Positions 1 through 64,000 of a stretch of 64,000 bases of DNA are shown here, piece after piece. The stretch comes from Pectobacterium atrosepticum (GTDB lineage Bacteria > Pseudomonadota > Gammaproteobacteria > Enterobacterales > Enterobacteriaceae): positions 2,542,001-2,606,000 of the forward strand of contig CP036163.1 of assembly GCA_019056595.1 (NCBI GenBank), read 5' to 3'. Below the pieces are notes generated by a model. That model was not told the origin of the DNA. It did not search any database and saw only the letters and a program-made list of their open reading frames with translations. Numbering within the stretch: the stretch's first letter is position 1; every line of letters starts with the position of its first letter. The translations under genes and the position numbers were made by a program.

Positions 1-2
1 AA

Positions 3-3000
3 CTAGTTAGGCGGCATAACGGCTTTCACCTGTGGCACCGTGACAGCCAGACCTGGCGTGCGTTTACCGTCAGGCAGGATGACCAGCTATTGTTGTCGGC
101 CATCACTGACAACCATTTCAACCGAATCGATTTTATCCGCGACCCCAAAGGCTACCTGCGCAAGGTGCAGCACAGCGACGGCATCGAGCTGCTGCTGGTA
201 TGGCAAGGGGAATTTCTCCGCCAGGTGCAACGTATCGACGGCGGGCAGAAAACCGTGCTGGCCGAATACCGGCAGGATGAACAAGGGAGACTGATCGAGG
301 CCGATGCGGCGCATGCCTATCACCTGTTCTACGAGTACGATAACCACAACCGCTTGGCGCGCTGGCACGACAACGACCAGACCTGGGCACAGTATGAATA
401 TGACCATCAGGGGTGCTGCATTTACACCACCTGCGCCGACGGCTACCTGACCGCCAACTTCGAGTATCTGGCAGACCGCGTGGTGATGACAGACGGGCTG
501 GGACAACGCCATGAATATGGCTTTAATGACCTGTACCTGATGACATGGGAGAAATCCCCGCTCGGCCATATCACCCGCTTTGAGTATGACGATGTCGGTA
601 ATCTGCTACGGGAAATCTCCCCTGCGGGCCGGATGGTGGAATTTGCCTATCTGGGCGACAGCGGGCTGGTCAGTACCTTCACCGATGGCAGTGGCCATCA
701 ATGGCATTACGACTATGACGACAGCGATCGCCTCACCAGTATCACCGACCCTCTCGGGCGCAACTGGGTCTGGCAGTACGACACGAAGGGCAATCCGCAA
801 AGCCTGACCGGGCCGGACAACAGCGAAGTGCATTTTGCGTGGAACCGCTACGGCCTGCTGACCGAAGTCAGTGACCAAGGTGGACAGGTGCAGGCCAGTC
901 TGTTTTACGACCATCGACAGCGCCTGCTCAGTGCCACGGATGCGGAGTCCCGCACTCAACAACTACGCTACGACCAACAGGACAGACTGACCACCTGGAC
1001 ACGCCCGGACGGTTCCACCTATCGCTTGGGTTATCGCCGTGCCAGTTGGAAACTGCCGGAACAACTGCTACGCCCAGACGACAAGCAAGAACAGCGTCAA
1101 TACGACAAACACAACAACCTACTGAATTACACTGATGGCAACGGCGCGGTTTGGCGGCAAACCTATGGCCCATTCGATCTTCTGACGTCCCGTACCGATG
1201 CGGAAGGCCGCACCTGGCGTTACGAGTACGACAAAGAGAGCCAACAACTCGTCGCTGTTATCGCCCCAGATGGGAACCGCTGGCAATGGTGGTTGGATGC
1301 CGATGCACGGGTTATCCGCGAGCAGGATATGGCTGGCACCGAAACTCGCTACGGCTATGACGAGGATGGCCACTGCATTAGCATCCACAACGGCGAAGGC
1401 GAAACCCGCCACTTCCTGTACGACGGACGCGGGCTACTCATCAAAGAAACCGCACCGGACGATACGCTGCACTACCGCTACGATGGGGCAGGCCGACTTA
1501 CTGAAGTGACGTCTGCGACCAGCTATATCCAGTTGTCGTATGACGTACGAGACCGAGTGGTGCAGGAACGGAACAGCGGAACAGAAATCCGACGCCACTA
1601 TCAGGCAGAGTCTGACGCCGTTACCCGCAGCTTGTACTGGGAAGGCGAAGAGAGCAGCGCGGCACTCACCAGCACCTTCCGCTATAGTGCCACGGGTGAA
1701 CTGCGGCAGGTGCAGTTGCCGGATGACGCAGAGCTAACGTTGGCTCACGACGCCGCAGGACGAGAAGCCGCCCGAAATAGCAACGGCGGCTTTATGCAGC
1801 AGCGCGAATACGACGCCATGGGCTGGCTGACGCGCGAGATGAGTGGGCAGCAGCGGGATGGTCGTTTACAGGCCGAACAGAGCCGTGAACATTTGTATGA
1901 TGGCGCAGGCAACCTAACGGGCACCCGGCACAACCGCGAGGCCGAAGGCTACCGGTTGGATGCCAGCGGACGAGTGCTAACCGTCCTGAGCGGCGGCACA
2001 GGCCGTACCGTCAATACCGAAGAAGAATACCGCTACACCCGCACCGGCCTGCCGCAGGACGCCACAAGATTGACCGAGTGGCAAGCGAGCAGGCTTATTC
2101 AGCGTGACGATACCCACTATCAGTACGACAAAGCCGGACGGCTGATACGCAAACAGGTGGTACAGCCAGGCTACCGGCCGCAGGTTTGGCACTACCGCTG
2201 GGACAGTCGTAACCAGCTCAGAGTGGTGGACACGCCAACGGGTGAGCGCTGGTTCTACCGTTACGACCCATTCGGGCGACGCACCGGCAAACGCTGTGAC
2301 CAGAAAGCAGAAGACATCCGTTACCTCTGGGACGGCGACCAGATAGCTGAAGTGCGGCATTACCGCGAAAACCAGCTTATCAGCCGCCGCCACTGGGTAC
2401 ACAATGGCTGGGAGTTGCTGGTGCAACAGCGCCAGAATACCGACGGGAATTGGGAGACGGATTTTGTCACCAGCAGCCATAACGGCGAGCCGCAGGCTAT
2501 CTTTAATCAGGCTGGTGAGCTTCGCTGGCAGGCGCCGCGCACGAACTTATGGGGGCACCGGACTACAGATAATACTGAAAGTCTCGATCCGGGGCTGGCA
2601 TTTGCTGGGCAATACCGTGACGAAGAAAGTGGCTTATGCTATAACCGATTTCGGTATTATGATCCAAGCGGTGGTTGCTATATCTCACCTGACCCGATAG
2701 GGATAAGAGGTGGTCTTAACCTTTATGCGTATGTTAAAAACCCTGTAAATTGGATCGATCCGAAAGGGTTAGCTGGATGTAATATAGTCCATAGGGCGGT
2801 GACTCCTGAACAAGCAGCAAGTATCCGAGCAGGCAATGGAATATCAAGGCCGACTCCATATCATAGAACGACACCGACTCAGCATGTAGCAGGAGCACCG
2901 CACTCGCGTGATCCGTGGATATCAACAACTAGAAGTCAATCAACAGCAGAATACTTCGCCACTCATGGTGGAACCCAAGCAGCAAATCCAATTGTTAATA

Positions 3001-3164
3001 TAGATCTGTCTAAAATTCCGAGCGATAAGATTTTAGATGTATCAAACGCTCAAAAGGCTGCGGAACATTTGCAGACTCCATTCACCCGAAATGTAGCGGC
3101 AGCCCACCAAGAAGTATTAATCTTTGGAGAAATACCATCGGAAGCGATAATTGGATTTTTATAG
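3..3164 (+). CDS. Rhs family polymorphic toxin, 5' end outside window
   Basis: The reading frame is open to the window edge, so the gene starts upstream; 1053 residues are visible. The body is a run of YD/RHS repeats (many xxYxYDxxGxL units) that build the hollow Rhs cage. The core ends in the conserved DPIG (from 2691) and DPKGL (2757-2771) motifs, after which a variable toxin tip of about 129 residues follows. The tip has an HRAV motif, then WISTT followed by AEYFA, then QEVLIFGEIP near the end. This R - S-T - E order is typical of ADP-ribosyltransferase folds, so I infer an ART-type toxin; other fold families are possible. The tip is clearly more AT-rich than the core, the usual sign of exchange. 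Rhs proteins are commonly delivered by type VI secretion; no secretion gene lies in this window. The immunity gene follows directly. Confidence 0.93.
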   Translation, partial: LVRRHNGFHLWHRDSQTWRAFTVRQDDQLLLSAITDNHFNRIDFIRDPKGYLRKVQHSDGIELLLVWQGEFLRQVQRIDGGQKTVLAEYRQDEQGRLIEADAAHAYHLFYEYDNHNRLARWHDNDQTWAQYEYDHQGCCIYTTCADGYLTANFEYLADRVVMTDGLGQRHEYGFNDLYLMTWEKSPLGHITRFEYDDVGNLLREISPAGRMVEFAYLGDSGLVSTFTDGSGHQWHYDYDDSDRLTSITDPLGRNWVWQYDTKGNPQSLTGPDNSEVHFAWNRYGLLTEVSDQGGQVQASLFYDHRQRLLSATDAESRTQQLRYDQQDRLTTWTRPDGSTYRLGYRRASWKLPEQLLRPDDKQEQRQYDKHNNLLNYTDGNGAVWRQTYGPFDLLTSRTDAEGRTWRYEYDKESQQLVAVIAPDGNRWQWWLDADARVIREQDMAGTETRYGYDEDGHCISIHNGEGETRHFLYDGRGLLIKETAPDDTLHYRYDGAGRLTEVTSATSYIQLSYDVRDRVVQERNSGTEIRRHYQAESDAVTRSLYWEGEESSAALTSTFRYSATGELRQVQLPDDAELTLAHDAAGREAARNSNGGFMQQREYDAMGWLTREMSGQQRDGRLQAEQSREHLYDGAGNLTGTRHNREAEGYRLDASGRVLTVLSGGTGRTVNTEEEYRYTRTGLPQDATRLTEWQASRLIQRDDTHYQYDKAGRLIRKQVVQPGYRPQVWHYRWDSRNQLRVVDTPTGERWFYRYDPFGRRTGKRCDQKAEDIRYLWDGDQIAEVRHYRENQLISRRHWVHNGWELLVQQRQNTDGNWETDFVTSSHNGEPQAIFNQAGELRWQAPRTNLWGHRTTDNTESLDPGLAFAGQYRDEESGLCYNRFRYYDPSGGCYISPDPIGIRGGLNLYAYVKNPVNWIDPKGLAGCNIVHRAVTPEQAASIRAGNGISRPTPYHRTTPTQHVAGAPHSRDPWISTTRSQSTAEYFATHGGTQAANPIVNIDLSKIPSDKILDVSNAQKAAEHLQTPFTRNVAAAHQEVLIFGEIPSEAIIGFL

Positions 3165-3173
3165 GTGGATAAT

Positions 3174-3476
3174 ATGTTGGAAGAAATAAAAGAAAAGATC
3201 ATAAAAAACAGCTTTGTTGATGAAGTTAGAACCAATATGGTGTTCAACGAAGATGCTTATATTGGGTTAATATCGTCTTTGGGTGAGTTATCTAATGAAT
3301 TGAAAGATAATGATCTTATTGATAAGAAGTTGGCGCTTTATTTATATACCATTCCACAAATGGTACGAAATGCATATGTGAGTTTTGATGGAAAAGAAAA
3401 TAAGCCTGAAATCGCATTCAGATTAGAAGACGCTTGGATTGAATTAGATGCATTGGTCATTGACTGTTTAAGTTAA
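3174..3476 (+). CDS. putative immunity protein for the ART-like Rhs tip
   Basis: This 100-residue acidic protein lies 9 bp after the Rhs stop. I chose ATG 3174 because AGGTGG (3163-3168) sits 5 bases upstream; an in-frame GTG at 3165 would add three residues. I recognise no family. The protein looks mostly helical and lacks a signal peptide, as expected for a cytosolic neutraliser. The immunity role is inferred purely from position directly after a toxin tip and from matching low GC content. The first eleven or so codons recur, truncated, after the second copy of the toxin tip at 7089. Confidence 0.75.
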   Translation: MLEEIKEKIIKNSFVDEVRTNMVFNEDAYIGLISSLGELSNELKDNDLIDKKLALYLYTIPQMVRNAYVSFDGKENKPEIAFRLEDAWIELDALVIDCLS

Positions 3477-3480
3477 TAAA

Positions 3481-3512
3481 AGCCGGAAGCGATCTCCACG
3501 ATCCTTCCGGCT
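3481..3512 (+). terminator. hairpin terminator after the first immunity gene
   Basis: AGCCGGAAG pairs with CTTCCGGCT, with an inner GATC/GATC pair and a TCCAC loop, followed by a T-rich stretch (GTATTTTA). It lies 5 bases after the immunity stop. The right half (GATCCTTCCGGCT) recurs after both other immunity genes at 9415-9427 and 10910-10922. Confidence 0.75.
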
Positions 3513-3543
3513 GTATTTTATCGGCTGTTTATCATGAGCGACG

Positions 3544-3768
3544 TCAGAGATTAATCTCGGTCTCAATCACTATCCTGCCCCGCTCAACTGTCACCGTTAT
3601 CGGCATCCCGGTCATAAACCCCGACTCTTCCAGCCAGCGGCCTTTAAGGTTGATGGCAGACGGCGGGTTGGGCCTGCCGTTATGCGGGGCGTATCCCACG
3701 GTGTAGTAACGTTCTGTTTTGGTTGCTTTATTTACGGTGTTGCGTGACGTAGAATCGTGCGCAGCCAT
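3544..3768 (-). CDS. SymE-like type I toxin family protein
   Basis: This 74-residue protein carries the SymE signature RYYTVGYAPHNGRPNPP, then INLKGRWLEESGF, then ITVTVERGRIVIET near the C terminus (AbrB-like fold). SymE of E. coli is an SOS-induced RNA-binding/nucleoid-associated toxin controlled by the antisense RNA SymR. This member is shorter than the 113-residue E. coli protein. SymE-like genes are frequent companions of Rhs tips. It is convergent with the immunity gene, separated by the shared terminator. A second member lies at 10954 and a degenerate copy of its 3' part at about 7121. I did not identify an antisense RNA. Confidence 0.8.
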   Translation of the reverse strand: MAAHDSTSRNTVNKATKTERYYTVGYAPHNGRPNPPSAINLKGRWLEESGFMTGMPITVTVERGRIVIETEINL

Positions 3769-3838
3769 AGTAACTACTCCTGTTAGTTGCTTGTGGTAAG
3801 CGGCGTTAACGGGCTGTAACCCGTTATCGTCGCGCTAG

Positions 3839-4132
3839 TTATCGTTTACTGGTGATGTTCATCACCTGTTCCATCATTGCCTTCTTAACGAAACTGTCCA
3901 GAACGGCGATCAGCGCCTGTTGATCTGAGTCTGGTAGCAGATCCGCCTTCTGCCACAGCGCGTGTAGCATGTGGTTGCGCACCTTCACCTCATCCGATAC
4001 CGACTTGCGGCCAACCAGTTCATCCATCGACACCTGAAGCACATCAGCAATGTTAACTACCGTCTCAAGATGTGGCGCACTCACGCCTTTGGGTAAAACG
4101 GTCATCCTGTGCGAATCCCTTATCGATGCCAT
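3839..4132 (-). pseudogene. XRE/HipB-type regulator, N-terminal half lost
   Basis: The segment GVSAPHLETVVNIADVLQVSMDELVGRK-like (given in parts: PHLETVVNIADVLQVS, then MDELVGRK) is the second half of an XRE helix-turn-helix domain, followed by a helical tail. The first half of the HTH is missing. Its place is taken by sequence reading MASIRDSHRMTVL, which is the antisense of the adjoining Toprim gene. The recombination joint lies near 4094-4100. I therefore read it as a truncated gene whose apparent start is created by the fusion. A degenerate copy of its 3' end occurs near 7250. Confidence 0.7.
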
Positions 4133-5123
4133 GTCGTTCTGGGTGGCGGGTTATCGTAACGTGACGGCAGCGTATGGGGTAAACGGCGTGACGGATGAGA
4201 TGCGACAAGCCTTTATCCGGCATGGTGTGAAACAGGTGCTTATCGCGTTCGATAACGATGAGGCAGGCAATACGGCGGCGGTAAAATTGGCCGAATCCTT
4301 AGTCACTGATGGCATCACGCCGTTCCGCGTGGTGTTCCCGTCAGGCATGGATGCGAACGGCTATCTGTGTCAGGTGGCGGAGCCGGAAACGGCGTTCGGC
4401 TTACTGGTTGACGGGGCGTTGCCGATGGGGGAAGCGGTCAGTGCCGAACCTGAATCCGTGCCACAACGGAAAGCCTCATCGCCACCCGCTGCGTCCTTAG
4501 CGGCGGGTGTGGAGGCGGTAAAAACGGCGCAGGTTGCCGAGCCGGGCGTGGTGGTTGACGTGTTACCGAACGGTGAGCTTGAGATAGCGCTGTCTGGTCA
4601 GCAGTGGCGCATCCGGGGGATGGCATCGGTAAAAGCGGGCAGCGGCACCATGAAGGTGAATGTGCAGGTCATCGACACGGCCAGCGGCGTGGTGTTCGCG
4701 GACAGCGTGGACATGATGAGTGCGCGGAGCCGTGCGGGTTATGCGCGGCTGGCGGCGTCAGAACTGGGACTGGCAGAAAGTGATGTCAAACGCAGCTTAG
4801 GCCGTGTACTGCTGGCACTGGAAGCGCACCTGAGCCAACCGGAAACCGGCAGTGACACCGCACCGGAACTGGATGACGACGCCAAAGCGGACGCGCTGAC
4901 GTTGCTGCGTGACCCGAACCTTATCGGCAGACTGACGGATGACCTTGCGGCCTGCGGCGTGGTGGGGGAATCGACCAACTTAGTGGCGGGTTACTTAGCC
5001 GCAGTATCGCGCAAGCTGGATAAACCGTTGGCCGTGCTGATACAGAGCAGCTCAGCGGCGGGTAAGTCCTCACTGTTGGATGCGGTGCTGAATATGATAG
5101 CGCCGGAAGAGCGCCTGCAATAG
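4050..5123 (+). pseudogene. Toprim/CHC2-type primase-like protein, N-terminal zinc finger lost
   Basis: From about 4094 the frame shows a Toprim core: VILCESLIDAMSFW (the glutamate motif), then VLIAFDNDEAGN (the DxD motif). A linker region follows, and a P-loop SSSAAGKSSLLDAVLN lies near the end. In intact relatives a CHC2 zinc finger precedes Toprim and an ATPase core follows the P-loop. Here both are missing. The first 15 codons after 4050 come from the XRE side of the joint. The frame stops right after the P-loop (EERLQ, stop 5121-5123), where the C-terminal part resumes in another frame. So this is a piece of a mobile-element replication protein with an internal deletion. Confidence 0.7.
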
Positions 5124-5911
5124 AAAACGAGAAAGGTTATCTCACCGAGTTGCACCAGAATGCCCAGCGGTTACTGAAACCGTTAAAGGTGGTGAACCCG
5201 TTCGCGTCACAGCTCACGTTCCTGAGCGACAAAACCCGCACCCGCCGCGACCATATGAAGTACCTCACCCTGATACAGAGCATCGCCCTGCTGCACCAGT
5301 ACCAGCGGGACGTGAAGACGGTGGCGCACCGTGGGCAGGTTATCGAATATATCGAGGTCGAACGGTCGGATATCGTGCTGGCGAACCGGTTAGCGCACGA
5401 GATATTAGGCCGCACGCTGGACGAGATGCCGCCACAGACCAGAAAGCTGTTGCTGCTGATACAGGGGATGGTGAACCAGTTGGCACATACGCAGAGCAAA
5501 AAACCGGGCGACGTGCGCTTTACCCGGCGGGATATCCGCAACGCGACGCAGTGGAGTGACAGTCAGCTTAAGCTGCACTGCCTGCGACTGGCTGAAATGG
5601 AATACCTTCTGGTTCATGGCGGCAGCCGGGGGCACCTGCTGCAATACGAGTTGCTGTGGGATGGCACGGTGCCGGAAGGGGCGCACCTGTGCGGGTTAAT
5701 CGAGCCGGAACTGAATGAAAAAGACGGGTACGACTCGCGCAAGTCTGGGGCTGGCAATGGAAAGTCTGGGTCAAGTCTGCCCCAAGTCGGGGCTAAGTCT
5801 GGGTCAGCAAAACCGCGCAAAGCCGCAACCGATAAGGGTTCATCTGCCACAAGTCGGGTTAACGGTAAAAGCGCTGTTCCGGCACCACAGGATAAGCCTG
5901 TCGTACCGTAG
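5114..5911 (+). pseudogene. C-terminal part of the same primase-like protein, frame-shifted by a deletion
   Basis: The frame is open from 5114 and reads PAIENEKGYLTELHQ, then QRLLKPLKVVNPF and a helical/winged-helix region (FTRRDIRNATQWSDSQLKLH). It ends in a low-complexity basic tail rich in Lys, Ser and Gly. It overlaps the end of the Toprim fragment in a different frame. The ATPase core that should connect the P-loop with this part is absent, which points to an internal deletion rather than a one-base error. A shrunken, further deleted copy of this region lies at 7271-7608. Confidence 0.65.
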
Positions 5912-5970
5912 TGCCATAAGTCGTGCCGTTATCCCTCTTTATCGCCACTCACCACGCAGGACGCGCCGCC

Positions 5971-6123
5971 ATGACCCGACCGACTCCCCCCAGCCCGGAA
6001 GCCCTCTACCTTAGCCGCCAGACACAGACGTTACGCCAGCACACGGAGCATTACCTTGAACACCTGAGCGCAGCAGGCTACAGCGCCCGCACGCAGGAGA
6101 GCTACTGGGAGCGGCTCCTTCGT
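5971..6123 (+). pseudogene. tyrosine recombinase, N-terminal fragment
   Basis: ATG 5971 begins MTRPTPPSPEALYLSRQTQT, followed by LRQHTEHYLEHLSAAGYSARTQ. The latter is the SAM-like core-binding helix pattern of tyrosine recombinases. Homology stops at about 6116, where the hairpin-rich repeat begins, so the catalytic domain (R-H-R-Y) is missing. The order Toprim primase then integrase fits one mobile element broken by the repeat. No function is expected. Confidence 0.6.
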
Positions 6124-6322
6124 CACGGCGCTGAAGGGCTTCATGCCCGCCCGGCTGCGTCTGGCTGCGCGGGGTCGCAGTCGCAGGCTCCTTGCTCCTT
6201 CCCCGCTCGCCAGCTTCCGCTCCGGTGTGGCGTGGTCATGCAAACCTGCGGTTCCCTCCGGCACGGTGCACCAGAGCGTCGCAGGCCGACGCTTGCGGAC
6301 TCTTTGCCGCCCGCACCCGCAG

Positions 6323-6367
6323 AACCCGCACGGCTTCCGCAAACGAGTAGCGGAAGCCGTGCGGGTT
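6323..6367. other. perfect 18-bp stem-loop inside repeat copy A
   Basis: AACCCGCACGGCTTCCGC (6323-6340) and its exact reverse complement (6350-6367) flank a 9-base loop (AAACGAGTA). The same structure is at 8205-8249. There is no T-run on either side, so it is not an ordinary terminator. Confidence 0.9.
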
Positions 6368-6401
6368 GAGGTGGTAAACCCAAAAGGCGAAACGACTAAT
6401 G

Positions 6402-6421
6402 GCAGCGGCGGCTGCCGCTGC
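6402..6421. other. second stem-loop inside repeat copy A
   Basis: GCAGCGGC (6402-6409) pairs perfectly with GCCGCTGC (6414-6421) around a GGCT loop. The structure is repeated in copy B at about 8284-8303, but the 3' arm is lost in copy C. Confidence 0.8.
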
Positions 6422-6605
6422 TATGATGTGGCGCAGGCAGACAGGGAAGTCAGAGCCTGGCGGTAGCGTGTCCGGGGGTAAAAGTGCACGTCGGGATGTT
6501 CGGGTTACGGTTGTGTTAATGTGGCCGAAAACGCTGTCTGAAAAGGCCGTTGCATCAACAGGTTAAGTGCGCTAAAAAGTACGACTGCATCAGGATCGTC
6601 CCTAT

Positions 6606-7079
6606 GACCCGATAGGGATAAGAGGTGGTCTTAACCTTTATGCGTATGTTAAAAACCCTGTAAATTGGATCGATCCGAAAGGGTTAGCTGGATGTAATAT
6701 AGTCCATAGGGCGGTGACTCCTGAACAAGCAGCAAGTATCCGAGCAGGCAATGGAATATCAAGGCCGACTCCATATCATAGAACGACACCGACTCAGCAT
6801 GTAGCAGGAGCACCGCACTCGCGTGATCCGTGGATATCAACAACTAGAAGTCAATCAACAGCAGAATACTTCGCCACTCATGGTGGAACCCAAGCAGCAA
6901 ATCCAATTGTTAATATAGATCTGTCTAAAATTCCGAGCGATAAGATTTTAGATGTATCAAACGCTCAAAAGGCTGCGGAACATTTGCAGACTCCATTCAC
7001 CCGAAATGTAGCGGCAGCCCACCAAGAAGTATTAATCTTTGGAGAAATACCATCGGAAGCGATAATTGGATTTTTATAG
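6606..7079 (+). pseudogene. displaced second copy of the ART-like Rhs tip
   Basis: From GAC 6606 the sequence repeats the end of the main Rhs gene (2691-3164, constant offset 3915) with no difference that I could find in the coding part. It encodes the DPIG-to-DPKGL linker and the full toxin tip. It has no Rhs core and no start of its own beyond internal codons such as ATG/GTG near 6714, so it is a silent tip or one that could be swapped in by recombination. The immunity gene behind it starts at 7089 with one base change. It is lost after 7120, where a degenerate symE piece begins. Confidence 0.9.
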
Positions 7080-7088
7080 GTGGATAAT

Positions 7089-7120
7089 ATGTTGGAACAA
7101 ATAAAAGAAAAGATCATAAA
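7089..7120 (+). pseudogene. truncated immunity gene start behind the second tip
   Basis: It matches 3174-3205 with one G-to-C change (Glu to Gln in codon 4) and then breaks off. Only about 11 codons survive, so the second tip has no linked immunity protein. Confidence 0.85.
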
Positions 7121-7270
7121 CGTAAGAGATTAATATCGGTCTCAATCACTATCCATACACGCACAACTGTCACCGTTATCGGCATCACGGTCATATTAGT
7201 TGGTTGTGGTTAGCGGCGTTAACGGTATGTAACCCGTTATCGTAGCGCTAGTTATCGTTTACTGGTGATG
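7121..7270 (-). pseudogene. degenerate fragments of the symE and XRE 3' ends
   Basis: Bases 7121-7195 are a decayed copy of the symE 3' part (compare 3541-3620). Bases 7197-7270 resemble the symE-XRE spacer and XRE 3' end (compare 3783-3855). Substitutions and a deletion destroy the frames. Confidence 0.75.
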
Positions 7271-7608
7271 GTTCCTGAGCGACAAAACCCGCACCCGCCG
7301 CGACCATATGAAGTACCTCACCCTGATACAGAGCATCGCCCTGCTGACTGGCTGAAATGGAATACCTTCTGGTTCATGGCGGCAGCCGGGGCACCTGCTG
7401 CAATAACAGGTGCGGGGGGATTGCACGGTGCCGGCGCACCTGTGCGGGTTAATCGAGCCGGAACTGAATGAAAAAGACGGGTACGACTCGCGCAAGGCTG
7501 GGGCTGGCAATGGAAAGTCTGGGTCAAGTCTGCCCCAAGTCGGGGCTAAGTCTGGGTCAGCAAAACCGCGCAAAGCCGCAACCGATAAGGGTTCATCTGC
7601 CACAAGTC
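7271..7608 (+). pseudogene. collapsed copy of the primase-like C-terminal part
   Basis: Three blocks match 5219-5293, 5588-5645 and about 5660-5857 in order, with the stretches between them deleted and small rearrangements at the joints. The last block keeps the Ser/Lys/Gly-rich tail codons. It is not expected to be functional. Confidence 0.75.
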
Positions 7609-7990
7609 AGCCTCATCGCCCCGGCGGTAAATGTCGCCCGGCCAGCGCTCATCCAAGTCCCTCTCTGCAACTCACGTTGCTGGCCGTTCGTCATTCAACA
7701 TAATGTGGCATTACGCGAAATGGGCCGTCGGGGCGGCCCACAACGCGTAACACACATTATGTCGGCGCCGGTCGGGTAATGGGCGCGCTGCGGCTACCTC
7801 AACCTCAGTGTGCGGCTGGCCGCCGGGGTTCGGCACTTGGTGCGGCGTGGCGCACAGCTCGCAGGCTCGCTCTGCTATCGGCAACGGCAAGCGTTCTTCA
7901 GCATCGACGGTGTGGCCGCCCTCCCTGGCGGCGCAGGCTGCGGCGTCAGCCTTCAGGCAACGTCAACATCAACCCCACAGCAGAAGCCGT
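7609..7990. other. GC-rich unassigned stretch of the element, with a nested palindrome
   Basis: I see no convincing gene here. Short open frames exist on the plus strand but lack family features. The only clear structure is the palindrome at 7699-7761. The stretch links the collapsed primase copy to repeat copy B and may be a non-coding end or recombination region of the same mobile element. Confidence 0.4.
7699..7761. other. 63-bp nested palindrome, possible recombination or single-strand site
   Basis: Three nested perfect arm pairs are visible. CATAATGTG (7699-7707) pairs with CACATTATG (7753-7761). TTACGCG (7711-7717) pairs with CGCGTAA (7744-7750). TGGGCCG (7721-7727) pairs with CGGCCCA (7734-7740). 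The small asymmetric bulges resemble folded recombination sites, but I cannot assign it to a known class. Confidence 0.7.
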
Positions 7991-8502
7991 TCCTTCGTCA
8001 CGGCGCTGAAGGGCTTCATGCCCGCCCGGCTGCGTCTGGCTGCGCGGGGTCGCAGTCGCAGGCTCCTTGCTCCTTCCCCGCTCGCCAGCTTCCGCTGCCC
8101 GCCCCGGTGTGGCGTGGTCATGCAAACCTGCGGTTCCCTCCGGCACGGTGCACCAGAGCGTCGCAGGCCGACGCTTGCGGACTCTTTGCCGCCCGCACCC
8201 GCAGAACCCGCACGGCTTCCGCAAACGAGTAGCGGAAGCCGTGCGGGTTGAGGTGGTAAACCCAAAAGGCGAAACGACTAATGGCAGCGGCGGCTGCCGC
8301 TGCTATGATGTGGCGCAGGCAGACAGGGAAGTCAGAGCCTGGCGGTAGCGTGTCCGGGGGTAAAAGTGCACGTCGGGATGTTCGGGTTACGGTTGTGTTA
8401 ATGTGGCCGAAAACGCTGTCTGAAAAGGCCGTTGCATCAACAGGTTAAGTGCGCTAAAAAGTACGACTGCATCAGGATCGTCCCTATGACCCAATAGGGA
8501 TA
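7991..8502. repeat. hairpin-rich repeat, copy B
   Basis: This is a near-identical copy of 6116-6620 with a 7-base difference near 8097. It again ends in the DPIG codons (GACCCAATAGGG from 8488), here leading into a different Rhs tip. The 18-bp stem-loop lies at 8205-8249. Confidence 0.9.
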
Positions 8503-8967
8503 GCGGGGGGTGAGAGTAACTATGGTTATGTCCAGAATCCGGTCTGCTGGGTTGATCCGTATGGGCTGGCGAAGTGTCCAACGTTAACTCATGGTGCTAA
8601 CGGGGAAATATTATCGGCCAAGGCTACCGTATCAAAAGCTGAGCTTAGAACGGGTTCTGCAACGAATCAAAGCTCCAGAGACTACGCTCGTTCATTAGGT
8701 GATCAAACCGATGATGCTGGGCATATATTAGGCAACGTTCTTGGTGGGCAAGGCGGTAAAGGTAACGTGTTCCCACAATTACCTGGTATTAACCGTGGGC
8801 AATACAGAGATTTCGAGAAAGTTGTCAAAGATTATATAGGTCAGAATGGTTCGGTTGATATCGAGTGGGCCTTTAAATACGGTAATAGCGGAACCCGCCC
8901 TACAGAAATCTACTATGACGTCTATCAAAATGGGCAGAAGGTTTTTGGTAGAATATTTAATAACTAA
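8488..8967 (+). pseudogene. displaced Rhs tip: DNA/RNA non-specific endonuclease (NS_2-like)
   Basis: The frame is open from the stop at about 8456 and enters DPIGIAGG and WVDPYGLAK, the Rhs linker, from 8488. The tip then reads DDAGHILGNVLGGQGGKGN and VFPQLPGINRGQYRDFE. The D-x-GH motif with a later N matches the NS_2 type of DNA/RNA non-specific endonucleases (beta-beta-alpha metal nucleases), with GH as the catalytic histidine motif. There is no Rhs core; an internal GTG at 8767 would give only the C-terminal 66 residues. It is a silent tip with its immunity gene still intact 9 bp downstream. Confidence 0.8.
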
Positions 8968-8976
8968 GGTGTCTTT

Positions 8977-9384
8977 ATGGCTGAATTATCTAAAGCAGAA
9001 GAGGTTCTAAAAGAATTTATCATCCAAATGAATAAATGGGAGTTGAAATATTACCCATTATTTAGAAATGAAGGAATGACTGTGCATAAAGATGCGGCAA
9101 GAAAATATCTTGATGATATATATGATATTTTCTGCACAAAGAAAGAGCGAAAACAAGGCAGACAAATATCACTATCATGTGGTGAACCACCGGAGTACTC
9201 ACCAGATGAAGAAATATTAAACAGGGAAGTAAATAAAAACAAAGCGATATTTGTAACGCAGCAGTATACCGAAGCTAAAAGTAAATTTCGTTACACCCTT
9301 AATATTAAAGATGGCGAATGGCGTATTGATAAAAAAGAACGATTTAGCTCATTTGAAGATAAGTGGACAAAGTACAATTTGTAG
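8977..9384 (+). CDS. NTF2-fold-like immunity protein
   Basis: The 135-residue product has an N-terminal helical region (KAEEVLKEFIIQMNKWE) and ends in FRYTLNIKDGEWRIDKKER. That ending is the strand pattern seen in NTF2-fold immunity proteins. It directly follows the nuclease tip, shares its low GC content and has no signal peptide, so I infer that it neutralises that nuclease in the cytosol. The start has GGTGTCTTT upstream, a modest ribosome-binding site. The hairpin-like element at 9398-9427 follows the stop. Confidence 0.75.
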   Translation: MAELSKAEEVLKEFIIQMNKWELKYYPLFRNEGMTVHKDAARKYLDDIYDIFCTKKERKQGRQISLSCGEPPEYSPDEEILNREVNKNKAIFVTQQYTEAKSKFRYTLNIKDGEWRIDKKERFSSFEDKWTKYNL

Positions 9385-9397
9385 TCAGATAAAATAC

Positions 9398-9427
9398 CCA
9401 GAAGCGATCCCAACGATCCTTCCGGCT
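9398..9427 (+). terminator. decayed copy of the immunity-gene terminator
   Basis: CCAGAAGCGATCC...GATCCTTCCGGCT matches the first terminator at 3481-3512, but the left arm carries mismatches. It is followed by TTTATGTTATC. The stem is weaker than in the first copy. Confidence 0.5.
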
Positions 9428-9457
9428 TTATGTTATCTGCTGTTCAGTGGCGGTAAT

Positions 9458-9619
9458 TTACCGCCCGTGCTTAATCTCTTCCAGATTAAGCACGCCCAGA
9501 AAACGATTCAGCCACTGCGTGACGGCATACTCATCGAACAGCGCGATACTTAGGGCTTGCAGGTTGCCCCAGAGTTCGCGGATATCCTGCGTGGTGCGAG
9601 CCGTCCCACAATAAACCTC
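9458..9619 (-). pseudogene. C-terminal remnant of an unrecognised gene
   Basis: The minus strand is open from a stop near 9620 to the stop at 9458-9460. It reads TQDIRELWGNLQALSIALFDE and then YAVTQWLNRFLGVLNLEEI. It looks like a real protein C terminus (regular helical pattern, enterobacterial codon use) cut at its 5' end next to repeat copy C. I do not recognise the family; another Rhs-associated or immunity gene is possible. Confidence 0.45.
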
Positions 9620-9631
9620 GGTTCAGCAACA

Positions 9632-9832
9632 AAACGAGTAATGGCAGCGGCTGACAGGGAAGTCAGAGCATGGCGGTAGCGTGTCTGGGAGTAAAAGTAC
9701 GCGCCGGGGTGTTGGGCTACGGGCGCTTTAATGTGCCCGAAAGCACTTCCTTAAAAGGTTGTTTCTTCAATGGCTTAAGTGCGTTAAAAAGTACGACGCG
9801 CCTCGGATAATCCCTATGACCAGATAGGGATA
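9632..9832. repeat. diverged and shorter repeat, copy C
   Basis: It corresponds to the second half of copies A and B (from about 6386) with many substitutions and without the large stem-loop. It again ends at the Rhs DPIG codons (here GACCAGATAGGG, DQIG) leading into the third tip. Divergence shows it is older than the A/B duplication. Confidence 0.8.
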
Positions 9833-10348
9833 GCGGGAGGAGAGAGTAACTATGGTTACGTCCAGAATCCAGTCTGCTGGATCGATCCGTTTGGGTTGGC
9901 TGGGTGCTCAGCCACTTTAGGCAAAAATATGATGGAAAAGATGGGACTTCCTCGGTCAACTACCTGGAAAGGGTATCAAGCACATCATGTTATTCCCAAA
10001 GAACTGGCAAATCATCCTGCATTGAAAAAAATTAACTATTATATTGATGATGCGTCAAACGGTATATTTTTAAGGACGAAAGATGATGCTATAAGCGCCA
10101 TGGCAAGACATCAAGGCAACCATAGTGGATATACTGAATCAATTAGGAGTGCTCTTGGTAAAATAGATCTTAATCAATCTGCCAGTTCCATTTCAAAACA
10201 AGTTTCAGATATACAGAACATTGCAAGGGGTGGATTAAGAAATGGTATACCAATTAGACCTCTTGACATGGATAAAGCCGGTGGTGCATTAGGCAACTCT
10301 AAAGTTAATGCTCTTTGGAATAATGTGTTTGGTAAAGGTGGCTGGTAA
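9818..10348 (+). pseudogene. displaced Rhs tip: AHH-type nuclease
   Basis: From 9818 the frame reads DQIGIAGG, NPVCWIDPFGLAG, then the tip. The tip contains YQAHHVIPKELANHPAL followed by DDASNGIFL and RHQGNHSGYTESI. This is the AHH module of the HNH/Endonuclease VII superfamily, with an AHH dyad and a later HQGNH block that supplies metal-binding/catalytic residues. There is no Rhs core. The immunity gene overlaps its stop by one base (TAATG at 10346-10350), indicating translational coupling in the ancestral gene. Confidence 0.8.
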
Positions 10349-10869
10349 TGAATGACAAATTTATAGTTGAACCTATAGAGTTTGCATTTACAAAAGGACT
10401 CTTCAAGGGATTGTGTGATGTTTCATTTAATGATGTAGTAATCATTAAAAATATTGATGATGCTATCGAGTTTGCTTTCGAACAAAACCTGCCATCCAAC
10501 TATAAAGTTTGGAATGATATAATTGAGAGTTATCGTGAAGAATTAAGAGAACACACTAACTTTCAGAATGCGTTAGATTTTATAAATAATAAGTTGGAAT
10601 TTTTTCAGCATCAAAACTCATCCCTTCACCTTGAATACAGAAAGAAAAAAATAAAAAAATCAAATAGTAAGCATGATGACTTTATTTTCTCAGAGTCAAA
10701 AGAGGATGCATATTTTGTCTTGTCCACCATAGCAATTAACAGATATCTGAATAACTTTATTGATGATGGTTTTCTTGAGAGATTATTCAGTATTTATAAA
10801 AGTGGTGGATGGCCATGTGGTATGAAACGTGATTCTATTATTGTTTTCGATCCAGCAGTACTCATGTAA
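10348..10869 (+). CDS. putative immunity protein for the AHH nuclease tip
   Basis: This 173-residue AT-rich gene starts in the TAATG overlap with the toxin tip. I recognise no family. The product has mixed strands and helices, a lysine-rich patch (KKKIKKSNSK) and a C-terminal GGWPCGMK motif. The immunity role is inferred from the overlap and order. With no core-bearing toxin in front, its promoter is unclear and it may be expressed from read-through. Confidence 0.65.
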   Translation: MNDKFIVEPIEFAFTKGLFKGLCDVSFNDVVIIKNIDDAIEFAFEQNLPSNYKVWNDIIESYREELREHTNFQNALDFINNKLEFFQHQNSSLHLEYRKKKIKKSNSKHDDFIFSESKEDAYFVLSTIAINRYLNNFIDDGFLERLFSIYKSGGWPCGMKRDSIIVFDPAVLM

Positions 10870-10890
10870 CCGACAAAGTTATTAAAACAA

Positions 10891-10922
10891 AACCGAAAGC
10901 GATCCCAACGATCCTTCCGGCT
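10891..10922 (+). terminator. terminator after the third immunity gene
   Basis: AACCGAAAG can pair with CTTCCGGCT with a mismatch, and it has the same GATC core as the first copy. It is followed by ATTTTTTATC, so it is a plausible rho-independent terminator. Confidence 0.6.
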
Positions 10923-10953
10923 ATTTTTTATCTGCTGTTTATCGTGTGCGGCA

Positions 10954-11166
10954 TCAGAGATTAATCTCCGTCTCAATCACCAGTCTCCTCCGCTCAACGG
11001 TAACGGTGATTGGTATCCCGGTCATAAAGCCCGACGATTCCAGCCAGCGGCACTTTAGGTCAATCGCTGGCGGCGGGTTGGGTTTACCGTTTTTCAAGGC
11101 ATATCCCACCGTGTAGTAACGCGCTATTTTTTGATTTATTTGCCGTGATGTCTGTCTTGTAATCAC
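10954..11166 (-). CDS. second SymE-like protein
   Basis: The 70-residue product is closely similar to the protein at 3544-3768: ARYYTVGYALKNGKPNPP, then ITVTVERRRLVIETEINL. The N terminus differs. It sits in the same place relative to its immunity gene, convergent and after the shared terminator. The unit tip-immunity-terminator-symE has therefore been copied or acquired as a block. The expected role is SymE-type RNA/DNA-binding toxicity; whether it is active is unknown. Confidence 0.75.
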   Translation of the reverse strand: MITRQTSRQINQKIARYYTVGYALKNGKPNPPPAIDLKCRWLESSGFMTGIPITVTVERRRLVIETEINL

Positions 11167-11173
11167 CTCAGCA

Positions 11174-11246
11174 CAGGTGTGGCACTACCGCTGGGACAGT
11201 CGTAACCAGCTCAGAGTGGTGGACACGCCAACGGGTGAGCGCTGGG
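11174..11246 (+). pseudogene. 73-bp Rhs core remnant
   Basis: It matches 2181-2253 of the main Rhs core with one mismatch (VWHYRWDSRNQLRVVDTPTG codons). It marks the far end of the island and shows that core sequence once extended here. Confidence 0.85.
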
Positions 11247-11433
11247 CAGATGCCCCCGTAAAACGGTCACGTGAAGTGACAGATGTACCGGGAGCAGATT
11301 TGAACGATGTTCGCTACTGCCCTTAAATACTCGGCCCTCTCTGGTTACCAAACGCCTGCTGATGACAAAACGGCGACGTCATTAGATGAAGTGATTCCTT
11401 AGGACAACTCAATTTTCATTGATATATCAACTA
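11247..11433. other. island border without recognisable gene
   Basis: I see no gene, repeat or promoter that I can support between the Rhs remnant and the ABC ATPase stop. Confidence 0.4.
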
Positions 11434-12177
11434 TCAAGCCTGATGCAGCGCCTGACTGACAGCTTGCCGTTGCTCCAGTAACGCTGGGCTGGTGCGATCT
11501 CGAGGATAAGTCAGATTTACCGGTAGAATTGCACTAATCCGGCCGGGCCGGGGTGACATGACTACCACTCTGTCAGCCAGAAAAACGGCCTCTTCCACAT
11601 CATGCGTCACCAGCAAGATCGTCAGATCCGTTTGTCGGCGAATATCTGCCAGACGTTCCTGCAACTGCTGTTTGGTCAGCGCATCAAGCGCGCCAAAAGG
11701 TTCATCCAGCAAGAGAATACGTGGCGTCGACACCAGCCCACGGGCGATCGCCACACGCTGTGCCATCCCACCCGACAGCTGATGCGGCCATGCATCGGCA
11801 AAGCCTTCCAGCCCCATCATCTGGAGATAGTGTGCAATTCGCTGCGCAACTTCCGTAGGGGAAAGATTGAGATTGAGCATACCGAGGCGAATATTGTCCG
11901 TCACGGTGAGCCACGGAAACAGACGCGGCTCCTGAAACACCAGACTGACCTCGTCGGGAATGCCGTGAACAGGCCGATCGCCAATCAGAATACGTCCGCG
12001 TCGGGTAGTATCAATCCCAGCAGCCAAACGCAGCAGCGTCGATTTACCACAGCCGCTAGCACCGATGACCGCAACCAGCTCGCCAGCATGCAACGACAGG
12101 TCGATGTCCTGTAACACCGTCAGCGGTGCGCCGTTGACAGTAAAATACTTGGTAATATGCTGAAAATGCAGGGACAT
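11434..12177 (-). CDS. ABC transporter ATP-binding protein, NitT/TauT (SsuB/AtsC-like)
   Basis: The 247-residue ATPase has a Walker A GASGCGKSTLLR, a Q-loop (VFQEPRLFPW), the signature LSGGMAQRVAIARGL, a Walker B ILLLDEPFGALDAL and an H-loop LLVTHDVEEA. It would energise import through the permease encoded just upstream. I chose ATG 12177 because GGAGA (12182-12186) precedes it at a good distance. A start at 12198 would overlap the permease stop (ATGA) but lacks a ribosome-binding site. It is the last gene of the tonB-exbB-exbD-permease-ATPase operon. The specificity class NitT/TauT covers sulfonates, taurine, nitrate and sulfate esters. Confidence 0.9.
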   Translation of the reverse strand: MSLHFQHITKYFTVNGAPLTVLQDIDLSLHAGELVAVIGASGCGKSTLLRLAAGIDTTRRGRILIGDRPVHGIPDEVSLVFQEPRLFPWLTVTDNIRLGMLNLNLSPTEVAQRIAHYLQMMGLEGFADAWPHQLSGGMAQRVAIARGLVSTPRILLLDEPFGALDALTKQQLQERLADIRRQTDLTILLVTHDVEEAVFLADRVVVMSPRPGRISAILPVNLTYPRDRTSPALLEQRQAVSQALHQA

Positions 12178-12194
12178 AGATTCTCCGTTATCCG

Positions 12195-13826
12195 TCATGC
12201 AAAGCGCCAGCGGGTCAGCCGCCGTTCAGACAAAGTAATCAACCGGGAAAATAGTGCGGCCACCACCGCAATCAGCACTACACCGGCCATGATGCGATCG
12301 GACTCAAGCAGCTGTTGTGCACGAATCATCATGCCACCCAGCCCCTCTCCCGACGGCATGAAATACTCTGCGCCAATCGCCCCCGTCCACGCATGCATCA
12401 ACGCGAGTCGCAGGCCTGAAAACAGCGGCGGTAACACGCTGGGCAATATCAGCGTGCGGAGCGTCTGCATCGGCGTCAGTCGCAGAACCTGCGCAACCTC
12501 TAATAGCGCAGGAGGAAGCTGGGCGATTCCCTGACGGGTTGCCAACATCACAGGAAAGAATGCCGCCACAGCGATAAATACGATTTTGGCGCTCTCCCCT
12601 AAACCGAACCAGGCCGTGATCAGCGGCAGCCAGGCGAATAGTGCCACACAGCGCAGTGCGGACAACGCCGGATTAAACAACTTGTCAGCGATGCGCCAGC
12701 CGCCGAGCAACGCACCGACCAGCACACCGATTGCGCTTCCCAGCATAAAGCCCTGTAGCGCACGCAGCAGACTGGCATTGAGATCGGCCAGCAGCCCACC
12801 CTGAATCAACCCCGACCACAGTGCCTCAATCACATCACTCGGCGCGGGAAGAAAAGCCACGTTCACCCACTCGCGCGTGCTGCTAATCTGCCACAGTGCA
12901 ATCAACATCAATGGCGCTAGCCAAGGTGTCAGCGACAGACTCGGCAGCGCATAGCTCAGGCTATCTCGCCCCAGCACCGGCGCAGGCCAGTGAATCCAGC
13001 GACGCTCCAGCTTCAGCAGCACGCGTTCCCCGGTAAACCCTAGTATTCCAATGATCAAAATGCAGACGAACACCAGATCCAACATGAACAGCTGGCGGCT
13101 TTGTACCAACAGATAACCCAGCCCTTCGCTGGAAGCCAACAGCTCAACCGCAATCAACGCCACCCATCCGGTGGAAAACGCCAGCCGAACGCCCGTCATC
13201 ACATAAGGCAACATGGCAGGCAGAATCAGGTAACGCAGGAAGGCGACGGGCGGTAAACGCAGGCTACGCACCATTTCATGCAGCTTTTGTGGCGTCTGTT
13301 GAATACCGGCGCAGGTGTAAAGCGTCACTGGCACCGTTACCGATTTCACCAACACCACCAGCTTCAGCGCTTCCCCGATCCCCAGTGACAGCATCAAAAG
13401 CGGGATCCAAGCTAACGTAGGAATCTGCGCGATGACGGTAAATAGCGGCATAAACAGCGCATTCAAGCGTCTGTTCAGACCAAATAGACTGCCCAAAACC
13501 AGACCCAGCGCAATGCCGCCACTAAAACCAATCACAAGCCGCATCAGGCTGATGGGTAACTGGTGAATTAGCTCTTCGGGGATAAAAGCCCGTGCGCTGC
13601 CAATCACCGTCAGCGGCGAAGGCAGGATCTGTTCAGACATCCACCCGTATCGACTGGCAAGCCACCAACTGGCAAGTACCAGCAGCGGCACGACGAGCGA
13701 TACGATCAGTGAAATGACCAGCGCAGAATATCCCGCCGACAGCGTGGCTGCGCTCAGATAAGTATCAGGGGCGGAGCGTATCCGCAGAGGATATTTGGGC
13801 ATCATGATCGTCAGTATCCACAGCAT
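12195..13826 (-). CDS. double-length ABC transporter permease
   Basis: This 543-residue membrane protein holds two complete SsuC/TauC-like permease units, roughly residues 40-275 and 285-540. Each has five or six hydrophobic segments and its own cytoplasmic coupling loop (EMVRSLRLPPVAFLRYLILP in the first, EVAQVLRLTPMQTLRTLILP in the second). Most NitT/TauT permeases are single units that dimerise, so this is a fused pair. The Pseudomonas sulfate-ester permease AtsB is, as I recall, also long. Its start overlaps the exbD stop (TAATG at 13826), showing translational coupling. It should form the inner-membrane channel with the ATPase and the periplasmic binding protein at 16258. Confidence 0.88.
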   Translation of the reverse strand: MLWILTIMMPKYPLRIRSAPDTYLSAATLSAGYSALVISLIVSLVVPLLVLASWWLASRYGWMSEQILPSPLTVIGSARAFIPEELIHQLPISLMRLVIGFSGGIALGLVLGSLFGLNRRLNALFMPLFTVIAQIPTLAWIPLLMLSLGIGEALKLVVLVKSVTVPVTLYTCAGIQQTPQKLHEMVRSLRLPPVAFLRYLILPAMLPYVMTGVRLAFSTGWVALIAVELLASSEGLGYLLVQSRQLFMLDLVFVCILIIGILGFTGERVLLKLERRWIHWPAPVLGRDSLSYALPSLSLTPWLAPLMLIALWQISSTREWVNVAFLPAPSDVIEALWSGLIQGGLLADLNASLLRALQGFMLGSAIGVLVGALLGGWRIADKLFNPALSALRCVALFAWLPLITAWFGLGESAKIVFIAVAAFFPVMLATRQGIAQLPPALLEVAQVLRLTPMQTLRTLILPSVLPPLFSGLRLALMHAWTGAIGAEYFMPSGEGLGGMMIRAQQLLESDRIMAGVVLIAVVAALFSRLITLSERRLTRWRFA

Positions 13827-14227
13827 TATTTTTGCGTCAGCAGGGATAGGCGGGTAATCCCTGCCTGCTCGACATCGGCCAGCAGCGCGGCGACATCACC
13901 GTAATTTGCCTCTTTATCCGCCTGCACCTGCACCACCAAATCTGCATTACCCGCTTTCGCCTGCTGCAAGCGCGGCACCAGTTGTTCCCGCGCCAGGTTT
14001 TCTTTATTGATGAAGACACGCCGCTCACTATCAATGCTAATAACAACCGGATCGGTGCGATCGACCGGGGACACCGCCGCCGTTTTTGGTAGCTGAATAG
14101 GAATGGCATTGGTCAGCATCGGCGCGGTCACGATAAACACCACCAGCAATACCAGCATGACATCCACGAGCGGCGTGATATTCATTTCACTCATCACGTC
14201 GTCGTCATTACGCGAGGTAAACGCCAT
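13826..14227 (-). CDS. ExbD-like TonB energiser subunit
   Basis: The 133-residue protein has a short cytoplasmic N terminus ending in MNITPLVDVMLVLLVVFIV. This is the single transmembrane helix with the conserved proton-pathway aspartate. A periplasmic domain typical of ExbD follows. It works with ExbB to convert proton flow into TonB motion. It lies one base after exbB and is coupled to the permease gene. It is a second, locus-specific energiser set; most enterobacteria also carry a housekeeping exbBD elsewhere. Confidence 0.9.
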   Translation of the reverse strand: MAFTSRNDDDVMSEMNITPLVDVMLVLLVVFIVTAPMLTNAIPIQLPKTAAVSPVDRTDPVVISIDSERRVFINKENLAREQLVPRLQQAKAGNADLVVQVQADKEANYGDVAALLADVEQAGITRLSLLTQK

Positions 14228-14228
14228 C

Positions 14229-14951
14229 TCAGACCACCTCTCTCAGGTTCTTCACGGAGAAAGCGGCAGACGATGGCTCCACACTGGTATGAAGTGCGCT
14301 GACATGAAAATCGTGCGCCTGCATCACGCTGTAGACATCATGAGCGAAGTCATCCATATCCGCGACGGCCAGCTTGAGACGACGCAAAAAGTAGTTGTAG
14401 ATCAGCACTGCAGGAACCGCGACAGCGATCCCGACGCCGGTAGCTATCAGCGCATTACCAATCGGCCCTGCGACAGTGTCGAGACTGGCAGAACCAGAAA
14501 GCCCGATCTCCTGCAACGCTGCCATAATGCCCCAAACAGTACCAAACAGGCCGATAAACGGCGACGTACTGCCAATGCTGGCCAACACCGCCAGTCCGCC
14601 TTCCAGCGAACGACGTTCGCGTTGAATCTGCTGTTGCAGCGCGCGCTCAACCCGATCGGGCAGATGAATATTAAGAGCAAGCTGCCCGCTAATCCGCTCC
14701 GGCGCTTTGACCGCAGCCAGCGCCAGATTGGCGAGTGAACCGGGCTGCTTTGCGCTGGTTTCTGGCGTCTGGCTGACGTCATCTTGCTGCCAGAAAGCCG
14801 CGCGAAAGTGTCGATCGCGCCGCTGCGCACGCCCATATTGGACGAGCTTCAGTAGCCCCAGCCCCCAAGTGACGAGAGAAAACAGCAACAGCAACAGAAT
14901 CACAGCGCCTTCCGCAGAAAAGAGTTCAATGTGTCCAAGCGTCATAACCAA
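14229..14951 (-). CDS. ExbB/TolQ/MotA-family proton channel protein
   Basis: The 240-residue product has an N-terminal membrane helix (EGAVILLLLLFSLVTWGLGL), a cytoplasmic segment and the family block SIGSTSPFIGLFGTVWGIM. The third segment carries IGNALIATGVGIAVAVPAVLIYN. These are the pore-lining helices of ExbB. It partners with the ExbD and TonB of this operon. It starts 4 bases after the tonB stop, so the three genes are co-transcribed. Confidence 0.92.
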   Translation of the reverse strand: MVMTLGHIELFSAEGAVILLLLLFSLVTWGLGLLKLVQYGRAQRRDRHFRAAFWQQDDVSQTPETSAKQPGSLANLALAAVKAPERISGQLALNIHLPDRVERALQQQIQRERRSLEGGLAVLASIGSTSPFIGLFGTVWGIMAALQEIGLSGSASLDTVAGPIGNALIATGVGIAVAVPAVLIYNYFLRRLKLAVADMDDFAHDVYSVMQAHDFHVSALHTSVEPSSAAFSVKNLREVV

Positions 14952-14955
14952 TACC

Positions 14956-15819
14956 TCATGAGTTCAGCGAAAAATCGACAGGTACAACGACCCAGCCGCT
15001 AACCGGCTGACTGCCGCGACGCGCCGGAACAAAAGACCAGCGCAGCACTGTATCTCTGGCGGCCTCATCAAGTGACGGATAGCCGCTTGATTGATGAATA
15101 CGAATGGTTTGCACCTTGCCGTCGGCACGTACCTGCACGTTCAACAGTACGGTGCCTTCATAACCACGGCTAATCGCTACGTCGGGATAAGACGGTGCGG
15201 GATTATGCAGGTAGTCAGCATTAGCGAGCGGCGGCGTCAACGGCGCATCAACGGGCAGTGCTACAGCCTTTTGTGCTACCGGAGCGGGCGTTATCGGTGC
15301 CGATGCCGATGCGGTTTCCTTCTGTGGTTGCGGCGTCGGTTTAGGCGCGGTAGTGCTCTTTTTCACCGGCGTCTTTTTCGGTACAGGCTCAGGCTTTTTC
15401 TCTGGCACTTTTTTTTCCGGCTCTGGCGGCAACAGCGCGTTGTCATCCACCGGCTTGTCCACAGGAGGTGGAGCGAGTTCCGGCGGAGGCGTCACCACTT
15501 CAGGCTCCAAAGGTTCAGCAGGCTGGGCTTGTTGCACTGGCTCTGCCACCATAGACACCAACTCAACGCTGACAGGTTGTGGCCGCGCAGGCACCGTCAC
15601 CGGCGGTGTCGATGTACTGTTGAGTAACGCCAGCACCGCCGCATGCAATAGCAACGTCGCTATTACGGCCAGCCAGCGCTCCGGCCGGGATGAGCGCGTC
15701 GTATTCAGATGCGATAATCGCTGCTGCACCGAACCATTTACCCGGCTAGCATGCGGTGTTGGTTCCGGTGAATAAGGACGGGGTATCGGCGCGGCTCCCG
15801 CATAGAGTAATTCCGTCAT
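14956..15819 (-). CDS. TonB-like energy transducer
   Basis: The 287-residue protein has a cytoplasmic N terminus, a single membrane anchor (WLAVIATLLLHAAVLALL, containing the conserved histidine of TonB) and a long Pro/Glu/Lys-rich linker. It ends in a C-terminal TonB domain (NPAPSYPDVAISRGYEGTV, then GYPSLDEAARDTVLRWSFVP). It would link ExbBD to the receptor encoded on the divergent arm at 17352. It is the first gene of the minus-strand operon, so its promoter should lie in 15820-16257. Confidence 0.93.
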   Translation of the reverse strand: MTELLYAGAAPIPRPYSPEPTPHASRVNGSVQQRLSHLNTTRSSRPERWLAVIATLLLHAAVLALLNSTSTPPVTVPARPQPVSVELVSMVAEPVQQAQPAEPLEPEVVTPPPELAPPPVDKPVDDNALLPPEPEKKVPEKKPEPVPKKTPVKKSTTAPKPTPQPQKETASASAPITPAPVAQKAVALPVDAPLTPPLANADYLHNPAPSYPDVAISRGYEGTVLLNVQVRADGKVQTIRIHQSSGYPSLDEAARDTVLRWSFVPARRGSQPVSGWVVVPVDFSLNS

Positions 15820-16257
15820 GATGGGTTGCTCCTGACAATATATCTTTATCGCTCTATTTCGCGTTGCAGGTGTTTATGTCGCCTGAAATAGCGTTTTGAT
15901 AATCGATTCTTCCCGACTATTTAATAAAGTCAACGTATGTATCTGCATATCGATATTCATTTCATTCTTTATTTCTTTAATAAGACGATAGCGTTAATAA
16001 TCGACACTCAGACTAAAGGTAAAAATTGCCGTCAGGCTAATGCATAGTTGGAATAGTTTTTTTTCGTTCGTTGCATATCGATGAAATAGATGATGAATGC
16101 TGACTTAGCTATTTACTAAAAATAATAATGCTTTTTTTGTATTAGTCAGTTTATTGCCAAGCCTTTAAATGTGGTGCTGCACACGATATGACGCCGTTCG
16201 AAACAGGCGCAATAACATAATTTCTATTCATCGATTTCATTACTGGCGGGTAAAATA
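15820..16257. promoter_or_regulatory. AT-rich divergent promoter region of the import locus
   Basis: This 438-bp spacer separates the tonB arm from the binding-protein arm and must hold both promoters. It is distinctly AT-rich. I see no clear Fur, KdgR or consensus CRP box. A TGTG-N6-CACA inverted repeat at 16170-16183 could be an operator. The LysR protein at 23131 is the obvious candidate regulator. Confidence 0.55.
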
Positions 16258-17265
16258 ATGACGACATCAGGACGAAAATGGTTAGTGACTAGCTTATTGG
16301 CAATGGGGATGGCCTGGTCAGGTATCGCATCAGCAATCACTGAAATTCGTATTGCCGCGCCAGACATTGGTGCGGGCACAAAACCCAGCGGCGGCGGCCT
16401 GCTCGACGTCATCCACAGCCAGAAGCTGCTAGAGCGCGAATTTAGCAAAGATGGAATCAGCGTGCGTTGGACGTTCATCAAAGGCGCCGGCCCCGTCATT
16501 AACGAAGCGTTTGGCAACCATCAGGTTGACGTGGCCTATCTGGGCGATTTAGCCAGCATTATCGGCCGTTCACGCGGTCTGGATACCCGTGTGATCGCCG
16601 TGGCATCACGCGGCATCAATCACTATCTGGCGGTGGCGAAAGGCTCCGGCATTGAGAAAATTGCCGACCTGAAAGGTAAACGCATCGGGATCTTTCGTGG
16701 AACAGCGGGTGAACTTTCCTTCGTCAGCGCGCTTGATTCGCAAGGCCTGAAGCCCTCTGACGTTAAGCTGATCAATCTCGATTTCGCGGCGGCCAGCGCA
16801 GCGTTAGCTGCCGGACAGATTGATGCCACCTGGGGCGGCAGCAATACGCTTTCACTACGGGATAAAGGGCTGGCAGACATTCCACTATCCAGCCGCGATT
16901 TGAACGGTGCGGGTCAACTCAGCGGCTTCCTGTTAGTCGATGAGAAATTTGCCAAAGGCAACGAGGATATTCTGCGGCGCTTAGTCAAGGTTCAGCGAGA
17001 AGCGGCAAACTGGGCTAGCGACAATAAAAATAAAGATGAATTTATTCAACTCTTAGCTACCCAATCGGGCTACCCGGAAAATATATTACGCGTCGAATGG
17101 GATACATTACCGCCATTAACGGAGCGTCTTTCGCCCGAATTGGATCCTGCCTTCGTAGAAAAATTAAAACGTGCCGTCACGTTGGCCTATGAATCGCGTC
17201 TTATTCGACAACCTTTTGATGTCGATAAATGGCTGGATGATTCTTATCTAAAAGCAACGCAGTAA
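16258..17265 (+). CDS. periplasmic substrate-binding protein, NitT/TauT (SsuA/AtsR-like)
   Basis: The 335-residue protein has a signal peptide (basic start, hydrophobic core LLAMGMAWSGIASA, cleavage near residue 26). The mature part has the SsuA/TauA pattern: FIKGAGPVINEAFGNHQVDV, YLGDLASIIGRSRGLDTRVI, DLKGKRIGIFRGTAGELSFV, then AALAAGQIDATWGG. It would capture the ligand in the periplasm and hand it to the fused permease. It opens the plus-strand arm, 86 bp before the receptor gene. The ligand class suggested by the family is a sulfonate, sulfate ester or other small anion. Confidence 0.88.
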   Translation: MTTSGRKWLVTSLLAMGMAWSGIASAITEIRIAAPDIGAGTKPSGGGLLDVIHSQKLLEREFSKDGISVRWTFIKGAGPVINEAFGNHQVDVAYLGDLASIIGRSRGLDTRVIAVASRGINHYLAVAKGSGIEKIADLKGKRIGIFRGTAGELSFVSALDSQGLKPSDVKLINLDFAAASAALAAGQIDATWGGSNTLSLRDKGLADIPLSSRDLNGAGQLSGFLLVDEKFAKGNEDILRRLVKVQREAANWASDNKNKDEFIQLLATQSGYPENILRVEWDTLPPLTERLSPELDPAFVEKLKRAVTLAYESRLIRQPFDVDKWLDDSYLKATQ

Positions 17266-17351
17266 TTTATTTCCCCAAAAAAATTATAACCCGCGTATTG
17301 CCGTGAAATTCACGGCAATTGGCAGCCTATTGACGACATTCGGAAGAAGCT

Positions 17352-19637
17352 ATGTATTTTAAAAAACACCAGCAGTATTTAAAAAAACACCAACGCAAAA
17401 TAACGTCGGGCATTTTAATGAGCTGCGTCTTAACGCTTCCCGCTATAGCGCGAGCAGCCGATCCGCAAATCACAACGAATAACTCATCACAGCGGATCCC
17501 CCCCGGCACCGAGGCAACAACCACCGCCCCCGTCCAGTTGAAACGCGTGAAAGTAAACGCTCAGCGTGCGACTGTTCAACCGCCAACCACACTGGCATCA
17601 GTGATCGACGGCAAAACGCTCGAAGAAGAGCGGATATACCGCTTTGAAGATCTGTCACAGCTCGTGACGGGGCTGGATGTCGATACCGTCGATGTGATGG
17701 ATACCACAGTGACTATCCGTGGGATTGGCGACGGCGGTGAGAGCGGCACCAACATCGGTATGCCGGGCAGCGTGGGGCTGTTTGTCGATGGCGTCTACTT
17801 GTCCCGCCCCGGCGTTATCTCTAACGATTTGCTGGATATCGACAGCACCCGAGTGTTGAAAGGCCCGCAGGGTGCCGCCTACGGCTTTAATACCACCGGC
17901 GGCGCGATTGATATTCGCACCCGCAAACCGACCTTCACACCCGAATATTCATTGGAACAATCATTCGGACAGCGTGGCTATCTGCAATCCAAACTGATGG
18001 CATCCGGGCCACTCAGCGACCACTGGGCAGGCCGCATTAACCTGTCACGTACCGAACGCGGTGGAAACGTCACGAATATCGAAAACGGCCATAAGCTCGG
18101 GGGCAGCACCAATAACGGCGTGCGCGGCCAACTGCTTTATCAGCCGAATGACAGCTTTAGCCTCAGAATCACCGGCGACTACAGCGATGCCACCCAGCGT
18201 CCCGTTTCAGTTCTGGTGAGTGCAACCGACGCATTCCGCACCCGCGCACAACAGACTGGCCTCAAGGTCGTCGGCGGTCGTCAGGTCGCCATGGATGACG
18301 AGAACGTCATTCGTGTCGCACAAGGCGGCGGTTCGGTAGAGGCCAACTGGAGACTGCAGAGCGGTTATAGCGTCAACTCCCTCTCCTCACTGCGCTATTT
18401 CCGCGTATTGCCCAGCACGGCGGATAACTGGAATATCCCGCTCTATAACGATAGCGGTGCCAATGTACGCGATCGCGTCTGGTCGCAAAGCTTTTGGCTG
18501 GATTCGCCCAAAGGCAATAAGGTTGATTATTCACTGGGCGTCGATTACTGGGGAGAGAACCTCGATACCGAGGCAAACAGTCGCTACTACAACGACAATC
18601 GCGTGCGGACGTGGGTAGGGAATGGCTATCAGGGCATTAACGTTCAGCGCTTTGGTACGTTAGATGACACCGTCTATTCCGCGTATGGCCGCGGAACCTG
18701 GCACGCAGCCGATAAGCTGGACGTCATTGTAGGTCTGCGGCAGACCTACGAGAAAAAAGAGGGAACGTTTATCCGCAGGAACCGCGCGACCTTTGACTCT
18801 GGGCCACTCTCACAAACCAACCACCTGCCTTCGGGTTCCATCAGCCTGAACTGGTTTGCGGCACCCAACGTCACCCCTTACCTAACGCTGGGCTACGGGG
18901 AAAAATCCGGCGGCCTGAACGTGTCATCCGGGGCCGCAAGACAACTGGGGATCGACTCGCTGTACGTCGATCCAGAGAAAACCCGCTCGGCGGAGCTGGG
19001 GGTCAAAACCCACTGGCTACAGCGCAAAGTGGAATGGAATACCGCGCTGTTCTGGAGCGTCGTCGAAGATTTCCAGAATAACGCCTATGACGAAGAAACG
19101 GATACCAGCTACCTGATTAACGCAGGGAAATTCCGCTCACGCGGCGGGGAATCTCAGTTGACGCTGCGCCCGCTTGACGGCCTAAGCATCAGTCTGGCTG
19201 GTACGCTGTTGGATACCAGTTACCTGAACTTCCCCAACGCCCGCTGCCCGGCAGAAATCTCCGCCGTCTCGTGCGATATGTCAGGAAAACGCGTCTTCAA
19301 ATCACCCACGCTGAGCTACAACACACGCGTGCGTTATCAATGGGATACGCCAAATAACCTACAAGCCTCGGTTTCCGGTCAATGGTCATGGCGGAGCTGG
19401 GCCTACGGTACGCTCGATGATTCCGAGAGCAACCGTATTCCGGCCTATGGCGTCCTGAACCTGTCTAGTGGCCTGAGCGGCAAACAAGGCGATAACCGCT
19501 GGAACGTGTCGCTGTGGGTAAAAAACGCGTTGGATAAAGACTACTACCGCTCCGTCAGAGGCTCCAGTGCAACAACGGGTGTGATTGGCGAACCGCGCAT
19601 GGTCGGAATATCGGTCGGTTACGACTTCAAGGGCTAA
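17352..19637 (+). CDS. TonB-dependent outer-membrane receptor
   Basis: The 761-residue product has a signal peptide ending near ALPAIARA-like residues (LTLPAIARAADPQ). A plug domain follows (DGKTLEEERIYRFEDLSQLV, GSVGLFVDGVYLSRPG, TRVLKGPQGAAYGFNTTGGA), then a 22-strand beta-barrel ending in the terminal aromatic motif VGISVGYDFKG. A GGAAGAAG ribosome-binding site precedes ATG 17352. It should import a substrate too large or scarce for porins, powered by the TonB/ExbBD of the same locus. The plug resembles receptors from environmental proteobacteria more than iron-siderophore receptors, and no Fur box is visible, so iron uptake is not the best guess. Confidence 0.92.
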   Translation: MYFKKHQQYLKKHQRKITSGILMSCVLTLPAIARAADPQITTNNSSQRIPPGTEATTTAPVQLKRVKVNAQRATVQPPTTLASVIDGKTLEEERIYRFEDLSQLVTGLDVDTVDVMDTTVTIRGIGDGGESGTNIGMPGSVGLFVDGVYLSRPGVISNDLLDIDSTRVLKGPQGAAYGFNTTGGAIDIRTRKPTFTPEYSLEQSFGQRGYLQSKLMASGPLSDHWAGRINLSRTERGGNVTNIENGHKLGGSTNNGVRGQLLYQPNDSFSLRITGDYSDATQRPVSVLVSATDAFRTRAQQTGLKVVGGRQVAMDDENVIRVAQGGGSVEANWRLQSGYSVNSLSSLRYFRVLPSTADNWNIPLYNDSGANVRDRVWSQSFWLDSPKGNKVDYSLGVDYWGENLDTEANSRYYNDNRVRTWVGNGYQGINVQRFGTLDDTVYSAYGRGTWHAADKLDVIVGLRQTYEKKEGTFIRRNRATFDSGPLSQTNHLPSGSISLNWFAAPNVTPYLTLGYGEKSGGLNVSSGAARQLGIDSLYVDPEKTRSAELGVKTHWLQRKVEWNTALFWSVVEDFQNNAYDEETDTSYLINAGKFRSRGGESQLTLRPLDGLSISLAGTLLDTSYLNFPNARCPAEISAVSCDMSGKRVFKSPTLSYNTRVRYQWDTPNNLQASVSGQWSWRSWAYGTLDDSESNRIPAYGVLNLSSGLSGKQGDNRWNVSLWVKNALDKDYYRSVRGSSATTGVIGEPRMVGISVGYDFKG

Positions 19638-19641
19638 TGTC

Positions 19642-22416
19642 ATGAACAAGATGGCTTACTCACGCCGACGCTTCCTGCGCGACAGCACGCTGCTGGCGCT
19701 GTCGGCACCGTTCTGGAAACCTGCGATCGCCGCACCTCTCGCTACGGCCTCCAACCGTGCAGGCGACACCGTACCGCAGGTGAGCCTGCGCTGGCTAGAC
19801 GGACAGGTGCCTCGCGCCTTCAGTGGCGTCACCTGGGGCGTACCCTGGCCGCAGGGGACAGTGCGCAGCGATAGCGACTTCCAGTTACACGGCACCCAGC
19901 AGCAGGTTTACGACCTGCAAAGCTGGCCGTTGGCACGTTGGCCGGACGGCTCGATTAAATGGTCGGCACATGCTCTGAGCGGCGTCACGCCGCCGGCAGA
20001 CAAACTCCTTCTGCGGCCGACAGCCAAAGCGGGCGTACCATCGGGTGTCGGAATGGTCAGCGAAAACGATCACGGCTGGACCGTCGATACCGGCCATATT
20101 CGCTGCGTAATTCCACGTTCGGGCTCCCGTCTGATCGAAGAAGTCTGGCGAGATGAGCGGCTGGCGTTAACCAACGGCAGACTGGTGTTGCGCATGCAGC
20201 GAGGGGCGGAGACGGGCAGTACGCTGACGCAGGACACGTATCAGGGCGTGATCGACACGGTCACGGTGGAGCAAAGCGGGCCACAACGTACGGTGATTGC
20301 GCTACGCGGCACGCATCACACACAGCAGCAGGGGGTTACGCGCATCCCCTTTGTTATCCGGCTGTATAACTATGCGAATACCGACTCGCTGCGCGTGGTA
20401 CACACCCTGATCTATGACAACGATGACGATCGGCTCAGCCTGAAAGGACTTGGGCTGGCGTTCGACATTCCACTACAGGGGGAACTGCACGATCGGCACG
20501 TCCGCTTCGTCTCGGATCAGGGCGGGCTCTTTCGTGAAGCGGTACGCGGCCTAAGCGGGCTACGTCGCGATCCCGGTACAGCCGTTATCGCAGCACAGCT
20601 GGCCGGGCAAGCCACGCCGCCAATAGCAGATTTTTCACCGGAAGTCGGCAAACGGCTGGATTACATCCCTGCGTTTGGCAGCTACCGCCTGACTCAGCAT
20701 CATCCCGATGGTTTTCAGATCCACAAACGCACTGCGGCCGGACAGGGTTGGCTACTCTCCGCCACGGGCGAGCGGGCGGCAGGCGTCGGCTATCTCGGCA
20801 CGCCGAAAGGCGGCGTGGCGTTCGGCCTGCGCAATTTCTGGCAGAGTTACCCCGCCTGTCTGGAAATCGACAATGCCCACACCGACGTGGCGACCGTCAC
20901 GCTGTGGCTGTGGTCACCGTGGGCAGAGCCGATGGATATGCGCTTTTATCATGACGGCTTGGGTCAGGATACCCATGACAAACAGCGCGAAGGACTGGCG
21001 ATCACCTATGAAGATTACGAGCCGGGCTTCGGCTCGGCAGTCGGCGTAGCACGCACCAGCGAACTGTTTATCGATATTCTGCCCGCGACGCCCGACGCGG
21101 AAAATCTGGTGAATCGAGCACGACGTATGCAGCAACCGCCGCTGCTGGTGGCAGATGCACAGGATTTGTACCGCGCACAAGCGTTTGGATCGATGTGGGC
21201 CCCCGCCTCTGCCGCAACACCGGCCCGAGCCAGTCTGGAGAAGCAGTTGGGGGCGTACTTTGACGCCTACCAGCAGGAGGTCGAGCAGCGAAAATGGTAT
21301 GGCTTCTGGGATTTCGGTGACGTCATGCATACCTATGACAGTGACCGTCACGTCTGGCGTTATGACGTGGGCGGCTATGCGTGGGATAACTCGGAGCTGA
21401 GTACCGATCTGTGGCTCTGGTATGACTTCCTGCACAGCGGACGCGCCGAGGTGTTTCGTATGGCGGAAGCCATGACACGCCACACCGGTGAGGTCGACGT
21501 GCACCATCTGGGACGCTTTAGTCCGTTAGGATCCCGGCACAATGTGCGCCACTGGGGCGACAGCGCCAAACAGTTGCGTATTTCTACCGTCGCCAATCGC
21601 CGTTTTCTCTACTACCTCACCGCCGATGAACGCATCGGTGAATTGATGGATGAACAAGTTGAGGCGCTGCGCACGCTAAGCGCGGTGCTGCCCGGCCGCA
21701 AAATCGGCCAGACGCATCCCGATAACCCAAACCATATCAGTCTGGGTTTCGGCACCGACTGGGGTGCTGTCGCTGCCGCGTGGCTCACCGCCTGGGAACG
21801 CCACGGCGATCCAACGATGCGCGAACGCTTGCTCAACAGTATGCAGACGCTGGCCGCTCAGCCGCACGGTTTTTTCACTGGCAACGCCGCCATCGATCCC
21901 GATACCGGCAGATTTCTTTCCGCGCCAGCGGATCAGGTGGAAATCTCACACCTCAGCGCCGTATTTGGTCTGACAGAAATCTGTAGCGAACTGATTGAAG
22001 TGCTGCCCGATCCCGCCTTTAGACGCGCGTGGCTCGACTACTGTCGGCTGTATAACGATCCGGTCGCGTTAAGCGCTGCCGTGGGTAAAACGGTGAAAAA
22101 GCTCAATCTGGCTCAAGGCCATGCCCGACTGACTGCCTTTGCCGCACGACAACTGAATGACCGCACGCTGGCGCAGCGCGCGTGGGCAGAATTTACCGCA
22201 GGCAGCGGCGGCATTGCCAACCCGACGCTCATGCAGCGACGCCTGACGCCACCTGAAGTGCTCTCCCCGATCAACGAGCCGGTGATTGACTCCACCATTG
22301 ATAAACATTCCGGCAGCACTACGGCAACCAATCTAGCGACCAACGCCGTTGCCCAGTGGGGATTAACCGCCATCGCCCTACTGGCCTTGCTGGATGACAT
22401 TTCTCCTTCTTCTTAA
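19642..22416 (+). CDS. Tat-exported exo-rhamnogalacturonan-lyase-like protein (PcRGLX type)
   Basis: The 924-residue protein starts MNKMAYSRRRFLRDS, a twin-arginine signal, so it is folded in the cytoplasm and exported. The mature N terminus (VSLRWLDGQVPRAFSGVTWG, then VPWPQGTV) resembles the first domain of the PcRGLX exo-rhamnogalacturonan lyase family. A beta-rich middle and a C-terminal alpha/alpha-toroid-like part (WYGFWDFGDVMHTYD, GRFSPLGSRHNVRHWGD) follow. The family assignment is from memory of that domain pattern. ATG 19642 is 4 bases after the receptor stop, with AGGG upstream. Likely role: periplasmic breakdown of a polysaccharide fragment taken up by the receptor. The exact glycan is uncertain. 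Confidence 0.75.
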   Translation: MNKMAYSRRRFLRDSTLLALSAPFWKPAIAAPLATASNRAGDTVPQVSLRWLDGQVPRAFSGVTWGVPWPQGTVRSDSDFQLHGTQQQVYDLQSWPLARWPDGSIKWSAHALSGVTPPADKLLLRPTAKAGVPSGVGMVSENDHGWTVDTGHIRCVIPRSGSRLIEEVWRDERLALTNGRLVLRMQRGAETGSTLTQDTYQGVIDTVTVEQSGPQRTVIALRGTHHTQQQGVTRIPFVIRLYNYANTDSLRVVHTLIYDNDDDRLSLKGLGLAFDIPLQGELHDRHVRFVSDQGGLFREAVRGLSGLRRDPGTAVIAAQLAGQATPPIADFSPEVGKRLDYIPAFGSYRLTQHHPDGFQIHKRTAAGQGWLLSATGERAAGVGYLGTPKGGVAFGLRNFWQSYPACLEIDNAHTDVATVTLWLWSPWAEPMDMRFYHDGLGQDTHDKQREGLAITYEDYEPGFGSAVGVARTSELFIDILPATPDAENLVNRARRMQQPPLLVADAQDLYRAQAFGSMWAPASAATPARASLEKQLGAYFDAYQQEVEQRKWYGFWDFGDVMHTYDSDRHVWRYDVGGYAWDNSELSTDLWLWYDFLHSGRAEVFRMAEAMTRHTGEVDVHHLGRFSPLGSRHNVRHWGDSAKQLRISTVANRRFLYYLTADERIGELMDEQVEALRTLSAVLPGRKIGQTHPDNPNHISLGFGTDWGAVAAAWLTAWERHGDPTMRERLLNSMQTLAAQPHGFFTGNAAIDPDTGRFLSAPADQVEISHLSAVFGLTEICSELIEVLPDPAFRRAWLDYCRLYNDPVALSAAVGKTVKKLNLAQGHARLTAFAARQLNDRTLAQRAWAEFTAGSGGIANPTLMQRRLTPPEVLSPINEPVIDSTIDKHSGSTTATNLATNAVAQWGLTAIALLALLDDISPSS

Positions 22417-22451
22417 TGCCGTCACCCGACGGTACGTTACAGGACACCATC

Positions 22452-23144
22452 ATGATTGACCCTAGCTGTACTGAAAACACGCTCATCCTCTCGCCGCAGG
22501 TAAACGGAACACGTGACATTACAGATTCCCCGCACCGTTCGGCGCTAATCTGGTCCACGGATTCCACCGGTCAGCCGCTACAGTGGCAGGTGGAGCAGGA
22601 AGACCCTGACCGCGCGGCGATCCAGACCACGCCAGAGCGTCTGACGTTGGAGAGCGCCGCTGGGCTAACGCTCTGGCTGGATGCCCCGCTATCAGGCACC
22701 TATCGCATCGCCTTTACGCGGGAAATTCTGGTCGCGGATCGCCCCTATGACCGCGTGTCAGACCTGAATCAGTTCTGGGCTGCACGCGACCTGCACCACC
22801 CGAACCTATTTACCCGGCACGGTAAGCTCAACGAATATGACAGCCTGAACTTGTACTATGTCGGTATGGGCGGTAACTGGAACAGCACCACGCGCTTTCG
22901 TTATTACGATGGCCACGGCGAGCGTCTGCTGCTTGGCGAATACACTGACGCCGCACATCTGCTACGCCCTAATCATCGCTATCGCATCGTGATTGAAGTG
23001 GATCGGCGGGAAACACGTTTCTGGGTCGATGATGTGCTCTATTTCCACGCGAGCTACCCGAATACGCCTGCTCCGGGTTATTTCGGCTTTAGGACGGTAT
23101 TTTCACGTCAGGAAATCAGCGAGTTCAGCATTACTCCGCTGTAA
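22452..23144 (+). CDS. DUF6250-like protein
   Basis: The 230-residue product shows DLNQFWAARDLHHPNLF, then YYVGMGGNWNSTTRFRYYDG and RETRFWVDDVLYFHASYP. This is a beta-sandwich pattern that I associate with DUF6250, a domain often found with rhamnogalacturonan-lyase-like enzymes. ATG 22452 has AGGA (22441-22444) at 7 bases; an upstream in-frame ATG at 22416 overlaps the lyase stop (TAATG) and would add 12 residues. No signal peptide is visible in either form, so it may act in the cytoplasm, unlike the Tat-exported lyase. The catalytic role is unknown. The gene tail overlaps the convergent LysR gene by 14 bp. Confidence 0.7.
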   Translation: MIDPSCTENTLILSPQVNGTRDITDSPHRSALIWSTDSTGQPLQWQVEQEDPDRAAIQTTPERLTLESAAGLTLWLDAPLSGTYRIAFTREILVADRPYDRVSDLNQFWAARDLHHPNLFTRHGKLNEYDSLNLYYVGMGGNWNSTTRFRYYDGHGERLLLGEYTDAAHLLRPNHRYRIVIEVDRRETRFWVDDVLYFHASYPNTPAPGYFGFRTVFSRQEISEFSITPL

Positions 23145-24060
23145 GCGACGCTGGCGCGCCGTGCAGGTCACCATCGACCTGCACGAAGGTGTCGATCAGC
23201 TTACGCGCCAGCAGAGACAGACGGGCGTCCGCCAGATAAATGATGCCGTAATGGGTATAAAATTCGTCGGTGTTGTCGTCCAAACCCGCAATCTTCAGCA
23301 TATGAATACCGTGCCGATCGGGCTCGTTGAAATGATTGGTCGTCCCGATAGCATCCGAATGGCGCACTACATCCAGCAGACTGTAGCCATTTTCACACTC
23401 AATATTGGTGCGAATATCCAGCTTGCCGCTCAGTTGCACCAGTGCGCGATGCAGGTTGGGTGGGCGGATCGTTGCCGCCAGCGGATAGGAAAAGAATTGC
23501 TCAACGGTAATCTCTTCCTGCACCGCTAACGGGTGCCCGCTGCGGCAGCAGAATCCCCAACGATGCTGGCTCAGCGGCTGAACCCGATAGCGGGTATCGA
23601 ATTCAAAGTTGCGCATATCCGCCACAATGAAATCAAGCTCTTCGGCCATGAGTCGATGCCCTAGCGCCTGCCAATTATCAACGCGAAAGACCATTCGCAC
23701 CTTGGGATACAGTTGGGAGAAAGCCCCGATCACCTGCGGCATCAGCCAGGCGGCGGGGGCTGGGCCGCAGCCAAAATTCACTTCGCCCGCCTCTTTCTCA
23801 TTGAACTGCTGAATATCGTTAAACAGATCGTGCGTCTGATTAATCAGGCGACGGGCGTGATCCAGTACTACCAGCCCTTTAGGCGTCGGCTCCAGTTGGT
23901 TCATACGGTCAATCAGGCGGGTGCCAACAGTCTGCTCCAGCGACTGAATACTGCGGCTGAAAGCGGATTGAGATAACTTCATCGCCTGTGCCGCCGACGT
24001 AAAATTGCGATGCTCAATCAGAGCAATAAAGTGGCGCAGTTGGCGAAGATCGATATTCAT
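23131..24060 (-). CDS. LysR-family transcriptional regulator
   Basis: The 309-residue protein has an N-terminal LysR helix-turn-helix (LRHFIALIEHRNFTSAAQAM, LSQSAFSRSIQSLEQTVGTR). A periplasmic-binding-protein-like effector domain follows (VNFGCGPAPAAWLMPQVIGA and so on). It is convergent with the DUF6250-like gene and the only regulator in the locus, so I infer that it senses the imported compound. In the Pseudomonas sulfate-ester system the regulator SftR is also LysR-type. Its own promoter lies in the unannotated stretch 24061-24290. Confidence 0.88.
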   Translation of the reverse strand: MNIDLRQLRHFIALIEHRNFTSAAQAMKLSQSAFSRSIQSLEQTVGTRLIDRMNQLEPTPKGLVVLDHARRLINQTHDLFNDIQQFNEKEAGEVNFGCGPAPAAWLMPQVIGAFSQLYPKVRMVFRVDNWQALGHRLMAEELDFIVADMRNFEFDTRYRVQPLSQHRWGFCCRSGHPLAVQEEITVEQFFSYPLAATIRPPNLHRALVQLSGKLDIRTNIECENGYSLLDVVRHSDAIGTTNHFNEPDRHGIHMLKIAGLDDNTDEFYTHYGIIYLADARLSLLARKLIDTFVQVDGDLHGAPASLTAE

Positions 24061-24580
24061 GGCAGCAATCAGCGTGTCATCAGGACGGAAGGAATTTGCA
24101 GGCTAGCAGGTCTGGTCGTGCAGAAAAAATAATAAAACCGCTGTTTATATTCTTGCTGGTTATATATCTAACACGGCTGACGTGATGGGGAAGCAACGAG
24201 GGGGAGAAATACATCTTCGACGCCTAGCGCAGTCTCTTATACGCCAATCCAGATGCATCGCGAATTTTGCCGTTATCCGGCGTAAAAAATTATGCTGAGG
24301 AGATAGCTGGCTTAGGATGAGCCGCAGGGACGCGGCGAGAGCTTGCGCCACGTCGGAACGTGTCGCAAGCGGTCCGTTAAGTCAGATACCGACGAAGGCA
24401 CCGCGTAGCGGCATAATTCACGCCGAAAGCCTGGGGTCACGGGGCGAGCGGCGCTTGAGCCGTCCCGTGTCGGGCGCGTGCTACGAGGTAGCATGAAAAT
24501 AACGACATTATCGCGCACGAAACCGTCTCAGCATCCGCATAAAAATGGACGAAGAGACAGAAAACATCAACGTTCCTAGG
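24061..24580. other. 520-bp intergenic stretch with a repeat-like element
   Basis: No gene is supported. It holds the LysR promoter side and, from 24293 to 24533, a GC-rich block bounded by TGCTGAG and CTCAGCA. This looks like an interspersed palindromic element. Confidence 0.5.
24293..24533. repeat. putative MITE-like interspersed element
   Basis: TGCTGAG (24293-24299) and CTCAGCA (24527-24533) form short inverted ends around a 241-bp GC-rich block that has internal hairpins and no coding features. The internal wording (GATGAGCCGCAGGGACGCGG) resembles dispersed intergenic repeats that I recall from Pectobacterium genomes. Confidence 0.5.
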
Positions 24581-25543
24581 TCAGAACAATTTCTTCGCCG
24601 TCTCCAACCAGTCGCCTTTGAAAGGACGCTTCATATTCTCGATGGCGTCCACGATGTCGTGGTGCACCATTTTTTCATTCTGGATACCGACACAGCGACC
24701 ACCGTAGCCTTGCTGTAGCAGCTCAATCGAATAGGCACCCATACGGGAGGCCAGAATACGATCGTACGCGACCGGCGAACCGCCGCGCTGAATGTGACCG
24801 AGTACGGTCGAACGGGTTTCACGTCCCGTCTCTTTCTCAATGTATTTCGCCAGCTCATCGACGTCGCACACCAGCTCGGTGATTGCCACAATCGCGTGCT
24901 TTTTACCTTTTTCGATACCCGCTTTAATTTCGCTAACCAGATCTTCCGGGCTAAACGGCACTTCCGGCAGGACGATAAATTCACAGCCGCCAGCAATTGC
25001 CGCCGCCAGCGTCAGGTCACCACAGTGGCGTCCCATGACTTCAACAATCGAAATACGCTGGTGGGAAGAGGAGGTATCGCGCAGGCGGTCAATCGCTTCC
25101 AGCACGGTTTCCAGCGCGGTAAAGTAGCCGATGGTGTAGTCTGTACCCGCCACGTCGTTATCGATCGTGCCCGGCAAGCCGATACAGGGAAAACCCATTT
25201 CCGTCAGACGTTTAGCACCCATGTAGGAACCGTCACCGCCGATAACCACCAACGCATCCAGACCGCGTCTCTGCATGTTTTCTACGCAGACCTGACGCAC
25301 CGCTTCATCACGGAACTGTGGGAAGCGTGCGGAACCAAGGAACGTACCGCCGCGGTTAATTACATCCGATACGCTGTAGCGATCCAACTGCTCCATGCGA
25401 TCTTCGTACAAGCCCTGATAGCCATCATAAATGCCGTAGATTTCCAGCCCTTCCGACAGTGCAGCACGAACCACACCTCGAATTGCCGCATTCATACCTG
25501 GTGCATCGCCACCGCTCGTCAACACTCCGATTCTTCTAATCAT
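24581..25543 (-). CDS. pfkA: 6-phosphofructokinase I
   Basis: The 320-residue enzyme phosphorylates fructose 6-phosphate with ATP to fructose 1,6-bisphosphate, the committed step of glycolysis, in the cytoplasm. Visible are the ATP/glycine loop [15 protein letters not shown] at the N terminus, the catalytic [19 protein letters not shown] block, the MGRHCGDL motif and the C-terminal [13 protein letters not shown] motif. The length equals that of E. coli PfkA. Its position between fieF and a cpx block follows the enterobacterial backbone order. Confidence 0.98.
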
Positions 25544-25750
25544 GACAACCTCTGGACTTGTAGATGTAATTTTGCAGGATTCTTCTATCGTAAATTCACC
25601 GCCGCCGTTACGCAGGCAGCAACGCCTTATTCTTTTATTAGCATATTATAACAAACACCCGAAGCTGAATTGATTCAGGTCAGGCTAAATTGTGCATAAA
25701 TTTTCATGGCCTATCACGTTTTTAACATAAAATGCTGAAAATACCGTCAA

Positions 25751-26653
25751 CTACGCCGTCAGCCTGCCACGTTGATTTTCCGGCACGGCGGAAACCGGAT
25801 CCTGATGGATAATAATATCGGCACCCGGAAACTGTTTACGTAATGCCTGTTCCAGATCGTCGGCGATTTGATGCGCCTCAGCCAGCGGCAGGGCGTCATC
25901 CATTTCCAAATGCAGTTGGATAAAGCGCGTCGGCCCAGAACGTCGGGTGCGCAACGCATGTGCACCGCGAATACCCGGCCAGTTCACGATCACCTCAGCA
26001 ATGGCGCGATGTTCTTCATCCGGCAGTGCGCGATCCAGCAGCGACTGCACGGCGTCGTAACCCATACGCAATGCGCTATATAAAATATAGACGCCAATAC
26101 CCAACGCAAACAGGGAATCGGCGCGAGTAATGCCTTTCCAACTGAGTGCCAACGCCACCAGAATGGCACCGTTCATCAACAGGTCGGACTGATAATGCAG
26201 CATATCCGCCCGTACCGCCTGACTGTGTGTGTGCTTGACCACCCAGCGTTGGAACGACACCAGCAGCAGCGTAGCCACCAGCGCAATGAGCGTCACCCAC
26301 ATGCCGACTTCCGGCGCGTGCAGCGTCTGTGGCTCCAGCGAATGTTGTAGACCCGTCAGGATCAGGAACAGCGCCGAACCGGAAATAAACATGCTCTGCG
26401 CCAGCGCGGCCAGCGATTCCGCCTTACCGTGGCCGAACGCATGCTCAGTATCCGCCGGCTGCAACGAATAGCGCACCACCAGCAGGTTCACCAGCGATGC
26501 GGCGATATCCACCAGCGAATCAACCAGCGATGCCAGCAGGCTGACCGAACCGGTATGCCACCAGGCAAACACTTTCATCACAAACAGCACCAGCGCAACG
26601 GCCGTTGCGCTCACCGCCGCCAGCGTCACCAGACGCGCATAGTGTGGATTCAT
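25751..26653 (-). CDS. fieF: cation-efflux pump FieF (CDF family)
   Basis: The 300-residue inner-membrane antiporter exports Fe(II)/Zn(II) against protons. Six hydrophobic segments are visible, with the metal site residues in [16 protein letters not shown] (DxxxD) and [15 protein letters not shown] (HxxxD). A cytoplasmic C-terminal metal-binding domain ends with [13 protein letters not shown]-like residues. I chose ATG 26653 (MNPHYARL) over the adjacent ATG 26656 by comparison with E. coli FieF and because of better spacing from GAGGG. Confidence 0.96.
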
Positions 26654-26696
26654 CATGCCCTCACAGAAAACAGATCGTCTGGGTCGCTGCCCGTAC

Positions 26697-27884
26697 TCAG
26701 TTCGTTAATGATGTTTTTAGCACATGGGAATAGCGAACAAACGTAAAAATACAGCACACCGTCGCCAGTATCGCCATCGCTGCACCCATGTAGCCGATGT
26801 CGGGCAGGCCCAAATGGGTAATAACCTGATTACCGAGTAGCGCGCCGCCGCCGATCCCGATGTTATAGATCCCCGAATAGAGTGCCATCGCTACATCAGT
26901 TGCATCCGATGCCAACGTCAATACCTTGACCTGCATGCCCAGACTTAGCGCCATAATGGCGATACCCCAGACGATGCACAGCGTCGACAAGCTCCATCCG
27001 CTGAATGACAAAGGTAGCAATAGCAGCAAACACACCGCCAGAAACGCGAACGACACAATCAGGAAGCCGGCAGGATACTTGCTGCTGTAGCGGCTAAACA
27101 ACATGCTGCCAATGATTCCGGCACCGCCAAAAATCAGTAACAGGATGGTCGTGAAGTTTTCACTCAACAACGCCACTTTCAGGATAAACGGCTCGATGTA
27201 ACTGTAGGCGGTAAAATGCGCCGTCACGATCATGACCGTCAGGCCGTACACACACAGCAACGCCGGACGCTTAAGCAAGAGAGGTAAACTCTTCAACGAA
27301 CCGGAATTGCTGCTCGGCAACACAGGCAGGAGCTTCATCAGGCCCACCATAATCACCGCAGCGATCAGGCCAATAAGGACAAACGTCACGCGCCAGCCCA
27401 GATACTGCCCGACCACACGCCCCAGCGGTAACCCTAGCACCAGCGCCAGCGCCGTTCCGGTCGCCAGCAGGCTCAACGCCTGTGCTTTTTTATCCGCAGG
27501 CGCCAGACGCACCACCAACGATGCCGTAATCGACCAGAACACCGCATGAGACAGCGCCACGCCGATACGGGCCATGATCAGCACCCAATAATTCCAGGCG
27601 AGGCCGGACAGCACATTACTGATGGCGAACAGGATAAAGATTTTGATCAGCAGGCTACGTCGTTCCATATCACTGGACAGCAGCATGCAGGGCAGCGACA
27701 TCAGCCCAACTACCCAGGCATAAATCGTGATGATCAGCCCAACCTGCGCAGCGCTCATGGAAAAACTGGCAGCGATGTCTGACAGTAACGCAACAGGGGC
27801 AAATTCAGCGGTGTTAAAAATGAATGCCGCCAGAGAAAGGCTGACGACGCGTAACCAGGCGGTCGAACGGGGAGAACGGGTCAT
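26697..27884 (-). CDS. sotB: SotB-like sugar efflux transporter (MFS)
   Basis: The 395-residue protein has twelve predicted membrane segments and opens with [20 protein letters not shown]. The DHA1-type loop after TM2 reads [15 protein letters not shown]. The sequence pattern is close to SotB/YdeA, an exporter of arabinose, IPTG and related sugars first described in Dickeya (Erwinia) chrysanthemi. It lies 43 bp from fieF on the same strand. It probably serves as an overflow valve for sugars. A perfect palindrome 185 bp upstream (28069-28092) may be an operator. Confidence 0.85.
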
Positions 27885-28068
27885 GGTATTGATATCAAAA
27901 GTTAAAATAAAAGAATGCGCCGCCCACTGTCATGGCAGAGGCTAACGCGGTGAAGCAATGGTACAGGGAAAGTATGTCATCGCCATGTAATGGCGAGCGG
28001 CCAACGGTGTTTCTGCGTGCTTTTATGAGGATGTCGCCAAAAGCCTGAAGACAGGTCAGGGAACATTC

Positions 28069-28092
28069 ATGAGCATCATTTTTGATGCTCAT
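28069..28092. promoter_or_regulatory. perfect 10-bp palindrome upstream of sotB-like gene
   Basis: ATGAGCATCA and TGATGCTCAT flank a TTTT loop, with an AT-rich surround. It could be an operator for an unknown repressor or an intergenic hairpin. Confidence 0.45.
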
Positions 28093-28146
28093 ATTCTACG
28101 CGTTACCACTCCCTTACGCTGTCTTTTTTCGTGCCGAATTTTAGAT

Positions 28147-28173
28147 AAAAAAAAGCCCTCCATCATGGAGGGC
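28147..28173 (-). terminator. rho-independent terminator of cpxP/CpxQ
   Basis: On the minus strand GCCCTCC pairs with GGAGGGC (28155-28173) and is followed by eight T (28154-28147). Confidence 0.92.
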
Positions 28174-28207
28174 GAAAAGACAGGGATGGTGTCTATGGCA
28201 AGGAAAA
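28147..28207 (-). ncRNA. cpxQ: CpxQ small RNA from the cpxP 3' UTR
   Basis: On the minus strand, downstream of cpxP, the sequence reads TTTTCCTTGCCATAG, then ACACCATCCCTGTCTT. It then forms the hairpin GCCCTCC-ATGATG-like loop-GGAGGGC followed by eight T. The first part matches, base for base as far as I recall, the E. coli/Salmonella CpxQ RNA, including the GACACCAUCCC seed. CpxQ is released from the cpxP mRNA by RNase E, binds Hfq and represses envelope-protein mRNAs. Only the terminator stem sequence differs from E. coli. Confidence 0.9.
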
Positions 28208-28276
28208 ACAGGGTGTGTACCTACTACACATTACTACTCGGACTGCACTACGTTACGACTTACTACACTCGCACTA

Positions 28277-28801
28277 CTACTCGGGACTATCTGTCTCAGT
28301 ATGGTTTGTCGTTCCTGATGACGGCGCAACCATCTGGTTAAACATGGATATCTGTTGCTGCATCTCTTTCATGCGTTGCTTATGCTTCAGCTCTAAGATC
28401 TCTTTCTGCGCTGGCGTCAGCAGGTTATACATTTGGTTGCGCACTCGGGTCATCTGAATCTGACGCTCAATCTGCACACTCATCATTCGGGTTATCTGCG
28501 CTCGCACCGCTGCTTCATCAAACGTTTCCGCCGTCACTAGCTTATGCATGGCTTTAACATCTTCGGTGTTAAACGCTGGCTTGTCCTGACGACTCTGGTG
28601 CATCAAATCGCGCATTTGCTGGCGCTGTTGCTCAGTCAGCCTCACGCCATCGAACATACCTTGCTGGCCTGATGCGCCCTTTGTGGCGGAATCATCGATA
28701 TGCCAGCCGCTCGCTGGGGCGTCTCCATTTTCTGCTGCAAAGGCGGTAAAAGTGCCTAACATAAGCAGTGAAGCAAGAGATAAGGTTGCGAACTGTTGCA
28801 T
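28277..28801 (-). CDS. cpxP: periplasmic adaptor and Cpx inhibitor CpxP
   Basis: The 174-residue protein has a signal peptide (MQQFATLSLASLLMLGTFTAFA). The mature protein has the LTxxQ repeats of the CpxP/Spy fold (RLTEQQRQQMRDLM and LLTPAQKEILELKHKQRM). It binds the sensor domain of CpxA to hold it inactive and delivers misfolded proteins to DegP. I chose ATG 28801 because GGAGAG lies 6 bases upstream; longer forms lose the signal peptide position. It is divergent from cpxRA with a CpxR box between them, and its 3' UTR yields CpxQ. Confidence 0.95.
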   Translation of the reverse strand: MQQFATLSLASLLMLGTFTAFAAENGDAPASGWHIDDSATKGASGQQGMFDGVRLTEQQRQQMRDLMHQSRQDKPAFNTEDVKAMHKLVTAETFDEAAVRAQITRMMSVQIERQIQMTRVRNQMYNLLTPAQKEILELKHKQRMKEMQQQISMFNQMVAPSSGTTNHTETDSPE

Positions 28802-28885
28802 CAATAACTCTCCAGAGCGGTACGTCATTTTGTGAATCAATGAGCATGAGTCTACGCATCTTGCTGCAAACATGCGTCAGAGGAT

Positions 28886-28900
28886 GTAAAACTACGTAAA
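28886..28900. promoter_or_regulatory. CpxR binding box between cpxP and cpxR
   Basis: GTAAA-ACTAC-GTAAA is a perfect match to the CpxR consensus GTAAA-N5-GTAAA. Its place between the divergent genes fits autoregulation of cpxRA and strong induction of cpxP. Confidence 0.92.
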
Positions 28901-28954
28901 GTCATGGAATAGCGCTAATCTATGTCGTATTTTGCCCTTGGAGGTAGAGAAAAC

Positions 28955-29653
28955 ATGAATAAAATTCTGCTGGTTGATGACGATAGAGAGCTGACATCTT
29001 TATTGAAAGAATTGCTCGAAATGGAAGGTTTTAACGTCGTTGTCGCCTACGACGGCGAGCAGGCGTTACAGATAGTAGATAACACCATTGACCTGTTATT
29101 ACTGGATGTGATGATGCCGAAGAAAAACGGTATCGATACATTAAAAGAACTACGACAGCAGCATCAAACGCCGGTCATCATGTTGACCGCCCGCGGCAGT
29201 GAACTGGACCGCGTTCTTGGTCTGGAACTGGGTGCAGATGATTATCTGCCGAAGCCTTTTAACGACAGGGAGCTGGTGGCGCGGATTCGCGCGATTCTCC
29301 GCCGATCCAATTGGACCGATCAACAGCAGGCAGGTGATAACAGCGCGCCGACGCTGGAAGTCGATGGCCTGCGTCTGAACCCCGGACGGCAGGAAGCCAG
29401 CTTTGACGATATCGTGTTGGACCTGACAGGCACGGAGTTCACGCTGCTCTATCTGCTGGCACAGCGGCTGGGACAGGTGGTTTCGCGCGAACATTTAAGT
29501 CAGGAAGTACTGGGGAAACGACTGACGCCGTTTGACCGTGCGATTGACATGCATATCTCGAACCTGCGGCGTAAATTGCCAGAACGTAAGGATGGCTTAC
29601 CCTGGTTTAAAACGCTGCGTGGACGAGGCTATTTGATGGTATCGGCTGCATGA
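28955..29653 (+). CDS. cpxR: envelope-stress response regulator CpxR
   Basis: The 232-residue OmpR-type regulator has a receiver domain with the phosphoacceptor Asp51 in LLLLDVMMPKKNG. A C-terminal winged-helix domain ends RTLRGRGYLMVS (KTLRGRGYLM). ATG 28955 (MNKILLVDDDRELTSLL) matches the E. coli start, and GGAGG lies at 28940-28944. The phosphorylated form controls genes for envelope protein quality, including the adjacent cpxP. It overlaps cpxA by 4 bases. Confidence 0.98.
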   Translation: MNKILLVDDDRELTSLLKELLEMEGFNVVVAYDGEQALQIVDNTIDLLLLDVMMPKKNGIDTLKELRQQHQTPVIMLTARGSELDRVLGLELGADDYLPKPFNDRELVARIRAILRRSNWTDQQQAGDNSAPTLEVDGLRLNPGRQEASFDDIVLDLTGTEFTLLYLLAQRLGQVVSREHLSQEVLGKRLTPFDRAIDMHISNLRRKLPERKDGLPWFKTLRGRGYLMVSAA

Positions 29654-31020
29654 TCAATAGTTTGACTGCCCGTATCTTTGCCATTTTTTGGTTAACGCTG
29701 GCGCTGGTACTTATGCTGGTTCTGATGGTGCCCAAGCTGGACTCGCGCCAGCTTACCGCCTTGCTGGAAAACGAGCAGCGGCAGGGCATCATGCTGGAAC
29801 AGCACATTGAAGCAGACCTCGCCAACACACCAGCTAACGATCTGCGCTGGTGGTTGCGGCTGTTCTGGGTGCTGGAAAAGTGGGCTCCTCCGGGGCAACG
29901 TCTTTTTCTGGTCACCAGCGAAGGTCGAATTTTCGGCGCAGAAAAGCATGAAACCCCGATTGTGCGTAATTTTATCGGGCTGTCGGATAACGCCGACCAC
30001 CCGCAAAAGAAAAATTACGGCCGCATTGAGCTTCTCGGTCCTTTTGCAATCCGCGATGGTGATGACAACTACCAGCTTTACCTGATTCGTCCTGCCAGCA
30101 GTCCGCAGTCAGATTTCATTAGTCTGCTATTTGACCGTCCTTTACTGCTGCTGATCTTCACCATGCTGATCAGTTCACCGCTGTTGCTCTGGCTCGCCTG
30201 GAGCCTGGCGAAACCCGCACGTAAGCTCAAACACGCTGCCGACGAAGTCGCCAAAGGAAACTTACGCCAACACCCTGAGTTAGAGTCCGGCCCGCAGGAG
30301 TTTCTGGCTACGGGCGTCAGCTTTAACCAGATGGTCAGCGCGCTGGAACGGATGGTTACCGCACAGCAACGTCTGCTGTCGGATATCTCTCATGAGCTGC
30401 GCACGCCGCTGACGCGCTTGCAGCTGGCGACGGCACTGCTGCGTCGGCGTCAGGGTGAAGGCAATGAGCTGAACCGCATTGAGATGGAAACTCAGCGGCT
30501 CGACAGCATGATTAACGATCTGCTGGTGCTCTCACGTAATCAACACAAGAACGAGCTGACCCGTGAGTTCCTGCGTGCCGATGAACTGTGGGGCAATGTG
30601 CTGGATGATGCCGCCTTTGAAGCCGAGCAAATGGGCAAAACGCTGGAAGTACCTTATCCTCCGGGACCGTGGACACTCTTTGGCAACCCTGCCTCACTCG
30701 ACAGTGCGTTGGAAAATATCGTGCGCAACGCGCTACGTTATTCCCACAACCACATCGAAGTGGCTTTCTCGGTGGATAATCAGGGCATCACCATCAAAGT
30801 GGATGACGATGGCCCCGGCGTTAGCCCGGAAGATCGTGAACAGATTTTCCGCCCCTTCTACCGTACGGATGAAGCACGTGACCGCGCATCCGGCGGAAGC
30901 GGTTTAGGGCTCGCCATCGTGGAAACCGCCATTATGCAGCACAAAGGCTGGGTAAAAGCGGAGGACAGTCCACTGGGCGGGTTACGCTTAATCATCTGGC
31001 TACCGTTACATCAGCGGTAA
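29650..31020 (+). CDS. cpxA: envelope-stress sensor kinase CpxA
   Basis: The 456-residue inner-membrane kinase has TM1 (ARIFAIFWLTLALVLMLVL), a periplasmic sensor domain, TM2 (LLLIFTMLISSPLLLWLAW), a HAMP linker and an H-box with His248 (SDISHELRTPLTRLQLA). An ATP-binding domain carries the N (ENIVRNALRYS), G1 (DDDGPGV) and G2 (GGSGLGLAIV) boxes. It phosphorylates and dephosphorylates CpxR and is restrained by CpxP. Start ATGA overlap with cpxR. Confidence 0.98.
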   Translation: MINSLTARIFAIFWLTLALVLMLVLMVPKLDSRQLTALLENEQRQGIMLEQHIEADLANTPANDLRWWLRLFWVLEKWAPPGQRLFLVTSEGRIFGAEKHETPIVRNFIGLSDNADHPQKKNYGRIELLGPFAIRDGDDNYQLYLIRPASSPQSDFISLLFDRPLLLLIFTMLISSPLLLWLAWSLAKPARKLKHAADEVAKGNLRQHPELESGPQEFLATGVSFNQMVSALERMVTAQQRLLSDISHELRTPLTRLQLATALLRRRQGEGNELNRIEMETQRLDSMINDLLVLSRNQHKNELTREFLRADELWGNVLDDAAFEAEQMGKTLEVPYPPGPWTLFGNPASLDSALENIVRNALRYSHNHIEVAFSVDNQGITIKVDDDGPGVSPEDREQIFRPFYRTDEARDRASGGSGLGLAIVETAIMQHKGWVKAEDSPLGGLRLIIWLPLHQR

Positions 31021-31055
31021 ATCAGGCAAAATCGTTCCTACCGCAACATCCTCTC

Positions 31056-31075
31056 AGGTGCCCGCACGGGCACCT
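31056..31075. terminator. stem-loop after cpxA
   Basis: AGGTGCCCG and CGGGCACCT are exact reverse complements around CA, 35 bases after the cpxA stop. There is no T-run, so termination here is uncertain; it may stabilise the 3' end. Confidence 0.4.
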
Positions 31076-31184
31076 GTCACATAATGCTTATCTCCCCAGC
31101 ATTGAGTTTTTTACGCGATTGCGTAGAGTGATCCCACTCATGCCGAAAACAGGCAAGACCCGTGTTGAATGAAGGATACTAACC

Positions 31185-33353
31185 ATGAAAGGAGTAACGC
31201 TGCTGGCTGGCGTACTGACCGCGTTAATGAGCAGTCAGGCATTCAGTTCCAGCGATGGAGTTTGCGGCTTTTCCGACTCAGAATGTGGCGTATCCGCCTT
31301 GCCCTATTTGCAGCCGGGCAACGACACGCGTGCTAACCTGATGCTGCTGCAAAGCCGTCTCCACAGCATGTCGCTTCCGTTACCCCATCCTTTACCCGAC
31401 CAAACGCGTTCACGTATCGACCCTTTCACAGCCTACCGGGTCATGGGGATTGCGGCCACGGAAGCGGTTTCGCCGTCGGGGGAAGATGTCACAGCAGATG
31501 CGCCTTACCTTTCAACGCTCAATAAAGCAAAGCGGCTCAATCTTCCTTTACCCGTTCAGGGCACTATTTCCACGTTTTCGCCTGACGATAACGAAGGACG
31601 GCATATTTCCAATGAGCTCTCCACGCTGGAAGCATTTTTCGACGTCCTGCTGGCTGACACACAGCTCACCGATGAGCAGCGCACGTTGCTGGCACATCAG
31701 CGTGTGAATCTCCTCAATGCGCTTTATGCGAAAGAGGCGCTGGTAGCGGGTCTCGCCAGTTTGCCGGATGAGGGGCATGCTGGTGCACTCAAGCAGTATC
31801 TGGTTACGGTTCTGGCGTTTTATCAAGGCCACTTCGATGAGGCGGAAAGCGGCTTTCAGGCGTTAACGGCGTCACCGCAGCCATGGGTCGCGGAAACCTC
31901 ACGCTATATGTTGATTCGCGTGGCAATCAATAAAGCCATGGAAAACGCGCTAGATGAATACAACATGTTCGATGCCAGTAAAGCCGATAAAGCCGCGGCA
32001 CAGCTGGCCATTCAGCATATTGGCGACTATCTGAAACAGTATCCAGACGGGCAATACATCGAATCCGCTAACGGGTTATACCGCCGCGCTTACTGGATCA
32101 TGGACGATGTGAATGCCTTAGCGAAAACGTACCAACACGAGTTGGACAACACCTCCGACGTCGAAACCCTCCTTGAGTTGAGCGACGAGATCGACAACAA
32201 GCTGCTGGAAAATCGTCAGTTCACCAGCGCACCGGGCAGCGCGCCGTTGACGATGGTGCAAGATCTTAAGCGCTTGCGTTCAGATGAGGGATGGATGGCA
32301 TTACCCGCATTATCCACTGATGAGCTGACCGCGCAGAAACCGCTGTTTGAGCAAGACAATATGCAGGAAGCGTTCAGCTACCTTCAGGCAGCACAGCTGT
32401 TTTATGATCAAAAAGATTACATCGCCGTGGTTAACCGCGTTCCCGCGATACAGGCAGGTGACCTAACAGATACCGTGCGTTTCAGCCTGCAAGTATTACG
32501 CGGTCGGGCGCTGGTGCGTCTGGAGCGTTGGGATGAGGCTGAAGCGCACTGGCGCCAGTTGTTAACGCATAATATGGGATATAGCCAAAATCAGTTCCTA
32601 CAGTTGGCACTAGCGGAAACGCTGGCCAAAGCGGGACACCCAGAGCGCATCTTTGCCGCTGACAGTCCGGTGAAAAATCTGCGTTTTCGTTCTGCGGTGC
32701 TGAAAACCAGCGCCAACGCCGATCTGCTCCGTCAGCAAACGGGTCCACAACAAACCCATGAAGAACGGGCTATCGCGCTGCATACGCTGTTAACTAAATC
32801 GCTGACCCACGGTGATTACACCAGCTATCTCAAAGATGTTCAGTTGAGAAAAGACATCGCGCCGCTGGTCAGCAGCGAAAACCAGAGTTGGAATCAGGAA
32901 GATTTGACGGCATTTGACTGGGACGGTAGCGACACCGAAGAAGGCTACCAATGTCCAGCGCTGGAAAACGTGGTCACGACGCTGAGCCAACACCCCAATG
33001 ATGCCCGTGCGATTAACTGCCTCGGCGAGTTTTTCCTACGCACCAATAACAGCGTGGGCTTCGACTGGGGTGAAAGCAACATGCTGAGTGGGTTAACCAA
33101 TGCGCCAGCGCAATTCGTTGGCACCGAATATAACCGTTTGGATGGTTATGTACGAGTGATCGCCGATCCCAAAGCGCCACCGGAAGACAAAACCTATGCC
33201 CTGTATCGCGCGGTCTACTGCTATGCGCCAAGTGGCTATAACGACTGCGGACCACAGGAAATCAGCAAGGCAACCCGCAAAGCCTGGTTTACCCAATTGA
33301 AGACCAAATACAAAGGCAGCGAGTGGGCAGAAAAGCTCGATTATTACTGGTAA
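31185..33353 (+). CDS. exported TPR-like repeat protein of unknown function
   Basis: The 722-residue product begins with a signal peptide (GVTLLAGVLTALMSSQAFS). The rest is strongly helical with TPR-like pairs such as FSYLQAAQLFYDQKDYIAVV and GRALVRLERWDEAEAHWRQL. Paired cysteines (CGFSDSEC near the N terminus, CYAPSGYNDC near the C terminus) fit disulfides in the periplasm. AAGGA precedes the ATG. The downstream DUF3142 gene overlaps it by 31 bp, so the two likely act together. I do not recognise a named function; its place beside cpx is suggestive only. Confidence 0.75.
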   Translation: MKGVTLLAGVLTALMSSQAFSSSDGVCGFSDSECGVSALPYLQPGNDTRANLMLLQSRLHSMSLPLPHPLPDQTRSRIDPFTAYRVMGIAATEAVSPSGEDVTADAPYLSTLNKAKRLNLPLPVQGTISTFSPDDNEGRHISNELSTLEAFFDVLLADTQLTDEQRTLLAHQRVNLLNALYAKEALVAGLASLPDEGHAGALKQYLVTVLAFYQGHFDEAESGFQALTASPQPWVAETSRYMLIRVAINKAMENALDEYNMFDASKADKAAAQLAIQHIGDYLKQYPDGQYIESANGLYRRAYWIMDDVNALAKTYQHELDNTSDVETLLELSDEIDNKLLENRQFTSAPGSAPLTMVQDLKRLRSDEGWMALPALSTDELTAQKPLFEQDNMQEAFSYLQAAQLFYDQKDYIAVVNRVPAIQAGDLTDTVRFSLQVLRGRALVRLERWDEAEAHWRQLLTHNMGYSQNQFLQLALAETLAKAGHPERIFAADSPVKNLRFRSAVLKTSANADLLRQQTGPQQTHEERAIALHTLLTKSLTHGDYTSYLKDVQLRKDIAPLVSSENQSWNQEDLTAFDWDGSDTEEGYQCPALENVVTTLSQHPNDARAINCLGEFFLRTNNSVGFDWGESNMLSGLTNAPAQFVGTEYNRLDGYVRVIADPKAPPEDKTYALYRAVYCYAPSGYNDCGPQEISKATRKAWFTQLKTKYKGSEWAEKLDYYW

Positions 33354-34132
33354 CGCCGCTAATGGTGCTGGCCTGCCTGCTCTCGTTCTGTACGCAGGCC
33401 ACTTCCGTTAACGCTGAACCTTCAACCGTCAACGCTGCACTCCCCATCGTCGATGCGACACGCTATCAGGATTTCTGGCTGTGGGCAGCGGTGCGGCCAC
33501 AGCCAATTCTGCATCAGGCAAAAACTCTGTATCTGCATCAGGGAGAAATCGCCCGCCGTCAGGGCAAGGTCGTTTTCCTGCGTCAGGGGATTCCGCCCAG
33601 CCAGCTGCGCGTTAACCGCGTCTGGCTGGCTTTCCGCATGACCACGCTGGAGCTTTCCGATCGTCACCTGAACCGAATGCTAAAGTTACGGGAAAAGTGG
33701 CAACGCCACGGTAATCAGGTTGTCGGGATTCAGATCGATTTTGACGCGAAAAGCTACCAACTGGCAGGCTATGTCGCATTTCTGACGCAATTGCGCGAGC
33801 GTTTACCCGAAGAGTGTCAGCTCAGCATTACAGGGTTGCTCGACTGGTCTAAAACCGGTGATGTCTCCACGCTGAACCGCTTACAGGGCAAGCTGGATGA
33901 AGTGGTGGTGCAGACCTATCAGGGGCGCAGCACCATTACCAACTACGCCGAGTATCTACCCGCCTTGATGAAGCTAACGCTTCCTTTCCGATTAGGGCTG
34001 GTGCAAAACGGCAAGTGGGAAAAGCGGTGGCAGCAGCGCCTTGCCACTTCACCGTATTATCGTGGGGAAGTGGTGTTTTTGGTGAATCCGCCGTCAAAGA
34101 AATCACCATCGCGCAGCAGTAGAACAGAGTAG
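33323..34132 (+). CDS. DUF3142 family protein
   Basis: The 269-residue protein has an N-terminal hydrophobic export segment (LLLVTPLMVLACLLSFC). A TIM-barrel-like mature part resembling DUF3142 follows: FWLWAAVRPQPILHQAKTLY, GIQIDFDAKSYQLAGYVAFL, LSITGLLDW, VVVQTYQGRSTI. The glycoside-hydrolase-like beta strands suggest a carbohydrate-binding fold, but no activity is established. The GTG start at 33323 overlaps the TPR-like gene; ATG 33362 is an alternative that shortens the export segment. Confidence 0.78.
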   Translation: MGRKARLLLVTPLMVLACLLSFCTQATSVNAEPSTVNAALPIVDATRYQDFWLWAAVRPQPILHQAKTLYLHQGEIARRQGKVVFLRQGIPPSQLRVNRVWLAFRMTTLELSDRHLNRMLKLREKWQRHGNQVVGIQIDFDAKSYQLAGYVAFLTQLRERLPEECQLSITGLLDWSKTGDVSTLNRLQGKLDEVVVQTYQGRSTITNYAEYLPALMKLTLPFRLGLVQNGKWEKRWQQRLATSPYYRGEVVFLVNPPSKKSPSRSSRTE

Positions 34133-34156
34133 CTACATATAACTACATACAGCTAA

Positions 34157-34621
34157 CTACAGGCAATCGCCGAAGCCATTTTGCCGCCAGGCTTCATAGC
34201 TGATGATTGCCACCGCATTGGACAGATTCAGGCTGCGGCTGTCGGACTGCATTGGAATGCGGATACGGAAATCTGACTCGAAGCCGTTGCGAATCTCGTC
34301 TGGCAGGCCGGATGTTTCCGATCCAAACAGCAACACATCGCCCGGCTGGTAGGTCGGCTGATCGTAGGGGCGGCTGCCTTTGGTGGTACAGGCGAAAATA
34401 CGTTTTCCGGGAACCGCAGCCAGAAAATCCTGATAGTTTTTATGACGACTGACGTTCGCCAGATCGTGGTAATCCAACCCTGCGCGGCGCAGTTTCTTCT
34501 CTTCAAAATCAAACCCCAGCGGTTCAATCAAATGAAGCATACAGCCGTTGTTGGCAACCAGTCGGATAATATTGCCGGTGTTCGGTGCAATTTGAGGCTC
34601 ATAGAGCGCGATATGGAACAT
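34157..34621 (-). CDS. trmL: tRNA (cytidine(34)-2'-O)-methyltransferase TrmL
   Basis: The 154-residue SPOUT methyltransferase methylates the wobble ribose of tRNA-Leu isoacceptors. Motifs visible: [14 protein letters not shown] at the N terminus, then the knot elements [14 protein letters not shown] and [19 protein letters not shown], which bind S-adenosylmethionine, and the terminal YEAWRQ. The length is close to the 157 residues of E. coli TrmL. It is transcribed alone, convergent with the DUF3142 gene. Confidence 0.97.
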
Positions 34622-34942
34622 GAGATAGCGTCAACCACGAAGAAAAATTCCGCCGCAGTATAACGCATTCCCAGCACGTGCCCAAAAGCAAGGCGCACAG
34701 GAATGCGGATGATTCTGCACTCATGTCGATCGTTTAAGAAACGAGATACACGGAGCGACCACGTGGCGAGGTATCCCTGCGGGAACCTCATCCCCGTGTT
34801 TCTCCTAAAAATGAGCTTAAGTAATCAACATCAGCTTACTTCGCACGACGTTTTCATTCGCAGCGATTACACTTAAGGAAACACGTCAGGGTAATGTACT
34901 GATGAAAACACGATGCAGGCATACAGCCTGTGTGGAGGTTTA
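34622..34942. other. 321-bp intergenic stretch with an imperfect palindrome
   Basis: No gene is supported. Between 34741 and 34804, GAGATACACGG can pair with CCGTGTTTCTC (one mismatch) across a smaller inner hairpin. This looks like a dispersed intergenic repeat. The remaining part should hold the trmL and yhhA-like promoters. Confidence 0.5.
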
Positions 34943-35239
34943 ATGAAACACCCTAAGACATTATTAGCCTGTGCTGCCCTGTTCTGCCTGCCGCTTCTGG
35001 CGAGCGCCAACGCAACGCAAGCGCCTACGCCTCAGCAGCAGTTTGAAAGCGGCATCAGCAGTCAGAAACAGTTGCAGCAGAATATGCAGCAGAGCCAGAA
35101 GTTGCAGCAACAACAGTTGAATCAGCAGCTCCAGCAGCGTAACCAGCAGTTGCAGCAACAACGTCAGCAGCAGCTACAGAAGGATTTACAGCGGTCGCAG
35201 AGAACTACCCCACCACCGCCAATTCAACAGAACCCTTGA
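34943..35239 (+). CDS. yhhA: DUF2756 (YhhA-like) small periplasmic protein
   Basis: The 98-residue product has a signal peptide (LLACAALFCLPLLASANA) and a mature part made almost entirely of Gln-rich coiled-coil sequence (QQNMQQSQKLQQQQLNQQLQ). It ends in a proline-rich tail. ATG 34943 follows TGGAGG at a good distance. In E. coli yhhA lies beside the ugp operon, and here ugpQ and ugpC are also nearby, which supports orthology. Function is unknown. Confidence 0.85.
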   Translation: MKHPKTLLACAALFCLPLLASANATQAPTPQQQFESGISSQKQLQQNMQQSQKLQQQQLNQQLQQRNQQLQQQRQQQLQKDLQRSQRTTPPPPIQQNP

Positions 35240-35270
35240 TGGGTGTGCGGCCTATAACCGCACCCCCATC
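35238..35270. terminator. hairpin shared by the convergent yhhA-like and AEC genes
   Basis: GATGGGTGTGCGG and CCGCACCCCCATC pair with one mismatch around CCTATAA. It overlaps both stop regions and may terminate both transcripts; there is no clear T-run. Confidence 0.45.
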
Positions 35271-36208
35271 AGTGTCAAAATCAACGGCGTGGTTAATGCC
35301 GCCATCGCCGTTGATAGCAGTAAACTAGACGCCACCGGGCCACCCAGTACGTCGAACTGGCGCGACATCAGATAGACGTTGACGCCCACCGCCATCGACC
35401 CCAGTAGCACGACCGCACGCGTCTCCATTTCCGGCAGGCCAAGCGCGATAGCAATCCCCCAGATCACCAGCGGCTGGACCAGCAGTTTGATGGTGCAAAT
35501 CGCCGTGCTGATCTGCCAACCATCACGCACGCGGTATTCCGCCAGCCCCATCCCCAGCGCCACCAGCGACAGCGGTGCGGCAATCTGCCCCAGCATGGCA
35601 AGCGGCTGGTCAACATACGATGGTAGCGGCAGGCCCGTCAGGCTGAAGACGGTGCCGGACAAAATGCCGATAATCAGCGGGTTCTTCAGCACGCCCAACG
35701 CGGTTTTGGTAAAGCCCTGTAGCGACAACGCCCCGTTACGCGCCCATTCCACCGACACCGTTACCAGCGTCCACAGAATAAGCCCGTTAAACACCACGAC
35801 CAGCGCGACGGACGGAATCGCCTCTTCACCCAGCATCAGCGTGGCAATCGGCAGCCCCAGCATCACGTTGTTGGAGAAGATACCGCTCAGCGCGAAAAGC
35901 GAGCCGGAGACACCATCGAGATGAAAGACTTTGCGCGCCACAATGCGGCCGAGAACAAACACCAGCAGGCAGCCGCCGAAAAAGGCGATCAGCAGCCGGG
36001 CATCCACCACTGGCCGTTTGGAGAAATCCGACATCAGGCGGAACAGCATCGCGGGCATTGCGACAGAGAAGACAAAGCGCGTCATGCCGTCAGTCACGGT
36101 GGTCGGCCATTTACCGTAGCGAATCAGGCTATAGCCGAGCGCGATAAGAACAAAGAGAGGTAACGACAGAAAAATCTGGTGCCAAAGCGAAACAATAAAT
36201 GCAGGCAT
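35252..36208 (-). CDS. AEC family transporter (auxin-efflux/malonate carrier type)
   Basis: The 318-residue membrane protein has about ten hydrophobic segments in two inverted halves with the usual crossing point (NVMLGLPIATLMLG in the first half, VNVYLMSRQFDVLGG in the second). This family carries small organic anions such as malonate. The substrate cannot be told from sequence. It lies between the yhhA-like gene and ugpQ, and is separated from ugpQ by a dispersed repeat, so it is probably its own transcription unit. Confidence 0.85.
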   Translation of the reverse strand: MPAFIVSLWHQIFLSLPLFVLIALGYSLIRYGKWPTTVTDGMTRFVFSVAMPAMLFRLMSDFSKRPVVDARLLIAFFGGCLLVFVLGRIVARKVFHLDGVSGSLFALSGIFSNNVMLGLPIATLMLGEEAIPSVALVVVFNGLILWTLVTVSVEWARNGALSLQGFTKTALGVLKNPLIIGILSGTVFSLTGLPLPSYVDQPLAMLGQIAAPLSLVALGMGLAEYRVRDGWQISTAICTIKLLVQPLVIWGIAIALGLPEMETRAVVLLGSMAVGVNVYLMSRQFDVLGGPVASSLLLSTAMAALTTPLILTLMGVRL

Positions 36209-36276
36209 GAAGCCACTTCCTTATTACCGGCACCGAGTCAGAAAGAAGGTCCGCCGCAATAAAGATAATGCGGGGC

Positions 36277-36401
36277 ATACCCTAAATAATTCGAGTTGCG
36301 TGAAGGCGGCAATCGCGTGAATCCCCAGGAGCTTACTCAGGTAAGTGACTGGGGTGAGCAAGAGAAGCCAACGCACAAGCAGCTTGAAGTATGACGGGTA
36401 T
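36277..36401. repeat. interspersed palindromic element (~125 bp)
   Basis: The ends ATACCC (36277-36282) and GGGTAT (36396-36401) are inverted. The interior has TAAATAATTCGAGTTG, ATCCCCAGGAGCTTA..GTGACTGGGGTGA and GCAGCTTGAAGTATGACG. I recall this type from many intergenic regions of Pectobacterium, Serratia and Yersinia. It is non-coding. Confidence 0.8.
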
Positions 36402-36412
36402 AAAGGCAGACC

Positions 36413-37162
36413 TCAGCCGGTCGCGAAGTGTGCCCCGATTAAATCTATCCGGTCAGTACAGATGCAGTCAACGCCCCAATCCAGCAAAGTTTGCGCGCGA
36501 TCAGGTTGATTAACGGTATAAACCAGAATGCGTAAACCCGCAGCTTTCAGTTCCGCAACGCGCTCTGCCGTCAGCAGTTTGTGATTCAGATGGATGGACA
36601 CACAGCCCAGACGCTGCGTTAACGCCAGCCACTCCTCTTCCCACTCATCCAGCAACAGCCCACGCGGCAGTTCTGGTGCGGCCTGCTGTGCCGCTTCCAG
36701 AGCGTCGATAGAGAACGAGGATAGCAGCGGCGCGATCGGATGATCGGCCCATAGCTGACGCGCTGCCAGCGCAATCACGCGCCCGGTTTCCGTTTCATAT
36801 CCAGTGGTGGGTTTAATCTCGATATTGGCCGCCATGCCGTACTGCACGCAGCGTTTTGCCACCTCCGATAGCAGCGGCAGACGTTCTCCGACAAATTTAT
36901 GACCGTACCAGCCGCCGACATCCAACCCGACCAGTTTGTCCCACGGCAACGCTCCCGCGATACCCCAGCCGTTGCTGGTACGCTCAAGTGTGTCGTCGTG
37001 TAAGAGGAAAATCTGGCCGTCCTGCGACAGCTTGGCGTCAAACTCGATCATCTTGTGACCGAGGCTGGCGCCGACATCAATCGCCGCCAGCGTGTTTTCC
37101 GGTGCCAGTGAACCGCCGCCACGATGGGCGACAATGGTCGGGTAAGGCCAGATTATTTCCAT
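36413..37162 (-). CDS. ugpQ: glycerophosphodiester phosphodiesterase UgpQ
   Basis: The 249-residue cytoplasmic enzyme hydrolyses glycerophosphodiesters to glycerol 3-phosphate and an alcohol. The GDPD motifs are clear: [18 protein letters not shown] (catalytic His and Arg, metal Glu), [10 protein letters not shown] and [13 protein letters not shown] (metal and catalytic His). [15 protein letters not shown] follows in the middle. Its start overlaps the ugpC stop by one base (TAATG), the normal ugp arrangement. Since ugpC is broken by the prophage, ugpQ has lost its operon promoter unless phage or internal transcription supplies one. Confidence 0.97.
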
Positions 37163-37491
37163 TATTCCATCCGTAATCCGCTTTGCGAATCAAACAGGTG
37201 CCATGATGACGTCGGCAAATGCAGCCAGAGCGTCGAGCCAATGGCGGGACAGTGCTCATAAGATAGCCGCGCAATCACGTTTTGCCCGCCCCACTTACCG
37301 TGCGCTAAATTGTCCGCGCCCAGCAGTTCGAGTGTTGAGATCTGCAACGGTATACCGCCGGTTTCACGCGTCGCCAGCTGAATATGCTCCGGCCGCACCC
37401 CCAGCGTCAATGCTTTACCACGCCATTGCGGCTTCGGTTCAGGCAGCACCAACGCGATGTCTTCACCGATGTCATGTGGGGGAGTGATCAT
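37162..37491 (-). pseudogene. ugpC: ugpC, C-terminal piece cut by the prophage
   Basis: Only the C-terminal ~105 residues of the glycerol-3-phosphate transport ATPase remain here. They include LTLGVRPEHIQLATRE and LELLGADNLAHGKW, the regulatory OB-fold domain. The ATPase core with Walker motifs is missing and should lie beyond the prophage's right end, outside the window. Recognisable UgpC sequence ends at about DIGEDI (near 37475), and the preceding codons belong to the phage end. The Ugp importer should therefore be inactive unless another ATPase such as MalK-like protein substitutes. Confidence 0.9.
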
Positions 37492-37692
37492 TTCTGCATA
37501 GCTAAGGGGGAGAGTCTGGGATAGCGCGACGCCTTGAATGACGCGGCTTTCGTGGGATTTCAGAGATTTTGCATAGCTCTGGAGAAAATGAGCAAAAGTC
37601 GACTTTTTTGTATTTAAAACTGCATAGTTTCGAGCACCGATTGATCCTGTTTAAGCGGCGTTTAACGCATTATTAAAACACCGCATAGGATA
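37492..37692. promoter_or_regulatory. phage left end with repeated GCATAG sites
   Basis: No gene is present. GCATAG occurs at 37496, 37571, 37622 and 37683, each with similar flanks (two followed by CT). Such spaced repeats fit transposase-binding sites (attL sites L1-L3 in Mu), though the motif differs from that of Mu itself. Confidence 0.5.
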
Positions 37693-38340
37693 TTATCTTT
37701 TACCCCACACTGTTTGGTAGAGCTGCTGTAATTCACTATCGGTGAGTTCTGTCATTGAGGATTTTTGAAATTTTTTAGCCATATGGCTTTTTCGCCACTC
37801 CTGCCATCCATTCTTGGAACATCTTGTTTGGATTGATTTTATTGTCTCTTTTCTCCAATCAGTAACTTTTTGTGGAGCTGAAGCCATATTGCGTAAAATG
37901 CCTATCTGTGTACGTAGGTATTTGATGGATTTAGAAAAATCATCTGATTTTATTTCATGATAGCTATTCACTTTCATGCTTTTATTCAACCGAATCCATG
38001 CTGCATTATGTGTTATTGCTGTTTTTTTTACAGCATTATGGGTTTCAACCCATTCATATATAAGTGTTTTTATTTGATGTTTTTGATTGGCATCAACAAC
38101 ACCGTCACCCGTTTTCACTTGCACCCGCGGTTTTTTCACGGGGCTGTTGAAATTGATAACATTGTTAACGGTGTTCCCATTACCGATAACGTTACCTGTA
38201 CCAGATATATAACTATATGATTTTTCGATATTTGAATCATCACTAGCTTCTTCCCCATTGATTAACTGGGCTATCTCCAAGAGCTCATCTTCGAGGGAAC
38301 GCTTATTTTTTCCTATATGTACGATTTTGTCGTCCTTCAT
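37693..38340 (-). CDS. prophage protein of unknown function beside the repressor
   Basis: The 215-residue product starts MKDDKIVHIGKNKRSLEDEL and has a Gly/Asn-rich middle (SYISGTGNVIGNGNTVNNV), which is a beta-solenoid-like or linker pattern. A basic helical C-terminal half (IKTLIYEWVETHNAVKKTAI) follows. I recognise no family with confidence; that half resembles regulatory C-terminal domains of phage antirepressor-like proteins. It is co-directed with the repressor, 15 bp downstream, so it is probably expressed in the lysogen. Possible roles are superinfection immunity, defence or repressor modulation. Confidence 0.65.
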   Translation of the reverse strand: MKDDKIVHIGKNKRSLEDELLEIAQLINGEEASDDSNIEKSYSYISGTGNVIGNGNTVNNVINFNSPVKKPRVQVKTGDGVVDANQKHQIKTLIYEWVETHNAVKKTAITHNAAWIRLNKSMKVNSYHEIKSDDFSKSIKYLRTQIGILRNMASAPQKVTDWRKETIKSIQTRCSKNGWQEWRKSHMAKKFQKSSMTELTDSELQQLYQTVWGKR

Positions 38341-38355
38341 AACATGTCCTCAATA

Positions 38356-38754
38356 TTAAGCAACGAGATCAACGGTTTCTCTGACTAGCTTTATGTCTAT
38401 GAAATTACTTGACTTAAAGGCTCTATAAAGTATTGCAATAACTTTTGCCTTAGTTGCTGGGGGGATTTTTTTTGTTCGGCTAGCCAGCAAAAGTTCAACA
38501 GACTCGATAATTTTTGATAATGCTTCAATATCAATATCTCCTTCATCGAAGACTGCCGTCTCTACCCCTAGAGCTTCTTGTGTTTCCATTGGCAATGAAG
38601 ATATATGGAACTCAAACGCAACGCCCTTGACCCCCTTCTTCTGGCGTTTTCTCCACTCCTCCTTATTGGCTTTTCTGTTAACGCTACTTTTATCCCCAGG
38701 TAGCCCTGGAAGTCCTGCAAGCTCACTAGCTGAAAACCATTCATTCAGTGCCAT
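38356..38754 (-). CDS. Mu-type phage repressor (c)
   Basis: The 132-residue protein begins [20 protein letters not shown]. Its N-terminal Mu-type DNA-binding domain (through [14 protein letters not shown]) is plainly similar to the start of the transposase encoded at 39188. That is the Mu arrangement in which repressor and transposase bind the same operators. The C-terminal part ([18 protein letters not shown]) is likely for oligomerisation. I chose ATG 38754 because the longer reading frame to 39003 runs through the operator and the ner gene. It is divergent from ner. Confidence 0.85.
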
Positions 38755-38973
38755 CACAAAACACCCTATTTGGTTGCATATTTGGTTGCATTGATGGTTG
38801 TGAAACGAAAGTAAATAACCTTTAAATTCAGTCAAATGTAAAATCAAGCAAAGGAGAGGTGATTTTATTTCGTTGCAGCCATTGCAATGACAACGCAATG
38901 AAAGTATCTTTTTCATAACTAGATGGCTACTTGAGGCGCTAGCTAGTCGGTTAACTTTTAAGGATGGCATGAA
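38755..38973. promoter_or_regulatory. operator/early promoter region between repressor and ner
   Basis: A perfect tandem repeat ATTTGGTTGCAT occupies 38768-38779 and 38780-38791, with a partial third (TGATGGTTG) after it. Further GTTGCA/TTGCAA motifs lie near 38870-38900. These are likely binding sites of the repressor and of the transposase N-terminal domain. Divergent promoters must lie here. Confidence 0.75.
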
Positions 38974-39186
38974 ATGAAAGGTGAAAAAAGAGTAAACATG
39001 CACAGGGCAGACATAGTCGCCGCTCTCCGCAAGAGAAACTTGTCTCTGTCAGGCTTGGGGCGTGAGCACGACTTGTCTCCTTACACATTAAAAAATGCAT
39101 TAGATAAACCTTATCCAAAGGCTGAAAAGATTATCGCGGATGCTATTGGAATGACTCCCCAAGAAATTTGGCCAGGGAGATATTGA
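38974..39186 (+). CDS. ner: Ner-like early regulator
   Basis: The 70-residue DNA-binding protein matches Mu Ner/Nlp: [20 protein letters not shown], then [20 protein letters not shown]. This is the helix-turn-helix, and it ends in [13 protein letters not shown]. Ner turns down early and repressor transcription after induction. ATG 38974 has AAGGA at 9 bases; ATG 38998 is possible. The transposase gene follows one base after the stop. Confidence 0.92.
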
Positions 39187-39187
39187 A

Positions 39188-41221
39188 ATGATGTCGATAA
39201 GCAGTTGGGTAACAGCAAAGGATATTGCAGGGCTTCCAGGTCTTCCGTCAGCTATCAGTTCGGTACTTAGAAAGGCCAAAAAAGAGAATTGGGTTTTTAG
39301 ACAAAAGTGTGGAATTAAAGGTGTTGCCTATGAATTTAATTTTGATGGCTTACCGATGGTCGTGCAAAACGCTTTGCGTGAGCGTTACTACAACACCTTG
39401 CTGCAACAACAGCCCGTTAAAGCTCTGGCAGTGGCGAAGACTTCTGCGTCATCCAGTCAGTTGCTTGAAATCGTGCGTCAATGCCCTGCGGTACTAGACC
39501 AGAAAACCGCAGAAATGACGCAAAAACAGCGTGATATCGCTGATGCCCGTATGGTGCTGGTTGTTGAGGTGCTGCGTCTTGAAGATACCGGTTTATCGCG
39601 TATCAAGTCGATTAACTTTATCTGTGACCGGTCACGCTCCGGCGATCTGCCTGCACACCTGCACGGGTATGTTGATCTCGCTAATGCGCGTCGCGGCCAG
39701 CGTGTCGGCGTCAGTGTGCGTGCGTTGAATCAGTGGGTTGTTGACTACCTGAGAGCGAAAAACAGCGCGGAACGCCTCGCCCTTTTAGCGCCCGGTCATA
39801 AAAAAGCTAAGAAACCAGAGCAGCTTTCGTGGGTGCCGATGTTTATGGCGCACTATCGCAACCCGAACGGCCCGTCAGTTGCAGAGGCTTATCAGGGGTT
39901 CTGTGCCGAGTGGCATCAACGCTATGCCGATCAGCCTGCGATGCGTGATGCGGTTCCTTCTGTCCATGCTGTTTATCGCGCATTAGACAAGATGCCTCGC
40001 ATCGTGCGCCAGCGCGGCCGTGTCACTGGCTCTGCCATGACGGCATTACAGACCTACGTTAAACGCGACTGGTCAGTGATGCCTGTTAATGGTGTCTGGA
40101 TTGGTGACGGTCACAGCATGAAAATGAAAGTTCAGCATCCTGACCACGGCCGCCCGTTCACGCCAGAGTTAACACTGGTGATTGATGGTCGTACCCGCTA
40201 CGTCGTCGGCTGGAGTCTGGCGCTGTCAGAAAACACGCTTGCCGTTGCCGATGCGCTGCGCCACGGCATCGAACGCCACGGTGTGCCACTGCTTTACTAC
40301 TCCGATAACGGGGCGGGCGAAACTGGAAAAATGCTGGATGCGGATATCACCGGTATTCTGCCGCGCCTCGGTATCGAACACCCTACCGGTATTCCAGGGA
40401 ACCCACAGGCACGCGGTATCATCGAACGTCTGAATAGGGAAATTCCGGCACGTATCGCCCGTAAGTTCGCCACCTATAACGGTAAATCGGCGGATAAAGA
40501 AACCGCGCGTATTACCAGCCGCGCGATTGACTCTGCGGTGAATGCCCTGAATCAGAATAAGGCGCTCAATCCCGTACAACAGTCTGCGATTGCCAAGCTG
40601 CCAAGCTGGAACCAGTTGATTGATGCGATTGAGGATGAGGTCACGGCATATAACACGCAACACCGGCATAGCGAATTACCACTGCGTGCAGCGGGCGGAC
40701 ATTACACGCCTGCGGAATACCGCGCCGCACTGCTGGCTGACGCTGAGATTGATCGCTTGTCTGAGGCAGAGCTGCGCGAAATGTTCCGGCCGCAAGTCAA
40801 GCGCACCGCGCAGCGCGGCTGGTTATCCATTTTCAACAATCAGTATTTTGCTGAAGAGTTGATAAAGGTGGATGGCGAGGAAGTGCTGGTCGCGTTTGAT
40901 ATTCACGATGCAACGAGCGTAACCGTTCGTTGCGTGGATGGTTCGCTGGTCTGCACGGCCATCGTCAACGGCAACACCCGCGCCGCTTTCCCTGTCGATT
41001 ACATCGAGAAGGTTCGCAAAGACCGTCACAGCCGCCGTATGGCGCTGAATAACAAGAAAGCTGAGGAAATAAACGCTGAGCTTAATCCGGCGTTGCCTGG
41101 CGAGACATTTGATTTTGGCAGTTTTATCCCCGCAGAGCGACCGGAGCCGGAAGACGAACCGTATTTCTTCCTGCAAGCCGACCGCGACGAATATTTAAGA
41201 AAGAAAGCCGCGCAGCGGTAA
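39188..41221 (+). CDS. Mu-type DDE transposase A
   Basis: The 677-residue protein catalyses strand cleavage and transfer at the phage ends. The N terminus has the Mu DNA-binding domain (WVTAKDIAGLPGLPSAISSV). The catalytic core holds D307 (IGDGHS), D373 (YYSDNGAG) and E413 (ARGIIERLNRE). The C-terminal part after about residue 540 is the B- and ClpX-contacting region in Mu. Its length is close to MuA (663 residues). It is followed directly by B. Confidence 0.97.
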   Translation: MMSISSWVTAKDIAGLPGLPSAISSVLRKAKKENWVFRQKCGIKGVAYEFNFDGLPMVVQNALRERYYNTLLQQQPVKALAVAKTSASSSQLLEIVRQCPAVLDQKTAEMTQKQRDIADARMVLVVEVLRLEDTGLSRIKSINFICDRSRSGDLPAHLHGYVDLANARRGQRVGVSVRALNQWVVDYLRAKNSAERLALLAPGHKKAKKPEQLSWVPMFMAHYRNPNGPSVAEAYQGFCAEWHQRYADQPAMRDAVPSVHAVYRALDKMPRIVRQRGRVTGSAMTALQTYVKRDWSVMPVNGVWIGDGHSMKMKVQHPDHGRPFTPELTLVIDGRTRYVVGWSLALSENTLAVADALRHGIERHGVPLLYYSDNGAGETGKMLDADITGILPRLGIEHPTGIPGNPQARGIIERLNREIPARIARKFATYNGKSADKETARITSRAIDSAVNALNQNKALNPVQQSAIAKLPSWNQLIDAIEDEVTAYNTQHRHSELPLRAAGGHYTPAEYRAALLADAEIDRLSEAELREMFRPQVKRTAQRGWLSIFNNQYFAEELIKVDGEEVLVAFDIHDATSVTVRCVDGSLVCTAIVNGNTRAAFPVDYIEKVRKDRHSRRMALNNKKAEEINAELNPALPGETFDFGSFIPAERPEPEDEPYFFLQADRDEYLRKKAAQR

Positions 41222-41237
41222 ATACAGAGAGGTTGAT

Positions 41238-42131
41238 ATGAATTTACAGGCTGAATTAAACGAACTGATTACCCGTAAGGGCTGGTCACAGGCGCAAGCC
41301 GCGCGGGCGATTGGTAAAAGCCCTGCGGTTATTAACCAGTATTTGCAGGGAAAGTATGCTGGTGACGTAGACGGCATTAATGAACTGATTGCCGGTTTCA
41401 TTGCGCGTGAAAGTGAAAAAGACAAAGGCCAGCGCATTACGGCGGAATACGTCAAAACGATGACGTCGGCACGCGGTATTGAGGTGATCCGCATGGCGCA
41501 CCTGGACGGCGACATCAATGTAATTTACGGCGAGGCCGGGCTGGGTAAAACCATGATGTTACGGGAATACGCTGCCCGTCATCGTGACGCGATCCTGATT
41601 GAAGCCGACCCCGGCTATACCGCCCGTGTGGTATTGGAAGAACTGTGCAGCCGCCTCGGTCTTAGTAAGCGCGGCAATATGCACGAACTGAGCGAGGCGT
41701 GCATTACGGCGCTGCGTGAGTCGGGTCGTATTGTGATGATCGACGAGGCGGAAAACCTGCCCTACCGCGCCCTCGAAACGCTGCGTCGTATTCACGATAA
41801 AGCGGGGATCGGGCTGGTATTAGCCGGAATGCCACGCTTGATCATCAATCTGAAAGGCAAGCGTGGCGAATACCGACAGTTATATAGCCGCGTCGGCTTT
41901 GCCCTGTTCATCGGTGATGTGCTGCCGGAGGATGATATCAACATTATCGCTACCCATATGCTGCCTGATGCGCAGAACGCCGACATAGCGGGTGCGCTGT
42001 TTAAAGCCTGTCGTGGCAATGCCCGACGCCTGTTTAAGCTGGTGCGCGGTGTCAGTCGTCATAGCGATATTAGCGGCAATGCGATTAGCGCGGGGGCGGT
42101 ACGCAAATTTGCAGAAATGCTGATTAGTTAA
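41238..42131 (+). CDS. Mu-type target-selection ATPase B
   Basis: The 297-residue AAA+ protein binds target DNA, stimulates the transposase and gives target immunity. An N-terminal helix-turn-helix (GWSQAQAARAIGKSPAVINQ) precedes Walker A YGEAGLGKTMM (around residue 98) and Walker B VMIDEAEN (Asp169, Glu170). A C-terminal helical domain (LFKACRGNARRLFKLVRGV) follows. GAGAGG lies before the ATG. Confidence 0.95.
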   Translation: MNLQAELNELITRKGWSQAQAARAIGKSPAVINQYLQGKYAGDVDGINELIAGFIARESEKDKGQRITAEYVKTMTSARGIEVIRMAHLDGDINVIYGEAGLGKTMMLREYAARHRDAILIEADPGYTARVVLEELCSRLGLSKRGNMHELSEACITALRESGRIVMIDEAENLPYRALETLRRIHDKAGIGLVLAGMPRLIINLKGKRGEYRQLYSRVGFALFIGDVLPEDDINIIATHMLPDAQNADIAGALFKACRGNARRLFKLVRGVSRHSDISGNAISAGAVRKFAEMLIS

Positions 42132-42145
42132 TTAACGAGGTATTA

Positions 42146-42382
42146 ATGATGTGCAAATTGCCAATTAATAATCCCGAATTAATGCGCCCGATTAATCGGC
42201 TTATTCGGTCTGGTATTAACGTCGTCAATGTGAATTTAAATTTTAAACGCCCTGTTATTGAAGTTGATCGTCCGTTTAAAGCATGGGAAGCCGGAGCCGT
42301 GGACATTACTGAAACACGCAACGGCGTGCAGCAAATTGTAAAAATGACGCGCTGGCGTGGCGCTCACATTATCTGGAGGTAG
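42146..42382 (+). CDS. small early phage protein, unknown
   Basis: The 78-residue product begins with MMCKLPINNPELMRPINRLI and ends with a basic segment (MTRWRGAHIIWR). An ACGAGG ribosome-binding site lies upstream; ATG 42146 and 42149 are both possible. I recognise no family. It stands between B and the next small gene, in tight early-operon spacing. Confidence 0.65.
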   Translation: MMCKLPINNPELMRPINRLIRSGINVVNVNLNFKRPVIEVDRPFKAWEAGAVDITETRNGVQQIVKMTRWRGAHIIWR

Positions 42383-42385
42383 TTG

Positions 42386-42589
42386 ATGGCGAAAGTCGTT
42401 GTGTATTTGCGTGAACGGTCACGCGGGCTTGTGGTTGATTGCAAAGTGGAGCGTGAGCCTAGTGATGGCGAACTGGCGCAGCGAGCCGCTGAAACGGTGG
42501 CCGCAGGTCTGACAGGACACGTACTAGCAAAAGTTAGTGACGTAGTAAAAAAATCTAAATCACGTAAGGGGAAAGTCAATGTCCATTAA
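42386..42589 (+). CDS. small basic early phage protein, unknown
   Basis: The 67-residue product reads MAKVVVYLRERSRGLVVDCK and ends in a lysine-rich tail (KKSKSRKGKVNVH). GGAGG at 42375-42379 fixes ATG 42386. I recognise no family; the basic tail suggests nucleic-acid contact. It overlaps the DUF3164 gene start by 11 bases. Confidence 0.65.
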   Translation: MAKVVVYLRERSRGLVVDCKVEREPSDGELAQRAAETVAAGLTGHVLAKVSDVVKKSKSRKGKVNVH

Positions 42590-43217
42590 AAACAAACAAT
42601 TCACCGAAACCGCAGCCCCGGAGGGGTACTGGGTTGATGCTAAGGGCGTATTAACGCCAGAGCATCTGATTAAACCGATTGATACCGCGCGTGATGGGCT
42701 GGTTGCGGAACTCATTGGCCGTGCGTTGGCTGTCAATAAAGCGCTGGCTGAGTTTAAGTTGTCTGGCTTTGCTGATATCGCCGCGTTCGTGGCGCTATCA
42801 GGCGATGAGTACGGCGTTAACTTGGGTGGAAAAAAAGGTAATGTCACTCTGTATAGCTACGATGGCCGTTACAAGATTCAGCGGGCTATGCAAGACCGCA
42901 TTGATTTTGATGAGCGCCTACAAGCCGCTAAAGCGTTGATCGATGAGTGTCTGGCTGATTGGGTAGAAGGTGCACGTCCAGAGGTTCATGCCATTATCAA
43001 TCGTGCGTTTCAGTCTGAGAAATCAGGTGAGGTTAACACCGGCGCGGTACTTGCCTTGCGTCGTCTTGAGATTGCAGACGAACGCTGGAATCGGGCGATG
43101 GATGCAATCGGCGAAGCGGTGCAGGTTGTCGGTAGCCGTTCTTATATTCGCGTCTATGAGCGGATCGGCGACTCTGACCAGTATCAGCCTATTTCATTAG
43201 ATATCGCAGGGGTGTGA
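42579..43217 (+). CDS. DUF3164 family phage protein
   Basis: The 212-residue product has the DUF3164 pattern: APEGYWVDAKGVLTPEHLI near the start, YGVNLGGKKGNVTLYSYDGR in the middle, and IADERWNRAMDAIGEAVQ, then GSRSYIRVYER near the end. The family occurs in the early region of Mu-like phages. Its role is not established. Confidence 0.88.
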   Translation: MSIKNKQFTETAAPEGYWVDAKGVLTPEHLIKPIDTARDGLVAELIGRALAVNKALAEFKLSGFADIAAFVALSGDEYGVNLGGKKGNVTLYSYDGRYKIQRAMQDRIDFDERLQAAKALIDECLADWVEGARPEVHAIINRAFQSEKSGEVNTGAVLALRRLEIADERWNRAMDAIGEAVQVVGSRSYIRVYERIGDSDQYQPISLDIAGV

Positions 43218-43218
43218 T

Positions 43219-43407
43219 GTGAACGCTGGCGAGTTTAATAAAAAACATAAAGTGGGGGCGGCGTTTTTTCACCGCGCTCCCCCTCTGCGCCCACGTCGAA
43301 TGGTTAAAACGGTCGATATTGCGCGTGACTTTAATTGTGGTGCGATTGTTGAAATTAATCTGGAACCGTATTTCGTCAAGATTAATACGTTAAAACCCGC
43401 AGGCTGA
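43219..43407 (+). CDS. small early phage protein, unknown
   Basis: The 62-residue product starts at GTG 43219 with GCAGGGG six bases upstream. It has a basic N-terminal half (NKKHKVGAAFFHRAPPLRPR) and an acidic end. I recognise no family. It is placed immediately after the DUF3164 gene. Confidence 0.55.
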   Translation: MNAGEFNKKHKVGAAFFHRAPPLRPRRMVKTVDIARDFNCGAIVEINLEPYFVKINTLKPAG

Positions 43408-43486
43408 TTTAAACCGAAATTAAAACTTCTTTAAACATGGCGTAAACCCGCCAGGGCTGGCTTACGCCAAAATCAGGAACTGGATC

Positions 43487-44206
43487 ATGATGAATAACGA
43501 AAAATATCTCAACAAAATTAAAAAACTGCTGAATCTGGCGCGGCGGAGTACCAATACTAATGAAGCCGCCAATGCCATGAGCCAAGCGCAGGCAATGATG
43601 CGCCAGCATGGTTTAACTGAAACTGACGTTGATTTGATGGCAATTAACGAAGCTGACAGTAAAACGGCTCCTTCCAAAGCTCAGAAAACGCCTAAATACA
43701 TGGCTGGGTTGATGCAGCTTATTTGCAATGCGTTTGGTGTGCGGAGCTATTTATCATTTAAACGTGACTTTCTTGGTGGTCGCCAGAATAGCGTTATTTT
43801 TTACGGCCCGAATGAGCGCCCACAAATTGCGGCCTATGCGTTTGATGTTTTATCGCGTCAGATGATGAAAGCCCGTCGTGAGTTTTCAACCAGTCTGCGC
43901 AAAAGCATTAAACAGAGTACCAAAATTGCTCGCGCAGACACGTTCTGCGAGGGCTGGGTATTGGGTGTATGGCAAGTAGTTGATTCATTTGTTGTCAGTG
44001 ACCCGGAAGCCACGTTGATTTCAGCATACCACCATAAGTTACAGCAGAGGGGCGGGCTTAAATCTGGAGAAATGAGAGACGCTAAAAAAGCGCGGGGAAC
44101 CGAAGATGCACGCTATGCGGGTTATGTCATCGGTAAAAATGCCAATTTGCATCATGCGGTTAACGGTTCGGGAGTCGTTACACCAGCAAGAATCGGGAAG
44201 GTGTGA
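43487..44206 (+). CDS. DUF2786-containing phage protein
   Basis: The 239-residue product begins with the DUF2786 motif (KIKKLLNLARRSTNTNEAAN, then AMSQAQAMMRQHGLTETDVD). A longer domain with FYGPNERPQIAAYAFDVLSR and FCEGWVLGVWQVV follows. The family is common in Mu-like and other phages and in plasmids. The function is not known, but the first domain looks like a DNA- or protein-binding helical bundle. Starts 43487 and 43490 are both possible. Confidence 0.82.
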   Translation: MMNNEKYLNKIKKLLNLARRSTNTNEAANAMSQAQAMMRQHGLTETDVDLMAINEADSKTAPSKAQKTPKYMAGLMQLICNAFGVRSYLSFKRDFLGGRQNSVIFYGPNERPQIAAYAFDVLSRQMMKARREFSTSLRKSIKQSTKIARADTFCEGWVLGVWQVVDSFVVSDPEATLISAYHHKLQQRGGLKSGEMRDAKKARGTEDARYAGYVIGKNANLHHAVNGSGVVTPARIGKV

Positions 44207-44207
44207 C

Positions 44208-44423
44208 ATGCCGACCGTTAACAATTGTGAATATCTGGAGAACGGAGCCAAGCGCCTTTACCACTTTAACGATGGCTCGCTGGTAAAAGAGCGTCCAGCG
44301 TTACCGGGAAAATCGCGCCTTGAGTTTTACGACGCGCGCGGTAATCGCATTTACAAGCCTGCGACACAGCGGGAAATGAAACAGGCCATTGAACGTCATA
44401 AAAAATTCTGGAGAGTGTCATGA
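44208..44423 (+). CDS. small early phage protein, unknown
   Basis: The 71-residue product (MPTVNNCEYLENGAKRLYHF start) begins at ATG 44208, directly after the DUF2786 stop, with GGGAAGG upstream. A longer in-frame form would overlap the DUF2786 gene by about 100 bases, so I prefer the short one. I recognise no family. Confidence 0.6.
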   Translation: MPTVNNCEYLENGAKRLYHFNDGSLVKERPALPGKSRLEFYDARGNRIYKPATQREMKQAIERHKKFWRVS

Positions 44424-44869
44424 ATAATGTTCGCGCTGATTTACATTTGCTTGATGGTTTTATTGCCCATAACCCCGATTTAGGTGATCGGTTTCTGGAT
44501 ATGCTGGCTAATTGTCGTGACGAGCTGCTTGAGCTACGCAAGCAAAGCCCTAACCCTGACCAGCAGGCGCTCGGTCATGTTGGCAATCAGGCTGTGGGTT
44601 GCTTCATCAATCGATATGAGCGTAATAGCGGCAATGAAATCATCGCGTTAACCCTGCGGCACACACTGGATGGTAAGGTTCTTGAGCAAGATTTAACGCT
44701 GACAAAATTGTGCGGACACTGGCGTGCAATTATCGCCCTAGATGAGTTTCCTGATATGGAAACCCCAGCAGGTGCGCTGTTTACGCTATCTGACTGGCTG
44801 ATGCGCCTCGGCTTGGCTGCCCGGATTGATGCCGTTACAGAGCAACGGCTGGAGGCGCTGACAGAATGA
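44420..44869 (+). CDS. early phage protein, unknown
   Basis: The 149-residue product starts in a 4-base ATGA overlap with the upstream gene. It has a helical first half (LLDGFIAHNPDLGDRFLDML) and a strand-rich second half (IALTLRHTLDGKVLEQDLTL). I recognise no family. The stop overlaps the next gene by 4 bases, typical of a coupled early operon. Confidence 0.62.
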   Translation: MNNVRADLHLLDGFIAHNPDLGDRFLDMLANCRDELLELRKQSPNPDQQALGHVGNQAVGCFINRYERNSGNEIIALTLRHTLDGKVLEQDLTLTKLCGHWRAIIALDEFPDMETPAGALFTLSDWLMRLGLAARIDAVTEQRLEALTE

Positions 44870-45189
44870 AAACCGTTAATGATATCCGGCTGGAAGTGAT
44901 TGGCTTTGGTTCAGTTCCTGCCAGTGTGGACGAACAGCGAGAAATGGCGCGTGAATTGATATCACTGCGCACACAACTGGCAGAGTTGCGGGGGCAAGCG
45001 GTATTTATGTGCGGAATCGCAGATCCAGATGGCAATGCGTATTTTGGCGAGTGCTGTGTCGGCGATGCGGGCTTGATGAATGATGAAGTAGCGAGACTAA
45101 ATGACGATCTGGAAGATGGCGAGCCTCTTTATTCCGTTGTTGATTTATTTCGCCGCCCCGTTCCGCAGCGTAAGGACGGTGATGCATGA
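44866..45189 (+). CDS. early phage protein, unknown
   Basis: The 107-residue acidic product has a short coiled-coil (EQREMARELISLRTQLAELR) followed by a globular part with FMCGIADPDGNAYFGECCVG. It is coupled by 4-base overlaps on both sides. I recognise no family. Confidence 0.62.
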   Translation: MKTVNDIRLEVIGFGSVPASVDEQREMARELISLRTQLAELRGQAVFMCGIADPDGNAYFGECCVGDAGLMNDEVARLNDDLEDGEPLYSVVDLFRRPVPQRKDGDA

Positions 45190-45575
45190 CAAATACAGCC
45201 AAACGGCAAACAGTGGCGCGTAAGCGCCGCCAGCGTGCCAGGCAAGCTGGCGAGTACGGGAAGAACCGGTTGGAACTGGTGTTATCCGATAGTGAATTGC
45301 AGATGCTAGAGCAGAACTGCCAGCGCCGTAACCCAGGGCGAGAACCTTACAGCAAGGCGGATTATGTTTCTCTGCTGATACTGTGCGATAACGAGCGACT
45401 GATGCGGCAGGAAGCTGCGCTGGGAACCTGTGAGCGTTGCAATGAGACGCTGCCAGCAGGCTGTGGCGGTCTGTTTCGTGGTGAGTCTGCGTGCTTTTTT
45501 TTGCGGGATTTTCGGCAGTTGAATTTAACTGGTGTGACCGGTCACGCTCAACTGGATGGGGAGCGACAGAAATGA
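45186..45575 (+). CDS. early phage protein with a cysteine cluster, unknown
   Basis: The 129-residue product has a strongly basic N terminus (RKRRQRARQAGEYGKNRLEL) and a helical middle. A CERCNETLPAGCGG cluster that could bind zinc lies near residue 88. A nucleic-acid-binding role is plausible but unproven. It overlaps the GemA-like gene by 4 bases. Confidence 0.6.
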   Translation: MTNTAKRQTVARKRRQRARQAGEYGKNRLELVLSDSELQMLEQNCQRRNPGREPYSKADYVSLLILCDNERLMRQEAALGTCERCNETLPAGCGGLFRGESACFFLRDFRQLNLTGVTGHAQLDGERQK

Positions 45576-45988
45576 ATATTCAGCAACGTCGCATGATTGG
45601 CGCAATCAAAGCGGGGCAATCCGCGCTCGGATGGGACGATGCGACATACCGCAGCGTGCTGGCCCGGATAACGGGAAAATCCTCATCGACCCTTTGCACA
45701 ATAACAGAACTGGAGAAGGTAAAGGAGTACATGCACCAGCAGGGTTATCCGCGCAAAGCGAAAAGCCACGGCCGTAAACCCAGCGTTCCTGCTAGCAAAA
45801 AAACCGTACTCAGCAAGATTGAGGCGCTACTGGCTGATGCACAGCGCCCGTGGCAGTATGCGGAGACTATGGCGAAGAACATGTTTGGTGTACGATATAT
45901 TGACTGGCTGGATATACAGCAATTAACCAAACTCATGCAGGCGTTGATTATTGACGCCAAACGTCGCAAAAAAGCTGCCGAGGAATAA
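45572..45988 (+). CDS. GemA/gp16-like (DUF1018) phage regulator
   Basis: The 138-residue product shows the DUF1018 pattern: MIGAIKAGQSALGWDDATYR near the start, then MFGVRYIDWLDIQQLTKLMQ near the C terminus. In Mu, GemA affects host gene expression and DNA topology. ATG 45572 overlaps the upstream stop. Longer in-frame starts would run through the upstream gene. Confidence 0.85.
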   Translation: MNIQQRRMIGAIKAGQSALGWDDATYRSVLARITGKSSSTLCTITELEKVKEYMHQQGYPRKAKSHGRKPSVPASKKTVLSKIEALLADAQRPWQYAETMAKNMFGVRYIDWLDIQQLTKLMQALIIDAKRRKKAAEE

Positions 45989-45990
45989 TT

Positions 45991-46425
45991 ATGGAACTGG
46001 AGCGTGTCGCGAGGCTGTTGCCCGAAGTCGTTTTGCAAATCGCTGACCTTATCGGCTTCCCCGCGACCGCTCAGTTACTTGAGAAGTTCGGCGGTACAAC
46101 CTTCCCCATCGGTAAAGGGCTGCGGGCGCTGGGTGCGCATCGCGCCGAGCTACTGCGCGAAACGGTCGGCGTTGATAATGCCGCGATGCTAGTTAAGAAA
46201 TTCGGCGGCGAAGTCCTTTACCTTCCGCGCTGCGACCGTGCATTACGTGAGTTGCGTAACCGGCGCTTTCTCTCTGAGTTTGCCGCACTGCGCGAGAGCG
46301 GCACCTCGGGTAATATGGCAATGACGCAACTTTGCCCCGTGTACGGCTTTTCTGACCGCTTCGCATGGGAACTAGTGCGCGAGAGTAAAAATGCAGTAAC
46401 ACATTCACAGCAAAGTCTTTTTTAG
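45991..46425 (+). CDS. Mor/C-family transcription activator
   Basis: The 144-residue product has the Mor dimerisation half (IADLIGFPATAQLLEKFGGT) and a C-terminal helix-turn-helix (GTSGNMAMTQLCPVYGFSDR). Mu uses two such proteins in series: Mor for the middle promoter and C for the late promoters. Only one is visible here, in the place just before the lysis genes. It may therefore act directly on the late promoters at 46970 and 55262. Confidence 0.9.
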   Translation: MELERVARLLPEVVLQIADLIGFPATAQLLEKFGGTTFPIGKGLRALGAHRAELLRETVGVDNAAMLVKKFGGEVLYLPRCDRALRELRNRRFLSEFAALRESGTSGNMAMTQLCPVYGFSDRFAWELVRESKNAVTHSQQSLF

Positions 46426-46445
46426 TTTTCTAAGGAATGAGAAAT

Positions 46446-46970
46446 ATGAAATTAAAGACCATAACTCTGGGTATTATCTTATCTGTAATGTCATCTACAG
46501 CGTTCGCTGCTGATGGCTACAAAAATGTGAAGTTTGGCTCAAGTGTAGAAACGGTTTTAGCATCTAAATTATGCTCTCTTCAAAAATATAAAAGTGATAC
46601 ACCTGGGATGGACTCTTATGCGTGCCAGGACTTTATATTTTCAGGGCAACCGACACTAGCTATGGCTATTTTTTTGAATGGAAAGTTTCAACGATTCGCC
46701 ATTTCTTTAAATACTTCCGCTACCCCCGTTCTCGAAGGGTTAACCAAGAAGTATGGCCCAGCATCATCGTCCTCTACAGCTGAGGAAATGGATCGCGCCG
46801 CAGTCACGGGGGATTCAATTTTTGTTAGATTTGATAACAATACGGTTTTTATCCAAGGAAACAAGAACGTATCGACAGGCAAAGATGAAGGGATACTTGT
46901 TTACACTACCCCGCAATATGACAAAGAGTTGCTAGCATTACAGGCAAAATCGCTAGGTAATGACTTGTAA
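46446..46970 (+). CDS. exported protein of unknown function, likely phage cargo (moron)
   Basis: The 174-residue product has a clear signal peptide (MKLKTITLGIILSVMSSTAFA-AD) and a mature domain with YKNVKFGSSVETVLASKLCS and a possible disulfide (Cys near residue 44 and 61). ATG 46446 has AGGA at 9 bases; ATG 46437 is too close to it. The gene is more AT-rich than its neighbours and has no counterpart that I know in Mu. An exported protein between the activator and the lysis genes suggests a lysogenic-conversion gene or a periplasmic lysis helper. Confidence 0.7.
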   Translation: MKLKTITLGIILSVMSSTAFAADGYKNVKFGSSVETVLASKLCSLQKYKSDTPGMDSYACQDFIFSGQPTLAMAIFLNGKFQRFAISLNTSATPVLEGLTKKYGPASSSSTAEEMDRAAVTGDSIFVRFDNNTVFIQGNKNVSTGKDEGILVYTTPQYDKELLALQAKSLGNDL

Positions 46971-47045
46971 CCCACTGAACCCCTTCCTCTTATTCACCTC
47001 CCCGCATAATTGAATACTGACCACCTCACATAACGAGGTGGTTTC
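46970..47045 (+). promoter_or_regulatory. putative late promoter (Plys-like) and holin leader
   Basis: A 26-bp block (46970-46995, ending CCTTCCTCTTATTC) is repeated exactly at 55262-55287 before the protease gene. A CATAAT hexamer at 47005-47010 could be the -10. Both places correspond to Mu late promoters Plys and PI. I infer it to be the activator-binding site. Confidence 0.75.
47021..47041 (+). promoter_or_regulatory. hairpin that sequesters the holin ribosome-binding site
   Basis: CCACCTC (47021-47027) pairs perfectly with GAGGTGG (47035-47041). GAGGTGG is the ribosome-binding site, 4 bases before ATG 47046. The loop is ACATAAC. The fold would limit holin translation. Confidence 0.75.
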
Positions 47046-47399
47046 ATGAACATTTTCAACAACAAAATCTTTCATATCACACGCTTTAAACGCTTGCTAG
47101 GCTGGCAGTTGACCGCTGTTCTGTTACTTGTACTCATCGGTCTGGTATCACCGCAGCAGCTTCCCGTTGTCATCTACAAAATCTCACTCATCACATTAGC
47201 GGCTGTGCTCGGCTACTGGCTTGATCGTTCTTTGTTCCCGAAGGCCGGGTTAGCACAATACCTGGAACACAAACCCGAACTAATGAAAACCGGTATCTAT
47301 CCGGTCAAATCAGGTTGCGAGCAGGTCTTTGCCGCCGCGCTCATTCGACGTGCAATCATCGTTGCTGCCGTCTGCCTCGCTGTGGCGATGGGGCTGTAA
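47046..47399 (+). CDS. putative holin
   Basis: The 117-residue membrane protein has three hydrophobic segments (WQLTAVLLLVLIGLV, VIYKISLITLAAVLGYWL, RRAIIVAAVCLAVAMGL) and a basic N terminus, as in Mu-like holins. It would time membrane opening at lysis. It is the first gene of the lysis cassette, directly after the late promoter, and its start is buried in a hairpin. Confidence 0.82.
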   Translation: MNIFNNKIFHITRFKRLLGWQLTAVLLLVLIGLVSPQQLPVVIYKISLITLAAVLGYWLDRSLFPKAGLAQYLEHKPELMKTGIYPVKSGCEQVFAAALIRRAIIVAAVCLAVAMGL

Positions 47400-47401
47400 T
47401 C

Positions 47402-48040
47402 ATGGACTGGCCGAAAATCACCCGTGTGCGATGGTTAGCCGTGTTGCTGCTGTGGGCTGGCAGTATTTTCGGCCATGCCCACGCCGCACAGCCTCCTGCC
47501 GCCGCTCAACAGTACCGCAATGATGTGATCCGCAGCGCCCGTCTGGATTGGGGTATCAATGCCCCCATCGCGGACTTTGCCGCACAGTTGCATCAGGAAA
47601 GCGGCTGGAATCCACGCGCAATATCCCCCGTTGGCGCACAAGGTCTCGCGCAGTTTATGCCTGCTACCGCCGATTGGTTCAGTCGCATCATGCCTGAATT
47701 AAAGGCAAACCAACCGTTTAATCCCACCTGGGCTATCCGTGCATTGACGAGCTATGACCGTTGGCTGTGGGAGCGCGTTAGCGCCCGCAACGACTGCGAA
47801 CGCATGGCAATGACATTATCTTCCTACAATGGCGGGTTGGGCTGGGTGCAACGCGATCAGCGTTTGGCAACACAACGCGGGTTAGATCGTCTGCGCTGGT
47901 TCGGTCACGTCGAAACCGTGAATGCCGGTCGCAGTGCCGCCAACTGGCGCGAGAATCGGCACTATCCTGACCGCATTCTGAATCAACTAGCTCCTCGCTA
48001 TCAGATGTGGGGAGGCCATAGCTGTGCTGAAACTATTTAG
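47402..48040 (+). CDS. phage lytic transglycosylase (SLT domain), endolysin
   Basis: The 212-residue product has an N-terminal hydrophobic segment (WLAVLLLWAGSIFGHAHA) that may be a signal peptide. An SLT domain follows, with catalytic Glu66 in HQESGWNPRAISPVGAQGLA and the QFMPATADWF motif. It cleaves the peptidoglycan glycan strand. It lies two bases after the holin. ATG 47402 is preferred, since earlier in-frame starts lie inside the holin gene. Confidence 0.9.
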   Translation: MDWPKITRVRWLAVLLLWAGSIFGHAHAAQPPAAAQQYRNDVIRSARLDWGINAPIADFAAQLHQESGWNPRAISPVGAQGLAQFMPATADWFSRIMPELKANQPFNPTWAIRALTSYDRWLWERVSARNDCERMAMTLSSYNGGLGWVQRDQRLATQRGLDRLRWFGHVETVNAGRSAANWRENRHYPDRILNQLAPRYQMWGGHSCAETI

Positions 48041-48632
48041 AGCCTACTGGCCTCACATCCTGATCCTCGTCGCTGTTGCGGCATTCGGCTACAACATCGG
48101 CCACATCGCGGGCAAGAACGCGAAGCAAACCGAATTACAAGAAGCCATCACGTACTTATCAGCAGATAACAAGCTGAAAACCGGGCAAATCACGGTTTAC
48201 GAACAGGATAAGCGCATCGCCGCCGAGCAACATGTCGCGGCGTTGCAAAAAGCGATAGCCGATGCAGATACCCAGCGCCAGCGGGCTGACCAACTATCTG
48301 TCGAGCTGCTGCAAACCAAAGCCGAGCTGAGTAAGACAAAAAATCAGCTTAAAAGGACGATTAACGATGTTGTTAAAAAAGATGGTGCCACTTTTACTGG
48401 TATTGGCCCTGACAGCCTGCGGCTCTACCGCGCCGGTCTTGGCTACCCCGCCGATGATTTGCCCGAAGCCGCCAGCGGAGCTGCTGTATATCCCGCCGAT
48501 GCCGTCCGCGCCCGTGGCGGACTCTCTCCAGCCGGACTTCTTGAGCACAGCGCCGACTATGGCGAGTGGTGCCTGATCCTGCGTGAGAACATGGCGAAGC
48601 TGAATCAGTTTTACGTGGAGGGGAACCCATGA
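48024..48632 (+). CDS. Rz-like i-spanin
   Basis: The 202-residue product starts at GTG 48024, overlapping the endolysin gene by 17 bases. It has one N-terminal membrane anchor (YWPHILILVAVAAFGYNIGHI) and a long coiled coil (KAIADADTQRQRADQLSVEL), the usual inner-membrane spanin form. It fuses inner and outer membranes at lysis together with Rz1, whose gene is nested inside this one. Confidence 0.82.
   Translation: MLKLFRAYWPHILILVAVAAFGYNIGHIAGKNAKQTELQEAITYLSADNKLKTGQITVYEQDKRIAAEQHVAALQKAIADADTQRQRADQLSVELLQTKAELSKTKNQLKRTINDVVKKDGATFTGIGPDSLRLYRAGLGYPADDLPEAASGAAVYPADAVRARGGLSPAGLLEHSADYGEWCLILRENMAKLNQFYVEGNP
48367..48576 (+). CDS. Rz1-like o-spanin lipoprotein nested in Rz
   Basis: The 69-residue product lies wholly inside the Rz gene in another frame. 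It has a lipoprotein signal with lipobox LTAC (MVPLLLVLALTACGS) and a short proline-rich mature part (PPMICPKPPAELLYIPPMPS). This is the textbook Rz1 form and arrangement. Confidence 0.9.
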   Translation: MLLKKMVPLLLVLALTACGSTAPVLATPPMICPKPPAELLYIPPMPSAPVADSLQPDFLSTAPTMASGA

Positions 48633-48871
48633 GCATGGAGTGGGTGCTGGGGGTGGCGATGGCGTTAGTTTCCACGCTTGGCAGTCTGTTTATTCGTTCA
48701 CTGCAAAAGGACATCACGGACTTGGAAAGCGCGGTCGAACGTATCAAAAACGATTACCAGCGCCGTGAGGATGCGCGGCGCGATCAAGATTCTGTGATGG
48801 CCGCCCTGCGCGACCTGAAGAACACGATTGAACGCATCGATAACAAACTGGACAGGAAGGCAGATAAATAA
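48629..48871 (+). CDS. DUF2730 family phage protein
   Basis: The 80-residue product has one membrane helix (VLGVAMALVSTLGSLFI) and a coiled-coil (DLKNTIERIDNKLDRK). It resembles Mu gp25 (DUF2730), found between the lysis and packaging genes. The role is unknown. It overlaps its neighbours by 4 and 1 bases. Confidence 0.8.
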   Translation: MSMEWVLGVAMALVSTLGSLFIRSLQKDITDLESAVERIKNDYQRREDARRDQDSVMAALRDLKNTIERIDNKLDRKADK

Positions 48872-49161
48872 TGAAGGCACGGCAAAAACGGCGCGTTCGT
48901 CGCGTCACAGTGGTATCGAGTGCGGACTCGGCAGCGCTGGTGGGCATTAAGCAGCGGCTGGATGCATTACAGGTTCCGGCCGTGCAACTGGGCGGGCTGG
49001 ATGAGATTTCAGGTCAGTTAAACCGCATTGAACGGCGCATGGACAGCATCGAAGCCGCCGCCGTTCGCCAGGGCGCAATCGCGGGCGGGGTTACCGGAGC
49101 CGTAACCGGTGGCCTGGTCACCACGGCGATTTTACTCATCAAAGCGCGGCTGGGGTACTAA
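48871..49161 (+). CDS. small phage protein in the gp26 position, unknown
   Basis: The 96-residue product has a basic N terminus, a short coiled coil (LDEISGQLNRIERRMDSIEA) and a C-terminal glycine-rich hydrophobic segment (GGVTGAVTGGLVTTAILLI) that could span the membrane. It occupies the place of Mu gp26. Function is unknown. Confidence 0.6.
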   Translation: MKARQKRRVRRVTVVSSADSAALVGIKQRLDALQVPAVQLGGLDEISGQLNRIERRMDSIEAAAVRQGAIAGGVTGAVTGGLVTTAILLIKARLGY

Positions 49162-49661
49162 TGGCGCATCCGCAGGAGGTTCGCGGCAAATTGCGACGCG
49201 CCTACATTTTCGGGCAAATGTCGCTTGAAATCGCCTCCGCGCAGTCTGGTGTCGCATTTGCGACCGCACGGCGTTGGAAGAAAGATGCGCAGGACGCAGG
49301 CGATGACTGGGACAAGCTACGCGCCGCGCATGTTATTGCGGGCGGTGGTCTGGAGGAGATTGGCCGCGCTGTACTTACCGGGCTGGTTACACAGTACCAA
49401 ACCACGCTGGAAATGCTGAACGGTGCAGCCGATATCCCGCCGCGTGAACGCGTCGAGCTGCTTGCCAGTCTGGCGGATGCGTTTAACAAGGCGACATCGG
49501 CTAGCAAGAAGATCCTGCCAGAAACCAGCGAGCTGTCTGTTGCGCTTGAGGTCATTCAACTGCTTTCGACCTTCATCCGAGAGAGGCATTCAAAACACCT
49601 GGACGCGTTCGTCAGCATTCTTGATGGGTTCGGCGAAGAGATAGGGAAACGTTATGGCTGA
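49161..49661 (+). CDS. DUF1804 family, probable small terminase subunit
   Basis: The 166-residue product begins MAHPQEVRGKLRRAYIFGQM, followed by a helix-turn-helix (IASAQSGVAFATARRWKKDA). This is the DUF1804 pattern of Mu-like phages. By position before the large terminase it probably recognises phage DNA for packaging. Confidence 0.82.
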   Translation: MAHPQEVRGKLRRAYIFGQMSLEIASAQSGVAFATARRWKKDAQDAGDDWDKLRAAHVIAGGGLEEIGRAVLTGLVTQYQTTLEMLNGAADIPPRERVELLASLADAFNKATSASKKILPETSELSVALEVIQLLSTFIRERHSKHLDAFVSILDGFGEEIGKRYG

Positions 49662-49857
49662 CAAGTTGATCCGCATAAACCATGAAAATTCAGTAATGGC
49701 AAGCCAGGTTACCCGCATAGAGCGCGGGTATCACGATAGTGTTTTTGTCTGGGCTGATGGTGTCAAACATGAGCTATTGGTTGGCTACGGTGAATCAACC
49801 TATGACGCAGAAAGACGCATTACTAACGAGATTAACGCGGCGTTAAGCGGGGATTAA
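49654..49857 (+). CDS. small phage protein, unknown
   Basis: The 67-residue product overlaps the DUF1804 gene by 8 bases and abuts the terminase gene. It shows a strand-rich pattern (YHDSVFVWADGVKHELLVGY). I recognise no family, and there is no obvious Mu counterpart in this place. Confidence 0.55.
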   Translation: MADKLIRINHENSVMASQVTRIERGYHDSVFVWADGVKHELLVGYGESTYDAERRITNEINAALSGD

Positions 49858-51516
49858 ATGGCGCGTAAATCTAACAAGCTAACCGCCAAAGACTTTGCCA
49901 AAGAACTGGAAGAGCTGGCGGCAACGCTGCGCCGGACGATTGAAGCCGAATGTGTCGGCTTTGATCCGTCTGCGGCGGCAATAGCAGAACGTCGCGCCCG
50001 TGTATTCGACCCGGTCAGTGGCTACGACTATTTTGTCGAGCATTACTTCCCGCACTATGTGCGCCATGCTGACAAAAGCGAGCTACATAAATACCTGTTT
50101 ACGCGCCTACCGGAGATTATCGCCAGCCCCAAAGGCGAAAATGATGCGATAGCCGCGCCGCGCGGCGAGGCTAAATCGACGTTGGTTAGTCAGTTATTTT
50201 CGATTTGGTGCATTGTCTGTGGCTTCAAGCATTACCTGGTTATCGTGATGGATTCAATTGATCAAGCGTATCCGATGCTGGAAGCCATCAAAGCCGAGCT
50301 GGCGTTTAATCCCCGCGTGGAGATGGATTTTCCTGAGGTCGCTGGCGGTGGTCGTGTGTGGCAGGCTGGAACCATCGTTACCCGCAACGATATCAAAGTA
50401 CAAGTCGCAGGCAGTGGCAAAAAACTGCGTGGTCTGCGTCATGGCCCGTATCGCCCCGATTTGGTGGTGCTAGATGATATCGAGAACGACGAGCAGGTAC
50501 GCAGCCCGGAGCAACGCGACAAGCTGGATAACTGGCTGAAAAAGACCATCCTGCCGCTCGGTGGCGCGGGTGCGAAATTCGATGTTATCTATATCGGCAC
50601 TATCCTGCATTACGATTCTGTTCTGTCACGCACCCTGAAAAACCCGCTGTGGAAAGCCGCGCGATTTAAGGCGGTGATCCAGTGGCCGGTCAATCTGTCG
50701 CTGTGGGAAGAGTGGGAGGAAATCCTCCGCAATAACGACAGTAACGGCGAATGGATGGCGAGCGCGTTCTATCAAAACCACAAGCTCGAAATGGACGACG
50801 GTGCGGTCGTGTCCTGGTCTGCTCGTCCGATACTGACGCTGATGCTGATCCGTGCGCGTGATGGTCACAGTACTTTTGATTCCGAGTACCAGAATGACCC
50901 GGTGAGCGGTGAAGACGCTCCATTCGCCCACTGCATAAATTTTTGGATAAACCGACTCAATGAGTGGATCTTCTTTGGCGCGTGTGACCCCAGTCTCGGC
51001 AAAGCTGGTGCGAGTCGTGACCCCTCCGCGTTGCTGGTTGGTGGGTTTAACCGCCATACCGGCATTCTGGATGTGGTGGAAGCGGCTATCCGTAAGCGTT
51101 TGCCCGACAAAATCATTTCTGATGTGATTGAGTTACAACGCATTTACGCCTGCCTGGTGTGGTCGATTGAGTCCGTGCAGTTTCAGGAGTTCCTGCGCAC
51201 CGAGTTGGTGAAGCGCAGCGCGGCTGTGGGTATCCCTGTGCCTGCGCGGGCAGTCCAGCCGCACAGCGACAAACTGCTGCGTATTGAGTCGCTACAGCCA
51301 CATATGGCTAACGGATTAATTCGATTACATCCGAGCCAATCCACATTGATTGATCAGTTACGGCATTTCCCGATGGCTGACCACGACGACGGCCCGGATG
51401 CATTACATATGTTGTGGGCGCTTGCCGTGTCTGGTGTTGGCGCATTTTCATTTACCGCTGTACCCCGCCGTAATTCTGATGACCGGGGCAGTAGATTCGG
51501 TTCAGGAGGCTGGTAG
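49858..51516 (+). CDS. phage terminase large subunit (Mu gp28-like)
   Basis: The 552-residue packaging motor has an ATPase part with Walker A APRGEAKSTLVSQ (near residue 100) and Walker B DLVVLDDIEND (Asp206-Asp207). The RNase-H-like nuclease part starts at FGACDPSLGKAG (Asp377). ATG follows the preceding stop directly. It works with the portal encoded next. Confidence 0.93.
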   Translation: MARKSNKLTAKDFAKELEELAATLRRTIEAECVGFDPSAAAIAERRARVFDPVSGYDYFVEHYFPHYVRHADKSELHKYLFTRLPEIIASPKGENDAIAAPRGEAKSTLVSQLFSIWCIVCGFKHYLVIVMDSIDQAYPMLEAIKAELAFNPRVEMDFPEVAGGGRVWQAGTIVTRNDIKVQVAGSGKKLRGLRHGPYRPDLVVLDDIENDEQVRSPEQRDKLDNWLKKTILPLGGAGAKFDVIYIGTILHYDSVLSRTLKNPLWKAARFKAVIQWPVNLSLWEEWEEILRNNDSNGEWMASAFYQNHKLEMDDGAVVSWSARPILTLMLIRARDGHSTFDSEYQNDPVSGEDAPFAHCINFWINRLNEWIFFGACDPSLGKAGASRDPSALLVGGFNRHTGILDVVEAAIRKRLPDKIISDVIELQRIYACLVWSIESVQFQEFLRTELVKRSAAVGIPVPARAVQPHSDKLLRIESLQPHMANGLIRLHPSQSTLIDQLRHFPMADHDDGPDALHMLWALAVSGVGAFSFTAVPRRNSDDRGSRFGSGGW

Positions 51517-51519
51517 TTT

Positions 51520-53088
51520 ATGGCTCAGATTGTTGATCAATATGGTCGTCCGCTTAACCGCGAGGTACTGAAATCCCCGCAGACAGCGCGTGTGGCGCAA
51601 ATAACCCGGCATTTTCCAGAGCATCCCTCGCGTGGCCTGACGATTCGCCGCTTGCCGCGTATCCTGGAAGCCGCCGAGCGTGGCGATCTGGCCGCGCAAG
51701 CTGACCTGTTTGAAGACATGGTCGAGAAAGACGGGCATATATTCTCTGAGATGGCAAAGCGCAAGAATGCGCTATTGGGTTTGGACTGGAGCATCGAACC
51801 GCCGCGTAATGCGACCGCCGAAGAGAAAAGCCTGGCAGCGATGGTGGCCGAATGGATGGATGACATTCCCGATTTTGAGGACATTATTCTCAATGCTGCG
51901 GAGGCTATTGGGCACGGATTTTCAGCGCAAGAAATTGAAAAGTGGGAGTTTGAAGACAATATCTGGCTCCCCGCGCAAATCAAATTGCGCCCGCATCGCT
52001 GGTTCTGCACTAACCCGGAGATTGACGATACAGTTCGCCTTTCTGACGGTAGCATGAATGGCTCGGAGCTATGGCCGTTCGGCTGGCTGGTTCACACTCA
52101 TAACGCTAAAGCGGGCTACATTGCACAGTCTGGGTTATACCGCGTCTTGGTCTGGCCGTATCTGTTTAAAAATTATTCCGTGCGTGATTTTGCTGAATTC
52201 CTTGAGATTTACGGTTTACCCGCGCGGGTCGGAAAATACATGGAAGGGTCGTCTGACGACCAGAAAGACGCGTTGTTACACGCGCTCGTTACGCTTGGCC
52301 ACAACGCCGCCGGTATTATCCCGATGGGCAGCGAAATCTCATTTGAAGCCGCTGCTGACGGTCAATCCGATCCGTTTATGGCGATGATCGACTGGTGCGA
52401 GCGTACCGTATCGAAAGCGGTGCTCGGCGGAACGCTGACGAGCCAGGCGGACGGTAAAACCTCAACGAACGCCCTGGGCAACGTTCACAACGACGTGCGC
52501 AACGATATCCTGGTTGCCGACGCGAAACAGCTACGCGGCTTTTTCTCGAACATGATCCAGATGCTGCTGTCGATTAACGGCTATCAAGTGAGCCGCCGCC
52601 GCTTGCCGAAATTCGTTTTTGATACCAGTGAGCTGGAAGATATCGGAACGTTCTCGACCGGAGTGTCGACGCTGGTTCAGGCCGGGATGAAGACTATTCC
52701 GCTTTCATGGGTACACAAGAAAGTTGGTATTCCCGTCCCACAGAATAACGAGCCGGTGCTAGAAGCCGCTCCGCGTCCCTCACTTACGGGATTATCCACA
52801 TCACCCTACCGTGGTTTTGCGGCATTAAGCACTGCACCTGGTGAAATCAGCGACCCGGCACAATCGGCACTCGACAGCGCACGCTCAACGCCAGAAGCAA
52901 TCAACGATGCAATGCAGGCGCTGATTGCACCACTTGTCACAGCGTTACAGCAGGGACAAACGCCAGACGATGCGCTCGATATCATCGCGGCCAGCTATCC
53001 TGCGTTGGATGATGCGCATCTCCAGCAACTGCTTTCCCAGGCATTGTTTGTCGCCGATATCTGGGGGCGACTGAATGCCGACGCCTAA
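51520..53088 (+). CDS. portal protein (DUF935, Mu gp29-like)
   Basis: The 522-residue product shows the DUF935 pattern: MAQIVDQYGRPLNREVLKSP start, EDMVEKDGHIFSEMAKRKNA, then YLFKNYSVRDFAEFLEIYGL. It forms the ring at the head vertex through which DNA passes. It overlaps the next gene by 14 bases. Confidence 0.92.
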   Translation: MAQIVDQYGRPLNREVLKSPQTARVAQITRHFPEHPSRGLTIRRLPRILEAAERGDLAAQADLFEDMVEKDGHIFSEMAKRKNALLGLDWSIEPPRNATAEEKSLAAMVAEWMDDIPDFEDIILNAAEAIGHGFSAQEIEKWEFEDNIWLPAQIKLRPHRWFCTNPEIDDTVRLSDGSMNGSELWPFGWLVHTHNAKAGYIAQSGLYRVLVWPYLFKNYSVRDFAEFLEIYGLPARVGKYMEGSSDDQKDALLHALVTLGHNAAGIIPMGSEISFEAAADGQSDPFMAMIDWCERTVSKAVLGGTLTSQADGKTSTNALGNVHNDVRNDILVADAKQLRGFFSNMIQMLLSINGYQVSRRRLPKFVFDTSELEDIGTFSTGVSTLVQAGMKTIPLSWVHKKVGIPVPQNNEPVLEAAPRPSLTGLSTSPYRGFAALSTAPGEISDPAQSALDSARSTPEAINDAMQALIAPLVTALQQGQTPDDALDIIAASYPALDDAHLQQLLSQALFVADIWGRLNADA

Positions 53089-54415
53089 CGATGTCAACCT
53101 CGGCTACGCTATCGGTCTGAAACCCGAAGAAGCGATCCGCTATTTTGAATCCAAAGGCTATACCATCGGCTTTAACTGGCATGACGTCGAAGCCCGCGCC
53201 CATGCTACCGCATTCACCGTCGCCGGTATTCTCAAACAAGATGTATTAGAAGATATCCGGGGCGGATTGAATGCAGCGTTGAAGAACGGCGAAACCCTGG
53301 AGCAGTTCCGGCGTCGATTAACGCCCGTTCTTGAGCAAAAAGGCTGGCTCGGTAAGGGGCAAGGGCTGAAAGCCGACGAAGACGGTGTGCTCGAAGGGAA
53401 AAAGCTCACGCCGCGCCGTCTGAAAACCATTTTTGAGACGAATATGCAAGCGGCCTACAGCGCAGGCCGTTACGAAGAGCAGCTCGCTAACGCGGAGTTT
53501 CGCCCTTACTGGGAGCGAATCGGTGTAATGGATTCGCATATTCGCCCCAGCCATGCCGCGCTGCATGGCTACATCGCACGCTATGACGACCCTGTCTGGC
53601 AGTTTATGTACCCGCCAGATGGTTATGGATGTCGCTGCCGCGTTCGTGCTCGTTCGCAGTCCGATATTGAACGCCTGAAAGTCACGGTTCAGCACAGCGA
53701 GATCGTCGATGTCGAACAAGCGTGGGGGCCGAATGACTCGCGGACGGTACGGGCCATTAAGTGGAACGGTCAACTGTATACGCCTGACGCTGGTTTCGGT
53801 CACAATCCCGGACAGGGTTATCTGGCATCGCTCGGCCAGCGGCTGCTTGAGCGTTCGGCAGTCGCAGACCCACAACTGGCAGCGCTGGCTGTTCGTCAAA
53901 CAATGGGCAATGAAACGCTGTTAAAGGCCGTTTCAACGGACGTTAATGCGTTCGTCAATAATACGCTGCTAAACAAGCAGGCTCGCGGCCAGCTCCGGCA
54001 CGTCGGCGCACTACCGCCTCAAGTGGTTGACCGTCTGGCAGAGAAAGGCGTCGCCGTTGAGTCATCCGTTATCACGTTGACAGATGAAAACCTGTTGCAC
54101 GCCATTCGCGACAGCAAGGATGCGCAGCTTCCTGAGTCGCTATGGCAACGCCTACCAGAGTTTATACTCAATCCTAAAGCCATTCTCTATAACACGCAGA
54201 AAGCCGACGCGGCATTGACCTACGTTTTAGATCTACCGGACACCTCCGGCAAGCTGGTCGTGTTTATCGATCGGGAGCTAAAAGCTCGGCCGCCAGAGGG
54301 CGGAAAGAAAGAAAGGATAAAAACCAATCTGATAAGAACAGGGAAAATCTTGGCGAATGACGAGTCGCTGAGAAACAAAGGGATTAACGAAGTGCTGTTT
54401 GGCAATCTGGATTAA
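53075..54415 (+). CDS. head morphogenesis protein F with a nuclease-like C-terminal domain
   Basis: The 446-residue product has the gpF-like domain with MDSHIRPSHAALHGYIARYD and PPDGYGCRCRVRARS (about residues 150-192). After a linker, residues from about 325 form a separate domain (ITLTDENLLHAIRDSK, LPEFILNPKAILYNTQK, TYVLDLPDTSGKLVVFI, NLIRTGKILANDES). This resembles the phage Barnase-EndoU-ColicinE5/D-RelE-like nuclease (PBECR) domains known to be fused to head morphogenesis proteins. The classification is from memory of the pattern. The domain may be injected with the DNA or act on host RNA. Confidence 0.85.
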   Translation: MPTPNDVNLGYAIGLKPEEAIRYFESKGYTIGFNWHDVEARAHATAFTVAGILKQDVLEDIRGGLNAALKNGETLEQFRRRLTPVLEQKGWLGKGQGLKADEDGVLEGKKLTPRRLKTIFETNMQAAYSAGRYEEQLANAEFRPYWERIGVMDSHIRPSHAALHGYIARYDDPVWQFMYPPDGYGCRCRVRARSQSDIERLKVTVQHSEIVDVEQAWGPNDSRTVRAIKWNGQLYTPDAGFGHNPGQGYLASLGQRLLERSAVADPQLAALAVRQTMGNETLLKAVSTDVNAFVNNTLLNKQARGQLRHVGALPPQVVDRLAEKGVAVESSVITLTDENLLHAIRDSKDAQLPESLWQRLPEFILNPKAILYNTQKADAALTYVLDLPDTSGKLVVFIDRELKARPPEGGKKERIKTNLIRTGKILANDESLRNKGINEVLFGNLD

Positions 54416-54425
54416 GCGGCGGGAT

Positions 54426-54505
54426 GAGAAGCGCCGGACTCGAACCGGATCATGCTCAACACTCGTGGCGTAGTAGCAACCGTTACCCATTGGAAACAGC
54501 TTCCC
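54426..54505 (-). other. antisense tRNA-like fold between genes F and G
   Basis: On the minus strand a 7-bp acceptor-like stem (GGGAAGC with GCTTCTC, one G-U pair) encloses a T-arm-like hairpin CCGG-TTCGAGT-CCGG next to its 3' side and is followed by A. The stem extends to 11 pairs including GGATG/CATCC. The D-arm and anticodon arm do not fold canonically, so I do not call a tRNA. Confidence 0.55.
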
Positions 54506-54539
54506 ATCCACCGCACCTTAAGTATACACCGAGTAATTT

Positions 54540-55082
54540 ATGTACGAAATAAAATATGACATTACCGATTTTGAGCGCGGCCTCGGTGAGCTGATTAGTC
54601 GCATTGAACACCGACAGCCTCTTATGCGTGAGATGGCCGCCGCGATGCATGATGCGGTCGAAGAGAATTTCGCGCAACAGGGTCGTCCTGCTTGGGCTGG
54701 CTGGAGTCCACGCTATGCTAAAAAACGCCAGGGCGGAAAAATACTGCAAAAATCAGGGCGACTGGCGGCGAGTATCAATGAGTACAGCGACAATGACAGC
54801 GCCACGGTCGGGACTAACGTTGTCTATGCCCGCATTCACCAGGAGGGCGGCACGATCAATATGCCCGCCCGCAGCCAACGGGCTTACTACAAGCAGAACA
54901 AAGACGGCAGTGTCGGTAATCGGTTCGTGAAAAAATCAAAATCCAATTTTTCTCAATGGAACACGATGGGAGAGTATAGGATCACTATCCCTGCGCGTCC
55001 GTTCCTGCACCTTACGGAATCGGATGTTGAGGGAATGGAGAACACGGCGGCAGAATATTTAAAGCGCGTGATTGACGGTTAA
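54540..55082 (+). CDS. phage virion morphogenesis protein (Mu gpG-like)
   Basis: The 180-residue product shows AAAMHDAVEENFAQQGRPAW, then GKILQKSGRLAASINEYSDN, GTNVVYARIHQEGG and IPARPFLHLTESD, the virion-morphogenesis (gpG) pattern. In Mu, gpG is a tail/head completion factor. It is followed by a hairpin at 55141-55162. Confidence 0.92.
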   Translation: MYEIKYDITDFERGLGELISRIEHRQPLMREMAAAMHDAVEENFAQQGRPAWAGWSPRYAKKRQGGKILQKSGRLAASINEYSDNDSATVGTNVVYARIHQEGGTINMPARSQRAYYKQNKDGSVGNRFVKKSKSNFSQWNTMGEYRITIPARPFLHLTESDVEGMENTAAEYLKRVIDG

Positions 55083-55140
55083 CGCCGGCCTCATAAAAAC
55101 GCCGCTGAGCGCGTTTTCGTTGTTTCATCATGCCGTTACC

Positions 55141-55162
55141 GCCCCTTATGTGTTTAAGGGGC
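55141..55162 (+). terminator. hairpin after gene G
   Basis: GCCCCTTA pairs perfectly with TAAGGGGC around TGTGTT. Only a weak T content follows (TTAC). Possible terminator that separates packaging and head operons. Confidence 0.5.
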
Positions 55163-55261
55163 TTACAACGTGATTTAAACGGGGTTTAAATGCGGTCATA
55201 TCGGTTGCCGTTGCCATGATTTGAGTGGCAAGATAAAAAGCGTCATTTCCTCTCTACTGTT

Positions 55262-55316
55262 ACCCACTGAACCCCTTCCTCTTATTCGTTGATTAGCGTG
55301 CTGCCATTCTGGCGGT
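55262..55316 (+). promoter_or_regulatory. putative late promoter (PI-like)
   Basis: It has the exact 26-bp repeat of 46970-46995 at 55262-55287, placed 29 bases before the protease start. No good -10 hexamer is visible, as expected for an activator-dependent promoter. Confidence 0.72.
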
Positions 55317-56456
55317 ATGAAAAAGAAATTACTCGTTGCTGCCCTTGCCGCAGAAATCAATAAAGCCTCCCTCGGCGTCATCCAGTTGTTTCCGGCTGGT
55401 GAGTTCCGGGCACGTGATGACCGTCCTACCGAATGCCCTGCATGGATTATGACTGCTGAGGTCGCGCAGGCATTGATTGCCGCCGCTAACGCACAGCTGA
55501 CCCCGTATGTCATCGATTACGAACACCAGACCCTGCGTGCAGCAAAGAACGGCAAGCCCGCCCCAGCTTCCGGCTGGTTCAAAACGCTGGAATGGCGCGA
55601 AGGCGTCGGCTTGTTTGCCGTCGATGTGATTTGGACAGACAGCGCCGCCGCGATGATTGCCGACGGCTCATACCGCTTTGTTTCCCCAGTTTTTTCTTAC
55701 GACAAATCAGGCCGCGTCTTGCAGCTCCTGCACGCTGCGCTTACGAACACTCCCGCGCTGGACGGAATGGACGAAGTCATGTTGGCTGCCGCGTCATTCT
55801 TGACCAGCGCATCATCAACCCAAGAGGACACTATGGACGAACTACTTGAGCGTCTGCGCTGGATGCTGAATTTACCTATCACAGCCACCGCAGAAGACAT
55901 TACCGCCGAGCTAAACAAGCTCATTGATCAACTGGCATCTGCGACCGCAGGAACAGCGGCAGCATCATTTAACACGCTGTCGGCTAATCCGTTCAATTTG
56001 ATTGAAAAGCTCACAGCGGATGCCGCCAGCGTTGTTGCGCTGACCACACAGGTCGCAAGTCCCGACCCCGCTAAGTGGGTTTCTGTCGATGTGATGCAGC
56101 AATCCGTCACGGAAGCATTGGCAACCGCGAATAACAACACGGCGGCGCTGGCGCAGCAGCAATGTGCGGAGTTGATCACCGTCGCATTGTCTGACGGACG
56201 TTTGTTACCCGCGCAAAAAGGCTGGGCGAAATCTCTGGCGGAGTCATCGCCAGACAGTCTTAAAGCGTTTCTGGATAACGCGCCAAAAATCGCGGCGCTG
56301 ACAACTACCCAAACCAGGGGCCTGCCGCCCCCTGGCGTGAAACCCAAAACCGCAACCGACAATGACGACGATGTCGTAGACGTCGCTATCTGCAACCTGA
56401 TGGGCATTGATCCTGCTGAGGTGGCGAAGTTTGTAAAAGGAGAAGGTAATGAGTGA
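55317..56456 (+). CDS. head maturation protease with scaffold (Mu gpI-like)
   Basis: The 379-residue product has the Mu-like protease N-terminal part (IQLFPAGEFRARDDRP, YVIDYEHQTLRAAKNGKPAP, then ADGSYRFVSPVFSYD). It also has a C-terminal helical scaffold region that ends IGIDP-like (LMGIDPAEVAKFVKGEG). It processes scaffold and head proteins during assembly. The scaffold is probably also made separately from the internal start at 55833. Confidence 0.93.
   Translation: MKKKLLVAALAAEINKASLGVIQLFPAGEFRARDDRPTECPAWIMTAEVAQALIAAANAQLTPYVIDYEHQTLRAAKNGKPAPASGWFKTLEWREGVGLFAVDVIWTDSAAAMIADGSYRFVSPVFSYDKSGRVLQLLHAALTNTPALDGMDEVMLAAASFLTSASSTQEDTMDELLERLRWMLNLPITATAEDITAELNKLIDQLASATAGTAAASFNTLSANPFNLIEKLTADAASVVALTTQVASPDPAKWVSVDVMQQSVTEALATANNNTAALAQQQCAELITVALSDGRLLPAQKGWAKSLAESSPDSLKAFLDNAPKIAALTTTQTRGLPPPGVKPKTATDNDDDVVDVAICNLMGIDPAEVAKFVKGEGNE
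55833..56456 (+). CDS. scaffold protein from an internal in-frame start (Mu gpZ-like)
   Basis: ATG 55833 is in frame within the protease gene, with AAGAGG at 55822-55827 five bases before it. The 207-residue product (MDELLERLRWMLNLPITATA start) is helical and Ala-rich, as expected of a scaffold. In Mu, Z is the C-terminal part of I expressed by the same trick. Confidence 0.75.
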   Translation: MDELLERLRWMLNLPITATAEDITAELNKLIDQLASATAGTAAASFNTLSANPFNLIEKLTADAASVVALTTQVASPDPAKWVSVDVMQQSVTEALATANNNTAALAQQQCAELITVALSDGRLLPAQKGWAKSLAESSPDSLKAFLDNAPKIAALTTTQTRGLPPPGVKPKTATDNDDDVVDVAICNLMGIDPAEVAKFVKGEGNE

Positions 56457-56844
56457 TCGCAATACACCACACCGTGACGGGCTGCTGTTCCCCGTCCCGG
56501 TTGCAGCATCAACCGAAATTTTTGGCGGTCACATTATTGCCGCTAATGCTGCCGGTTATGCCGTTCCCGCGACGGCGACGGCCACGCAAATCACGCTCGG
56601 AGTCAGTGACGGCTGGGTGGATAACAGCGCGGGTGCGAACGGCAGCGCTGATGCACTAGTGCGACGTAGCCGTGCGTGGCAGTTCGTCAACCATGCGGCC
56701 GATGCAGTGACGCAAGCTGATGTCGGCAAAGACTGCTATGTCGTGGACAGTCAGACCGTCGCGAAAACCAACAATACCAATGCCCGCCCTGTAGCGGGGA
56801 AGGTTCAGGCAGTCGGCAGTAATGGCGTCTGGGTTCTGATTTAA
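56449..56844 (+). CDS. probable head decoration/stabilisation protein
   Basis: The 131-residue product is beta-rich (STEIFGGHIIAANAAGYAVP, VGKDCYVVDSQTVAKTNN, GKVQAVGSNGVWVLI) and sits between protease and major head protein. That is the place of cement/decoration proteins in Mu-like phages. It overlaps the protease gene by 8 bases. Confidence 0.78.
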   Translation: MSDRNTPHRDGLLFPVPVAASTEIFGGHIIAANAAGYAVPATATATQITLGVSDGWVDNSAGANGSADALVRRSRAWQFVNHAADAVTQADVGKDCYVVDSQTVAKTNNTNARPVAGKVQAVGSNGVWVLI

Positions 56845-56855
56845 GGAGAAATACC

Positions 56856-57773
56856 GTGTTAGTGAATGTAAAGAACGTAAGGGCGATTTTCGTCAATCTG
56901 AAAACTAGCTTCCAGAATGCGTTTGACCAAACGCCGACGGACTGGAAAAAAATTGCAATGGTCGTGCCATCGACCGGGAAACAGAATGATTACAGTTGGC
57001 TGGGTCGTTTCCCGAAAATGCGCAAGTGGATCGGGGATAAGGTCATTAAGGCCCTGTCAGCCTTCAACTACAGCATCGTCAACGATGATTTTGAAGCCAC
57101 AGTCGAAGTTGAGCGCAACGAAATCGAAGATGATCAAGTACTGGGGCTAGCAACTCAGGCTAGAGAGGCAGGCCAATCCGCTGCTGAATTACCCGCTGAC
57201 CTGGTGTTTGCGTTGCTAAGTCAGGGCTTCGCATTGAAGTGTTATGACGGACAACCGTTCTTTGATACCGATCATCCCGTTGGAAACGATGTGCCTCACT
57301 CGGTTTCAAACATGGGAACGAAAAAATTGAAGGTAGGCTCACTGGCGGAAGCTAAAGCCTCCTATGGTGCCGCCCGCACCACTATGCGTAATTTCAAAGA
57401 TGACGAAGGCGCATCACTGAAAATCCGGCCAGGCGTGCTAGTTGTGCCTGTAACGCTGGAAGACGATGCGAATTATTTGATGACAGCCGAAAAATTCCCA
57501 GACGGCACACCAAATCCGTATCGCAATACAGCGGAAGTATTGGTTGCACCTGAGCTGGCATCTGATAGCGCGTGGTTCTTGCTGGACACTACCCGCGCAG
57601 TCAAGCCTCTTATCTATCAGGACCGTAAGAAGCCCGAATTTGTCGAGCAGATAGACTACAACTCCGAAAACGTCTTTATGCGTAAAAAATTCCGCTTCGG
57701 TGCTGAAGCTCGTGCGGCGGCTGGATATGGGTTCTGGCAAATGGCCTATGGCTCTACAGGAGTAAGTGAATAA
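56856..57773 (+). CDS. major head protein (Mu gpT-like)
   Basis: The 305-residue product shows the Mu-like major head pattern: WKKIAMVVPSTGKQNDYSWL, GRFPKMRKWIGDKVIKALSA, YSIVNDDFEATVEVERNEIE, then LLSQGFALKCYDGQPFFDTD. It uses a GTG start with AAGGAGAA upstream. It builds the capsid shell. Confidence 0.95.
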   Translation: MLVNVKNVRAIFVNLKTSFQNAFDQTPTDWKKIAMVVPSTGKQNDYSWLGRFPKMRKWIGDKVIKALSAFNYSIVNDDFEATVEVERNEIEDDQVLGLATQAREAGQSAAELPADLVFALLSQGFALKCYDGQPFFDTDHPVGNDVPHSVSNMGTKKLKVGSLAEAKASYGAARTTMRNFKDDEGASLKIRPGVLVVPVTLEDDANYLMTAEKFPDGTPNPYRNTAEVLVAPELASDSAWFLLDTTRAVKPLIYQDRKKPEFVEQIDYNSENVFMRKKFRFGAEARAAAGYGFWQMAYGSTGVSE

Positions 57774-58207
57774 TGCCAATTCAAATTACTGCCCGCAACG
57801 ACGGCTTTCGCCGTTGCGGCATGGCGCACAGCGCCAAAACCCAGACCTATGCTGATGACCATTTCACTGCTGTACAGTTAACAGTGCTGGAAAACGATCC
57901 GCAGTTGATCGTCGTTCGCGTCAGCGGTGATGTAGAAAAAAACAGGGACACGGCTAAACAACTGTCGGCTGCGCTGGAAAAACTGAAAACGGCGGAAAAA
58001 GCCTCGGCGGCGCTGATTGGCGAGCGTGACGCGCTCAAAACCCGCGTAGCAGATCTGGGGCGTGATATTGCGTCCGCTAATGCAGCGATTGAAGCGGTGT
58101 CAGCTGAACGTGATGTCCTGCGGGAAAGCAATACGGCACTAACCACCGAGCGTGATGCACTCCAGGCACAGCTAACTGCGGCTGACGCGACGAAGGCGAA
58201 AAAATAA
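57773..58207 (+). CDS. FluMu-type (HI1506-related) structural protein
   Basis: The 144-residue product starts MPIQITARNDGFRRCGMAHS and ends in a long coiled coil (RDALKTRVADLGRDIASANA). The N-terminal pattern is that of the HI1506-related family in Mu-like phages, placed right after the major head gene. Its exact role is not known. TAATG overlap with gene T. Confidence 0.8.
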   Translation: MPIQITARNDGFRRCGMAHSAKTQTYADDHFTAVQLTVLENDPQLIVVRVSGDVEKNRDTAKQLSAALEKLKTAEKASAALIGERDALKTRVADLGRDIASANAAIEAVSAERDVLRESNTALTTERDALQAQLTAADATKAKK

Positions 58208-58638
58208 TGTACGCGACCCGTGACGATATTGTGCTGGCGTTCGGTGAGCGTGAATGTGTTGCACTCACCGACCGGAGTTTTACCGGCGATATCGACGAAG
58301 TGGTGCTGAATGGCGCGTTAGATCGCGCCAGTGCGGAAATCGATAGCTATCTGGCTGGTCGTTATCCCGTTCCCTGGTCGGATACGCCTCGCATTCTGGT
58401 TGGTCGCTGCTGTGATATTACCCGTTACCTGCTGTGCGGTGCGGGTACACAGATGACTGATGAGGTTCGTCTGCGCTATGAGGACGCCATCCGCTATCTG
58501 GAACGTGTCGCTGATGGCCGCATCACGCTCGGAAAAATGCCAGATGGACAGCTTGTGCAACAAACCAGCTCCGGGGCACGTTTCCAGTCTGCGGGGCGCG
58601 TGTTTGACAGGGGTTCTACAGGCGGAGGTGCATTTTGA
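58207..58638 (+). CDS. DUF1320 (Mu gp36-like) head-completion protein
   Basis: The 143-residue product shows YATRDDIVLAFGERECVALT, then LDRASAEIDSYLAGRYPVPW, the DUF1320 pattern. It is a connector/head-completion component in Mu-like phages. It overlaps by one base with the preceding gene. Confidence 0.88.
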   Translation: MYATRDDIVLAFGERECVALTDRSFTGDIDEVVLNGALDRASAEIDSYLAGRYPVPWSDTPRILVGRCCDITRYLLCGAGTQMTDEVRLRYEDAIRYLERVADGRITLGKMPDGQLVQQTSSGARFQSAGRVFDRGSTGGGAF

Positions 58639-59297
58639 TTATCCGTGATATTGAGCTGGCAATGATTGACCGGCTACGCAAAGGGCTGGGCCGTATGGCT
58701 GCAAATGTGTGTTCTTACGGTGGTGAACTGGACGGCGAACCCGCAGAGGTTGCTCGTGCAATGCCAGCCGTATGGGTGACGTTCGGCGGCATCCAGAACA
58801 CGCAAAACGCCAATATTGGTAAACGGAAGTACAAAACCACCGGGCGTTTTGTGGTGATTGTCGGCGAGCGCAGCGTGCGCAGTGAAGAGTCCTCACGCCA
58901 CGGCGGCGCGCGGACTGATGAGGTCGGTACTTATCGCATGGTCGAAGCTGTACGCCGGTTGATCTCCGGGCAGGATTTAGCCGAGTCCGGGTTAAAGATC
59001 GACGTTTTGATGCCAGGCCGTGTACGGCCTTTGTTTAACACCAAGCTGGAAAACCAGGCGCTGTCAGTATTTGCGTGTGAGTTCGACACGGTGTGGATGG
59101 AAACCGCGCTGGAAAACGGCAAATACCCGCTAGACGGCGCGGCACCGTTCCATCCTGACAGCGTTTTTTCTGGTTATCAGGGGGCGGTAAGCGAAGACGA
59201 CCCAGACTGGCTGCGCACCCATTTGAGCTATGACATTCCGCAGACATCTACGTCGCCGGATGCAGAGGATGTGATCCATCATGAAAATCAAGGTTAA
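58635..59297 (+). CDS. DUF1834 (Mu gp37-like) tail-completion protein
   Basis: The 220-residue product starts at a TTG codon (58635) that overlaps the previous stop. It shows MIDRLRKGLGRMAANVCSYG, then GRFVVIVGERSVRSEESSRH. By family and position it belongs to head-tail joining. The weak TTG start suggests translational coupling. Confidence 0.85.
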   Translation: MIIRDIELAMIDRLRKGLGRMAANVCSYGGELDGEPAEVARAMPAVWVTFGGIQNTQNANIGKRKYKTTGRFVVIVGERSVRSEESSRHGGARTDEVGTYRMVEAVRRLISGQDLAESGLKIDVLMPGRVRPLFNTKLENQALSVFACEFDTVWMETALENGKYPLDGAAPFHPDSVFSGYQGAVSEDDPDWLRTHLSYDIPQTSTSPDAEDVIHHENQG

Positions 59298-59490
59298 AGC
59301 GGCTCCGGGGGTTCAGGTGCCGCGTGAAGATAACGGCCGCCGTTACATCACTGATGAAATAGCGGGCGAAGTCGCGCTGACGGCGTACTACCAGCGGCAG
59401 TTAAATGCCGGTGATCTGGTAGTCGTTACTGACGACGCGGTAGTAGCAAAGAAAGGCAAATCTGAGGAGGTGAGCCGTGGCGAGTCCTAA
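59281..59490 (+). CDS. DUF2635 (Mu gp38-like) small protein
   Basis: The 69-residue product (VKAAPGVQVPREDNGRRYIT, then YYQRQLNAGDLVVVTDDAVV) is the DUF2635 protein that precedes the sheath gene in Mu-like phages. It overlaps both neighbours by 14-17 bases. Function unknown. Confidence 0.87.
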   Translation: MKIKVKAAPGVQVPREDNGRRYITDEIAGEVALTAYYQRQLNAGDLVVVTDDAVVAKKGKSEEVSRGES

Positions 59491-60898
59491 CGTCGAGTTT
59501 TACGAAATCGGCAGTAGCATCCGCAAGCCTGGGAAATATTTTGAGTTCAATACACGGCTTGCGGTGCGCACGTTACCGAGCAATCAGCAAAAGGTTCTAC
59601 TTGTCGCGCAGATGCTTAGCAGCGGCACGGCAACCCCACTCAATGCGGTTAACGTGTTCTCTGATGAAGAAGCGGCCACGCTATTTGGTCGCGGTTCAAT
59701 GGCCCATCTTATGGTTGCGGAAGCCATTGGCTGTAACAGCTATTTGCAATTGCAGGTTATTGGCGTCAGCGATGCAGGGGCAGCAACAGCAGCAACAGGA
59801 ACGATGACACTAACCGGAACGGCGACAGCGTCTGGAACGGTGAGCGCGTTTGTCGGTGCAACGCGTATTGATGTTGCTGTGTCTGCTGATGATACCGCTG
59901 CGACCGTTGCTGCTGCGCTGAATACGGCAATCGGGCAAAAAACAGCATTGCCGGTCACTGCTTCTGCCGCCGCTGGTGTAGTCACGCTGACGGCCAAAAA
60001 TAAAGGCGTGGCGGGCAATGACATTACGCTGCGCATCGCATCAACAGCGGCAGGTGTAATCGCTGCGGCGGCGTCAATGATGAATGGTGATGTTGATCCT
60101 AATATTGCACCCGCTTTCGCTGCTGTGTTCGCTGCTGGTCACAATATTATCGTCAGTCCCTATGCGACGCAGACAGCATTAACAGCCCTGCGCACGTATC
60201 TGGATAACGTCAGCGGCCCATTGGAGCAGCGCGGCGCGATTGGCGTTGCGGGCTGGCATAAATCACTGTCAATCGGCTCTACACTGTCGGCCAGTATCAA
60301 CAATGGGCGTATTACGTTCGGCTGGCATAACGGCTCGGTGAAGACACCGGCGCAAATTGCTGCTGCGTATGCCGCTGTTATCGCCAGTGAAGAGGATCCC
60401 GCTCGGCCACTGAACACCCTAGCGATGAACACGCTAGATGTGACGGCGCTGTCTGCACGCCCAGGTCGTAACGAGCAGGAAAATGCGTTGTACAACGGGC
60501 TGACACCGTTTGAGATTGGCCCCGGTGACAACGTTCAAATCGTCCGGGCTATCAGCACGTACACCAAAAACGCGGATGGCGTTGACGATGTCTCGTTGCT
60601 GGATATCACGACTATCCGCACGCTGGATTACGTGCGCAAAGCCTGTCGTGAGCGCATCACGCTGCGTTTCCCGCGTGACAAGCTGAGTTCCCGCACGCCA
60701 GACCGTGTGCGCAGCGAGCTGCTTGACGTGCTCTACAAGCTCGAAGAACTGGAAATCATTGAGAATGTTGACGCTTATAAAGACCAGTTAATTGTTGAGC
60801 GTGATTCTCAGGATGTTAACCGACTCAACGCCCGCATTCCGGCCGATATCGTGAACGGTCTGCATGTCTTTGCTGGTCGCATCGACCTACTGCTGTAA
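59477..60898 (+). CDS. contractile tail sheath protein (Mu gpL-like)
   Basis: The 473-residue product starts at GTG 59477. An N-terminal domain (LAVRTLPSNQQKVLLVAQML) is followed by an Ala/Thr-rich inserted domain (about residues 95-195), then the sheath core (ERITLRFPRDKLSSRTPDRV, DQLIVERDSQDVNRLNARIP, HVFAGRIDLLL). Contraction of this sheath drives the tube through the host envelope. Confidence 0.95.
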   Translation: MASPNVEFYEIGSSIRKPGKYFEFNTRLAVRTLPSNQQKVLLVAQMLSSGTATPLNAVNVFSDEEAATLFGRGSMAHLMVAEAIGCNSYLQLQVIGVSDAGAATAATGTMTLTGTATASGTVSAFVGATRIDVAVSADDTAATVAAALNTAIGQKTALPVTASAAAGVVTLTAKNKGVAGNDITLRIASTAAGVIAAAASMMNGDVDPNIAPAFAAVFAAGHNIIVSPYATQTALTALRTYLDNVSGPLEQRGAIGVAGWHKSLSIGSTLSASINNGRITFGWHNGSVKTPAQIAAAYAAVIASEEDPARPLNTLAMNTLDVTALSARPGRNEQENALYNGLTPFEIGPGDNVQIVRAISTYTKNADGVDDVSLLDITTIRTLDYVRKACRERITLRFPRDKLSSRTPDRVRSELLDVLYKLEELEIIENVDAYKDQLIVERDSQDVNRLNARIPADIVNGLHVFAGRIDLLL

Positions 60899-60916
60899 TT
60901 GTAAGGAAAATCCATC

Positions 60917-61294
60917 ATGGCATTAGAAGAATACGTCGGGGCCATCGTTCTGGAAGTGAACGGCGTAGAACTGGAATGTACCGACCTGAAAGAAGACGTA
61001 CAAACTGGGCGTAAGCTGGTCAAGACGATGAACCGCACTGGTCGCGCAAAAGGATTTTCGCGTGGTATCGCTGAGTACCAAATAACGGTATCTGTCGTTA
61101 TCCCGTTGGGTGGCGATCTGGATTGGGAAGGTATGGAAGGCGTCAAGATTACGCAGTATCCCGTTAGCGGAAGCGGCGGTAAGCGCGTGTCGTTCCTTGA
61201 CTGTTTTAGCACCCAGGTCGGTGCGCAGTACACCGTTGATAGCGAAGCGAAACGCGATATTACGTTTGCCGCACTGCGTCGTGTTGAGGAGTAA
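60917..61294 (+). CDS. tail tube protein (Mu gpM-like)
   Basis: The 125-residue product follows the sheath (AAGGAAA ribosome-binding site). It shows GAIVLEVNGVELECTDLKED, MNRTGRAKGFSRGIAEYQIT, the pattern of Mu-type tail tubes. It polymerises inside the sheath. Confidence 0.93.
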   Translation: MALEEYVGAIVLEVNGVELECTDLKEDVQTGRKLVKTMNRTGRAKGFSRGIAEYQITVSVVIPLGGDLDWEGMEGVKITQYPVSGSGGKRVSFLDCFSTQVGAQYTVDSEAKRDITFAALRRVEE

Positions 61295-61680
61295 TGAAAA
61301 TGGAAAAAGGTATGTTGCTACACGGCGTTGAACTTGACGGCCAGCGCCACTTTACTTTCTCTGTTCGTCTTCCGGTGGTTGGCGACACCATTGCGGCGCT
61401 GGAAGAAACACAGGAAGAGAAAGGCACAACGGACGGGGCCGCTGCGGGTATGCACTATCGCGTCGGTATCCTGGCTAGCGTGCTCACGCTGGACGGTGTC
61501 GAGCGTGACAAAGTCACCACGGAATTGCTGTTAGATCAGCTTTCTGATGAGGACTTTGATCTCATCGATGCGCAGGTGTCGGCCGTTAAAAAAAAGCTGA
61601 TGCAGTCGAGACCGCCCTCGGCGGATACCGCACCGTTATCCTCGCCCTCGGACGCTACGGCATCACAAAACAGCAAATAG
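61294..61680 (+). CDS. tail assembly chaperone (Mu gp41-like), short form
   Basis: The 128-residue product (LDGQRHFTFSVRLPVVGDTI, then YRVGILASVLTLDGVERDKV) has the gp41 pattern. It sits between the tube and the tape measure, where tail assembly chaperones always lie. Near its end the slippery heptamer A-AAA-AAG (61590-61596) lets a fraction of ribosomes slip into the -1 frame. Confidence 0.88.
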   Translation: MKMEKGMLLHGVELDGQRHFTFSVRLPVVGDTIAALEETQEEKGTTDGAAAGMHYRVGILASVLTLDGVERDKVTTELLLDQLSDEDFDLIDAQVSAVKKKLMQSRPPSADTAPLSSPSDATASQNSK

Positions 61681-61826
61681 AAGCGATGAGCCGTGCTGAG
61701 TTGGACGGCTACATCAATGCTCTCGCTAGGCTGAACGGCAGAAAAGCGCCGGCTGCTGGGGGTAGCAACACATCCCGCACCGTAAAATCACTACGCCAAA
61801 AGCGGCAGACAAAACGGAGAAAGTAA
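61294..61826 (+). CDS. tail assembly chaperone, -1 frameshift fusion form
   Basis: After slipping at A-AAA-AAG (61590-61596), the -1 frame continues open from GCT 61596 to TAA 61824-61826. It adds 76 residues (start ADAVETALGGYRTVILALGR, then YGITKQQIEAMSRAELDGY) for a 177-residue fusion. The extension has no start codon of its own worth using and ends 3 bases before the tape-measure ATG. Such G/GT-type fusions are conserved in long-tailed phages and load the tape measure. Confidence 0.85.
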
Positions 61827-61829
61827 ATC

Positions 61830-64000
61830 ATGGGTCGTACTCTCCAGCTCGCACTGACAATACTCACCCGTGACAACGGCTCAAAGGTACTGCGCAAGGC
61901 GCTGGAAGAGGCTGTCGCAAAGACGAAAGCCGCAGAAAAATCCGGTGACGACCTGGCTAAGTCTCAGCAGCAGAACAGCCAGCAAGGTATCCGGGCGTCG
62001 AGAGCCTTGAGTGAAGAATTCAAACGGGCGAACAGCGCCCGTTCTACGCTAGGCATTCGCTCAGAGCGTGAGATTCAGCGCGAAATCCAGCAGACGATTG
62101 CGGCATACAGCCGCCTAACCCGAATGGGTGTTATGTCGGCGAGTGAGCAGTCTCGTGCATTCGGTGCGATGACTGACCGTGTGAGCCGATTGCGTGGTGA
62201 GTTGAGCGGAACCGCTCAGGCTATGAGCCGCATGGATAAGCTGAGCGCGGTGGGTTCTGGCGCTATGGCTATCGCAGGTGGTGTAGCTGCGGGGGCTGCT
62301 ATGTTAACCCGCCCAGTCAGCAATACGATGACATACGAACAGACGCTGGCGAATATGACAAATACAGCCTTTTCAGACAGGAAGACTGTTGATGCTCGTC
62401 GAGCAGGTATGCAAGAAATCGACTCGCTAATCCGTGATTCCGTCAAGGTTGGAGGCGGAACAAAAGAAGGTACGGCAGATACGTTAAATGAAATGTTGGC
62501 GTCTGGTGAAGTTGATATGACGTCAGCTAAAACGTTATTACCAATGCTGCAAAAATATTCGACGGCAAGCGGAGCCAGCTCCAGGGATTTATCTCAGATA
62601 GCAATCCGACTAAAACAAACGTTTGGCGTCGAAGATAAAGACATGGAAAAAGCGCTGAACATGGCGATTGCTGCCGGACAAGCCGGCGGTTTTGAGTTGT
62701 CAGATATGGCTAAATGGTTACCGCAACAGTTAGCGGCTGCAAGTAATAACGGCATGAAAGGATTGGATGACTTTGCTGTTTTACTCGGCGTCAATCAGGC
62801 CGCAAAGATTACAGCTGGCACCAGTGATGAAGCTGGGAACAATGTGGTAAACCTGCTGGGGAAAATTACAAGTCAGGATGCGGCGAACGCTGCAAGCAAT
62901 GTCAAAATTAAAGGCAAGGGAATAGATTTGCCAGGCAGTCTCTCAGCGGCGCAGGGAAAAGGATTGAATTCACTGGATGCGTTTGTTGCCATTATTGATA
63001 AAGTCGTTGCCAGTAACCCAGCATACAAGAAGCTGGATGCGCAACTAGCTTCTTCATCCGGTAGTGACCGCCGCCAAATAATGGAATCACAGGCAAAAAT
63101 ATTAGAGGGATCAGCTGTTGGGCAGATCATCGCTGACCGGCAGGCACTGATGGCGCTGATCGGGTATCGCAGTAACCGTGAGTATGCAAAGAACGTTATC
63201 ACTGAGGTTAACGAGCAACGTAGTCTCCCGTCTGGAGAGACAGCGGGCGATTTGAATTTTTCGCTAATGTCAGATACTGAAGGTTTCAAAATACAGCAGT
63301 TAAAAAATACTGCTGATTTTGCAGAAATTGACAGCACAGATGGGTTATCTAAGCTGCTCGGTGATGTATCCGAGAAACTGGTCAAATACTCAAATGAATA
63401 CCCTGGGTTGACTGTTGCGCTCTCTGGCGCAACGACAGGCATTAAAGCGCTGGGCGCGGGAGCGGTTACTGCCGGGGGTGTTCTGGCTGCGTGGAAACTC
63501 ATATCGGGAAATGGTGGCGTTACTCCCCCTCCTGTACCCGGAGGCCCGACAACTACGCCGAATGTTCCTGGAACAAAGCTACCCTCATGGTTAAGTCGTC
63601 TGGGTGGTGTTGCACGTGTCGCTGGGCGCGTCGCTGCACCATTAGCCCTCTATCAAGCGGCCGAAGATGCCCCGCTGGTGCAAGTCGAGCGTGGTGATGC
63701 CGCAGTACGCACCCGCCTCAAGGCGAACAAATACGCCAGCGAACTGGAACGCATTCAGGATAGCCGCCGCGCCGCTCCTGGCTTTCTTGATGTGGTCGAT
63801 GAGGTTAAAACATGGTGGGCCAGACCGACCACCATCGGCGCAGACGTGAACCCCGCGACGATGGGCGTGCCGTCTTACCTGTTGCCGCAGCAGCCACAAA
63901 GCAACCAACCAATTCAGATAAATACAAAGGTTGAGCTGGATAGTCGTGTTATTGCCGAGGCAGTTAACGAAGTCAACAGCCAGCAGGCCACGCGTGGCTC
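61830..64000 (+). CDS. tail tape measure protein (Mu gp42-like), 3' end outside window
   Basis: The frame is open from ATG 61830 to the window edge (723 codons). It has an N-terminal coiled coil (KALEEAVAKTKAAEKSGDDL), a hydrophobic glycine-rich segment (GSGAMAIAGGVAAGAAML) and the TP901-type tape-measure core (YEQTLANMTNTAF, SGASSRDLSQIAIRLKQTFG, GFELSDMAKWLPQQLAAASN). A second hydrophobic segment lies near residue 540. It sets tail length and is ejected ahead of the DNA. Confidence 0.94.
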   Translation, partial: MGRTLQLALTILTRDNGSKVLRKALEEAVAKTKAAEKSGDDLAKSQQQNSQQGIRASRALSEEFKRANSARSTLGIRSEREIQREIQQTIAAYSRLTRMGVMSASEQSRAFGAMTDRVSRLRGELSGTAQAMSRMDKLSAVGSGAMAIAGGVAAGAAMLTRPVSNTMTYEQTLANMTNTAFSDRKTVDARRAGMQEIDSLIRDSVKVGGGTKEGTADTLNEMLASGEVDMTSAKTLLPMLQKYSTASGASSRDLSQIAIRLKQTFGVEDKDMEKALNMAIAAGQAGGFELSDMAKWLPQQLAAASNNGMKGLDDFAVLLGVNQAAKITAGTSDEAGNNVVNLLGKITSQDAANAASNVKIKGKGIDLPGSLSAAQGKGLNSLDAFVAIIDKVVASNPAYKKLDAQLASSSGSDRRQIMESQAKILEGSAVGQIIADRQALMALIGYRSNREYAKNVITEVNEQRSLPSGETAGDLNFSLMSDTEGFKIQQLKNTADFAEIDSTDGLSKLLGDVSEKLVKYSNEYPGLTVALSGATTGIKALGAGAVTAGGVLAAWKLISGNGGVTPPPVPGGPTTTPNVPGTKLPSWLSRLGGVARVAGRVAAPLALYQAAEDAPLVQVERGDAAVRTRLKANKYASELERIQDSRRAAPGFLDVVDEVKTWWARPTTIGADVNPATMGVPSYLLPQQPQSNQPIQINTKVELDSRVIAEAVNEVNSQQATRG

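Follow-up and report, generated by a model that had tools for sequence, protein, structure and literature searches.

The locus lies at positions 11434..24060 of the window, by which is meant the whole 64,000-nt stretch of DNA that was analysed. Ten genes are arranged around a divergent intergenic region, and each of the named ORFs is open, intact and matched by a Pfam or NCBIfam model of its stated family. The features are as follows, in window positions:

11434..12198, minus strand: ABC ATPase of the NitT/TauT type (SsuB/TauB-like); PF00005, E 3.6e-33
12195..13826, minus strand: fused ABC permease, AtsB-like, 543 aa; PF00528 in two stretches (two BPD_transp_1 domains)
13826..14227, minus strand: ExbD; PF02472, E 1.9e-30
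14229..14951, minus strand: ExbB; PF01618, E 7.7e-34
14956..15819, minus strand: TonB; PF03544 (TonB_C), E 6.4e-23
15820..16257, no strand: divergent intergenic region, candidate LysR operator, from a 12-locus alignment
16258..17265, plus strand: periplasmic binding protein of the SsuA/NMT1 type; PF09084; PDB 3uif (SsuA), E 1.8e-37
17352..19637, plus strand: TonB-dependent receptor (TBDR) of the lyase-linked clade; PF07715 (Plug) and PF00593 (barrel)
19642..22416, plus strand: PcRGLX/PL26-like lyase with a Tat signal motif; three PcRGLX domains; PDB 5xq3
22416..23144, plus strand: DUF6250 protein with a predicted YesU-fold beta-sandwich and no signal peptide; DUF6250, E 2.7e-61
23131..24060, minus strand: LysR-type regulator; PF00126 and PF03466

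The part list of the original prediction (TonB, ExbB, ExbD, receptor, binding protein, permease, ATPase, lyase, DUF6250 and LysR) is thus matched item by item in Pfam or NCBIfam, and the binding protein scores 150.8 bits against TIGR01728, under the cut-off of 163.5. On the minus strand, the order tonB-exbB-exbD-permease-ATPase is tight: two neighbouring pairs overlap, by 4 and 1 bp, and the other two are 1 and 4 bp apart. On the plus strand, the binding protein is followed by the receptor, the lyase and the DUF6250 gene, the last two overlapping by 1 bp, and the LysR gene is convergent at the end of the locus. The spacing looks operonic. No sulfatase, arylsulfate sulfotransferase (AssT) or AtsK-type dioxygenase was found among the ten proteins with Pfam and NCBIfam; the broader statement that the window holds no sulfatase stood for the 20 of 81 mechanical ORFs (at least 120 aa) that were scanned with Pfam. 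Just upstream of the locus are an Rhs-repeat protein (window 90-3164) and an AHH-type nuclease-domain protein with, after it, a small protein that matches no Pfam family (window 9896-10869). Additionally, a Mu-like prophage with Mu transposase, Mu portal and tail-sheath proteins is present at about 39188-60898.

Eighty lyase loci from named genomes, the best 80 matches listed (L027-L106), were compared, eleven of them from Enterobacterales. Among these matches, the ten genes occur in identical order in nine Pectobacterium loci (L027-L034 and L049, the last with lyase and permease in pieces) and in Enterobacter sp. 10-1 (L035), a diverged copy whose proteins are 49-72% identical to those of the window. 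The Symbiopectobacterium copy (L085) is fragmented, and no ExbD was seen in it. The closest lyases among the matches listed are those of P. peruviense (95%) and P. zantedeschiae (94%), and dN/dS of the ten genes relative to three Pectobacterium loci is 0.02-0.21. Within the genus, the lyase is present in 21 of 25 genomes, among them that of the window. The four lyase-less genomes have no PcRGLX_3rd domain, no window-type receptor (in a search without its own positive control) and no window-type permease (in a search whose two positive controls matched at 93-94%); only a 48-49% permease paralog is left in three of them, and one holds neither. Given ten genes in one order at ten further loci and the low dN/dS values, the locus is, by comparative sequence criteria, a conserved unit that is kept and lost together, beyond what chance would give. 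Searches of sampled genomes gave few relatives: DUF6250 in 2 of 394, the lyase in 5 of 369 (strong only in its own genome, the others at E 4e-5 to 8e-4), PcRGLX_3rd in 3 of 299, and, at E 1e-60, the permease in 3 of 394 in one search and 2 of 229 in another.

The lyase carries the domains PF19501, PF21345 and PF21346, with E values down to 1.5e-172. Its only credible PDB match is 5xq3 (E 1.2e-221, query residues 47-914), which we take to be PcRGLX, the Penicillium exo-rhamnogalacturonan lyase of polysaccharide lyase family 26. The window protein therefore has both the three-domain architecture and the full-length similarity of PL26/PcRGLX; its start is most likely at 19642 and is followed by the twin-arginine motif SRRRFLRD. 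The neighbourhoods of related lyases point in the same direction. For instance, three Paraburkholderia loci have a PL4 rhamnogalacturonan lyase next to DUF6250 (seen by Pfam in L045 and L048 and by tblastn in L046), and both RhiN-like (60-66%) and RhiT-like (39-51%) genes lie within the 10-kb flanks of lyases in Solimonas, a Comamonadaceae MAG and Paucibacter. Similarly, three Cellvibrionaceae loci have a RhiN-like gene (65-67%) without RhiT. In total, 16 of the 80 listed loci match at least one of the queried pectin or rhamnogalacturonan genes, some weakly; the other 64, including all 11 from Enterobacterales, match none of them. The locus itself has no rhamnogalacturonan gene beyond the lyase and DUF6250, such genes being found in some related loci and elsewhere in the genome, where there are a PL4 RhiE-like gene (L115), RhiT-RhiN-like genes (L113) and an ABC cluster of the sugar type that includes GH105 (L114).

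The original prediction of plant cell-wall glycans as the target of the enzymes is therefore upheld, and the PL4 and RhiN/RhiT associations narrow it to rhamnogalacturonan I. Its further suggestion that the substrate must be a so far unknown one finds no support, since rhamnogalacturonan-I oligosaccharides, an ordinary substrate, fit the lyase, the receptor and DUF6250. The description of the system as self-contained has to be qualified, because the RhiN-like hydrolase and the RhiE-like secreted lyase are encoded elsewhere in the genome.

A lyase tree was built from the window and 28 of the 80 listed loci, picked to span phyla. It contains a clade of eight (support 100/99) comprising the window, P. 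fontis, Enterobacter, two Duganella, two Paraburkholderia and one Rhodocyclaceae, and a related receptor is directly upstream of the lyase in every one of these loci. The receptor tree (12 rows) has the same split (99/99), placing the window with the lyase-linked receptors of Burkholderiales. The window receptor is 42-44% identical to the lyase-linked receptors, 37.7% to that of genome G542 and 28.8% to the ABC-linked receptor of Acinetobacter. Because the two genes are adjacent throughout the clade and their trees share this split, receptor and lyase must have travelled together, and outside Enterobacterales they did so without the window-type ABC. Six Burkholderiales and Rhodocyclaceae loci (L037, L038, L045, L046, L048 and L084) resemble the window in this respect: all have TBDR, PcRGLX lyase and DUF6250, with receptor and lyase in the window's clades (L046 is outside the trees), three have PL4 and two (L048 and L084) have TonB-ExbBD. 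In contrast to the window, they are without the fused-permease ABC, although other NitT-type ABC genes are near L048 and L084 (permease 33 and 32%).

The transporter half has a different set of relatives. ExbB-ExbD groups with a block in G542 (L117; support 100/99, tree of 6 rows), as do the permease (93/90, 8 rows) and the binding protein (94/94, 8 rows), the latter two under the tool's star threshold. The permease is 51% identical to that of G542. The G542 block consists of receptor, TonB, ExbBD, ABC, binding protein and a serine hydrolase; it is lyase-free, and no PcRGLX_3rd was found in that genome. Here the same set of transport genes is put to a second use, accompanied by a serine hydrolase instead of a lyase. 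In the window's own genome, the closest ABC paralog (L021, G000:C2:4627000-4646000), which has a binding protein and a LysR gene of its own, adjoins AssT, and identities to the AssT-linked paralogs are 59% for the ATPase, 48% for the permease and 41% for LysR. The AssT of L021 has a C-terminal thioredoxin domain, and the same layout is seen in two related genomes (L022 and L023). On an Acinetobacter plasmid, a fused permease, ATPase, binding protein and receptor lie beside a flavin-dependent oxidoreductase. As read from these gene phylogenies, the locus is a mosaic in which a pectin module is joined to a sulfur-compound-type transporter. The predicted sulfate-ester/sulfonate character of the transporter half agrees with the AssT-linked paralog and with the genes named sftP, atsR and astB in soft-rot genomes, as given in the available part of PMC4079955. 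What had been called an unusual joining is unusual in the ABC alone; receptor and lyase share a phylogeny and are an ordinary pairing.

The DUF6250 protein has the same predicted beta-sandwich fold as B. subtilis YesU. By sequence it matches nothing in PDB, in Pfam it matches DUF6250 only and not DUF1961, and profile comparison of DUF6250 with a DUF1961 protein gave a probability of 2.5%, which is no credible score. As sequence and profile searches gave nothing, the link to YesU rests on fold and genomic position. In the listed matches, DUF6250 is near 31 of 80 PcRGLX-family lyases, DUF1961 (YesU) near 21 and both near 2, which suggests that the two largely replace each other and that a lectin-fold protein is a frequent partner of this lyase family. 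B. subtilis YetA is presumably a PcRGLX-family member, which fits the B. subtilis control match. DUF6250 relatives also adjoin a sulfatase-like gene (L002/L026) and a chondroitinase-family lyase (L019), so the domain is not a pure marker of rhamnogalacturonan. Absence of a signal peptide from DUF6250 is confined to the lineage carrying the window-type ABC; in the four Burkholderiales and Rhodocyclaceae loci with a full-length ORF (L045, L046, L048 and L084), its N-terminus is hydrophobic. This relocation counts as one evolutionary event, not eleven.

In the divergent region, GCTAATGC, ATAGTTT and TGCAT are identical in 12 of 12 rows, Enterobacter and Symbiopectobacterium included. In all three stretches compared, the AATGCAT core also precedes the AssT-linked binding protein, and this recurrence fits the presence of related LysR proteins at the window and AssT loci. 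The core is absent from the Acinetobacter stretch and from the L022 stretch as trimmed; in L022, AATGCAT lies inside an over-long permease ORF. Control by KdgR or CRP was rejected because matches to both consensus sequences are at shuffle level in the promoter and the window's CRP-like TGTG-N6-CACA is not kept in L029-L033, L035, L049 and L085.

Our best reading, held at about even confidence, is that the locus is a route for rhamnogalacturonan-I oligosaccharides from the outer membrane to the cytoplasm. A rhamnogalacturonan-type ligand for the receptor and the lyase is likely; import of the lyase product by the ABC transporter falls a little short of an even chance. Extracellular fragments of rhamnogalacturonan I, probable products of the RhiE-like PL4 lyase whose gene lies elsewhere, would be taken up by the receptor with energy from the dedicated TonB-ExbB-ExbD. 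In the periplasm, the PcRGLX-type lyase, exported by way of its Tat motif, may trim the fragment ends to unsaturated deltaGalA-Rha. This small acidic disaccharide would then, more doubtfully, cross the inner membrane by way of the SsuA-like binding protein, fused permease and ATPase. In the cytoplasm, deltaGalA-Rha would be split by the RhiN-like GH105 hydrolase, also encoded elsewhere, and bound or processed by the YesU-like DUF6250 protein, which has no signal peptide. LysR would control the divergent promoter in response to a putative inducer. Gene content, conservation as a unit, the shared history of receptor and lyase, the links of the lyase to rhamnogalacturonan, and the predicted fold and absent signal peptide of DUF6250 were all read from sequence.

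The ABC step is the weakest of the route and is doubtful. Against it, the ABC half is nearest to the lyase-free G542 block and to the AssT-linked paralog, and to our knowledge the named members of its family carry small anions or aromatics, not disaccharides. Additionally, another importer may be redundant, given the RhiT-RhiN-like genes and the sugar-type ABC cluster with GH105 in the genome. Against the rhamnogalacturonan reading more broadly count the 64 of 80 listed lyase loci that match none of the queried genes, the company that DUF6250 keeps with sulfatase-like and chondroitinase-family genes, and the lack of a KdgR-like site above shuffle level. It is offered only tentatively, at clearly less than even confidence, that a NitT/TauT-type ABC was recruited for the unsaturated rhamnogalacturonan disaccharide and that DUF6250, interchangeable with YesU, moved to the cytoplasm afterwards.

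These same observations could mean that the locus combines two functions, with receptor, lyase and DUF6250 serving rhamnogalacturonan, the product entering via RhiT, and the ABC half importing a sulfate ester, sulfonate or aromatic acid. The separate histories of the two halves, the AssT beside the paralog, the SsuA-like binding protein and the RhiT-RhiN-like genes are what this would predict, but the ten genes are kept and lost as a unit, binding protein, receptor and lyase are consecutive on one strand, DUF6250 is without a signal peptide in the window lineage, and no sulfatase, AssT or dioxygenase is among the ten proteins; we consider it rather unlikely. A different rhamnose-uronate polymer, such as an arabinogalactan-protein or a bacterial glycan, is improbable as the substrate of the lyase and the cargo of the system. 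The PcRGLX family is wide (Actinomycetota, Bacteroidota, Verrucomicrobiota and Bacillota are among the matches listed), and PcRGLX is the sole credible structural match; yet close TBDR-linked relatives are beside PL4, and distant ones are near RhiN/RhiT-like genes. Sulfur scavenging of the SftP/AtsRBC kind, in which lyase and DUF6250 would release a plant glycoside or ester to be imported for sulfur, is distinctly improbable: the sftP, atsR and astB annotation (available part of PMC4079955) and the AssT paralog speak for it, but the receptor is nearer to the lyase-linked receptors than to those of Acinetobacter or G542, the lyase family is associated with rhamnogalacturonan genes, and no sulfur-releasing enzyme is among the ten proteins. 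Iron uptake by a siderophore-type receptor with its own TonB-ExbB-ExbD is scarcely credible and was rejected, for although the receptor matches the TIGR01783 siderophore model and, at E 1e-10, finds the pesticin receptor alone in the PDB, its 134.3 bits are under the family cut-off of 223.5, no siderophore gene is among the ten, and no Fur box in the promoter exceeds shuffles (best match 12 of 19, against a mean of 11.9 over 200 mononucleotide shuffles; P 0.64).

Overall, the locus is a conserved and chimeric import system, probably directed at pectin. In the available part of Ma et al. 2014 (PMC4079955), sftP, atsR, astB, exbB- and exbD-like and "hypothetical" genes with near-consecutive ids in Dickeya dadantii 3937 are listed as predicted factors of host interaction, and P. 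carotovorum WPP14 has partners of them; from names and numbers, this is apparently the same locus. Among the literature matches covered, no paper assigns the locus to rhamnogalacturonan and none names DUF6250 or PcRGLX ("PL26" in the available part of PMC13306336 is a strain name), and the pectin assignment is new to us. Exo-rhamnogalacturonan lyase as an enzyme is reportedly named in PMC8942430. If the rhamnogalacturonan route is right, the outer-membrane receptor and periplasmic exo-lyase step of rhamnogalacturonan use would be filled in for major crop-rotting bacteria, a dedicated two-membrane pectin import machine would be complete in soft-rot bacteria, and the 2014 sulfate-ester annotation, so far as that part of PMC4079955 gives it, would be corrected. 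The NitT/TauT ABC family would gain a possible sugar substrate, and the DUF6250 family would acquire PcRGLX lyases as its partner, the YesU fold and a role that can be tested. The most interesting question is the cargo of the ABC half.

The soft-rot rhamnogalacturonan pathway consists of RhiE, RhiT and RhiN in the available text of PMC3870299 and PMC8386352. The proposed route shares the polymer and the product with this Dickeya/Erwinia chrysanthemi system, and rhiN and rhiT relatives occur near lyase homologs; in that text of PMC3870299, however, RhiT is the importer, and neither an outer-membrane receptor nor a periplasmic exo-lyase is mentioned there or in that of PMC8386352. The YesU (DUF1961)/YetA cluster of B. 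subtilis is likewise a rhamnogalacturonan cluster, but one of a Gram-positive organism, with other importers and a different Pfam family. PcRGLX of Penicillium has all three Pfam domains in common with the window lyase, which differs in being bacterial, in its Tat motif and in its place in an import locus, and whose activity is a predicted one. SftP/AtsRBC/SftR is the sulfate-ester uptake system of Pseudomonas putida, and sftP and sftR are reportedly also present in the genome of Pseudomonas sp. UW4. In its part list, that system shares with the locus a receptor, an SsuA-like binding protein, a fused permease, an ATPase and a LysR regulator. In contrast to it, the locus has no sulfatase or AtsK-type enzyme among its ten proteins, adds TonB-ExbB-ExbD, the lyase and DUF6250, and draws its receptor from the lyase-linked clade.
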